A stretch of 32,533 nt of DNA from a virus (IMGVR_UViG_3300009146_000010:1-32533); one strand, 5' to 3'; positions 1 through 32,533 are shown, counted from the stretch's first letter. Translations and numbers: made by a program. The notes: generated by a model from the sequence alone, not told the origin.

Positions 1-114
1 GATATGAGTAGCAAGTGGATCGCTTCGGAGCATGCAGCCTGTCATCAAGGATGCGAGGAACGAGGGTGCGTGAGTTACCCACAACTAGAACGCGAGCGTG
101 ACGAACTACGCGCC
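1..114. repeat. Terminal overlap, left copy
   Basis: Bases 1-114 are identical, base for base, to 32420-32533. The copy covers three upstream bases and the first 37 codons of the coiled-coil gene that starts at 4. Because this is unique coding sequence and not a transposon end or low-complexity DNA, it is best read as the join of a circular map, or a circularly permuted genome, and not as a biological long terminal repeat. The right copy stops just where the GCCGAGGTCGAG repeat begins. Confidence 0.93.
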
Positions 115-492
115 GAGGTCGAGCGGCTCAAGACGACTGAGATGTGGGTTACCGATGCCTGGATTCCGAAGACCCGCGAGGCCGAACTCCAGGCTGAATT
201 GAGCAAGTATCGGAAGCAGCTGGGTCAACTCTCCTTCTGCATTCTGCGACTGTTCGAGAGAGCGGAGCAATCAGAAGCCGAGGTCGAGCGGCTAAAGCAT
301 GAGAACTTACAGTGGCAAGTCGGCACTGAGCGGGCGTTGGAGCTAAGACGCGCCGAGGTCGAGCGGCTCCGGGCACAGAACGCTGAACTGCATCGCCAGA
401 TTGAGTACACCCGCGATCTTGCCTGGGATGACATTCCAGACAAGGACATCGTCGGCAACCTGCGGCGGATGCTGGACCGTCCTAAGGAGTGA
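4..492 (+). CDS. Coiled-coil repeat protein A
   Basis: 162 aa, unknown function. The N-terminus has three cysteines (C13, C17, C22). The rest is heptad-rich coiled coil in which RAEVERL or EAEVERL recurs at about residues 36-42, 91-97 and 117-123, giving matching DNA repeats at 111, 277 and 351. It is the first of three tandem paralogues (498 and 875 follow), with relatives at 1625 and 30674. The ATG at 4 lies 14 bp after the C2H2 gene across the circular join and has only a weak ribosome site. Charged helices without a catalytic motif suggest an oligomerising or scaffold-like protein, which is inference. Confidence 0.75.
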   Translation: MSSKWIASEHAACHQGCEERGCVSYPQLERERDELRAEVERLKTTEMWVTDAWIPKTREAELQAELSKYRKQLGQLSFCILRLFERAEQSEAEVERLKHENLQWQVGTERALELRRAEVERLRAQNAELHRQIEYTRDLAWDDIPDKDIVGNLRRMLDRPKE

Positions 493-1221
493 CGAGTGTG
501 CAATGGACGGGGCCAACCCAAGAAGGACCGGGGTTAGTGATGAATGATCCGTGCGCCGAACTGCGTGCCGAGGTCGAGCGGCTCAAAAGCGACTACTCCT
601 TCGAGGACGCTTGGAAAGAAGCCTTGGAGGATGGACGCGCTCTGGTGCGCGAGCGCGACATGCTGCGCGCCGAGAGGGAAGTCTGGGGGAACATAGCCCA
701 GGAACGAAACGATCTCCGCGCCGAGGTCGAGCGACTGCGAGCGGCGCTAGAGAAGGTCACGGAAGAACGGGAAGCCTGGCGCACACGCGCCTTACGGACA
801 GGACCGGCTGGCTACGCACTACTGCCAGATCTTGATAGGCCTTCGGAGTCGGTTGGGCGAGAGGGTTGCTAGAGATGTCTGCATTTGGTGATGCGCTGAT
901 TCTGGGGCGATCTGAGCAAGAACGGTTACTGGCTGAAAACGCCACACTCCGCGCCGAGATCGAGCGGCTGCGGGCTGAGCTAGCCGATCTGCTGCCACGC
1001 ATGGATGCCGACGCACTTAGGATCGAAAACCTCTGGCGCAAGAACGAGCGGCTGCGGGCTCATGTCGATGAACTGACGCAGATTCTCGACTCGCATCGCG
1101 TCTGGGTAAGCGATGACCAACTTCCTGTTTGGGTCTGTCAAGCCGAGAACCAGCGGCTCAAAAGCGAGGTGCCGCGCATCATGGCTCAGCGCGACGACCT
1201 CCGCGCCGAGAACGAGCGGCT
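111..1221 (+). repeat. GCCGAGGTCGAGCGGCT repeat family
   Basis: A 17-base unit, GCCGAGGTCGAGCGGCT, encoding A/E-EVERL heptads, recurs at about 112, 277, 352, 567 and 719 (one change). Diverged copies lie at 953, 1142 and 1205, and one is at 30863 in another gene. Nucleotide identity in the central bases exceeds what the peptide alone requires. This points to recent duplication or recombination among these genes and not only to convergent coiled-coil composition. Confidence 0.8.
498..872 (+). CDS. Coiled-coil repeat protein B
   Basis: About 124 aa, a paralogue of the gene before it, with two RAEVERL units and a C-terminal acidic helix. The chosen start is the GTG at 498, eight bases after the AAGGAG at 484-489. 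That Shine-Dalgarno sequence lies inside the last codons of gene A, so translation is probably coupled. An in-frame ATG at 540 is an alternative that would begin MNDPCAELRAEVERL. No enzymatic motif is visible and the function is unknown. The stop at 870-872 is two bases before the ATG of the next paralogue. Confidence 0.72.
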   Translation: MQWTGPTQEGPGLVMNDPCAELRAEVERLKSDYSFEDAWKEALEDGRALVRERDMLRAEREVWGNIAQERNDLRAEVERLRAALEKVTEEREAWRTRALRTGPAGYALLPDLDRPSESVGREGC

Positions 1222-1324
1222 GCGGGCGGCGCTAGAGGCGATCATCGACAAGGGACAGACGGGTGATTACATGGAGCGCGCGCCGCTGGTCGGCATCGCA
1301 CTCGAAGCACTCGGACGCTCTTGA
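875..1324 (+). CDS. Coiled-coil repeat protein C
   Basis: 149 aa, the third tandem paralogue. Nearly the whole chain after residue 15 is predicted coiled coil (LLAENATLRAEIERLRAEL, later RAENERLRAALEAI). ATG 875 is preferred over the upstream in-frame TTG 866, because a GAGAGG lies about ten bases upstream and the next gene in the series starts in the same way. It ends in a short non-repeat tail. The three genes look like one expanding family in which the heptad unit copy number varies. The biochemical role is unknown. Confidence 0.74.
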   Translation: MSAFGDALILGRSEQERLLAENATLRAEIERLRAELADLLPRMDADALRIENLWRKNERLRAHVDELTQILDSHRVWVSDDQLPVWVCQAENQRLKSEVPRIMAQRDDLRAENERLRAALEAIIDKGQTGDYMERAPLVGIALEALGRS

Positions 1325-1342
1325 TCGTCATATGGAGTGTTA

Positions 1343-1359
1343 GCGTGACCAACTCACGC
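1343..1359. promoter_or_regulatory. Small inverted repeat before zinc-ribbon gene
   Basis: GCGTGA and TCACGC are perfect inverted arms separated by five bases, centred 25 bp upstream of the ATG at 1376. The only spacer in this gene run longer than a few bases contains it. A DNA-binding site or weak hairpin are both possible. There is no U-run, so it is not a standard terminator. Confidence 0.3.
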
Positions 1360-1375
1360 ATAGGTTAGGTTGACA

Positions 1376-1579
1376 ATGCGACAGTTACACAGGCTCTACG
1401 CGTGGTTGCTCGGCTATTTCTGGTTGTCATGTACTCGGTGCGGGCGGATGTTCGGCGGGCATGAGCAGCCCTTGGGCATCTACCACAGGGCGGATGGCAC
1501 GTCCCAGGCGACGTGTCCCGAATGCCCAAGGGTGTACTACGAGGTCGGCTATAGCGGGCCGATCTACGCGGAGCGCTAA
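1376..1579 (+). CDS. Small zinc-ribbon-like protein
   Basis: 67 aa. Two CxxC knuckles are visible, CTRC near residue 20 and CPEC near residue 49. Aromatic and Gly residues around them fit a zinc ribbon or treble clef. ATG 1376 is chosen over the in-frame TTG at 1370. The ribosome site is weak. It follows the coiled-coil trio after a 51-bp spacer. Such knuckles in small phage proteins commonly bind nucleic acid or host proteins. No specific function can be assigned. Confidence 0.6.
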   Translation: MRQLHRLYAWLLGYFWLSCTRCGRMFGGHEQPLGIYHRADGTSQATCPECPRVYYEVGYSGPIYAER

Positions 1580-1583
1580 GGCT

Positions 1584-1598
1584 CTTGGTCGACCTAAG
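1584..1598. promoter_or_regulatory. Palindromic box, copy 1 (GGTCGACC core)
   Basis: CTTGGTCGACCTAAG, nearly a perfect palindrome around GGTCGACC, sits in the spacer before the gene at 1625. Its exact reverse complement, CTTAGGTCGACCAAG, occurs at 30897-30911, also just before a small gene. Two exact 15-bp copies in separate intergenic spacers suggest a shared operator or protein-binding site. Confidence 0.5.
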
Positions 1599-1624
1599 AA
1601 ATAATATGTCGGCCAGCGAGCCTG

Positions 1625-1825
1625 ATGGAGGACGAGGTCGATGACCTTCGCGCTGAGGTCGCCACGCTGCGCGACGTGGCCACCCTCCGTCAGCGCGTGC
1701 TGTCGGATTGCCTGGCCGAACAACGGCGGCTGAAGCGAACACTTGAGCTGGTGACTACCGAACGTGATCAATGGAAGGCCAGGTACGAACTCTGCTCAGG
1801 TGAGAGTCCTCAGCTACTCGTCTGA
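1625..1825 (+). CDS. Short coiled-coil protein D
   Basis: 66 aa, mostly one long charged helix. DDLRAEVATL near the N-terminus is a diverged copy of the heptad seen in the genes upstream. No catalytic motif is present. The ribosome site is weak. Its 3' end overlaps the 3' end of the converging minus-strand membrane-protein gene by 12 bp, marking the meeting point of the two long transcription units. No terminator hairpin is visible there. Confidence 0.55.
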   Translation: MEDEVDDLRAEVATLRDVATLRQRVLSDCLAEQRRLKRTLELVTTERDQWKARYELCSGESPQLLV

Positions 1826-2014
1826 ATCGTCCTGCTCAGCACGCACATCGGTCGTCGCGGCGATGTCCACGGCCGTAAGGGTGATGGCCAGCCAGGACAG
1901 GGCCAGAACGAATTGCGGCTCATCGCGCGCGAACCAGAACGCTGAGAGTGGCCACCCGATCAGGGTGATGACCACCAGCGCCAGCGCCGCGTAACGTCGC
2001 CACTCAGGTTTCAT
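1814..2014 (-). CDS. Small two-TM membrane protein, holin candidate
   Basis: 66 aa with two hydrophobic segments (about residues 9-27 and 35-52) and an acidic tail ending EQDDSDE. It is the last gene of the minus-strand late unit, after a peptidase and two other small membrane proteins. That position and topology fit a holin or antiholin, but no family signature is recognised. The ATG at 2014 follows the previous stop with only two bases between. Confidence 0.6.
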   Translation of the reverse strand: MKPEWRRYAALALVVITLIGWPLSAFWFARDEPQFVLALSWLAITLTAVDIAATTDVRAEQDDSDE

Positions 2015-2016
2015 GC

Positions 2017-2262
2017 CTAGCTCTCGTCGGGGCGTTTGCGGCGTCGGCGCAGGCTATCCATACGCACCAGCCCGAACGACGCTCCGATCACCACGCCTAT
2101 GAACGCGATCGCCACGCTGCTGTACTCCGGTCGCGCCACCAACAACAGCCCCGAGCCAACCAGGATCGTCATCACAACGATCGTCTGACACACCAGGCGC
2201 GTGATCGACACCGCTGGCGGGTCAGGGTGGTCCTCATCAACCCCAGGTCGTTCCAGCAGCAT
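2017..2262 (-). CDS. Small two-TM membrane protein, holin candidate
   Basis: 81 aa. A soluble N-terminal stretch of about 20 residues is followed by two membrane segments (about 26-44 and 49-66) and a very basic tail (RRRRKRP). A charged C-terminus after paired TM helices is typical of phage holins. Its ATG overlaps the upstream stop as TGATG, indicating coupled translation. Together with 1814 and 2483 it makes three small membrane proteins in a row, as in many lysis cassettes. Which one forms the lesion cannot be told. Confidence 0.6.
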   Translation of the reverse strand: MLLERPGVDEDHPDPPAVSITRLVCQTIVVMTILVGSGLLLVARPEYSSVAIAFIGVVIGASFGLVRMDSLRRRRKRPDES

Positions 2263-2471
2263 CAGCGAACCTGCTCCTCGACCAGCAAACGATCACGCAG
2301 GTAGAACCAGCGCATGAAGAGGAGACTATCGAGCACATGTTGCTCGAGCAGCATGTGATGTGGCGGACAACAGCCGCGCAGCTCTTTACAGGCGCAGTTA
2401 TGTTCGATCGCGGTCAGCAACGCCTGAAGCTGGGCCGTGTCGCCGCGCCAAATGGTCGCGACCGCTGCCAC
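2262..2471 (-). CDS. Hypothetical Cys-containing protein
   Basis: About 69 aa if started at GTG 2471, which has AAGGG nine bases upstream and begins just after the stop of the membrane gene at 2483. An open frame continues upstream to 2579, but that would overlap the well-supported 50-aa gene by nearly 100 bp. It contains CACKELRGCC, a Cys-rich patch, then a hydrophobic helix (LLFMRWFYLRDRLLV). Function unknown; a peripheral lysis-cassette protein is possible. Confidence 0.5.
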   Translation of the reverse strand: MAAVATIWRGDTAQLQALLTAIEHNCACKELRGCCPPHHMLLEQHVLDSLLFMRWFYLRDRLLVEEQVR

Positions 2472-2482
2472 GTCATACGCCC

Positions 2483-2635
2483 TTAGCCCGGCAGGAACGC
2501 CAGGAACGAGGCCGCGAAGAATGCCAGTCCCAGCGGGAGTAGTCGCCCGCCATAGGTCGTCGCGTTCGGCGTCCACCACAAGACCGCATCGATAACAAAT
2601 AAGATCACCGAAACCAGTAGAAATGCTTCCCGCAT
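2483..2635 (-). CDS. Tiny two-TM membrane protein
   Basis: 50 aa, with hydrophobic segments at about residues 3-20 and 30-49 joined by a short polar turn (WWTPNATTYGG). ATG 2635 is well supported by a GAGGGGG ribosome site about eight bases upstream, just inside the end of the peptidase gene. Class II holins have this hairpin topology. The basic tail usual for holins is missing, so an antiholin or accessory role is also possible. Confidence 0.62.
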   Translation of the reverse strand: MREAFLLVSVILFVIDAVLWWTPNATTYGGRLLPLGLAFFAASFLAFLPG

Positions 2636-2648
2636 CAAAGTTTCCCCC

Positions 2649-3071
2649 TCATACGAGCCAGACCACTGAAAAGCCGCCCAAACGGTCAAAGTCGTATCGC
2701 GACAGTATTGACTCGACACCCTTGTAGCCAGGCGCGCTGTTCGCGATCCACAGGTTCGAGCCACTCGTACCGCGGAGGGCGACCCAGTGATACCAAGCCT
2801 CACCGCTCATCATGCCCGTGGTGCGGCTGGCGAGTGCGTAGACAGTATCGAAGTCGAGGTAGTCCTGCTCACTCGGCAACCCGTAATCCCCGAGCACCCG
2901 ACGCAACTGCGAACCACTACGATCCATCAGCCCGTACGTGCCGTTGATGTTCTGGGTGTAGCCGATCTCCATCGTGGTCAGGTAGCGATCACTGGGGCGT
3001 GTCCAGGTCGCCTCGAGCACCCAGTCGAGCGAGCACGCCGAGCATGTCCACGAGTAGTACTGCGGCGCCAT
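2649..3071 (-). CDS. C39-like cysteine peptidase, lysin candidate
   Basis: 140 aa from ATG 3071. A papain/C39-type arrangement is visible: WTCSACSLDWVL with the probable nucleophile Cys at 13 (or 10), YHWVALRG with His95, and LWIANSAPGYKG with Asn111. Position before three membrane proteins suggests a peptidoglycan endopeptidase, that is, an endolysin component. There is no good ribosome site before ATG 3071, and the same frame is open further upstream to the stop codon of the small gene at 3124. It may therefore be the second half of a frameshifted protein (see findings). The catalytic assignment is by pattern only. Confidence 0.6.
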   Translation of the reverse strand: MAPQYYSWTCSACSLDWVLEATWTRPSDRYLTTMEIGYTQNINGTYGLMDRSGSQLRRVLGDYGLPSEQDYLDFDTVYALASRTTGMMSGEAWYHWVALRGTSGSNLWIANSAPGYKGVESILSRYDFDRLGGFSVVWLV

Positions 3072-3123
3072 ATACAGATGCGCGTTCCACTGGATGCCCG
3101 GTGGCGGGAGTGCCTCGTCTCCC

Positions 3124-3306
3124 TCAAAAGGGAGCGCGGCGAACCGCGTTGTCCTCCTCGATCCAGTAATAGATTGCGTCGCGGGCGAAGGTCTGCGACA
3201 CCTTATGACCTGGTTCAAGTACGACGTACTGCTCGTCAGAGCGTGGCTCGTCGCCCGCGTCGATCATCGCCTGCTGGACGCCAGGCCCGATCGTGTAGTC
3301 AGTCAT
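3124..3306 (-). CDS. IGPGV-type module, possible lysin N-terminus
   Basis: 60 aa, starting at ATG 3306, overlapping the previous stop. The chain (IGPGVQQAM, GDEPRSDEQYV, then a basic beta-rich part ending NAVRRAPF) resembles small modules I recall at the ends of cell-wall hydrolases from high-GC bacteria; this is recollection, not a search. It ends at TTT TGA. The +1 frame from that point encodes EGDEALPPPGIQW and runs straight into the cysteine peptidase. It may be a stand-alone protein or the N-terminal domain of the lysin. Confidence 0.6.
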   Translation of the reverse strand: MTDYTIGPGVQQAMIDAGDEPRSDEQYVVLEPGHKVSQTFARDAIYYWIEEDNAVRRAPF

Positions 3307-3497
3307 GGGGACGCTCCAACAATATGCCCATCTTCGGTCAGATAGGCGGGGTCGGTCCGCAAGAGCTTCTCGTACTCCTCGATGTCGATGACCTGCACGC
3401 GGTGCGCTGCGCCGACGCCGCCCCTCGGGTGCTCGCCGACCACCAAGCGGTCGCTCAGGCGGTAGACGATCGGTCGTAACGGTGGTCCTTCAGCCAT
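3303..3497 (-). CDS. Small hypothetical protein
   Basis: 64 aa from ATG 3497, chosen because GAGGTGG lies seven bases upstream, within the last codons of the gene before it. The two overlap in the string ATGGCTGA. The chain is a short beta-rich segment (IVYRLSDRLVVGEHPRGGVG) followed by VQVIDIEEYEKLLRTD. It overlaps the IGPGV module gene by four bases. No family is recognised. The neighbours are tail fibre and lysis genes. Confidence 0.55.
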   Translation of the reverse strand: MAEGPPLRPIVYRLSDRLVVGEHPRGGVGAAHRVQVIDIEEYEKLLRTDPAYLTEDGHIVGASP

Positions 3498-3873
3498 GGG
3501 CTTCCACCTCTGCTGTCTCGGTCGCCTGCCATCGCTCGGGGCCATCCATGCGGCTGCAATTCAGGCGCACATGCGCCTCAGGCACGGCATTGGCGCTGGC
3601 CTCGACGTTGCCGCACGCGCAGCCCTCGGCCTCGGTCTTGTGGACGAACATCTGCTGCACCTCGACCGGTGCCGCGCCGCCGCCGACCGGGTGGGTGGAC
3701 GTTGCACCACAGCCGTCGGGACAGTTCAGGACGATGAAGTTGTGGTTGTGGGAGCCGTCGATCTGGGTGGCCCAGACGACGTCGGCGGCGGGGATGGTGC
3801 CGCTATGTCCACCTTCGTCATAGACAGCATCGATGCTGCCGTCAGGGTTGAAAACAACCGGTCGTACGCTCAT
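3490..3873 (-). CDS. Cys-containing hypothetical protein
   Basis: 127 aa from ATG 3873, with AGGAG nine bases upstream. Four cysteines group as CPDGCG and CACG, with histidines between, so a structural metal site is likely. The N-terminal half is beta-rich (VFNPDGSIDAVYDEGG). It follows the tail-fibre gene closely and could be a fibre-associated or chaperone protein, but nothing sequence-specific supports that. Confidence 0.58.
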   Translation of the reverse strand: MSVRPVVFNPDGSIDAVYDEGGHSGTIPAADVVWATQIDGSHNHNFIVLNCPDGCGATSTHPVGGGAAPVEVQQMFVHKTEAEGCACGNVEASANAVPEAHVRLNCSRMDGPERWQATETAEVEAHG

Positions 3874-3883
3874 CGCATCGCTC

Positions 3884-5101
3884 CTACGGATTGGCCTCTG
3901 CAAAAATCCCCGGTGTCGACCCCGAAGCGGCATTCAGCAGTGCCGCGGAGTTTGTTGTTAGGCCACTGGCAACCTGCGCAACTACCGTAGTTCGGTCAAT
4001 AAACGCAGTAGCAGACAGGCTAGTGCATGCAAACTGCGAACCACCGACCTGTACCGTAAACGCACTAGGAGAACTCACAGTAATCGTCGGCGTCACTGCC
4101 TTCACGGCTTTGTATGACCACTGGCCTGTCGCTCCTGTCGTACCCCACACGGCGAACCCTGACAAAAGTGTTTGTGTACTTGTTGCACCTGACGATTCGT
4201 AATACCGGAGACACCGCGCCAGATCGTCGGCCGGGTGCAGCGGCGCGTAGTCGGCCGGCACGCTGCCCACCACCAGCATGGCGTTGTCGAGGTACGCCGT
4301 GCAGGAAGCCAGGCACTGAACTTTGACCTGGACATACGTCGCGTCAATGGGAACAGTTGCCGTGACGGACAGCGTCTGGAAGCCGCCGCTGACCACATTG
4401 AACGGCGACAACACGGTAGTACCACCAGCACCGTCTGTTGTAATCGAGGCGCGAACCGCGTTGCCCGTGGTACACAGAACACGCACGCTTAGCGTAATTG
4501 TCGCCTGGCGTAACGAGCACTCAGTGGACTTTATTATTTGATAAATGCTTGCATTGACTCCAGTCGAACGTGTGTAAGTCGCCTTGAGGCTATAGAGCGA
4601 GTGTTTGTCAGCCCCACCGTCTTTCGACACGCTCAGCGTATCGCCGCCGTCGTAGTACATCGACCACATGTCGGCCGTAGTGCCACTAATAAACGGTCCA
4701 TTGCCGCGCTGCCAGATCTCGAAGCCGCCGTTGGTGAGCAGGTTGGCCCTGGCCGTATCCGTCCCGAGCTTGACGTTGGTGACCGACGCATCGGCCAGGT
4801 CCGCCGTGGCAATCGTGCCGTCGGCGATCTTGGCAGACGTAATCGACCCGTCTGGGATTCCGCCCGCGATCGTCGTGTAGCGCGCGTCGCCTTCGGTCTG
4901 CGTCAGATACACCGAGTGCGGATCGGCCGCAGCGATATGCGTTGCCAGACTCATCGTGCCGCCAGCCAGCAGCTCCGTTTCGATTGCCATCACGGCATCG
5001 GCGAGCTGGTTATGCAATCCCGGATGCAGATCGACCTCGAGCGTGCCGTTGGCGACGTCATTCTGAATATCGTCAGGACTGCTCGGAAAATTACTGGGCA
5101 T
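3884..5101 (-). CDS. Tail fibre / receptor-binding protein
   Basis: 405 aa. The N-terminal part carries PHSVYLTQTEGDARYTT, a motif common in phage fibre stalks, followed by short repeats (DGSITSAKIADGTIATADL, residues about 82-102) typical of trimeric beta-structured shafts. From about residue 118 (NLLTNGGFEIWQRG) begins a jelly-roll, carbohydrate-binding-like domain, then a C-terminal beta-rich tip. These are established features of siphovirus fibres that bind surface polysaccharide. Several Cys residues occur in the distal half. Which sugar it binds is unknown. Confidence 0.82.
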   Translation of the reverse strand: MPSNFPSSPDDIQNDVANGTLEVDLHPGLHNQLADAVMAIETELLAGGTMSLATHIAAADPHSVYLTQTEGDARYTTIAGGIPDGSITSAKIADGTIATADLADASVTNVKLGTDTARANLLTNGGFEIWQRGNGPFISGTTADMWSMYYDGGDTLSVSKDGGADKHSLYSLKATYTRSTGVNASIYQIIKSTECSLRQATITLSVRVLCTTGNAVRASITTDGAGGTTVLSPFNVVSGGFQTLSVTATVPIDATYVQVKVQCLASCTAYLDNAMLVVGSVPADYAPLHPADDLARCLRYYESSGATSTQTLLSGFAVWGTTGATGQWSYKAVKAVTPTITVSSPSAFTVQVGGSQFACTSLSATAFIDRTTVVAQVASGLTTNSAALLNAASGSTPGIFAEANP

Positions 5102-5128
5102 TGTTCTGTAGTCCCATCATGTTTACGT

Positions 5129-5539
5129 TCACCCCAGGATCTGCACGAACGGCGGTCGAGACACTGAACTCACCGGCGGTTCGACATCGCCATAGGTGAC
5201 ATCCACATAGCCCGTATACAACGTCGGCGTATCGACTTCCTGAGAAAAGATCCATGTGAAATACACGCCAGCAGCATCGCCCGAAAACGAGTCGGCGTTT
5301 GTGTCGTAGGCATCGGTGGTCCCCTCGGCGATACCCGCCAGGGCAAATTGCTGGCCGGCCAATGATCCACCGGCCTGCTTCAAAATACAGGTGACTAACC
5401 AGTCGTAGGTGCTGTCCAGATGCGCGTGTATCGAGGTCGCCTCATACCCGACGATGGGTTCGTAGCTCGGCGTGTCCTCTACACAACCGATATCTGTGCT
5501 GCACGTCATCGATAGCGGATAACGGACGGTGACGGGCAT
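5129..5539 (-). CDS. Minor tail protein, hypothetical
   Basis: 136 aa from ATG 5539, which lies immediately after the previous stop (TGA-A-ATG). The frame is open 14 codons further upstream, but that would overlap the neighbour. The chain is beta-rich with aromatic and acidic turns and no membrane segment or enzyme motif. It lies between the fibre and hub genes and was probably retained as part of the tail tip. Confidence 0.6.
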   Translation of the reverse strand: MPVTVRYPLSMTCSTDIGCVEDTPSYEPIVGYEATSIHAHLDSTYDWLVTCILKQAGGSLAGQQFALAGIAEGTTDAYDTNADSFSGDAAGVYFTWIFSQEVDTPTLYTGYVDVTYGDVEPPVSSVSRPPFVQILG

Positions 5540-5540
5540 T

Positions 5541-6032
5541 TCAGGGTTCCAGCCTGCGAATACGTAACCCGAACAACGCACGCGTGATCGTGCTTGCGCT
5601 CGTCACACTCACGCGTACAAGGTCGCCTCGATCGATGACGTCATCCCAACCAACGAGCGCCGCATCTTCCGCATAACGCCCACTGGACACCGTGGGCGGC
5701 GCGCTGGCCACGATGCTCACAAATGCCGGGCTCGCACCTCGAGCCGCTTTTTGTACGTCGAGCACCAGACTGCCGCTGGTGCCGTCGAACTCCTGGATAT
5801 ACCAGCCCGTGATGCGCGCTTGGAAGTCAAAGGACCAACACCCAGCCACGCCGGTCTCAATGCCACCAGTGACACCAACGCCGCCAAAAGTCCCAGGGCT
5901 TCCGCCACTCGTAAGCAGCATCAACGCCGAGTCGACCTCCGCGCCTGGCGCCGGCGGCAGCAGCTCGCGCACATGGTTGTCGACGTGCTCATAAATCGCC
6001 TGCACCGCGCGGACGGCTGCTGTCTGTGCCAT
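5541..6032 (-). CDS. Minor tail protein, hypothetical
   Basis: 163 aa, ATG 6032. A short helical N-terminus (VRAVQAIYEHVDNHVREL) is followed by a beta-sandwich-like region rich in Ser, Thr and Gly, with WSFDFQARITGWYIQEFDG in the middle. That pattern occurs in baseplate and tail-tip proteins of siphoviruses. The start is one base after the TAG of the hub gene. No enzymatic motif is visible. Confidence 0.6.
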   Translation of the reverse strand: MAQTAAVRAVQAIYEHVDNHVRELLPPAPGAEVDSALMLLTSGGSPGTFGGVGVTGGIETGVAGCWSFDFQARITGWYIQEFDGTSGSLVLDVQKAARGASPAFVSIVASAPPTVSSGRYAEDAALVGWDDVIDRGDLVRVSVTSASTITRALFGLRIRRLEP

Positions 6033-6034
6033 GA

Positions 6035-8083
6035 CTACGCTGGTGGCGGCGTATACGGCTGCTCGAGCCCGCCGCCGCTCAAGCTATACGTCGAGGACCA
6101 GCCGTCATCCACTTCCCAGGCGTAGCCCTGCACCCACATCTTTTCACCGATCGCCATTCGGTCGAGCGTATCCAGCAGACACGTCAACCCAGGCCCGTGC
6201 TCATCGTCACGCCAGGATCGGACATCGGCCGTGACGAATTCCTTGTTGACATCGTTCAGGATCGCCTCGGCAATGTCCTGGGCATCGATACCGCCATAGC
6301 CGAGTGGCGCGCCATCCTCATCGTTGCCGTCCTCGATCAGGTCGCTGCTGAATGCCTCAGGATGCCTGGTCGCCGCGGTGGCGCCATCACCCTGAAAATC
6401 ATTCGACCCATAGGCGGCGCCCAGCACGGGGCCGAGTCCATCACCATAGTCATGGCCGCGGACGATCGCGGCATTCCTGGTCTGCTCGGTGTTCCTCGAG
6501 CCCGTCGAGCCTTCGACGATATCCTCATCGGCCAGTGTGAAGCTGGTGGTCGTGCTCGAGGGATGGCCGATCATCTGCACCCGGCGGATCGTGCCATTGT
6601 GCTGCTGGTAGGTACGGTAGAGCGTGGCCTGGTCGAGCTGCTGGACGTACTGCCAGGCCGAGACGCCGGCGTGCCAGTCGAATGCCTCAGGCGCCTCGGT
6701 GCCGAGCGTGACACCGGTGCCCTCGATATTGGCGCCGACATACGAGATGCCTGGCACGAAGCCGAGCGCCCACGCCACCAGGGCCTGATCGGTGGCGCCA
6801 GTGGGAAACTCTTCGTCGAAGACCAGATCGGTGTCAGGCGCCCACTCGTTGGCATAGGCCAACGTCCCCATCGCCACCATCTCGATGCCTTTCGGAAATG
6901 CCGATGGTTTGAAACGGCGCACCTTCCCCACGAAGCGCGTGACGTTCGTCCCAGCACCAGCGACGACCTCGAGGTCATCCTCCTCGTTCCCCGTCTCAGG
7001 CTTCGCCGTCACAAACACGCTGCACGTCGGCCACCCGCTATCAGCCGCGACCTGACCGCGGGCGCTCAGCACATCGGCGAGCTCCATACCGGCGAACGTG
7101 ATCGTGGACGAGACACTGCGCACCACAATCCCAGCAGGCGGTGGCGCGCTCTCAGTCGTGGCCGTCGCGGTGGATGAGTAACTGCCTGAACCGGCCGCGT
7201 TGGTGGCCCGGACGCGATACGAATACGACGTACCCGCCAGGAGGCCCGTATCACTGAACGTCGTCGTGCTGGGCGTGCCAATTTCACTGAATGAGCTGCA
7301 CCCTGCACCCTCGCACCGCTCGACGCGATAGCCGGTGATCCCGCTCCCCGTCGCGGCCGTCCAGGTCAGATCGATCTGCGAGGCTGAGACCGCTGTTGCA
7401 ACCAGGCTGGTCGGTGCAGAGGGGAGATCGACGACGCCAGGCCGGCCGTTATCGGTCGTGCCGGCCGTGTCGTTGATGGCGATCTCGTCATAACCGAGGT
7501 AACTGCCGGTTGGGCTGCTAATACCCGAGCTGAGATCGCCGAGTTGCACGTGGCGTATGTTGAGCGTCGATGTTTGAGCAACGTCGCCCGAATAGTTGAT
7601 GACGCGCGTACCGTCGAGCCAGACCTCGCCTGTGCCAGTCGACGCCGTCAGAATCTGTTCACGCCACTCGATAACGTGCCACGTATCTTCGGCGAAGCTC
7701 GCGCTCGCGGTTCCCAATAGGGCAACCCAGAAGCCACGGCGGAGCGCCACTAACCCGGTGCCGGTGTGATAACTCAGGACGACCTGGACCGCACCAGCGT
7801 TGTCCTGCATCTGGGCGATGGTGACCTCTTCACTGGCCGGGGTGATGTGCGCAAAAAATGCGAACCTGACCCAGATCTCGGTCACCGCGGTCGCGAGCGT
7901 AAATGTCTTGTACGTCGCACCCCAGGTGCCAGCCCCGGTGGCGGCCGGTTTCATGCAATAGCTGCCCGCGTATGGGGTGGGCGTGCTCGAGACAACGGTC
8001 AGCGTTGCGTTTCCGCCAATCACCGACGTGCCTGCTTCATTGATGTTGCCGGTCTCCCAGCCGCACGTCAGAAGCCTGGTCAT
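6035..8083 (-). CDS. Tail hub protein with lectin and FN3 domains
   Basis: 682 aa from ATG 8083. Three regions are visible. Residues about 1-205 look like a concanavalin/LamG sandwich (HVIEWREQIL, then GEVWLDGTRV). Residues 221-310 are a fibronectin type III domain (PSAPTSLVATAVSASQIDLT, later YSYRVRATNAAGSGSYS). From about 315 onward it resembles tail-tip hub proteins (MELADVLSARGQ, FVGKVRRFKP). FN3 and lectin domains on phage tails are known to bind surface sugars. Having adhesion modules N-terminal to the hub part is less common. An upstream extension to 8149 is possible but would overlap the previous gene. Confidence 0.75.
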   Translation of the reverse strand: MTRLLTCGWETGNINEAGTSVIGGNATLTVVSSTPTPYAGSYCMKPAATGAGTWGATYKTFTLATAVTEIWVRFAFFAHITPASEEVTIAQMQDNAGAVQVVLSYHTGTGLVALRRGFWVALLGTASASFAEDTWHVIEWREQILTASTGTGEVWLDGTRVINYSGDVAQTSTLNIRHVQLGDLSSGISSPTGSYLGYDEIAINDTAGTTDNGRPGVVDLPSAPTSLVATAVSASQIDLTWTAATGSGITGYRVERCEGAGCSSFSEIGTPSTTTFSDTGLLAGTSYSYRVRATNAAGSGSYSSTATATTESAPPPAGIVVRSVSSTITFAGMELADVLSARGQVAADSGWPTCSVFVTAKPETGNEEDDLEVVAGAGTNVTRFVGKVRRFKPSAFPKGIEMVAMGTLAYANEWAPDTDLVFDEEFPTGATDQALVAWALGFVPGISYVGANIEGTGVTLGTEAPEAFDWHAGVSAWQYVQQLDQATLYRTYQQHNGTIRRVQMIGHPSSTTTSFTLADEDIVEGSTGSRNTEQTRNAAIVRGHDYGDGLGPVLGAAYGSNDFQGDGATAATRHPEAFSSDLIEDGNDEDGAPLGYGGIDAQDIAEAILNDVNKEFVTADVRSWRDDEHGPGLTCLLDTLDRMAIGEKMWVQGYAWEVDDGWSSTYSLSGGGLEQPYTPPPA

Positions 8084-8093
8084 GTGTAAATCG

Positions 8094-8447
8094 TTACGCC
8101 CATACCGCCGTCCGAATGAACGTTGCCGTCGCCTGCCGCCTGGCACCACCAGGCAAGTAGGTCGTGGAGCGCAGCTCGACCAGGATTGCCGATGTCGTTC
8201 CGAGGCTCTCGATAATCAGCGTGCCTACGCCAGCTCCGCGGGCGATGTCGATGACGACGCCTGTTCCGCCGAGTGGCTGATGAATATGCCAGCGCAAGGT
8301 CATCAACGCCACGGCATCGTTCCACTCGGCCAGGCTATTGAAGTGGGCGGTGACCGTAATGCGCTCGGGCTCGGCGGCATCCTGCGATGAGCCGCGGATC
8401 ACGGCCAGGAAGGTGGTCGAAGTGCCGTTGATAGAGAACGTAGCCAC
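8094..8447 (-). CDS. Small tail protein after tape measure
   Basis: 117 aa, starting at GTG 8447, which overlaps the tape-measure stop by one base (TAGTG), with AGGTG about nine bases upstream. The fold looks all-beta with alternating hydrophobics (LIIESLGTTSAILVELRST). Siphoviruses often have a distal-tail or tube-like protein immediately downstream of the tape measure. This one is shorter than most Dit proteins, so the exact role is open. Confidence 0.62.
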   Translation of the reverse strand: MATFSINGTSTTFLAVIRGSSQDAAEPERITVTAHFNSLAEWNDAVALMTLRWHIHQPLGGTGVVIDIARGAGVGTLIIESLGTTSAILVELRSTTYLPGGARRQATATFIRTAVWA

Positions 8448-10198
8448 TAGCGGCGTACACCTGAGACGCGCACGACGGGCGGCATCCCAGCCTGATCGGC
8501 CGCCTCGATGATCTCCTCGTAGCTGACCTGACCTTCAGGCGTCAGCACCTGGATAGTGATCTGCTGCGGCGGCCGCTTGAGAAACCCGTCAGCGATTGCC
8601 TGTTGCATGATCTGGCCAAACACCTGTTGCTGGGCATCGACTCGAGCGGCGGCCGCGGCGATGAGCGCCTCCTGACGACCCATCGCCTGGTCGACGGCGA
8701 TCTGCGTTACTCGAGCGGATAGGTCGAATGCCTGCTCCTGGCGTTGGGCCGCGATGACGCCCGTTTCAACGTCAAAGGCGGCCAGCCGTTGGCCAGGCAG
8801 GACGTTCCTCGTAAGGCCGCGGATCGTCCCACGCGCAGCCTGTCGTTCCTCCACGGACGTGCCCCGAATGGCGAGCACCAGACGAGCGCGTTCGACGGCG
8901 CGCTCGGTATCGGCGAGCGCTTGCTGGGCTGGCAAGGCGCGCTGTTGGGCAGCGATACTCGCCAGCTCGACCTGTGCTCGGCGGGCGACCATGTCCCCGT
9001 GGTCGCGTTCCATGCGGGTGAGCTGCTCTTTGAGCGCGACCTCCTCACGTTGCGCCGCTAATAGATCTCTAACGGCAGCATCGCGTTGATCAAAGTACGC
9101 CTGCTCTTTGAGAATCAGCGCGACTTGGGCCTGGGTTTGCGTTGTCGCGACTGGCGGTAGGTTCTCGTTCATCTCACGGATGCGCTGGGTTGCGGCTCGC
9201 TCCTGGCGAGCCTTCAGGAGGGCTGCTTCAGTTTGATAGATCGCGATGCCGCCACCGAGCAGTCCTTCGACGACATTCTTAGGGACGGTGCCGGCCTCGA
9301 ATCCTCCCCGGCCGCCACCACTGGCACCACCCCCGACCGCACCCTTGAGATCCTCCACGGCTGCACCGAGCACGCCGCCGCGTGCGATCAGGTCTGTCAA
9401 ATCCGCGATCTTTTGCAGCCCTACTATGGTGGCCGGCGCGATAAGTTTGCCGATCGCAAGCTGGAGCTTGTTGACGGACGTTTCAGCCCTGGTCATCGCG
9501 CCATCCAGACTGTCAGTCCCACTCGCCGCCAGGCCCGAGAAGGTCGCCGTCTGGCGCAGCAGCTCGTTGTAGCGAATCTGTGCCTTTTCGGCGTCGGTCA
9601 TGCGCTCAAATGTCGTTTTGACCGAGCCGTTGAGCGCATTGTTTTTGATGAACGTGTCGTTGAGGGTCAGTCCCAGATACTCACTGGCTTCGGCCTCACC
9701 GCGGATCGCCGACTGCACCCGTTCGAAACTCTCGGCTACGCCAATACCGCGGACACGGGCGAGATCAGCCGATGCGCGAATCAACGTCTGTGTCTGCTGC
9801 GTCGTGAGGCCGTAGTTTGCGCTCAGTGTCCTTGCGCTCAGGGCGGCCTCGAGGATGGCCTGACTCGTGAACCCCGTCTGTTTCGAAAGCGCTTCTGCGA
9901 ACCGCGTAAATTGCTGGGCATTCTGGCCATAAGCAGCGGCCGTCGCTCGAGTGACTCGTTCATTCTGACGCTGAGCCTCGATACCTGCGGCGAACACACT
10001 CGTCAGTGCGGCGCCAGCAGTGGCCGCCACGCCGGCCGCCCCCGCAAGAGCCGCCATCCCGGCGACACTGCGCTGGGTCTGTGTTGTGGTTTGGGCGGCA
10101 GTCGCCGTGACTCGGCGCAACCCGGCGGCTGTCTGTTCTGCGCCTTGGCCCTGGGCAATCGTCCGCAGAACAACCTGGAGTTCCTGTCGCTCCGCCAT
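8447..10198 (-). CDS. Tape measure protein
   Basis: 583 aa. ATG 10198 has GGAGGT 12 bases upstream. Long alanine- and glutamine-rich helices, a hydrophobic patch (about residues 48-75, AGAAGVAATAGAAL), then the TP901-like segment with QTGFTSQAILEAALSARTL and GIGVAESFERVQSAIRGEAE, and a long charged coiled coil from about 320. Length sets siphovirus tail length; at about 0.15 nm per residue, 583 aa suggests a short tail near 85-90 nm (rule of thumb). It is the longest helical protein in the window. The promoter-bearing Imm gene lies just upstream on the other strand. Confidence 0.88.
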   Translation of the reverse strand: MAERQELQVVLRTIAQGQGAEQTAAGLRRVTATAAQTTTQTQRSVAGMAALAGAAGVAATAGAALTSVFAAGIEAQRQNERVTRATAAAYGQNAQQFTRFAEALSKQTGFTSQAILEAALSARTLSANYGLTTQQTQTLIRASADLARVRGIGVAESFERVQSAIRGEAEASEYLGLTLNDTFIKNNALNGSVKTTFERMTDAEKAQIRYNELLRQTATFSGLAASGTDSLDGAMTRAETSVNKLQLAIGKLIAPATIVGLQKIADLTDLIARGGVLGAAVEDLKGAVGGGASGGGRGGFEAGTVPKNVVEGLLGGGIAIYQTEAALLKARQERAATQRIREMNENLPPVATTQTQAQVALILKEQAYFDQRDAAVRDLLAAQREEVALKEQLTRMERDHGDMVARRAQVELASIAAQQRALPAQQALADTERAVERARLVLAIRGTSVEERQAARGTIRGLTRNVLPGQRLAAFDVETGVIAAQRQEQAFDLSARVTQIAVDQAMGRQEALIAAAAARVDAQQQVFGQIMQQAIADGFLKRPPQQITIQVLTPEGQVSYEEIIEAADQAGMPPVVRVSGVRR

Positions 10199-10207
10199 TA
10201 CCCGCGC

Positions 10208-10239
10208 TTTACCTCCGCGCAACCGAGAGCGACTAACAT
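10208..10239 (+). promoter_or_regulatory. Possible promoter for Imm-like gene
   Basis: TTTACC at 10208 and TAACAT at 10234 match 4 of 6 bases each of the sigma70-type boxes, but with a 20-base spacer. The 66-bp divergent gap between tape measure and Imm-like starts is the only place an independent plus-strand promoter could sit unless it lies inside the tape-measure gene. Weak sequence support. Confidence 0.22.
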
Positions 10240-10264
10240 CCCCGCGCCCTGTAGGGAGGGAGCC

Positions 10265-10669
10265 ATGAACCGACTCATTCTCATCTCGCCGTTTGTCCTA
10301 GCCATCATCGTTCTCGTCGCGCTCATCGCAGCCATTCCCGTAGACGTTCTGTCCGCTCCACCAGAGATTGCCCTGGCGAAGTTCGGCCAGAATCTCGATC
10401 GCCTTCTGACCTTCCGATCACTGCCCCAGGCATTGCTCGAGATCCCCGCGATGCTCATCGCACTGGTGGGTCTGGCGCTGCTCGCTGTCCTGTACTTTCT
10501 TCCAGCCGTGATTGGCTTCACTCGTGGGAAGCGAAACGCGCCCGCGATCCTCGTGCTCAACCTGTTCCTCGGCTGGACACTGCTCGGTTGGGTTGGTGCG
10601 CTGGTCTGGTCTGTGATGAGTGACGATGTCAATCCTCGTCATGCTCCCAGCCCTCAGGCAGCACCATAG
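10265..10669 (+). CDS. Superinfection immunity (Imm) family membrane protein
   Basis: 134 aa with three hydrophobic segments (about 5-27, 59-83, 94-117). The C-terminal motif LNLFLGWTLLGWVGALVW at 98-115, preceded by a basic TRGKRNAPA loop, is the signature of the superinfection-immunity family typified by T4 Imm, which blocks DNA entry of incoming phage at the membrane. ATG 10265 has an excellent GGGAGGGAG ribosome site. It is the only plus-strand gene in the middle of the minus-strand late block and overlaps the converging 61-aa gene by 41 bp. This is the classic position of a lysogeny-expressed moron. Family members of unknown role also exist in bacteria. Confidence 0.82.
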   Translation: MNRLILISPFVLAIIVLVALIAAIPVDVLSAPPEIALAKFGQNLDRLLTFRSLPQALLEIPAMLIALVGLALLAVLYFLPAVIGFTRGKRNAPAILVLNLFLGWTLLGWVGALVWSVMSDDVNPRHAPSPQAAP

Positions 10670-10814
10670 AGTCGCCCGGCCCGAGACCCGCGTGCAGCTC
10701 CGCCACCTGACCCTCGACGGCGAGGAGTTGTAACAACCTCTCGCGGCGGTCAATGGGAACATCCTCGTACAGGAACGGCCCGCCGCCGAACCGCTCGGCC
10801 AGGATGATCGGCAC
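10629..10814 (-). CDS. Small protein between tail chaperone and tape measure
   Basis: 61 aa, GTG 10814, 17 bp after the previous stop. It begins PIILAERFGGGPFLYEDVPI, a pattern resembling the C-terminal part of frameshifted tail assembly chaperones. No slippery heptamer is visible near the end of the gene upstream, so it is annotated as an independent frame. Its last 41 bp are shared, antisense, with the Imm-like gene. A role as the second chaperone subunit is inferred from position. Confidence 0.55.
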   Translation of the reverse strand: MPIILAERFGGGPFLYEDVPIDRRERLLQLLAVEGQVAELHAGLGPGDSMVLPEGWEHDED

Positions 10815-10831
10815 GTACTCACGCGGCGCGC

Positions 10832-11227
10832 CTATGCCTTCGCGCTCGCCGTGGCTACGCCGTTGGTCGGCGAGAAACCGTCTGAGCCGAACTCGGACAC
10901 TTTTGGGATTGCCGCTGCCGACCTGACCGCTTCGATGTAGCGCACGAACAGGAACGTCACCACGCCTACCCTGAGATCGAGCTCGTGCTCACTCTTGAGA
11001 TCTTTCGGCAATGGGTGCGGCTGGCCGTCTTCGTCGGTCAGGTTCCACTCGAGCACCACCTGACCGAACGCCGACCACCAGACCCCGTCTTCGAAGCCGA
11101 CCAGCGCGTCGTAGACCGAGCTGCGCGGGTCGGTCCTGACGACGGCGTACCAGCCCGGATAGCCGATGTCGTCGAACTCGATCCGCGCCGTCTTGACCGG
11201 CTGAGCGATCAGAGCTGGTTGACCCAT
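10832..11227 (-). CDS. Tail assembly chaperone-like protein
   Basis: 131 aa. It lies directly after the major tail protein and before the tape measure, the conserved place of the lambda gpG-type chaperone that coats the tape measure during tail assembly. The sequence IEFDDIGYPGWYAVVRTDPR and a C-terminal helix VTFLFVRYIEAVRSAA fit that group in general character. ATG 11227 overlaps the last codons of the tail protein gene by 19 bp. The assignment is mainly positional. Confidence 0.6.
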   Translation of the reverse strand: MGQPALIAQPVKTARIEFDDIGYPGWYAVVRTDPRSSVYDALVGFEDGVWWSAFGQVVLEWNLTDEDGQPHPLPKDLKSEHELDLRVGVVTFLFVRYIEAVRSAAAIPKVSEFGSDGFSPTNGVATASAKA

Positions 11228-11610
11228 GTGCCCTTCGCGGTGAAGTTCGCCGTGGTGCCAACTGCCTGATCGACGGCGCTCCGAATGGACATGTCCACCC
11301 AGGCCGGGCCACCGATGTACTTGCTGGGCGCCTCGCGCGCGGGATACAGGTACAGGTTGGTGCCATCCTGCGATGCCGATGCCTGGCGCAGCGTCGTGTC
11401 GTCCGACGCCCAGAAGCCCTCGAGCGTGCCGCTATAGGCCGGGAAGCCGAGCACCGACGTTCGGTTGGATGCCTGAAACTCGGTGGTGTCGATCGTCTCC
11501 TGGGTGCCGTCCATCGTGAAGGCGCGCATACCGCCCACGCTAATCGCGGCCGTTGTGCCGTTGATCGACATATAGACGACGGAATTTCGCCCTGCGTACT
11601 TGACAGCCAT
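11209..11610 (-). CDS. Major tail (tube) protein
   Basis: 133 aa from ATG 11610, with AAGGGAG about ten bases upstream. Beta-rich with MRAFTMDGTQETIDTTEFQA, the TMD-turn-TTEF pattern frequent in siphovirus tube proteins, and a C-terminal NFTAKGTWVNQL. Its place before chaperone and tape-measure genes supports tube identity. A longer open frame upstream to 12078 is antisense-like noise within the glycosyltransferase gene. Many exposed Ser and Thr residues make it a conceivable glycosylation target. Confidence 0.82.
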   Translation of the reverse strand: MAVKYAGRNSVVYMSINGTTAAISVGGMRAFTMDGTQETIDTTEFQASNRTSVLGFPAYSGTLEGFWASDDTTLRQASASQDGTNLYLYPAREAPSKYIGGPAWVDMSIRSAVDQAVGTTANFTAKGTWVNQL

Positions 11611-11615
11611 TACCC

Positions 11616-12692
11616 CTAAGCTCCCTTCGCGATGGGTTGCCGCTCTGAGGTCTGGGGAAATGCCTCGAGGTCGGCCAGGATGGTGCTCGCCCGCGCGGCG
11701 AACGTGTGCGGCAAGATGCGGCGGTGCGCCGAAAGCGCGCACGCCAGTCGTTCCGAGTCGTGCGACAGGTAATCGCGGACGAGCAGCTCGAGCCCGACCG
11801 CATCCGGAAACGTCGGCACCGCATAGCCGAAGGTTTCCATGACCTCGGCGCGGCGATCGCTGATTTGAAACACGCCACACGCCGCCAGCTCGTAGGCCCG
11901 CGGGTTCAGACTCTCGGCATGCTCGATCCGCGGCGCGTTGTGGCCCCAGCCCATCGATTGGCGGTGCAGGTTGAGCCCGATCTTCGCGCGGCGATACAGA
12001 CCGATCGCGTCCTGGTTCGGCACCTCGCGCCCGCGGACGTACTTTCGCAGTCCGTGCCGAGGCGCCAGCAGTGACCACGATCCGTACAGGCCCAGGTCGA
12101 TGCCCTTCCAGTTCACCGCCTCGAGCAATTCGATCCGCTCGGCGAATCCCGTGCCGACGAAGACCACGTCATGCGCCGGCGTGTCCAGCGGCACCTCGGC
12201 CAGTGGTCGATGCGACTCCGGATCGTACGCATGACGAAGATAGCCAGCGTTCGAGAAGCGACGGACCGACGAGCGCTCGGTCGTCCAGCACCAATCGACC
12301 AGCTCGGCCATACGCACCTGGGCGTCGTCGTCATACGGCGACTCGGTGAAGAGCACGGCGGTCTTGATCCCTGCCCGCCTGAGCATGACGAGCACGTCGG
12401 GATGGAAAAACATGCCAGAGATCACCAGCACCCAGTCGACCTGGAAGCGGAGCGCCATTTCGAGCGCCTCGATGCTGGCGCGATAGATCACGTCAGGAAA
12501 CGATGGCGCGTCTTCAGGTCGTCGGCCACGCTCGCGCCAGAGCATGCGTAGCCAGCGCTGAGCGATACCAATCCGCCGATCGAGCAGGTAGAGCTTGGTC
12601 TCGACGCCTGCCTGCTGGAGGGCGCGGTAATAGCCGTTTTCAACATCCTTGATGCTGAAGCTCGCACCCGCGCCGACCAGCAAGATGCGCAC
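11616..12692 (-). CDS. CgeB-like glycosyltransferase
   Basis: 358 aa, GT-B architecture. An N-terminal Rossmann-like start MRILLVGAGASFSIKD is followed by HPDVLVMLRRAGIKTAVLFTE around 97-117 and VVFVGTGFAERIELLEAV at 176-193. A C-terminal nucleotide-sugar half carries NPRAYELAACGVFQIS at 263-278, the hallmark of the CgeB/YkvP-like glycosyltransferase family. It would transfer a sugar from a nucleotide donor. GTG 12692 overlaps the stop of the tiny gene before it by one base. It sits directly upstream of the major tail gene, so a virion or surface target is likely. Acceptor unknown. Confidence 0.8.
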   Translation of the reverse strand: MRILLVGAGASFSIKDVENGYYRALQQAGVETKLYLLDRRIGIAQRWLRMLWRERGRRPEDAPSFPDVIYRASIEALEMALRFQVDWVLVISGMFFHPDVLVMLRRAGIKTAVLFTESPYDDDAQVRMAELVDWCWTTERSSVRRFSNAGYLRHAYDPESHRPLAEVPLDTPAHDVVFVGTGFAERIELLEAVNWKGIDLGLYGSWSLLAPRHGLRKYVRGREVPNQDAIGLYRRAKIGLNLHRQSMGWGHNAPRIEHAESLNPRAYELAACGVFQISDRRAEVMETFGYAVPTFPDAVGLELLVRDYLSHDSERLACALSAHRRILPHTFAARASTILADLEAFPQTSERQPIAKGA

Positions 12693-12847
12693 TATCGGCC
12701 TGAGACCCTCGAGCTCGGGTCGGTGAGCTGCGGACCCGACACTCTGACGGACGGGTCGGTCGGCGCCTGACCCGACCCCGGTGCCGGCTTCGGTTTGGCC
12801 CCCGAGCCAGTATTCAATTCGCCTTTCGGCGTGGGTGCGGATGGCAT
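12692..12847 (-). CDS. Tiny Pro/Ser/Gly-rich protein with tandem repeat
   Basis: 51 aa. ATG 12847 has a near-perfect AAAGGAGG ribosome site, so it is strongly translated despite its size. Low-complexity, disordered sequence (GSGAKPKPAPGSGQAPTDPS) ends in two copies of TDPS(V/S)RVSG. No fold is expected. It is set between a methyltransferase and a glycosyltransferase, and the Ser/Thr/Pro-rich repeats look like acceptor sites for O-linked sugar; that is inference. A linker peptide or decoration protein is equally possible. Confidence 0.65.
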   Translation of the reverse strand: MPSAPTPKGELNTGSGAKPKPAPGSGQAPTDPSVRVSGPQLTDPSSRVSGR

Positions 12848-12860
12848 ATGGCTTCCTCCT

Positions 12861-13487
12861 TTACTTGATAGCCTCGCAGAGATAGCCCGTATGGCCGTGG
12901 ACGTCATGCACAAATCCCCAGCCCTCGAAGCGGCGCACGAGGTCTAGCAAGTGCTCGGCCTCGGCGGTCCACTGCGTCGGCTCGACCGTCACCGTGCTGA
13001 AATGGCGCAACAGGTGACGCCAGCCCTGGTCGGTGAAGCGCCAGTAATCGGGATAGTTGACCGTCCCATGCCAGGGCCAGAGAAACGGACTGGTCACCAG
13101 CAGCAGCCCACCCGTCTTGAGCACGCGGCGCATCTCGTCGACGGCGATGAACGGGTCGGCGCAGTGCTCGAGCACCTCGGTACACACGATCGCGTCCAGC
13201 TCTTCGTCGTCGAACGGAAGCGCGGTCACGTCGCCGACTCGATCGCTGTGGGTATCCGCCGTATGGCCGAGCGTGAAATAGCCATTGCCGAGCCAACGCC
13301 GCGGGTTCTGCACCCCGATGTCCATCACCTTGCCCTGCAGGCGTGCGCGGTTGGCAAAGATCCAGTGCTCGAGCTGCAGGCGGTGGTAGTCGGGCACGAA
13401 ATCGTGCAGGCCGGCCGTGCGCTCGCGCCAGGCGTGCAGGCCGGCATGGTCCTCGCCGCTGGCGGCCAGGATCAGGAAGTCAGCCAC
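12861..13487 (-). CDS. SAM-dependent methyltransferase
   Basis: 208 aa, class I (Methyltransf_11 type). VMDIG at 54-58 is a degenerate motif I, GDVTALPF at 85-92, the acidic CTEVLEH at 102-108, and LKTGGLLLVTSPF at 123-135. The usual DxGxGxG is replaced by DIGVQNPRRWLG, as in some sugar or small-molecule methyltransferases. No DNA-methylase DPPY/NPPY or TRD is present, so it is unlikely to modify DNA. Between two glycosyltransferases it probably methylates a glycan. GTG start, overlapping the previous gene by 8 bp. Confidence 0.82.
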   Translation of the reverse strand: MADFLILAASGEDHAGLHAWRERTAGLHDFVPDYHRLQLEHWIFANRARLQGKVMDIGVQNPRRWLGNGYFTLGHTADTHSDRVGDVTALPFDDEELDAIVCTEVLEHCADPFIAVDEMRRVLKTGGLLLVTSPFLWPWHGTVNYPDYWRFTDQGWRHLLRHFSTVTVEPTQWTAEAEHLLDLVRRFEGWGFVHDVHGHTGYLCEAIK

Positions 13488-14106
13488 CAGTAACCCACCA
13501 CAGATGGCCCGGTCGCGGCCGAGAGATGCTGATCACTTCGTCGCACCAGGCGACATCACCCTTTGCCAACTCGTTGGCCTTGACCGCGGCGTCGTAGTCG
13601 CCTTCGTAGCGCATACCCCACTCGACGGTCCTGGCGATCCAGCGCGGGAACACCAGACAGTCGGCGTCGATGTTGCCGAGCGCAAGCAGCGGCACGCGCC
13701 AGATCGTGTCGCCCCAGTAGGCGAGGAATCGGAAGAACAGCGGCCGCGGCTTATCCAGCGCGCCGATGCACTGTTTGATGGCGGCAAGCGACCCTTGCGT
13801 TGCGATGTTGTCGTCCTGCGAAAACCACACGTACGGCGCCTTCGCCATGCGCGCGCCGAACGTCCGCTGCGGCTGGCCGACACAGTGCAGGCCGGCGTCG
13901 TGCTCGAGCCATCGACAATTCCCGAAGACGACGCGGGTCCGCGCCCGCTCGAGTTCGGGCGTCATGCCCCCGAAGGTATCGCCGACGACCAGGACCTCGA
14001 CGCCGCGCGATTCGCGCTGGGCGTAGATCGACGCGAGCGTACGCTCGAGCGTCTCGCGCCCGACTGTTGGGATGACCACACTGAGCCAGGGACTCACGCC
14101 ATGCAT
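13480..14106 (-). CDS. Family 2 (GT-A) glycosyltransferase
   Basis: 208 aa. LSVVIPTVGRETLERTLASI at 8-27 is the classic GT2 nucleotide-binding start. YVWFSQDDN at 92-100 supplies the DxD-like acidic pair (D98, D99) that binds metal and UDP- or GDP-sugar. The C-terminal part is short, with WCDEVISISRPRPGHLWW, so this is a compact soluble enzyme. ATG 14106 overlaps the tail-terminator gene by 13 bp; a GTG at 14097 is an alternative. Part of the modification cassette with the methyltransferase downstream. Confidence 0.82.
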   Translation of the reverse strand: MHGVSPWLSVVIPTVGRETLERTLASIYAQRESRGVEVLVVGDTFGGMTPELERARTRVVFGNCRWLEHDAGLHCVGQPQRTFGARMAKAPYVWFSQDDNIATQGSLAAIKQCIGALDKPRPLFFRFLAYWGDTIWRVPLLALGNIDADCLVFPRWIARTVEWGMRYEGDYDAAVKANELAKGDVAWCDEVISISRPRPGHLWWVTGG

Positions 14107-14498
14107 TCCACGTCGATGCGGCAGCCGAGCACCTTGGCATCACCGATCTCGACGATCTGGGCATAGTCGGACCACCCGGTCACATGCGCGCTCTGGGCAA
14201 TGCCACCGAGTGACGGATCGGCCTCGATTGCCGCTTCGATGCTCTTCGGCCCATCCACCGACAGGTACTCGTCGATCGACGACTGGGCGCGAGTGAAGTC
14301 CTGCGAATTGACGTACACCCAGATGGCGAACCGATAGGTCGCGTCCTGGTCCCACGACAGCGGCACGGTCACCGAGCGCGGAATGACCGCGGCGGACGGT
14401 GTCTGCGGATTGGCCGGCATGGTGGCGTACGGCTGCAAGCCGCTGATGGTGGCCAGCCGATCCTTGAGCCCCTTCCGCAGATCGCCCAGCCTCGTCAC
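14094..14498 (-). CDS. Tail terminator/completion protein
   Basis: 134 aa from GTG 14498, which overlaps the stop of the gp10-like gene (CTGTGACG). The N-terminus TRLGDLRKGLKDRLATI and the middle VTVPLSWDQDATYRFAIWV fit the alpha/beta tail-completion proteins of siphoviruses, which cap the tube and join it to the head. Position between the neck protein and the tail module agrees. Assignment rests on gene order and general composition. Confidence 0.65.
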   Translation of the reverse strand: MTRLGDLRKGLKDRLATISGLQPYATMPANPQTPSAAVIPRSVTVPLSWDQDATYRFAIWVYVNSQDFTRAQSSIDEYLSVDGPKSIEAAIEADPSLGGIAQSAHVTGWSDYAQIVEIGDAKVLGCRIDVECMA

Positions 14499-14971
14499 AG
14501 GGGACGACCCAGGAAGGTGACGAGCCGAAAGCCGATCCGCGCGAACATCCGCCGCAGTGCCGGCAGATTCCGCTGCAGCGAGGGCTCGACGAACGGCTGC
14601 GCGCGGGTACCACGGCGAGCGATGGCGCGCGCCACCACGAAGGGGTTCACGCCGTGCCGTCGTGCCCAGCCGGCAATCGCCTCGATCGGCGGCGCCTTGC
14701 CAGGCCGGCGCCCACGCTCCACCCACAATCCATACCGCACGGTCGGCCCGACGCGGCCCGTGATCGTGGTCAGACTCCTGGCGTCGAGCTCGTGGGTGAT
14801 CGAGCTCATCAAGCGGCGCGTATCCTGCGCCACATTCCTGCGCTGGTCGGCCTCGAGCAGGATGAGGCCCGCCGTCATGGTCTGGCGGATCTCCTGCCGT
14901 TGCCGCTCGTCGTACTGGCTGAGGCGCCGGCCGAACTCAGGAAAGCCCTGCAGCTCGACGTTGACGGCCAT
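14495..14971 (-). CDS. HK97 gp10-like neck/tail protein
   Basis: 158 aa. A long N-terminal helix (RRLSQYDERQRQEIRQTMTA) is followed by VRYGLWVERGRRPGKAPP, the GxxPGxxP-type turn characteristic of the HK97 gp10 family, and a C-terminal helix. These proteins join head and tail. ATG 14971 directly follows the TAG of the connector gene with no bases between. Confidence 0.82.
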   Translation of the reverse strand: MAVNVELQGFPEFGRRLSQYDERQRQEIRQTMTAGLILLEADQRRNVAQDTRRLMSSITHELDARSLTTITGRVGPTVRYGLWVERGRRPGKAPPIEAIAGWARRHGVNPFVVARAIARRGTRAQPFVEPSLQRNLPALRRMFARIGFRLVTFLGRPL

Positions 14972-15676
14972 CTACACCAGCACCCAGGACGAGGCGCTCG
15001 AGCGGTTATATGACTCCAGCAGCGCCTTGATATCGGGATCTTCGTTTGAGACGCGATCGAAGCTGCCCATATCTGGGACGATGGCCATGCCGGTCGGCGT
15101 CTCGTGCCGCTTCCACCAGCGGCTGGCCAGAATCAGACAGGCAATATGGATGTCGGGTGGTGGGAGGCCATCGACGCTATAGCCGAAGTCGCCGATGATC
15201 TGCACCAGCTCGCCCGGCGTGAAGGCATGCGAGCTGTTCGGCCAGATCCTGATCTGCTGATAGCGCGTGCTCGGACGGCCCGTCTCGTCCATCGCCGGCC
15301 ACAACTCGTACTCGGACGCCTCGAGCGTGGTGGCATAGGTGCGATCGCCGCTGGTATCGAGCTTGATGCTGCTGATCGCAATCAGATCGACGACGTCGAG
15401 ATAGTTGGGATCGCTCGCGTAGTAGAGCTTGGTGACTTCGTTCTCGAACAGGAAGTGACGGCCGCATTGCTGGTCGATCCAGCGGGTCGCCGCCGCGAGC
15501 ACGGCCGTCAGGTGGTCATCGGTCAGACCCGTGTCTTCGGCGGGCAGCTCGATCCACGTCTTGAATTCCTCGAGCGAGGCGTAGAACAGGCCGCTGTACG
15601 CCCCGCCGCTGGTCGGCACCTCAACCAGCGCGGTGCCGCCGAACGTCCCTTCGGTTACGTCCGCTGTGGTGGCCAT
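14972..15676 (-). CDS. Head-tail connector (gp6-like) protein
   Basis: 234 aa. YASLEEFKTWIELP, then TDDHLTAVLAAATRWIDQQC, the small helical bundle of the gp6-type adaptor family that forms the dodecameric ring under the portal. The C-terminal helix IHIACLILASRWWKR and a disordered end follow. The start at ATG 15676 overlaps the previous stop as TGATG. Longer than many gp6 homologues by a Gly/Thr-rich N-terminus and a beta-rich insertion (about 95-150). Confidence 0.75.
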   Translation of the reverse strand: MATTADVTEGTFGGTALVEVPTSGGAYSGLFYASLEEFKTWIELPAEDTGLTDDHLTAVLAAATRWIDQQCGRHFLFENEVTKLYYASDPNYLDVVDLIAISSIKLDTSGDRTYATTLEASEYELWPAMDETGRPSTRYQQIRIWPNSSHAFTPGELVQIIGDFGYSVDGLPPPDIHIACLILASRWWKRHETPTGMAIVPDMGSFDRVSNEDPDIKALLESYNRSSASSWVLV

Positions 15677-15882
15677 CAGTGGTTCGGCTCGAGGGCCGGC
15701 GCCTCATACGCCAACGTGCCCCGCCGGCCTACGCGGTAGAGCCGACCCTCGATCTTCAGTGGCCGCCGTGTAGGGAAGCGGACCACCGTGCCGGCCGAGT
15801 GGCTTGTCACGGCGCCATCGGCCCAGGTGATACGCACACCACCTCGACCGACGCGGTACGCGTCCGTCACTCGGCCAGACAT
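15676..15882 (-). CDS. Small head-region protein
   Basis: 68 aa, ATG 15882, overlapping the previous stop (TAATG). Short beta strands rich in Arg, Gly and Val (YRVGRGGVRITWADGAVTSH) suggest an SH3-like barrel. No specific family is recognised. Between capsid and connector genes, a decoration or stabilising role is possible. Confidence 0.55.
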   Translation of the reverse strand: MSGRVTDAYRVGRGGVRITWADGAVTSHSAGTVVRFPTRRPLKIEGRLYRVGRRGTLAYEAPALEPNH

Positions 15883-15989
15883 TATGGCTTCGGCCCGTCC
15901 GGTGCGTCGTCGCCCTCGTCGTCGGGCTCGGGCGGCGGCCCCGGTGGTGGCTGCGGTGGATCGGGTTGCGGAGGTGTGCCGAAGGTCAT
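15882..15989 (-). CDS. Tiny Pro/Asp-rich peptide
   Basis: 35 aa from ATG 15989, with a clean AGGAG eight bases upstream. It is almost wholly Pro, Gln, Asp and Glu (PPQPDPPQPPPGPPPEPDDE). It directly follows the capsid gene and is translationally coupled to the next. No fold is expected. With the 51-aa gene at 12692 it is the second very small disordered protein in the head/tail block. A linker, capsid-surface peptide or assembly factor are options. Confidence 0.6.
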   Translation of the reverse strand: MTFGTPPQPDPPQPPPGPPPEPDDEGDDAPDGPKP

Positions 15990-15991
15990 GC

Positions 15992-17359
15992 TTAGACTCC
16001 TGTCACGCGCGCGAACGCCGTGGGACGCCATACCACGAATGCCGCCCGCAGCTCGGCCAGAATGGTCTGCATGTTGCGGATGAACTGGTCGTTGATGAAC
16101 CCGACCCGGATCACCGCCTGCTCGCGATCGAAGAGCGAGCAGCCCATCGAAAAGTCGCCGACCAGGGTGGTGTTCTCGGTCATGGCTTCCGACTCGACGA
16201 CCGGCAAGCCCCACAACGTATTGGCGCCGACCATACTCGGCGGTCCCATCAGATACCCGCCGTAGGTGGCCGATGCGGCGTTTTCACGCGCCAGTCTGAC
16301 GGCTTCCCAGTCGTTCGGGTGCATGACGATCGCTGTCGGGCGCGCCTTGCCGTTCACGCGCACCATGGTGCGAGCTCGGAAGATGGCGTCGAGCACGGTG
16401 TCAGCACCGAGCGCGCGGGTCTGAATGCCCGAGTTCAGGATGCCCGTCAGGTTCTCGCCGACGCCGTTGCCACTGATGATCTGCGTTTCCAGCGTGAGCG
16501 TGAGGCCGAGCAGCAGGCGGGTGTTGATGATGCCGCGGATCTGCGGCGCATCGCTGAGCGTCTTGTTTGTCACGGGCACCCAGTGCGCGATTGTGCGCAC
16601 GGGGCTCGTCTGGGTACTGAACGTGAGCGTTGACTCGGGCTTTGTACCCGTCGTGCCCGTGGTTGCGGTCGCCTCGGCCACCGGCGCGGCCTGGTTATCG
16701 AAGACTTCCTCGCGCACGTACTCGATCGTGTCCGAGTCGGTACTGAGCCGTGGCACCAGGTCGAGCACGTTGATCTCGCGCTGCAGGATGCTGAGCACGC
16801 CCTGCTGCACGTCGTTCTGCACCAGCGAGCCGGCGACGCCCGTACCCGAATAGATCAACGCCTTGTGCTGCAGCGCCTTCTGCCACGACACCAGGCTGGT
16901 GTTGGCCGACATGATGACGCTGAACTCGTTGCGGTGCAGCTCGGAATTGAAGCTGCCCGCCGCGCGCATTTTGGTGTACTCATTCGAGCGCACGAACTGA
17001 TCGCCAGGGCTGAGCTGCTGACCCTGCAGCGGATCGCCCGACGGCTGACGGTGGCCGTTGCTCGGGCGCGAGTATTCCTCGAGACCGGCATTGACGCGGT
17101 GCTTGCGTTGCAGCGCGTCCTCGAGCTTCTTTTCGTGATCCATCAGCATGTCGACGGTCATCAGGTGCCGTTTGACCTGGTGCTCGTCCTCGGGATCGCT
17201 GATGATGCCCTCGTAGCGGCGCTCGATGTCGGCTGAGCGGTCGTACTGGTCTTTGATGTTGGCCTTGACCTCGGCCAGGACCATGCTGGTGATCTGCTCG
17301 GGCTTGAAGAGCGGCTCGAGCTTGTAGGCCGAGTCGTTCGTCTTTGCGGGTGCGCTCAT
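15992..17359 (-). CDS. Major capsid protein, HK97 fold
   Basis: 455 aa. Residues about 1-130 are a helical delta/scaffold-like domain (KANIKDQYDRSADIERRYEG), probably removed by the protease encoded next door. The mature part has the HK97 signatures: RTIAHWVPVTNKTLSDAPQ, IISGNGVGENLTGILN, AIVMHPNDWEAVRLA and a final VVWRPTAFARV. ATG 17359 overlaps the protease stop (ATGA), with GGAG nearby. The order protease-capsid is the standard one. Likely the most abundant virion protein. Confidence 0.93.
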   Translation of the reverse strand: MSAPAKTNDSAYKLEPLFKPEQITSMVLAEVKANIKDQYDRSADIERRYEGIISDPEDEHQVKRHLMTVDMLMDHEKKLEDALQRKHRVNAGLEEYSRPSNGHRQPSGDPLQGQQLSPGDQFVRSNEYTKMRAAGSFNSELHRNEFSVIMSANTSLVSWQKALQHKALIYSGTGVAGSLVQNDVQQGVLSILQREINVLDLVPRLSTDSDTIEYVREEVFDNQAAPVAEATATTGTTGTKPESTLTFSTQTSPVRTIAHWVPVTNKTLSDAPQIRGIINTRLLLGLTLTLETQIISGNGVGENLTGILNSGIQTRALGADTVLDAIFRARTMVRVNGKARPTAIVMHPNDWEAVRLARENAASATYGGYLMGPPSMVGANTLWGLPVVESEAMTENTTLVGDFSMGCSLFDREQAVIRVGFINDQFIRNMQTILAELRAAFVVWRPTAFARVTGV

Positions 17360-17970
17360 GCGAACTCCAACAGGCCCAGGCGCACCAGCTTTTTACGGGC
17401 GAGGGCCATCTTCAATTCGATGATGCTCGGGCCACGACGCTCGGTCGGCTCGGGCATATCCACGGCCACACTCGCCACGAGCTCGGGCTCGGCGGGTGTG
17501 ACAGATCGCGCTTTCACCAGGGTGATCAGCGCCTCCTCGTTCATCGGGATCGACACGACCGAAATCTCGAGGAGGTCGACGGCCTTCAACTGGCGGATAC
17601 CGCTGTCAGAAAACTCCTGGTCCTCGGGGATATAGCCGATCGACATGCTATCGATGGCGCCGTCCTTCAGGAGCTGGTAGGCGTCATGACCACGCGCGGT
17701 CTTGGAGATCTTGAACTCGCCGAAGAGGCCGCGGTCGTCCTCGCGCAGGCCCAGCACGCGACCGAGCGGCTCGGCGATGTCGTGCTGCCACAACAATTTG
17801 GGGCGCCGGCGTCCCAGGCTGGCCTTGAAGGCGCCAGGCATGACGACATCGCCGCCCTCGTCGATATTGAGGAACGTCGAGGCGTAGCCGCTGAACGACC
17901 AGCCGTCGTCGCGCGCCTTCAGTTCCTGGAGGTCAAACCCGACTGACTTGTAACTGAGCGCGAGTGGCAC
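17356..17970 (-). CDS. HK97-type prohead maturation protease
   Basis: 204 aa, GTG 17970. Herpesvirus-assemblin-like fold: GYASTFLNIDEGGDVVMPGA at 29-48, LLWQHD with catalytic His63, IDSMSIGY with catalytic Ser110, and DLLEISVVSIPMNEEA. It cuts the capsid precursor's N-terminal scaffold domain. Adjacent to and coupled with the capsid gene. Confidence 0.92.
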   Translation of the reverse strand: MPLALSYKSVGFDLQELKARDDGWSFSGYASTFLNIDEGGDVVMPGAFKASLGRRRPKLLWQHDIAEPLGRVLGLREDDRGLFGEFKISKTARGHDAYQLLKDGAIDSMSIGYIPEDQEFSDSGIRQLKAVDLLEISVVSIPMNEEALITLVKARSVTPAEPELVASVAVDMPEPTERRGPSIIELKMALARKKLVRLGLLEFA

Positions 17971-18009
17971 GGCGAAGCCCCGTGCCCACGGGCAGCTCGA
18001 TGGCCAAGC

Positions 18010-18198
18010 TCAGGGGCGATAGGGGCTCGAGGGCCCTCGACGGATACCGACGCGTGTAGTTTGCACGGTTGCGGCTTTCTGTTCAACGGTCACGCTACGG
18101 ATCTTGTTGCCGCATGGCCGGCAGAGGATCTGGACGAGACCGTTGCCCTCGGCCTTGAAGAGCACCTTCCCGCAATTCGGGCAGCGATAGTCTTTCAT
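18010..18198 (-). CDS. Com-like zinc-finger protein
   Basis: 62 aa from ATG 18198, overlapping the previous stop (ATGA). YRCPNCGKVLFKAEGNGLVQ followed by LCRPCGNK gives a four-Cys zinc ribbon very like Mu Com, an RNA-binding protein that activates translation of the Mu mom gene. Here there is no mom-like gene; the neighbour upstream is a glycosyltransferase. Com-like ribbons are also common without known roles in other phages. Translation control or head assembly are both possible. Confidence 0.72.
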   Translation of the reverse strand: MKDYRCPNCGKVLFKAEGNGLVQILCRPCGNKIRSVTVEQKAATVQTTRVGIRRGPSSPYRP

Positions 18199-19307
18199 GC
18201 CGCGAGCGATCGCCTCGCCTTGAACTCGTCGATGATCTGCGCCCAGGCGCGCGGCCACGCGAGTACGTTGCGCTCGAGACTGTGCTCGCGTGCAATGCGC
18301 CGACGCTGGGCTCGATACAACCTGCGGCGCAGCTCGCGGGATTCGATCAGGCGCGCGAGCGCGGCTTCCCATTCGCACGCGGTCTCGGCGATCAACGCAT
18401 CCTCGCCGTCACTGGACACGGCGCCGTACAGGGTTGGTGAGACCACGGCGGCGGCGCCGCCTAATGTGTATTCCCAGAGCTTGATCGGGGTCTTGCAGCG
18501 GTTGAAGTGTTTGTCGGCGACGCTGGCGCAGCCGATATCGATGTTGCGGAGCGCTCTGGGATACTCAGCCACAGAGAGCCACGGCACTCGGAGCACACGC
18601 TCTGGTGGGACCGCACCCACCAGTACGTCGGCCAGGTGTCCCTGGACGACAAAGCCAACGTGCGGATAGCGCTGGGCGAGGTTGCCCCACGCCTCGGCAA
18701 CGGGTTGTAGATCTTCGGGAAAACGCGAGCCACCCGCCCAGCCTACCGTCAGCCGTGGGGTTTTCTCATCTCGTCGCCCAGCTCGAACCGCGCGACGAAA
18801 CCACGCCACATCGATTGCATTCGGGACCACCATGACGGGGATGTCGGGGTCGACGTACTGCCGAACGACGGCGGCCAGCTCGTGGGTGCTGACGGTGAGC
18901 CCGTCGCAGAGACGGATGGCGGCGATGCGGTCGCGCCGGTCCTGCTCGAGTTGCTCGAGCGACTTTTCTTGTTCCGTGGTGGCATGCTGGCGTGCTCCGA
19001 TCTGCGGCGTGAAGACGTCGTCGTCCACCTCGTAGATGACGGCCAGGCCGGCATTGTGCATGCTGCGCACCCAGCGCCGGGCAATGGCCTGGTCGCGTGC
19101 GTCCCACGAAAAGCGCGGGAGCACGATCGCCTCGAGCCGTGTCGCCGCCAGGTACGGCCACTCGGGCGTATCCATCTCGGGATCGTCCTTGTCACGGAAC
19201 CACGCGCCATAGCCCTGGCGTTGGAGCTCGGTATACGGCTGCCACACCCGCCACAGCACGCAGCCGCTCTCCTCGCCGGTGAGCGCCAGGACGCGCGGCC
19301 CGTTCAC
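18195..19307 (-). CDS. GT4-like (GT-B) glycosyltransferase
   Basis: 370 aa. The N-terminal half is alpha/beta with VIYEVDDDVF at 90-99 and CDGLTVSTHELAAVV at 134-148. VMVVPNAIDVAWF at 158-170 is the inter-domain motif, LTVGWAGGSRFPEDL at 186-200 begins the donor half, and KTPIKLWEYTLGGAAAVVS at 272-290 is the nucleotide-sugar motif typical of GT4 retaining enzymes. GTG 19307 overlaps the previous stop. Located between minor-head and protease genes, so it is made with the capsid. Its substrate is unknown; modification of virion proteins is the leading hypothesis. Confidence 0.84.
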   Translation of the reverse strand: MNGPRVLALTGEESGCVLWRVWQPYTELQRQGYGAWFRDKDDPEMDTPEWPYLAATRLEAIVLPRFSWDARDQAIARRWVRSMHNAGLAVIYEVDDDVFTPQIGARQHATTEQEKSLEQLEQDRRDRIAAIRLCDGLTVSTHELAAVVRQYVDPDIPVMVVPNAIDVAWFRRAVRAGRRDEKTPRLTVGWAGGSRFPEDLQPVAEAWGNLAQRYPHVGFVVQGHLADVLVGAVPPERVLRVPWLSVAEYPRALRNIDIGCASVADKHFNRCKTPIKLWEYTLGGAAAVVSPTLYGAVSSDGEDALIAETACEWEAALARLIESRELRRRLYRAQRRRIAREHSLERNVLAWPRAWAQIIDEFKARRSLAA

Positions 19308-19471
19308 TCGGTGGTTCGATACTGAGCAAGCTCGTCTTGCAAGCCGCCGGCGAGCTCCTCGATCTCGCGCCGTATGTGCGCAAGCTGTTCGGCGAGTTGA
19401 TCGGCCTGGGTTTGCAGCTCGTCACGCTGGGCGACCTTGGCATTGAGCGAATCCCATGCTTCCTGGTTCAT
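19304..19471 (-). CDS. Small coiled-coil protein
   Basis: 55 aa, read directly: ATG 19471, stop 19304-19306. A single amphipathic helix (AQRDELQTQADQLAEQLAHI, then RREIEELAGGLQDELAQ). The start overlaps the preceding gene's stop as ATGA and its stop overlaps the next start as GTGA, which strongly supports it although it is very short. Probably an assembly or scaffold helper; function unknown. Confidence 0.68.
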   Translation of the reverse strand: MNQEAWDSLNAKVAQRDELQTQADQLAEQLAHIRREIEELAGGLQDELAQYRTTE

Positions 19472-19584
19472 CGTCGGCGCCTCGCATTGCTGATTTTTGC
19501 TGCTCGGGTTTTCGACATGCCGCGTTTTCTCAACGCTTCGTAAATTCGCGGTCGCTTGATCGATGCGTACTTCTTGCCTGGCAT
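19468..19584 (-). CDS. Tiny basic SKTRAAKISNA protein
   Basis: 38 aa from ATG 19584 (overlap TGATG, GGGAGGG about ten bases upstream). YEALRKRGMSKTRAAKISNA is a helix-loop-helix pattern found in a widespread family of small actinobacterial and phage proteins of unknown function. Strongly basic, ending in ARRRR, so nucleic-acid binding is plausible. Confidence 0.68.
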   Translation of the reverse strand: MPGKKYASIKRPRIYEALRKRGMSKTRAAKISNARRRR

Positions 19585-20159
19585 CAGACGATTCCCTCCC
19601 GCAACACGGGGATCAGGGCCAGCGTGCAGTTCGGATGCAGGAGCTGCGGTCGCTCTGAGATCGGCACGATCCTGCCGTTGCGCTCCTGACACGGCGCGTC
19701 ATAGTCGCCGTCCACGATCTCGACCATGTCCACCATGCCCGTGGCGGCATAGCGGTTCAGACTGGCCTCATTCTGGGCGTGCTGCAATTCGGTGCGCGCG
19801 ATGGTGTCGGCGCGGCCCTTCCATGTCTCGGAGTACAGGCCCTCGATGCCGCGGTAGCCGATCTCAGGATTTCCGTGGGCGATCTCCCAGGTTGAGAGAC
19901 CTAATGCCTGGCCGACCCTGAGCTGCTCGGCGATCGCTTGACGGGTGGTCTCGTCGATGCGGACGACCTGATGGGCGGCCTCGACCAGGATCTGATTCAC
20001 GGCCGAATCCGTGAGTCGGAATCGGTCTGGATCGAGGCCGAATTGGGCGACGAGCGCGGCATGTACGGCGTTCAACATCTGCAGGTAGCGCTGCTCGAGG
20101 ATGGCGCCGAGGCGTTCTCGTTCCGCATCGCCGTCGTAGACATCGTCGATGTCAGGCAC
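19584..20159 (-). CDS. Mu F-like minor head morphogenesis protein
   Basis: 191 aa, GTG 20159. The C-terminal part holds the signature RADTIARTELQHAQNEASLN and VDGDYDAPCQERNGRIVPIS with RPQLLHPNC, typical of the Mu gpF/SPP1 gp7 minor-head family. These proteins associate with the portal and help genome delivery. Shorter than many relatives, keeping mainly the conserved half with an N-terminal helical region. Three bases separate it from the portal gene. Confidence 0.83.
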   Translation of the reverse strand: MPDIDDVYDGDAERERLGAILEQRYLQMLNAVHAALVAQFGLDPDRFRLTDSAVNQILVEAAHQVVRIDETTRQAIAEQLRVGQALGLSTWEIAHGNPEIGYRGIEGLYSETWKGRADTIARTELQHAQNEASLNRYAATGMVDMVEIVDGDYDAPCQERNGRIVPISERPQLLHPNCTLALIPVLREGIV

Positions 20160-20162
20160 GCG

Positions 20163-21704
20163 TTACCCGACGAGCGCTCGTTTGACGCGTTTGCGCTGGC
20201 CATCCAGATAGCCGTCGAGCTGCTTGGTGGTGGCTGGCTCGGCCAAGTCGACCAGCGCTTGCAGGATCTCGGGCATCTGCTCGAGCTGTTGCCGGCTGGG
20301 CGGCTGACGGCGCGCCTTGCGGCGAGGTTCGGGTAGCGCTTCCTGCTCGTCTGCATCCTCGCCGGGCTGGAGTTGGGTGACGGCCGTCCGTGCGCTGGCG
20401 AAGGCTTCGTCGTCCATATCGGGCTCGAGCCCCACGTCCGCGCGCGCCTCGTTGGGCCGAATCCAGCCCGTCTTTACGGCCAGGTCGAGTCGCTTGTACT
20501 TGTCGGTCTCGTCCTCCTGGAAGGCGCGCAGATCGGTCACGTCGAACGCTATCTTGAGTCGGCGGTCCGAAGAGAACTCGGGCGTGAGCTGCATGTTCAG
20601 CGTGGCCGCATCGAAGCTATAGAGCGGCATGAGCGTCATCTCGGCGAACATCTCTCGAGCTTCGCGGAAGTTGGCGTAGGTGCTGCGGTCCAGGCCGGCG
20701 CCGAGACCGGCGATGATGGCCGGCACCCGCATGACCGCGGCGATGCGCTCTTCGGGGATGCGGTGCAGGGCTTTCATGTCCATCTGCTCGGGTGAAAATC
20801 CGTACGGTGTGGCCGACGCACCGCCCATGAGCACGCCTGTCCGTCCCCGATTCGCGGCGCCGAAGCGGTCTTCGAAGCGCATCTTCATATCCTCGGCCTG
20901 GTCGACGGTGATGCTCGAATCTTCGGGCACCTGAATCAGCATGCCGACCGTGCCGCCGTTGGCCAGCATCGACTCTTGCCACTTGTGGGCTTCCTCGTCG
21001 CCCGCAACCTCCCGCACGAGGCGCGCGAGCGGCGAGGCGCCGATCCGATTATCTTTGTCGTCGAGCCCCAGGCGAAAGTGGACGATGTCCTCGATCGGCA
21101 CCTGTTCGGGCGGCTGCATCGGGTCGAACGTGTAGGCGTAATACGAGATAAAGACGCCCTTCGCGGCGTCCTCCTTCGTGGTCACGGGCTGGATACGGGT
21201 CGGCGAGACCGGCCACAGCTCGAGCACGTTGCCACCGCGTGGACTGGATCGAATTTTTCGCAAATAGGCGTTACCCGAGACGTGTTTGCAATGCTGGATA
21301 TACGCCCACAGATGCTCGCGGGAGACGTGCGGGTTGGGGAAGTCGAGCAGTTGTTTCAGGGGATGGGCAGGCTGCTCTTCGCGTTCGCCGGGTTGCGTCT
21401 CGAGGTACACCTTCGGCGGCGCTTCAGAGTACGCCGTCGAGATGGCCGATAGACAGGCGAAGACGGCCGAATTGGAGTCGTCATAGTGCCAGGCGCGCTG
21501 ATACATCTCGGTCGCGCCCGGACCGTGGACGAGCGTGCCGAGCCGGATCGCCGAGTACACATCGGGCGAGGTGGCGATCGTGGGGTTGATGTAATCCGGG
21601 TACAGATACATCTTGCGCTCGGTGGCTGCTGGTGGGGCGGCCGGTCCACGGCGACGTCGAGGCAGATGGTCGCCGCGGAGCGCGGCCAGGAAGGGGTTCG
21701 TCAT
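20163..21704 (-). CDS. Portal protein, HK97 type
   Basis: 513 aa. WHYDDSNSAVFACLSAISTA at 72-91 and the later QHCKHVSGNAYLRKIRSS and ERIAAVMRVPAIIAGLGAG are standard for HK97-family portals, the dodecameric DNA gate of the capsid. The C-terminal about 100 residues are Gln/Arg-rich and low complexity, extending it beyond the usual 400-450 aa. Start overlaps the terminase stop (TGATGA). Order TerS-TerL-portal-minor head-protease-capsid is the usual one. Confidence 0.92.
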   Translation of the reverse strand: MTNPFLAALRGDHLPRRRRGPAAPPAATERKMYLYPDYINPTIATSPDVYSAIRLGTLVHGPGATEMYQRAWHYDDSNSAVFACLSAISTAYSEAPPKVYLETQPGEREEQPAHPLKQLLDFPNPHVSREHLWAYIQHCKHVSGNAYLRKIRSSPRGGNVLELWPVSPTRIQPVTTKEDAAKGVFISYYAYTFDPMQPPEQVPIEDIVHFRLGLDDKDNRIGASPLARLVREVAGDEEAHKWQESMLANGGTVGMLIQVPEDSSITVDQAEDMKMRFEDRFGAANRGRTGVLMGGASATPYGFSPEQMDMKALHRIPEERIAAVMRVPAIIAGLGAGLDRSTYANFREAREMFAEMTLMPLYSFDAATLNMQLTPEFSSDRRLKIAFDVTDLRAFQEDETDKYKRLDLAVKTGWIRPNEARADVGLEPDMDDEAFASARTAVTQLQPGEDADEQEALPEPRRKARRQPPSRQQLEQMPEILQALVDLAEPATTKQLDGYLDGQRKRVKRALVG

Positions 21705-22969
21705 CAGATAAATCGGACCTCCGCGCCGCCCAGCATGAGCTCGGTGATGGCCCAGACGCGAGCGTCGAGTCGGTCTGGTGAGGGGTCGCCACTGTCGGGC
21801 ACCCAGGAGCAGAGTTGATCCTCGAGCGTGGGGAACGTGCCCACATGGTGGATTCTGCCCTGCTCGTCAAGCGCCGACACCGGCTCGGCCCGTAATTGCT
21901 TGCCGCGGCTGGCCGAGACCAGGCGCACCGGCACCTCGGGATCGATGGTGCGAATGGTGTAGTCGACCATGTCGCCGCCGAAGTTCTTTTCAGCGACGAT
22001 CCTATCCGCTTTCAGGTCGTGGTACAGCTGGACGGCTCGACGGGCCCAGCGCTCGGGCGCGAGGCGTTCTGATGCATCGCGCAGTACGTAGGCATGGCCG
22101 TCAGTGCCCTTGCCAGCGCACACGATTCCAACCTCAGCATGACCCTCAGTCGATCCGCCGGAGGGATCGACAGCAACGACCAGGCGCAGCAGGCCAGGAT
22201 GGTCTCGGACACGGTTTTCCTCGAGCTTATCGCGGGTCCACAACGCCCCTGGGACATCGGTCAGAATCTCCGCTGCCAGCTCCTGACGTCCGAGCCGGGT
22301 CCCCCCGTACTGCGTGTACAGCTCGGCCCGGACATCAGGGTGCAAGTGTGGGTTGTCGTCGGTGTGCGCGGTGGTGACGATCGACCGCGGATCGTTCATC
22401 AGCTCGATGAGTTTCGGCCTGGGCTTGGGTGTGGTGGTGATGACCACTCGAGGGCGTGTGCCGAGTCTGAGACCGAGCCGCATCATGTCCCAGCAGGCCT
22501 TGGCCTGGCGCCATGCCGCAAATTCGTCGCACCAGACCAGGTGGTGCTGCGGGCCGCGTAATCGCTCGGCGTCGTCGGGGTTATAAGCGCCAAACAACTG
22601 CGCTTTGGAACCGTTGGGCCACACCAGCTCGCCCCACGATCGGTTGAAGCGCACGCTGCGATTGGCCGCCAGTAAGCCGGTTTCACCCTCCACACACACC
22701 GAGCGGGCATCGCCGGTCGTGGGCGCGATCACGGCGATACGGACGCCCGGATGCGCTCGAGCATAGCCGTCGACGAAGTGCGCGCCGGCGTCGGTCTTGC
22801 CGGTGCCGCGGCCGGCGATGAGCAGCCAGTACAGCCAGTCGGCATCTTCATCGGGCGGGGTCTGGTAGGGCAGGGGCTTCCACGTCGACGACGTGTCCGC
22901 CGGCAGACTCGAGGGCTTCGAGAATACGAACCGCCTTGTCCATGTAGACGCCGCTAAGGACAGCGACAT
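21704..22969 (-). CDS. Terminase large subunit
   Basis: 421 aa from ATG 22969. Walker A AGRGTGKT at 52-59, Walker B LVWCDEFA at 144-151, then the RNase-H-fold nuclease residues D268 (VVAVDPSGG), E327 (IVAEKNFGGDM) and a C-terminal acidic residue in PDRLDARVW. It pumps DNA into the prohead and cuts it. No conventional start lies between the TerS stop and the Walker A, so the nearest usable start (ATG 22969, AGGA eight bases upstream) overlaps TerS by 122 bp. This start is the least certain part. Confidence 0.9.
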   Translation of the reverse strand: MSLSLAASTWTRRFVFSKPSSLPADTSSTWKPLPYQTPPDEDADWLYWLLIAGRGTGKTDAGAHFVDGYARAHPGVRIAVIAPTTGDARSVCVEGETGLLAANRSVRFNRSWGELVWPNGSKAQLFGAYNPDDAERLRGPQHHLVWCDEFAAWRQAKACWDMMRLGLRLGTRPRVVITTTPKPRPKLIELMNDPRSIVTTAHTDDNPHLHPDVRAELYTQYGGTRLGRQELAAEILTDVPGALWTRDKLEENRVRDHPGLLRLVVAVDPSGGSTEGHAEVGIVCAGKGTDGHAYVLRDASERLAPERWARRAVQLYHDLKADRIVAEKNFGGDMVDYTIRTIDPEVPVRLVSASRGKQLRAEPVSALDEQGRIHHVGTFPTLEDQLCSWVPDSGDPSPDRLDARVWAITELMLGGAEVRFI

Positions 22970-23249
22970 CTGCGGCGTCCTGTCGGTTGAACCAGTCCTC
23001 GTCGCGGGCTCGTTCCGCGAGAACCGAAACCGTGGTGAGGAGGTTGTTGAGGACATCGCCTACGAGCAGCCCGATCTCGTCGGCTTTTTGTTGTGTGACA
23101 GGTGCCGGTCGGATGCCGGACTTGTCGCGCCAGTTGATGACGGCTGCTCGAGAGACGTTGTAATCGCGAGCGACTGAGGAGACCGATTGGCCGGCCAGGA
23201 GCGCGGCGAGGACCGCGGCACGCTTCTGGTCATCGTACGGCTGGCCCAT
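22848..23249 (-). CDS. Terminase small subunit
   Basis: 133 aa, ATG 23249. The N-terminal helix-turn-helix (SVSSVARDYNVSRAAVINWR, about 23-42) binds the packaging site, and the C-terminal helices would form the oligomer ring. The frame is directly upstream of TerL and overlaps it. The cos or pac site should lie near or inside this gene; no obvious cohesive-end sequence could be recognised by eye. Confidence 0.8.
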   Translation of the reverse strand: MGQPYDDQKRAAVLAALLAGQSVSSVARDYNVSRAAVINWRDKSGIRPAPVTQQKADEIGLLVGDVLNNLLTTVSVLAERARDEDWFNRQDAADVAVLSGVYMDKAVRILEALESAGGHVVDVEAPALPDPAR

Positions 23250-23406
23250 GTTTCACGCCGTGTTTCACGGGGATAATAGCCGCCCGGTCCGGTCGCAACG
23301 GCGGCGCCTTGCCGGTGAGCTGGCACTGGATGCAGAAGTCGTCGCGCGGCTCGGCATCGCTTGGGCAATCGGCAGTTTTGCACGGGCGTGGGATGGGTTG
23401 CTTCAT
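23230..23406 (-). CDS. Small Cys-rich protein before TerS
   Basis: 58 aa from ATG 23406 (ATGA overlap). A C-x4-C...C-x2-C arrangement (CKTADCPSDAEPRDDFCIQC) suggests a zinc knuckle. The end reads PVKHGVKHGPAVR, from a direct repeat in the DNA (GTGAAACA twice) across the TerS start. It could be an HNH-type remnant or a packaging accessory, but no catalytic motif is present. Confidence 0.55.
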   Translation of the reverse strand: MKQPIPRPCKTADCPSDAEPRDDFCIQCQLTGKAPPLRPDRAAIIPVKHGVKHGPAVR

Positions 23407-24074
23407 GGTGTGCCGTTCTGGCGTGCAGCAATGGCCAGATCGATGAGATCCTGAGCGTTGAGCAGGTCGACACGTCGCTGAGCGCGTTGTGCGGCGAAGA
23501 GCGCTGCGCCATGACATTCGCCACAGAGCGGGAGTTTTCGGCGACGCTCGGCCGCCTTGAGCTGAGCGCCGCAGGCGCCGCAGGCATTCGCACAATTGGA
23601 TGGTTGACCAGAATCCCTCGCGCCCGCGGGCGCACGCGCGCGCACGCGCGCCGGGGACGGAGTCACCCCAATACCGGAAGGTCCTGAAGATCCTGAAGGA
23701 ATAGTTAAAGTACCGGCATTGCTAGGCATGTCCTTGGTCCGGCCTGAGCCGGACCTGGGTGGTAGTTCGCTCGCCGCTTCTCGCGGATGTGGGTTCTGGT
23801 GCTTATCCCAGTGGATCACCTGGATCACGCGCTGCTCGTCTGCGACATAGCGCACCACGAAGCCTGCATCGGCGAGCTGCTGCAACGCCTGGTCGGGGTC
23901 CATGTCGTCGTATGGCATGACGTCGGCCTTGATCTTCCGCGGACGATCCAGCAGCCTGCCGTCGCGATCGGCAATCGTCCACAGTCCAGCGAAGAGCAGG
24001 CGTGTCGCCATTGGCAAACCCGCCAGGGCGTCATTCGTGAAAAAGCCAGGCTTGATCGTCCGCGCTCGAGGCAT
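23403..24074 (-). CDS. Replication organizer-like protein with zinc ribbon
   Basis: 223 aa. Residues 1-98 form the winged-helix domain usual at the N-terminus of phage replisome-organizer proteins (IKPGFFTNDALAGLPMATRL, then RKIKADVMPYDDMDPDQAL and VIQVIHWDKHQNPHP). A low-complexity linker (about 105-160) leads to a four-Cys ribbon, CANACGAC and CGEC. It likely binds the origin and recruits host helicase, since no phage helicase or polymerase is visible. ATG 24074 follows the VRR-NUC gene closely. Confidence 0.7.
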   Translation of the reverse strand: MPRARTIKPGFFTNDALAGLPMATRLLFAGLWTIADRDGRLLDRPRKIKADVMPYDDMDPDQALQQLADAGFVVRYVADEQRVIQVIHWDKHQNPHPREAASELPPRSGSGRTKDMPSNAGTLTIPSGSSGPSGIGVTPSPARVRARAPAGARDSGQPSNCANACGACGAQLKAAERRRKLPLCGECHGAALFAAQRAQRRVDLLNAQDLIDLAIAARQNGTP

Positions 24075-24078
24075 CGGG

Positions 24079-24516
24079 CTATTGACTCCGGATCAATGCA
24101 GAGCGCAGGCGTTCGACCGTTTGTTGATTCGCCAGTGAGTGCCGCTCGTCGGTGCTCTGGCTGAGTCGGCGAAAGGTTTCACGAATCGTGTGCTCATCGA
24201 TCGGGCGCCAGACACCGACGTTGGCACCGGCGCACTCGAGCAGCTCGTGCCAACGTTTCTGGTGTGGGGTGACGCGTGTCTCCTGCCCCTTGAGCTCGCG
24301 GAACAGGATGCCACCGGGGCCGACGAAGCACCAGTCCGGCCAGCCGTGCGCGTCGCTGTGGCCATGCATGCGCTGGGTGTGGACACCTGCGACGCTGGCT
24401 TCTGACAGTCGGACGTGGAACCCGCAAATGCCGTGACGTGCCGCCTCGCGCATGACCCACCGTTCGAAGTTCGCCTCCGACATGTGCCGCAGCAGGAATG
24501 AGCGTGCGTCGGTCAC
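24079..24516 (-). CDS. VRR-NUC domain nuclease
   Basis: 145 aa from GTG 24516 (GTGA overlap, AAGGA eight bases upstream; ATG 24483 is the alternative). The PD-(D/E)XK core is readable: GWPDWCFVGPGGILFRELKG with D61, then E74 and K76, and TPHQKRWHELLECAGANVGV. VRR-NUC proteins are structure-specific nucleases, often of phage recombination or Holliday-junction type. Two genes from a RecT-like annealase, it may resolve replication intermediates. Confidence 0.82.
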   Translation of the reverse strand: MTDARSFLLRHMSEANFERWVMREAARHGICGFHVRLSEASVAGVHTQRMHGHSDAHGWPDWCFVGPGGILFRELKGQETRVTPHQKRWHELLECAGANVGVWRPIDEHTIRETFRRLSQSTDERHSLANQQTVERLRSALIRSQ

Positions 24517-24866
24517 CACAACGTTCCTTGACGACGCGGCAATTGCGGACCAAACCCAAGACGCCGCTCGAGGCGACCGTGCATGGTGTCCACTTGTGAT
24601 CGAAGCGAATGGGTTAGGGCCGCCCCGTCCTCGAGATACTCGCACACGAAATACCCATCCGTGCCGCCCAACAAGAAGTCCACGCCATCGATGTCCGACA
24701 CAATCTGCCGCACCGTCCGACCAGGTACACCCGTCGCCAGGTGGATCTCCTCGACGGTCAGCGGCGCATCGCGCGTCGTTCCGAGCAACATCGCCCTGAC
24801 CAATGTAAGTTCGCGTACGTCATACGTCCGGCCGCCACTTCCGTGGATACCCTGCGCTTGGGTCAC
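24513..24866 (-). CDS. Winged-helix DNA-binding hypothetical protein
   Basis: 117 aa, GTG 24866 (GTGA overlap). LTVEEIHLATGVPGRTVRQI (about 36-55) is a helix-turn-helix, followed by a beta wing (VDFLLGGTDGYFVCEYLED). The C-terminal part is basic. It may regulate the recombination genes or assist the nuclease downstream. No family is recognised beyond the wHTH fold. Confidence 0.62.
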   Translation of the reverse strand: MTQAQGIHGSGGRTYDVRELTLVRAMLLGTTRDAPLTVEEIHLATGVPGRTVRQIVSDIDGVDFLLGGTDGYFVCEYLEDGAALTHSLRSQVDTMHGRLERRLGFGPQLPRRQGTLW

Positions 24867-25075
24867 CGCTTGCGCCCATTCTTGAGCGGGATCTTGTACT
24901 CGTCCGGCAGCAGTAGCAAATCAAGCGTCTCACGCGAGATAGCCGCCACGTCCACCACCTCGATCACACCCGGTAGCGCCATGATGTTGCACTGCATGCC
25001 GATCAGCCTCGAGCGGTCGAATCCAGGCTCGACCATCACCAGATAGGCGCGCCCCAACTCAGGCAACGGCTGCAT
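24863..25075 (-). CDS. Small hypothetical protein
   Basis: 70 aa from ATG 25075, with AGGAT ten bases upstream. In-frame starts also exist at 25087 and 25099, overlapping RecT more deeply. Alpha/beta with IMALPGVIEVVDVAAISRET in the middle. Position between recT-like and wHTH genes suggests a recombination accessory role, which is inference. Confidence 0.55.
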   Translation of the reverse strand: MQPLPELGRAYLVMVEPGFDRSRLIGMQCNIMALPGVIEVVDVAAISRETLDLLLLPDEYKIPLKNGRKR

Positions 25076-25847
25076 TACGTTCGGCATCCTGCTGCGCAAG
25101 CATCTTCTCGCGCGCCTGGATATTCAGCAGTACCTGAGCGCCATGTGCCTTGAGATCGCGGCGATCGATCGGCAATACGACCTGTTGCGGATTGAGCCCC
25201 AAGCTCTGTGCCTTCGCCAACACTTTCAGCCAGTTCTGCCAGATCTTTTCGTCGGCGTTCCGCAGCCAGTCCCGCTCATCCTCGTTCGTGTCAGGTGAGT
25301 CGACCACGGTAATCTCGCCCGTTTCGATATCCGTCGTGGTCACGGCGTCAGACACGCCATCGTGCAATTCCTCGACGCTGTAGATCGCGCCGTTGAAGAC
25401 CGATGGACAATACGCGCGCGCGCCCTGGCTCATAGCTCGAGCCCAGAGCATTGACTTGGGGAAACTTTCCCAATTGAACTTCTTGTTCAACTTGGCGCGC
25501 TCGGCATCCTTCATCGTGAACTCGGCAGGCGGCCCAAGGCTTTCGCCGCGTTCGAAGAATTCGATACGGCAGAGCTGGTCGGTCCATTCGCGAACGCGAT
25601 ACGAGAAGATGCCGCTTTTCTGCACGGCTGAGGCGATAAGCTGCGCTGACATGGAAGGCTTGCCTTCGACCACGTAGACACCCATCATGCTGGCGATCGG
25701 GCCGAAGCCCATTTCGCCGCCGTAGAGCATTTTCACGATGGCCTGGGCCTGGTCTTTCGTGTCTTTGAAGAAGCCGCTCTTGACCAGGATGTCGCCCAAT
25801 CGCTCGGTGTCGATGGGCGTCGGTTGATAACGCACGATATCGGTCAT
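25059..25847 (-). CDS. RecT-like single-strand annealing protein
   Basis: 262 aa. The core (about 21-165) reads KDQAQAIVKMLYGGEMGFGP, IASMMGVYVVEGKPSMSAQL, CRIEFFERGE and SMLWARAMSQGARAYCP, the pattern I recognise as the phage RecT-type recombinase family. ATG 25847 has GGAGG five bases upstream, in the tail of the tiny membrane gene. It would anneal ssDNA during replication and recombination. No separate RecE/exonuclease is evident; the VRR-NUC gene is the only nuclease partner nearby. Confidence 0.75.
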   Translation of the reverse strand: MTDIVRYQPTPIDTERLGDILVKSGFFKDTKDQAQAIVKMLYGGEMGFGPIASMMGVYVVEGKPSMSAQLIASAVQKSGIFSYRVREWTDQLCRIEFFERGESLGPPAEFTMKDAERAKLNKKFNWESFPKSMLWARAMSQGARAYCPSVFNGAIYSVEELHDGVSDAVTTTDIETGEITVVDSPDTNEDERDWLRNADEKIWQNWLKVLAKAQSLGLNPQQVVLPIDRRDLKAHGAQVLLNIQAREKMLAQQDAERNAAVA

Positions 25848-25970
25848 CTATCCTCCCTGGAGAAACACGCACGCCGCGGCGCCCAGCACCGCGATGATGG
25901 CGACGAGCAGCAGCACGTCGATCGGTGGCCCACGCCGCGGCCGCTTTGGGAAAGAGTCGTCGGGCCACAT
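25848..25970 (-). CDS. Tiny single-TM protein
   Basis: 40 aa read directly: ATG 25970, TAG 25848-25850. Basic cytoplasmic N-terminus (PKRPRRGPPID) then one membrane helix (VLLLVAIIAVLGAAACVFL). Its start touches the previous stop (TAAATG) and its last codons carry the RecT ribosome site, so it is part of the operon. Function unknown; perhaps linked to the membrane-anchored Rpf-like enzyme. Confidence 0.58.
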   Translation of the reverse strand: MWPDDSFPKRPRRGPPIDVLLLVAIIAVLGAAACVFLQGG

Positions 25971-26051
25971 TTAGACCAGCCCAAACGCCCGCAGGACGAT
26001 CAGCAGGATCACGATCACCACGATCAGGCTCAGGATCGAATACGCGCTCAT
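25971..26051 (-). CDS. 26-residue single-TM peptide
   Basis: From ATG 26051 (ATGA overlap with the muralytic gene): MSAYSILSLIVVIVILLIVL plus six residues. It is essentially one membrane helix, at the lower limit for a gene. Support comes from the overlapping start, the perfect spacing to the next gene, and the strongly hydrophobic composition. A small membrane regulator of the neighbouring enzyme is one idea. Confidence 0.5.
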   Translation of the reverse strand: MSAYSILSLIVVIVILLIVLRAFGLV

Positions 26052-26521
26052 CGCAAACCGAGTCGCCGTGAACAAACCGGCCACGGCTGGAAGCCGCGCG
26101 CGGCTCGGAGCTTCTCGGCGATCGCGATCTGCTGCGCCGGCGTGGCCAGGTGGGCGCTCGAGGCATAAGCCCGGCCGCCGTACGCGGCCCACGTCTGCTG
26201 GTCAAACTGCAACCCGCCTCGGTAGGTGCCGCCTCGGCTGACGGCCGACCAGTTGCCCGTCGATTCGCACTGCGCGAGTCGCGACCACACGCTTGCCAGC
26301 GGTGGCTGCGGCGGCACGAGCTCGCCGGTGCGGATGAGATAGCGGCGCGCGTCAGTTTCACCGACCGTGACCACCGCGCCCTCGAGCGCCACGACATCGA
26401 CGCCGGCTTCCGCGGCCAGGGCGACCAACTCCTCAGTCGGCTCGGCGCTGATATCCATCGCGGCGCCGACCAGCAGCCCGAGCAGGACGCCGAGCAGCAT
26501 GATGATGACGTGGCGCCACAT
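26048..26521 (-). CDS. Membrane-anchored Rpf-like transglycosylase
   Basis: 157 aa from ATG 26521 (TGATG overlap). An N-terminal membrane anchor (about 5-21) precedes a segment of about 45 residues, then the transglycosylase-like domain: SVWSRLAQCESTGNWSAVSR with catalytic Glu86, TYRGGLQFDQQTWAAYGG and C150 pairing with C85. This is the resuscitation-promoting-factor fold, which cuts the glycan backbone of peptidoglycan and is typical of Actinobacteria and some Chloroflexota. It lies in the early gene block, far from the lysis genes. Confidence 0.83.
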   Translation of the reverse strand: MWRHVIIMLLGVLLGLLVGAAMDISAEPTEELVALAAEAGVDVVALEGAVVTVGETDARRYLIRTGELVPPQPPLASVWSRLAQCESTGNWSAVSRGGTYRGGLQFDQQTWAAYGGRAYASSAHLATPAQQIAIAEKLRAARGFQPWPVCSRRLGLR

Positions 26522-26844
26522 CAAAACGGCAAGGCCTCCTGTTCGTCGTCCAGGTGGCGGATGGCGCGCTCTTCGGCATCGGCGTTGGACAAGGCCCAGC
26601 GCTCGGCGTCCTGGTCGAGCTGGTCGCGCTCGCGCGCGATGAGGTGTCGGTTGAGCGCCTCGAGCAGATCCTCGATGGTCGGCTTCAGCCCAGCCCAGGT
26701 CGCCGAGCGCACCAGCATGGCGCGGCCGCCGGCCTCATAGCCCGCCGACCAGGCAGCCAGCGGATCGTCGGCCGAGTTCGGGTTGTAGTGCCGCCAGACG
26801 TAGTACGCCTTGGCCGCGTCGCGCGCCTTCGGCGCCAGTGACAC
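26521..26844 (-). CDS. Hypothetical helical protein
   Basis: 107 aa, GTG 26844 with no clear ribosome site. Mostly helical: AAKAYYVWRHYNPNSADDPL, then a basic/acidic coiled segment (EALNRHLIARERDQLDQDAE). No enzymatic motif. It follows the excisionase-like gene by seven bases. Function unknown. Confidence 0.52.
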   Translation of the reverse strand: MSLAPKARDAAKAYYVWRHYNPNSADDPLAAWSAGYEAGGRAMLVRSATWAGLKPTIEDLLEALNRHLIARERDQLDQDAERWALSNADAEERAIRHLDDEQEALPF

Positions 26845-26851
26845 GCGCGGA

Positions 26852-27115
26852 TCAGCCGTGGCGACGCAGCATGCGCAAGCGGGCTTCGTCGAGGGCGCGG
26901 TTCAGCACACGGTCGGGCTGACTGTCGACCACGCCGCCGCGGGCGAGCTGCTCCACCTGTTCGTCGAACGTCACGCGATGCACCCGCCACGTCTTGCCGA
27001 TGAGAAAGGCGCCGGGGAAACGCCCCTGGCGCGCCAGCTCGCGGCCGGTGGTGAGGCCGATACCGAAGCGCTTGCACGCCTGCGGCAAGGTCATGGTGAT
27101 CGACTCTTCACTCAT
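26852..27115 (-). CDS. Excisionase/AlpA-like HTH protein
   Basis: 87 aa. TLPQACKRFGIGLTTGRELA at 9-28 followed by GRFPGAFLIGKTWRVHRVTF is the MerR-like winged-helix of excisionase-family DNA-binding proteins. ATG 27115 overlaps the preceding RHH gene's stop (ATGA). It could act as Xis with the tyrosine integrase, or regulate the early operon. The integrase is about 1.7 kb away on the other strand. Confidence 0.72.
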   Translation of the reverse strand: MSEESITMTLPQACKRFGIGLTTGRELARQGRFPGAFLIGKTWRVHRVTFDEQVEQLARGGVVDSQPDRVLNRALDEARLRMLRRHG

Positions 27116-27276
27116 CGCGAGCGCACCTCCTCGGCCTCGAGCAATTCGGCATACTGGCGCTCGATCTCGGCCTCGACGATCCTGGCGAGGACGTAGCCGT
27201 CCGACAGATCGCGGCGCTTGGCGACGACCCTCAGCTTTGCGTCGAGGTCATCCGGGAGATCGATTCTGCGGATCAC
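27112..27276 (-). CDS. Ribbon-helix-helix protein
   Basis: 54 aa read directly: GTG 27276 (GGGG close upstream), stop 27112-27114. IRRIDLPDDLDAKLRVVAKR and GYVLARIVEAEIERQYAEL give the beta-strand plus two helices of the Arc/CopG fold, here without a toxin gene beside it. It likely represses its own operon, perhaps at the inverted repeat 38 bp upstream. Its stop overlaps the next start. Confidence 0.66.
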   Translation of the reverse strand: MIRRIDLPDDLDAKLRVVAKRRDLSDGYVLARIVEAEIERQYAELLEAEEVRSR

Positions 27277-27313
27277 ATCCCCAGTGTGCCCGCTACGGGA
27301 CCGCAGAACCGTC

Positions 27314-27350
27314 AGCGTTTTGATGCGCGCCCGCGCTTGCGCAAAACGCT
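27314..27350. promoter_or_regulatory. 9-bp inverted repeat, operator or hairpin
   Basis: AGCGTTTTG and CAAAACGCT are perfect inverted arms around 19 bases that hold further GC-rich self-complementarity. It lies in the 73-bp spacer between the 195-aa gene (whose stop codon touches the right arm) and the RHH gene. No U-run follows on either strand, so an operator for the RHH protein or an attenuating hairpin is more likely than a terminator. Confidence 0.5.
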
Positions 27351-27937
27351 CAGAAGTCGTTGAGCATTCGCCTGAACTCGCCCAGCTCGCCCACCTTCAA
27401 CAGCACGCAGACCACTTTGACGGCCAGTGTCGCGGGCAGCAGCGACAGCAGCCCGTGTTTGTTGCGGAACGGCTCGGCCAGTCGCTTGAGGATCACGGCT
27501 GGGCGGTCGCCCGGCTTCAGGTAGCCGTGTTTTCTCAGGCGTTTGACGACGGTGTTGGCGCTGATGTGCAGCGGCATCGACTTGCCCACAGTGTGCGCGT
27601 TGATGGGCAGGTACTCGCGCGCACAGGTCGCGAACGCGACGTTCAGATCGCGTTCGAACTCGTCGCGATCAGCGTAATACTCGGGCGGGCGCTTCTCGGC
27701 CTGCTGCTGGATCTCGTCGAGCTGGCGGCGTACGCCCACGATCTCCTCGTGCATGGCGTCCATGCGTGCGCACAAGCGCCGCAGGACGCCCCAGATTCTG
27801 AGCGGTGAACGCTCATCATTGTCCTCGACATAGACCAGCCAGTCGCGTGGTGTGCGGTCTTCCACGATCACGGTGCGCCCCCGCGTGCGGAACGATCCCT
27901 CGGTGAAGCTCGCCTCGCGGGGCAGGCAACTGCTCAC
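27350..27937 (-). CDS. HTH-containing protein, first gene of minus-strand block
   Basis: 195 aa from GTG 27937. An internal GTG at 27871 with GGGGG upstream is an alternative start. The middle is a coiled coil (RRQLDEIQQQAEKRPPEYY). The C-terminal part has a possible helix-turn-helix (ISANTVVKRLRKHGYLKPGD). It is the first gene of the leftward unit, opposite the Arc-type RHH gene, so a regulatory or replication-initiation role is attractive. No family is recognised. Confidence 0.6.
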   Translation of the reverse strand: MSSCLPREASFTEGSFRTRGRTVIVEDRTPRDWLVYVEDNDERSPLRIWGVLRRLCARMDAMHEEIVGVRRQLDEIQQQAEKRPPEYYADRDEFERDLNVAFATCAREYLPINAHTVGKSMPLHISANTVVKRLRKHGYLKPGDRPAVILKRLAEPFRNKHGLLSLLPATLAVKVVCVLLKVGELGEFRRMLNDF

Positions 27938-28011
27938 GCAGGATCGAATTCGGATTCCATGAGAGATCGGATTGAGCGGGTTACGGTCCTCCCGGCAGTG
28001 GTCGCAGCCGA

Positions 28012-28023
28012 AACGTTAACGTT
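28012..28023. promoter_or_regulatory. 12-bp perfect palindrome AACGTTAACGTT
   Basis: A perfect palindrome in the 231-bp divergent spacer between the leftward gene at 27937 and the rightward RHH gene at 28169. Symmetric sites of this length in such spacers commonly bind dimeric repressors. No clear -10/-35 pair could be set around it with confidence. Confidence 0.45.
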
Positions 28024-28105
28024 CTATCCCGCCTGCGCATAGTCGAACGCTCAAAAGACTCAGCATACGGATGCGTGTCTCAGCCGCTACTCAGGCGCCG
28101 GCGGG

Positions 28106-28156
28106 TGTACACCGACCCGGTATACAAGTATCGTTCCGGTACCACACTGGTATCGG
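28106..28156. promoter_or_regulatory. Candidate RHH operator cluster
   Basis: TGTACACCG and CGGTATACA form an imperfect inverted repeat (8 of 9) with a three-base spacer at 28106-28126. Two more GGTA-containing boxes follow, CCGGTACC at 28136 and TGGTATCGG at 28148. The array ends 12 bp before the RHH gene's ATG, overlapping where its promoter must be. Ribbon-helix-helix repressors usually bind such short tandem or inverted boxes, so autoregulation is likely. Confidence 0.45.
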
Positions 28157-28168
28157 GGAGATATATAA

Positions 28169-28330
28169 ATGTCTGGCGTGCCGCCAACACCGCAGTTTCC
28201 TATCCGCATGCCCGTCGATCTGCGAGCCGAGCTGGAGGCGATTGCAAAGGCCGAGAATCGATCGCTGTCGAACCTGGTGGTGACCGCGCTGCGAGAGTGG
28301 CTGGCCGAGCGGAAGCGCCGGCAACCCTGA
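28169..28330 (+). CDS. Arc/CopG-type RHH regulator
   Basis: 53 aa read directly: ATG 28169 with GGGGAG nine bases upstream, stop 28328-28330. PQFPIRMPVDLRAELEAIAK and NRSLSNLVVTALREWLAERK are textbook ribbon-helix-helix: a short beta strand for the DNA major groove and two helices for the dimer. First gene of the rightward unit and just beside a palindromic array, so the best candidate for the lysogeny switch. No CI/Cro-type HTH repressor is seen elsewhere in the window. Confidence 0.78.
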   Translation: MSGVPPTPQFPIRMPVDLRAELEAIAKAENRSLSNLVVTALREWLAERKRRQP

Positions 28331-28332
28331 GC

Positions 28333-28503
28333 GTGGCGGACGACATCAGCGGAAGGCTCGAGCGGCGACTGGATCGGATCGAACAGCGCCTGGACCGCTA
28401 CGAAAGCCGCCTGGACCGGCTGGAGACGAACGTCGAGCGGCTGCTGGAATCGGCCGCCACGCTGCTGGATCGGCTCGAGCGGATCCAGAAGATTCTGGAC
28501 TGA
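28333..28503 (+). CDS. Short coiled-coil partner of RHH gene
   Basis: 56 aa from GTG 28333, two bases after the RHH stop. Nearly the entire chain is a leucine-zipper-like coiled coil (RRLDRIEQRLDRYESRLDRL, then ETNVERLLESAATLLDRLER). It is followed by a strong terminator, so the two genes form a bicistron. It might tether or antagonise the RHH regulator; no relative is recognised. Confidence 0.62.
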   Translation: MADDISGRLERRLDRIEQRLDRYESRLDRLETNVERLLESAATLLDRLERIQKILD

Positions 28504-28517
28504 CCTCGATGTTAGGG

Positions 28518-28545
28518 CGACGGTTTTTCACACCGTCGGCTTTTT
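28518..28545 (+). terminator. Rho-independent terminator
   Basis: CGACGGT and ACCGTCG pair perfectly over a seven-base loop, followed by GC then TTTTT. It ends the RHH/coiled-coil bicistron 15 bp after the stop and insulates the attP-integrase region. Confidence 0.85.
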
Positions 28546-28547
28546 GA

Positions 28548-28567
28548 TGGCTACACCACTGTAGCCA
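28548..28567. repeat. 7-bp inverted repeat in attP region
   Basis: TGGCTAC and GTAGCCA are perfect arms around ACCACT, immediately right of the terminator and left of the tRNA fragment. It may be an arm-type or accessory protein site. A structural role in RNA is unlikely since it lies past the terminator. Confidence 0.4.
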
Positions 28568-28574
28568 GATTGGA

Positions 28575-28629
28575 GGTGGTGGGGGTCAGATTCGAACTGA
28601 CGAAACCCTTCCGGGTGACGGTTTTACAG
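28575..28629 (-). other. attP: attP core: 3' part of a tRNA-Tyr(GUA) gene
   Basis: Read on the minus strand this is the anticodon loop CTGTAAA (anticodon GTA), a long class II variable arm, the T-arm GTCAG-TTCGAAT-CTGAC with perfect 5-bp stem, acceptor strand CCCCACC, and ACC. The similarity stops abruptly at the anticodon loop; the 5' half and matching anticodon stem are absent, so it is not a functional tRNA. A truncated tRNA 3' end beside an integrase is the classic attP core, rebuilding the host gene upon integration. The host site is therefore predicted to be tRNA-Tyr. Confidence 0.85.
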
Positions 28630-28736
28630 GTCGGGGTTACGTCATCTTGGACTGCTCGATTTGCACCGTTTGAGTTCAAAATCGACGCCCGCCGAGCCGC
28701 CGTGAGCCGCCATCGGTCAACCAGAATCGGGCTACA

Positions 28737-28755
28737 GGTCTACAGGTTGTAGACC
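28737..28755. repeat. Inverted repeat with TACAGGT direct repeats
   Basis: GGTCTACA and TGTAGACC are perfect 8-bp arms around GGT. The left side overlaps a tandem of TACAGGTC (28733) and TACAGGTT (28741), while another TACAGGTC lies in the core at 28625. Likely integrase arm-type or excisionase sites. Confidence 0.5.
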
Positions 28756-28793
28756 GCGCCCCTGCTACCATAGCCGCACGCCACCAGACAAAA

Positions 28794-28822
28794 GCCCCGA
28801 CACCGCGTGAACGGCTCGGGGC
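28794..28822 (-). terminator. Possible minus-strand terminator / integrase leader hairpin
   Basis: GCCCCGA at 28794 and TCGGGGC at 28816 pair perfectly. Read on the minus strand the hairpin is followed by TTTTG, a weak terminator for transcripts coming leftward out of the integrase region. Read on the plus strand it is a leader hairpin 18 bp before the GGGAG of the integrase gene. Confidence 0.4.
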
Positions 28823-28855
28823 GTGGCAGACCACCTATTTGGGAGATGGCTGCAA

Positions 28856-30019
28856 GTGCCAAGTGTAAAGGATCAGCAACAGGGCTCGGTCTATCAGCGC
28901 GCTGACGGACAATGGACCGGCAGCATCGAGCTCGGCCGCGATGCCAGCGGCAAGCGCATCCGCAAGGTCGTCTACGGCCGCGATGAGCGCCACGTTCGCT
29001 ACCGTCTCGAGACGTTCCTCAGCCGGCGTACCGAGGGCGCCATCCTCACCACCGCCGAGGAGCACTACGCCGACTTTCTGCCGCGTTGGTTTCTCACCCT
29101 GAGACCACGGCCGCAAGGGAAGTACAGCCCGACCACGCTGCATGGCTATCGCGGTCTCATGGAGCGCTATCTGATCCCACGCATCGGCCATGTCGCAGTC
29201 GGCGAGCTGAATGCCGATCACGTCGAGGATCTGCAAGAAGGCATGCTCAACGCGGGGTTGTCGTCACAGACGGTGCTCAACACGCGCAACCTGTTGCGGG
29301 TCGCCGTGCGCTACGCGATGCGGCGGCGACTGCTGACATCCGATCCGTTCGCCCTGGTCGAGGCACCGCCGGCGTCACGCGGTACGGGCCGCGCGCTCGA
29401 GCCGCACGAGGCGCAGCGCTTCATGGCCGCCATCAAGGACGACCGATTGGAAGCCGCGTTCCTGCTCGAGCTGGCGCTGGGGTTGCGACGCAGCGAGGTG
29501 CTCGGGCTCACATGGCCAGCGATCGATCTGGCAGCCGGCCAGCTCCATGTACGCCAGGGGTTGCACCAGCGCGCCGGCATGGGCATTTTCCTGACCGAGC
29601 CAAAGTCGAAGCGCAGCAATCGCGTCCTCGGCTTGCCGCGGCGCGTGACCGAGGCATTGCGCGCGCGATGGGAGCAGCGGCTCAGGGATGAGGCCCTTGC
29701 CGCCGAGCGCTGGCGCGACGATCAGGGGTATGTGTTCTGTGGGCCATTCGGCGGCTTGCCGTCACCCGACAGCTATAGCGACGCGCTCAAAGCCGCACTC
29801 AGAAAGGCCGGCCTACACGACATCCGCGGCCACGATCTGCGGCACTCGGCGTCGAGCATCCTGCAAGCGATGGGCTTGCCGCCGCTCGCGGCGATGGGCG
29901 TGCTCGGACACTCGAGTCCCCAGATGACGATGGGCATCTACGGCCACATGCTGGATGCCTCGCGCCTTCAGGCCGCGACGCTCATGGATCAGTATCTCGA
30001 CGAGGTCTCATCATCCTGA
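28856..30019 (+). CDS. int: Tyrosine-family integrase
   Basis: 387 aa from GTG 28856, with GGGAG ten bases upstream; an in-frame GTG at 28823 is the alternative. N-terminal arm-binding domain (GSVYQRADGQWTGSIELGRD), core-binding SAM-like domain (about 60-165), catalytic domain with R211 (LGLRRSEVLGL), Lys in TEPKSKRSNR, H326-xx-R329 (GHDLRHS), H352 (LGHSS) and nucleophile Y362 (IYGHM). All catalytic residues are present. It would recombine attP with the host tRNA-Tyr gene. The next gene overlaps it as TGATG. Confidence 0.95.
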   Translation: MPSVKDQQQGSVYQRADGQWTGSIELGRDASGKRIRKVVYGRDERHVRYRLETFLSRRTEGAILTTAEEHYADFLPRWFLTLRPRPQGKYSPTTLHGYRGLMERYLIPRIGHVAVGELNADHVEDLQEGMLNAGLSSQTVLNTRNLLRVAVRYAMRRRLLTSDPFALVEAPPASRGTGRALEPHEAQRFMAAIKDDRLEAAFLLELALGLRRSEVLGLTWPAIDLAAGQLHVRQGLHQRAGMGIFLTEPKSKRSNRVLGLPRRVTEALRARWEQRLRDEALAAERWRDDQGYVFCGPFGGLPSPDSYSDALKAALRKAGLHDIRGHDLRHSASSILQAMGLPPLAAMGVLGHSSPQMTMGIYGHMLDASRLQAATLMDQYLDEVSSS

Positions 30020-30423
30020 TGCCCGTCACCTACGAGGTGCTCGAGGGGATCGTGCAGCAGCAGAGTCCGAACGATAACGGCTTCCGCATCCTCGATCGCT
30101 GGGTCAACTACGACTTGCGCACCGTCGTCCGGCACCCCAAGCCCGGCGAGCGCGTCAAGCTCAGGGTCAGGAACGGGCGCTATATCGTCCACCTGGTGGA
30201 ACCCGAGCAGGAGCTGCCGCCAGAACCGCAGCCGACGCGCTCAGGCGGCGCGTGGCGTAGCCCAGAAGAGGAGCGGCGTAGTGTGCGCCAGGCCGTGCTG
30301 AAAGCGTCGATTGGGTGGCTCACGACGTTTCAGACACGCGAGACCGGCGACCTCGAGCGACTGCCGACCAGTGATGACGTGCTCAAGCTGGCCGAGAAGT
30401 TCGAGCAGTGGGTTTACCGATGA
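30019..30423 (+). CDS. Possible OB-fold nucleic-acid-binding protein
   Basis: 134 aa, ATG 30019 overlapping the integrase stop. Residues 1-62 are beta-rich and barrel-like (YEVLEGIVQQQSPNDNGFRI, then PGERVKLRVRNGRYIVHLV). A disordered acidic/Pro linker leads to a helical end (VLKLAEKFEQWVYR). Two-part proteins of this kind occur near phage recombination genes and may bind ssDNA. The assignment is by overall pattern only. Confidence 0.5.
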   Translation: MPVTYEVLEGIVQQQSPNDNGFRILDRWVNYDLRTVVRHPKPGERVKLRVRNGRYIVHLVEPEQELPPEPQPTRSGGAWRSPEEERRSVRQAVLKASIGWLTTFQTRETGDLERLPTSDDVLKLAEKFEQWVYR

Positions 30424-30677
30424 CCGCTGCTGACCGCTCCGAAGGACCGCGCAACGCCAGCATGGCGGATCTCGAAGCCCTGGAGGGCAGGATCATCAAC
30501 CGCATCGCCGAACTCGAGGTCCGTCTCGTGCGCGACATCAACACCGCTTTCTGGCGCCAGGCGCTCGCCTTTGGCGGGATCCTGATCGCCGTGGTAGCGC
30601 TGCTGGCGACGGTACTGTTCTTCATCCTCAATAGCCTGGCTACGCAGATCGGCCGGCTCGAGCAGTTGGCGCGATGA
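30420..30677 (+). CDS. XhlA-like coiled-coil membrane protein
   Basis: 85 aa from ATG 30420 (ATGA overlap). A coiled-coil N-terminal half (MADLEALEGRIINRIAELEV) is followed by one long membrane helix (about 52-73). This topology matches hemolysin XhlA-like and similar small phage membrane proteins, some holin-associated. Being in the lysogeny arm and not in the lysis block, it may serve prophage functions such as exclusion. Confidence 0.58.
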   Translation: MTAADRSEGPRNASMADLEALEGRIINRIAELEVRLVRDINTAFWRQALAFGGILIAVVALLATVLFFILNSLATQIGRLEQLAR

Positions 30678-30901
30678 GCGAGAAGGAACTGGAGGCGGAG
30701 GTCTCGCGACTGCGGGCCAGGGTTGAACGGCTACAGGCAGAAAACAACGACCTGCAAATCCAACTTGAGCGGCTGATCGAAGATTACGACCGACCTGAAG
30801 TACTCCCTGAGCACATCCAGCGCATCAGTGAGAACCAACTCAAAATGATTGGCGAACTCCGCGCCGAGGTGGCGCGGCTTGAAAGAGATAGTCGTGCTTA
30901 G
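30674..30901 (+). CDS. Coiled-coil protein E
   Basis: 75 aa (ATGA overlap). Two coiled-coil stretches, EAEVSRLRARVERLQAENND and GELRAEVARLERD, the second encoded by a diverged copy of the GCCGAGGT repeat seen in the coiled-coil genes across the contig join. It links this arm to the 4-1324 family. Function unknown. Confidence 0.65.
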   Translation: MSEKELEAEVSRLRARVERLQAENNDLQIQLERLIEDYDRPEVLPEHIQRISENQLKMIGELRAEVARLERDSRA

Positions 30902-30911
30902 GTCGACCAAG
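30897..30911. promoter_or_regulatory. Palindromic box, copy 2 (GGTCGACC core)
   Basis: CTTAGGTCGACCAAG, the exact reverse complement of 1584-1598, spanning the stop of coiled-coil E and ending three bases before the GTG at 30914. Probably binds a symmetric protein; it would interfere with the ribosome site or a promoter for the Zn-ribbon gene. Confidence 0.5.
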
Positions 30912-30913
30912 CC

Positions 30914-31186
30914 GTGAGCGACTGGAAGTTGATCCCTAACCCCGAGTGGAAGGATCAGTCGCCTAGACCGCTCGGCCCCGCAACATGCCATGACGGCTCG
31001 CCGTTTATCACCGTCGAATGCACCTGTGGCGAGCACATGCACATGCACGAGACGCAGACCGCGGCCGTGCCAGACAATCTAGGTGTGGCCAGTAGGTGCC
31101 ATGGCTGCGGCGAGATACTCCAATTCCAGCCGGGGTTCTTTACCGGGTCTTTTGCTGAGTTCCGCCGTCAGGGCTGGACGATCTAA
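30914..31186 (+). CDS. Zinc-ribbon hypothetical protein
   Basis: 90 aa, GTG 30914. CTCGEHMHMHETQ and CHGCGE give four Cys and a His cluster that fit a rubredoxin-like zinc ribbon (about 36-70). N-terminus WKLIPNPEWKDQSP. No enzymatic motif. A small metal-stabilised adaptor, function unknown. Confidence 0.6.
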   Translation: MSDWKLIPNPEWKDQSPRPLGPATCHDGSPFITVECTCGEHMHMHETQTAAVPDNLGVASRCHGCGEILQFQPGFFTGSFAEFRRQGWTI

Positions 31187-31208
31187 TTGTGGTTAGCATT
31201 GTCAAACA

Positions 31209-31238
31209 TTGCATACCGTGCCAGACATGTGCTACACT
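31209..31238 (+). promoter_or_regulatory. Extended -10 promoter for leaderless gene
   Basis: TTGCAT at 31209 and TACACT at 31233, preceded by TG in the extended -10 position (TGCTACACT), with an 18-base spacer. The -10 ends six bases before the ATG at 31245, so transcription would begin at or next to the A of the start codon. Confidence 0.5.
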
Positions 31239-31244
31239 CTCAGC

Positions 31245-31400
31245 ATGTCAAGCACAACCACAGGCACGCCCACCAGCGTGCGGGATATCGATCGCGACCT
31301 CTGGCGGCAATTACGCGCCGCAGCGCTCATGCAGGGTGTCACCGTCGGGCAGCTCTTGAACCAGATCATCCGCGAATGGCTGGCGGTGAAACGTGGCTGA
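31245..31400 (+). CDS. RHH protein, leaderless mRNA likely
   Basis: 51 aa from ATG 31245. A Thr-rich N-terminus, then SVRDIDRDLWRQLRAAALMQ and VTVGQLLNQIIREWLAVKRG, which fit a ribbon-helix-helix antitoxin or repressor. There is no Shine-Dalgarno sequence; instead a promoter abuts the start. No toxin gene is evident downstream (the 96-aa protein is acidic and aromatic and matches no toxin I know), so a stand-alone regulator is preferred. Confidence 0.66.
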   Translation: MSSTTTGTPTSVRDIDRDLWRQLRAAALMQGVTVGQLLNQIIREWLAVKRG

Positions 31401-31683
31401 AGCAGTACCGATGACGACGCGCCCCGGCTGGAATTACGAAACCCGCGGAGCTCTCTATCAACTCTGGCCACCGGATCCGAAGAACGGACGGAACTGGTCC
31501 GCAGCATGGACTGAACGCCGCGATCAGGATGGCATCGACTATCTCGATGACTATGACGATGGTTGGCGGCCAGCCTGCGATTTCGGCCGCGGCGCGACTC
31601 CTGAAGAGGCGCTGAATGTTTTCCCCACGAGCAACGAAGCCGCTCGCGCCAGACAGGCGCTATTAGAAGCCGCGATCCAATGA
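31393..31683 (+). CDS. Small acidic hypothetical protein
   Basis: 96 aa, GTG 31393, overlapping the RHH stop (ATG 31411 is the alternative). NYETRGALYQLWPPDPKNGR and YLDDYDDGWRPACDFG are aromatic and acidic. A C-terminal helix (EEALNVFPTSNEAARARQAL) follows. No family is known. Coupling to the RHH gene leaves open a toxin-antitoxin or anti-host role, untested. Confidence 0.55.
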   Translation: MAEAVPMTTRPGWNYETRGALYQLWPPDPKNGRNWSAAWTERRDQDGIDYLDDYDDGWRPACDFGRGATPEEALNVFPTSNEAARARQALLEAAIQ

Positions 31684-31889
31684 GTCAGATGCAGAGCGAG
31701 TACATTCGTCGGCTGGAGTTGATCGTGGCAGGACTCGACCGTGCAATATGGGGCGAGACTGAAATCGAATCGCGTATCGGCCCAGAAGCCACGACAAAGA
31801 GCACGATGCACCTGACTCGGGCAATGGGCGAGGTGCAGCGAGCGCTGCATACCATCCGTCGCCTGACAGCTCCCGAGGCTCAGCCATGA
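31680..31889 (+). CDS. Small helical hypothetical protein
   Basis: 69 aa (ATGA overlap at both ends). Two amphipathic helices, YIRRLELIVAGLDRAIWGE and LTRAMGEVQRALHTIRRL. No motif indicates a function. Part of the short-gene string that follows the leaderless RHH gene. Confidence 0.58.
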   Translation: MSQMQSEYIRRLELIVAGLDRAIWGETEIESRIGPEATTKSTMHLTRAMGEVQRALHTIRRLTAPEAQP

Positions 31890-32149
31890 ATACACGTCCC
31901 ACGCGGGGCCCGTCCTGCTGGCGACAGTGGTACATCTCAGACGAAACCGATCGACTCTATTTTGAAGGCTGGCTGCGAAGCAACGCTCATTCAATAGGGC
32001 CGGGCTACGGCTTCCGTGCTCAGGACGCGTGGGTGGCGACGAATGTCCCACTTACGACGATCCGCCGGTACGCTCGTGGGAGTTGGTACATGCCAAGCGA
32101 CTTCAACACGCTGACCTATGACGAGGTCGTGGAATTGTTCGATGAGTAA
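31886..32149 (+). CDS. Small aromatic hypothetical protein
   Basis: 87 aa (ATGA overlap). Rich in Trp and Tyr: CWRQWYISDETDRLYFEGWL and RRYARGSWYMPSDFNTLTYD. Alpha/beta, probably soluble. Unknown function; composition typical of phage host-takeover or anti-host proteins, which is a weak inference. Confidence 0.58.
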   Translation: MNTRPTRGPSCWRQWYISDETDRLYFEGWLRSNAHSIGPGYGFRAQDAWVATNVPLTTIRRYARGSWYMPSDFNTLTYDEVVELFDE

Positions 32150-32408
32150 GGCATACACGTCCAACGGCAAGCGTCGATCCTCGATGACGCACGCCAAGCG
32201 TGGACACAAATGCGAATTCTGCGATCAAGTGTCGTTCGGCAATGGCGGCAAAATCGCGCACGCGCGCTCACACGTCCGTCGCAGCGAAGCCGTAGAGCTC
32301 GTCAAGCAGTACGCGACATATCCGCCAATGTCGTCCCGTCTCTATTTCACCCCCGGCGACGCAGAGATACAGCGTGCCCTCGACCGCGGGTTTGAACTCG
32401 CTTGCTAG
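32142..32408 (+). CDS. C2H2 zinc-finger protein
   Basis: 88 aa from ATG 32142, overlapping the previous stop by eight bases. C24-x2-C27-x12-H40-x3-H44 is an exact canonical C2H2 finger spacing, preceded by a basic N-terminus (KRRSSMTHAKRG) and followed by a helix (SEAVELVKQY). C2H2 fingers are unusual in bacteria outside Ros/MucR, whose spacing differs, so this is probably a phage DNA-binding regulator. Last gene before the join with the coiled-coil family. Confidence 0.66.
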   Translation: MSKAYTSNGKRRSSMTHAKRGHKCEFCDQVSFGNGGKIAHARSHVRRSEAVELVKQYATYPPMSSRLYFTPGDAEIQRALDRGFELAC

Positions 32409-32419
32409 AGCTAAGTGCC

Positions 32420-32533
32420 GATATGAGTAGCAAGTGGATCGCTTCGGAGCATGCAGCCTGTCATCAAGGATGCGAGGAACGAGGGTGCGTGAGTTACCCA
32501 CAACTAGAACGCGAGCGTGACGAACTACGCGCC
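32420..32533. repeat. Terminal overlap, right copy
   Basis: Identical to bases 1-114 and containing the start of coiled-coil gene A (ATG 32423). The gene is complete only at the left end. This copy is an artefact of linear display of a circular map, so it should not be counted as a second, truncated gene. Confidence 0.92.

Follow-up and report, generated by a model that had tools for sequence, protein, structure and literature searches.

Why does a temperate siphophage carry three glycosyltransferases and a methyltransferase in the midst of its head and tail genes, and what do these enzymes modify? The stretch of DNA that raises this question, called the window below, is 32.5 kb long and belongs to the genome of such a phage: Pfam and PHROG searches identify an integrase, RecT, terminase, portal, protease, HK97-type capsid, head-tail adaptor, tail terminator, tube, tape measure and fibre within it. 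We conclude that the late operon in the window probably contains a pair of virion-glycosylation cassettes, one on the head side and one on the tail side. The genes concerned are, in decreasing order of coordinate:

18195-19307, minus strand: GT4, a GT-B glycosyltransferase of 370 aa (PF13524, 8.8e-09; phrog_7162)
18010-18198, minus strand: Com-like zinc-ribbon protein of 62 aa (phrog_13819, gpCom, 4.6e-05)
17356-17970, minus strand: prohead serine protease (Peptidase_S78, 1.1e-33)
15992-17359, minus strand: HK97-type major capsid protein, the putative target of GT4 (Phage_capsid, 3.6e-44)
15882-15989, minus strand: acidic, Pro-rich peptide of 35 aa (Pro/Glu/Asp-rich counterparts in relatives)
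14094-14498, minus strand: tail terminator, which bounds the tail-side slot upstream (phrog_17840, 1.4e-17; start codon inferred)
13480-14106, minus strand: GT2, a short, predicted soluble GT-A glycosyltransferase of 208 aa with a QDDN motif (PF00535, 1e-06)
12861-13487, minus strand: MTa, a class I SAM methyltransferase (Methyltransf_11, 2.6e-13)
12692-12847, minus strand: P51, a Pro/Ser/Gly-rich peptide of 51 aa with a C-terminal twin TDPSxRVSG, candidate glycan carrier (16-sequence alignment)
11616-12692, minus strand: CgeB-like GT-B glycosyltransferase of 358 aa (PF13524, 4.2e-21; AlphaFold model)
11209-11610, minus strand: major tail (tube) protein of 133 aa (phrog_1407; model matches)

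The four enzymes share their strand with the structural genes and are joined to their neighbours by overlaps or gaps of 1-13 nt. On the tail side, the tail terminator overlaps GT2 by 13 nt and GT2 overlaps the methyltransferase by 8 nt; a 13-nt gap separates the methyltransferase from P51, P51 and the CgeB-like gene share one nucleotide (TAGTG), and 5 nt lie between the CgeB-like gene and the tube gene. On the head side, GT4 overlaps the Com-like gene by 4 nt. The structural neighbours of the enzymes are the portal, MuF-like, protease, HK97-type capsid, head-tail adaptor, tail terminator, major tail protein and tape measure genes. A preliminary description of this locus had placed the four enzymes inside the head and tail genes, coupled by overlaps, and here it was right throughout: every coordinate holds, and the Pfam assignments lie above the curated cut-offs. 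It had also counted three different glycosyltransferase folds, of which two remain. GT4 and the CgeB-like enzyme both belong to PF13524, and the AlphaFold model of the latter (pLDDT 81) is a GT-B structure whose fold matches MshA, PimA and BshA, so the set comprises two GT-B enzymes and one enzyme of the GT-A family, GT2, in which the acidic metal-binding motif QDDN is present in the window and in relatives. No membrane-like segment was found in any of the four enzymes (maximum 19-residue hydropathy 1.51), and by this measure all are predicted to be soluble. By Pfam/PHROG identity, gene order and linkage in relatives, phage-encoded glycosyltransferases lie among virion structural genes, the arrangement that characterizes virion glycosylation of the mycobacteriophage type.

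The firmest regularity on the tail side is the pairing of the CgeB-like gene (hereafter CgeB) with the tube gene. An alignment-based scan of IMG/VR returned 242 CgeB-like relatives by pattern, of which the best 80 were retained; after removal of duplicates and of loci with too little downstream DNA, the tube gene family lies next to CgeB, on its downstream side, in 66/66 testable loci from these best 80 of 242, at tube identities to the window's protein down to 28%. The reverse search, started from the tube protein and reaching close relatives only, found CgeB adjacent in 32/32 loci; all of these loci are related, and such linkage counts, like those on cap exclusivity below, do not represent independent trials. 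More distant tube relatives occur in the isolates phi3LM21 (Sinorhizobium), CRP-811 (Roseobacter) and DSL-LC06, none of which has an annotated glycosyltransferase before the tube gene: in the first two, the gene for minor tail protein U directly precedes the tube gene with nothing between, and in DSL-LC06 the terminator is separated from the tube by a single small hypothetical gene. Because the interval is free of the cassette in these isolates, the cassette looks inserted between tail terminator and tube. The model of the tube protein matches the monocin, R4C and lambda tail tubes, and a PDB sequence search with CgeB returned no match. Across 64 tube sequences there is no Ser/Thr-rich C-terminal tail; several Ser/Thr positions are conserved, and none stands out as a sequon. 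We consider the tube protein the most likely acceptor of the glycan made on the CgeB side.

The interval between tail terminator and CgeB, which we refer to as the slot, is where relatives differ. Its ORFs, scanned in 44 loci, include 24 methyltransferases, 16 GT2 enzymes, seven DegT/DnrJ/EryC1/StrS aminotransferases, six GNAT acetyltransferases and two radical SAM proteins. Beyond the tube gene, on its downstream side, the ORFs of most of these loci yielded tape-measure families and one GT2, and no methyltransferase, DegT or GNAT. For GT2, 17 viral relatives occupy the corresponding position, and the module beside it is of one of four kinds that replace each other: it belongs to any of three methyltransferase families or consists of a sugar aminotransferase and an acetyltransferase. 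MTa is replaced by these other families in relatives. Among 38 complete slots, methyltransferase type d occurs in 18, type b in eight, type a (that of the window) in three and DegT in four; exactly one cap type is present in 33/38 and two in none. About seven overlaps between cap types would be expected against the zero seen, and none of 200,000 shuffles (0/200,000) reached zero overlap, a figure that the kinship of the loci makes a guide and not a probability. CgeB is the sole recognised enzyme in three minimal loci (L009, L010 and L051), while the slot of one other (L049) combines P51 with GT2, two DegT enzymes, GT2_4 and a GNAT. DegT enzymes make amino sugars on activated nucleotides, so the products of the slot are most simply glycans. 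PDB sequence relatives of MTa include the D-glucose O-methyltransferase 6uv6 (3.2e-05) and also non-sugar enzymes; they leave the substrate undecided, and MTa is likely a glycan O-methyltransferase. The simplest reading of the slot is a core step by CgeB, usually an extension by GT2, and a finish by one exchangeable cap.

A comparable linkage exists on the head side. In the window, GT4 lies upstream of the Com-like, protease and capsid genes. The enzyme is conserved in an alignment with its relatives, and the Com-like gene recurs behind GT4 in relatives. Of 56 loci with GT4 relatives, 38 were testable, and the protease and/or capsid genes follow GT4 in 34 of them (34/38); in the remaining four neither a protease nor a capsid gene was recognised in the vicinity, yet GT4 is preceded there by portal and/or MuF genes. 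A PDB sequence search with GT4 gave no match, and isolate phages gave matches of only 23-27%, with no mycobacteriophage among them. A Ser/Thr-rich C-terminal extension is absent from 12 capsid homologs. The capsid is the most likely substrate of GT4. The 35-aa peptide has counterparts directly behind the capsid gene in six relatives (L013, L016, L021, L022, L028 and L031); it is acidic and Pro-rich, has a single Thr and lacks Ser, and so makes an unlikely O-glycan acceptor, although it had been named as a possible one.

The second small peptide proposed as an acceptor, P51, has fared better. With a strong ribosome site and homologs in which it is conserved, its ORF is more than a chance reading frame. 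The twin motif TDPSxRVSG...TDPSxRVS is invariant in 16 aligned homologs; a scan with a two-sequence alignment recovered three loci and one with the 16-sequence alignment 21, and P51 is directly upstream of CgeB in 21/21 of the loci found by the motif. Over a 20-codon C-terminal block of 18 sequences, pairwise comparison gives 1357 synonymous against 97 nonsynonymous codon differences (93% synonymous). P51 is a true gene under selection, and a plausible acceptor. In the reading that takes it as a dedicated acceptor, which we put forward tentatively, P51 would be disordered and bivalent: CgeB and GT2 would glycosylate its twin TDPSxRVSG, and the virion would then bear the peptide as a substitute for a C-terminal tail on the tube protein. 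The Thr and Ser of both repeats, invariant in the 16 sequences, and the constant position before CgeB argue for this, as do the lack of a comparable tail on the tube and capsid proteins and the occurrence of P51, among complete slots, only where GT2 is present (14/28 vs 0/10, p = 0.006). However, P51 is not recognised in the majority of CgeB loci, the three minimal ones among them, so CgeB must have another acceptor there, and a conserved linear motif could equally bind a virion protein or an enzyme. P51 could act unmodified, as a small binding partner (an enzyme adaptor, a minor decoration or a chaperone peptide), or its translation could couple the expression of CgeB; we hold this to be quite possible, if short of an even chance. 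The one-base TAGTG overlap with CgeB is consistent with such a role, and in relatives P51 follows small Cys-containing or jelly-roll-like genes that resemble virion or tail parts, but a mere coupling leader would not keep its amino acids through codon changes that are so largely synonymous.

The substrate might also lie outside the virion. Modification of the host surface, either a wall polymer or the O-antigen, could serve superinfection exclusion, for example, in the manner of TarP, the prophage-encoded GlcNAc transferase that acts on wall teichoic acid. The only PDB sequence match of GT2, 6h1j, is a probable beta-1,3-N-acetylglucosaminyltransferase that we take to be TarP, a weak match (E = 0.055); the phage is temperate, as its integrase indicates, and sugar aminotransferases are frequent in surface polysaccharide pathways. 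We nevertheless judge this reading improbable. Membrane proteins, flippases and lipid-carrier enzymes are absent among the recognised slot genes, and neither among the four enzymes nor in the relatives' slots was the membrane flippase, or the lipid-carrier glycosyltransferase with multiple transmembrane segments, of a serotype-converting system recognised. The genes moreover belong to the late structural operon and not to the lysogeny region, and a host target would leave the strict tube pairing and the capsid-side position unexplained. Hypermodification of the phage's DNA bases with sugars, as a defence against restriction, is highly improbable: phage glycosyltransferases that glycosylate DNA are known (PMC12838424; Pyle 2024, cited in PMC12619734) and a Com-like zinc ribbon lies beside GT4, but the genes scanned, which cover part of the window, include no recognised base-hydroxylating enzyme, and the linkage is to tube and capsid genes, not to replication genes.

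Both cassettes probably serve to glycosylate the virion, the acceptor being the capsid at the head and either the tube or P51 at the tail. The preliminary description had likewise proposed that the virion is modified, and genomic linkage on both sides now supports it, together with the DegT aminotransferases and GNATs in the slot of relatives. Against it count the lack, on tube and capsid proteins, of the Ser/Thr-rich C-terminal tail found in known cases, the non-sugar enzymes among the relatives of MTa, and the four GT4 loci where neither protease nor capsid gene was recognised. We infer the acceptor, the sugar and its linkage, the order of the steps and the benefit as follows. GT4, the GT-B enzyme at 18195, would glycosylate the capsid in the head cassette. 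In the tail cassette, the CgeB-like GT-B enzyme would add the first sugar to the tail tube or to the P51 made with it, GT2 would extend the sugar laid down by CgeB, and the methyltransferase would cap the glycan by O-methylation. Relatives would exchange this cap, using a methyltransferase of another family, or a sugar aminotransferase and an acetyltransferase that together supply an N-acylated amino sugar. Tail and head would thereby receive a sugar coat specific to the lineage, which may act as a shield, or as a layer for adsorption or stability. In its most elaborate and rather doubtful form, the tail glycan would stand on a separate 51-aa carrier whose two sequons read TDPSxRVSG; a CgeB-type enzyme tied to the tube gene would build this glycan and one exchangeable cap per phage (methyl or N-acyl amino sugar) would finish it, which would amount to an antigen-like system of tail variation.

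The phages that carry these cassettes are known as uncultivated genomes. No near-identical phage records were found, and tblastn against 50,697 phage records gave no match for the window's CgeB or tube proteins; with a distant CgeB as query, it gave only matches of 22%, in an Acinetobacter phage record. Among GTDB genomes, there were 55 pattern matches to CgeB, of which 0 were confirmed. A search of genomes with the capsid protein returned a single match of 29%, to a MAG of the Acidimicrobiia, which is too low to indicate the host, and nothing was found in support of an assignment to the mycobacteriophages, with no isolate phage near. Cassettes linked to the tail tube are found again across a wide range of uncultivated phages, with 242 CgeB relatives recovered by pattern in IMG/VR. 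Virion glycosylation has been reported for a few mycobacteriophages, and this recurrence suggests that glycosylated tails, with exchangeable sugar caps, are more widespread than isolates show. The gene order offers a genomic marker for finding such phages, and the two-repeat motif of P51 is a concrete candidate for a phage protein glycosylation sequon.

Several known systems resemble parts of this arrangement. In Bacillus subtilis, CgeA and CgeB form a spore-crust pair, in which a small protein gene likewise stands beside a CgeB-type glycosyltransferase and a surface layer is concerned; P51 differs in being a disordered-looking 51-aa peptide of a phage late operon. TarP resembles GT2 as a GT2-type enzyme carried by a phage, whereas the sequence match is the weak one given above and the setting differs. 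Mycobacteriophages offer a nearer parallel. There, phage glycosyltransferases attach glycans to the C-termini of capsid and tube (Freeman et al. 2023, on Che8, Corndog and Myrna, as reported in PMC12363180 and PMC12619734); the likeness lies in phage-encoded glycosyltransferases that go with capsid and tail-tube subunits, here as linked genes, and the difference in the position of the glycans, which as described there sit at C-termini, whereas the tube and capsid proteins here have no Ser/Thr-rich tails and might carry glycans at other sites. In the cluster O mycobacteriophage Corndog, an O-methyltransferase (gp35) and three glycosyltransferases (gp36, gp37 and gp38) lie between portal and protease, and its authors proposed in 2015 that the capsid is modified by methyl and glycan groups (PMC4351075); the same inference has been made for a Rhodococcus phage from a glycosyltransferase and a methyltransferase (PMC13313380). 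Corndog thus shares with the window a multi-enzyme set of glycosyltransferases and methyltransferase within virion genes, and its portal-protease position is that of GT4, but all four of its enzymes are, as described there, on the head side, and the available part of PMC4351075 describes neither a CgeB-like/tube pair nor a P51. Given the Corndog set and the glycans reported on mycobacteriophage capsid and tube, the preliminary description went too far in regarding a methyl-capping, multi-enzyme set as new. We did not find the fixed CgeB-tube pair, the exchangeable caps or P51 described in the open-access literature, and it is the strict CgeB-tube pairing, the swappable caps and the conserved 51-residue partner peptide that appear to be new.

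The most gene-rich cassette among those examined fills the interval between tail terminator and CgeB-like glycosyltransferase gene (the slot) in the related locus L049, and it combines a GT2 glycosyltransferase, two DegT aminotransferases, a GT2_4 enzyme, an acetyltransferase, a jelly-roll-like gene and the 51-residue peptide P51. Radical SAM and SPASM domains are also among the slot families, and the radical SAM-like proteins of two relatives, encoded immediately 5' of CgeB and the tube gene, possibly perform unusual sugar or peptide chemistry.

L049 1104-7991: slot, 6.9 kb
L084 1342-2400 and L088 3021-4097: radical SAM-like proteins

The stretch separating the methyltransferase from P51/CgeB encodes, in some relatives, collagen-like fibres or a protein that has a CKHG motif and resembles a jelly-roll, a fold guessed from its sequence; in others, a 78-residue Cys-containing protein occupies this position. 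All three types are possible decoration proteins of the virion and could serve as alternative acceptors. Downstream (3') of the capsid gene, the window encodes a small acidic Pro-rich (PEPEP-type) peptide, likewise found there in several relatives.

L003 1226-3451, L012 2580-3257, L017 7367-8005 and L006 3-638: collagen-like fibre genes or jelly-roll-like protein
Window 15882-15989: acidic Pro-rich peptide

A large tail protein shows, at residues ~231-343, similarity to profiles of major-tail, Hoc-like and tail-fibre J proteins, a possible Ig-like carbohydrate-binding decoration. Fibre genes seem to shift among sites within these phages, since the L028 homolog of the window fibre gene (3884-5101) lies 3' of the capsid gene rather than at the tail end.

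Window 6035-8149 (-): large tail protein
L028 3495-5597: fibre-gene homolog

The window GT4 glycosyltransferase gene is overlapped by that of a Com-like zinc-ribbon protein, which relatives likewise encode in the interval from GT4 to protease.

Window 18010-18198 (-): Com-like zinc-ribbon protein

Because Com of phage Mu switches on translation of a modification gene, the Com-like protein could conceivably regulate the glycosyltransferase or the protease by analogy.
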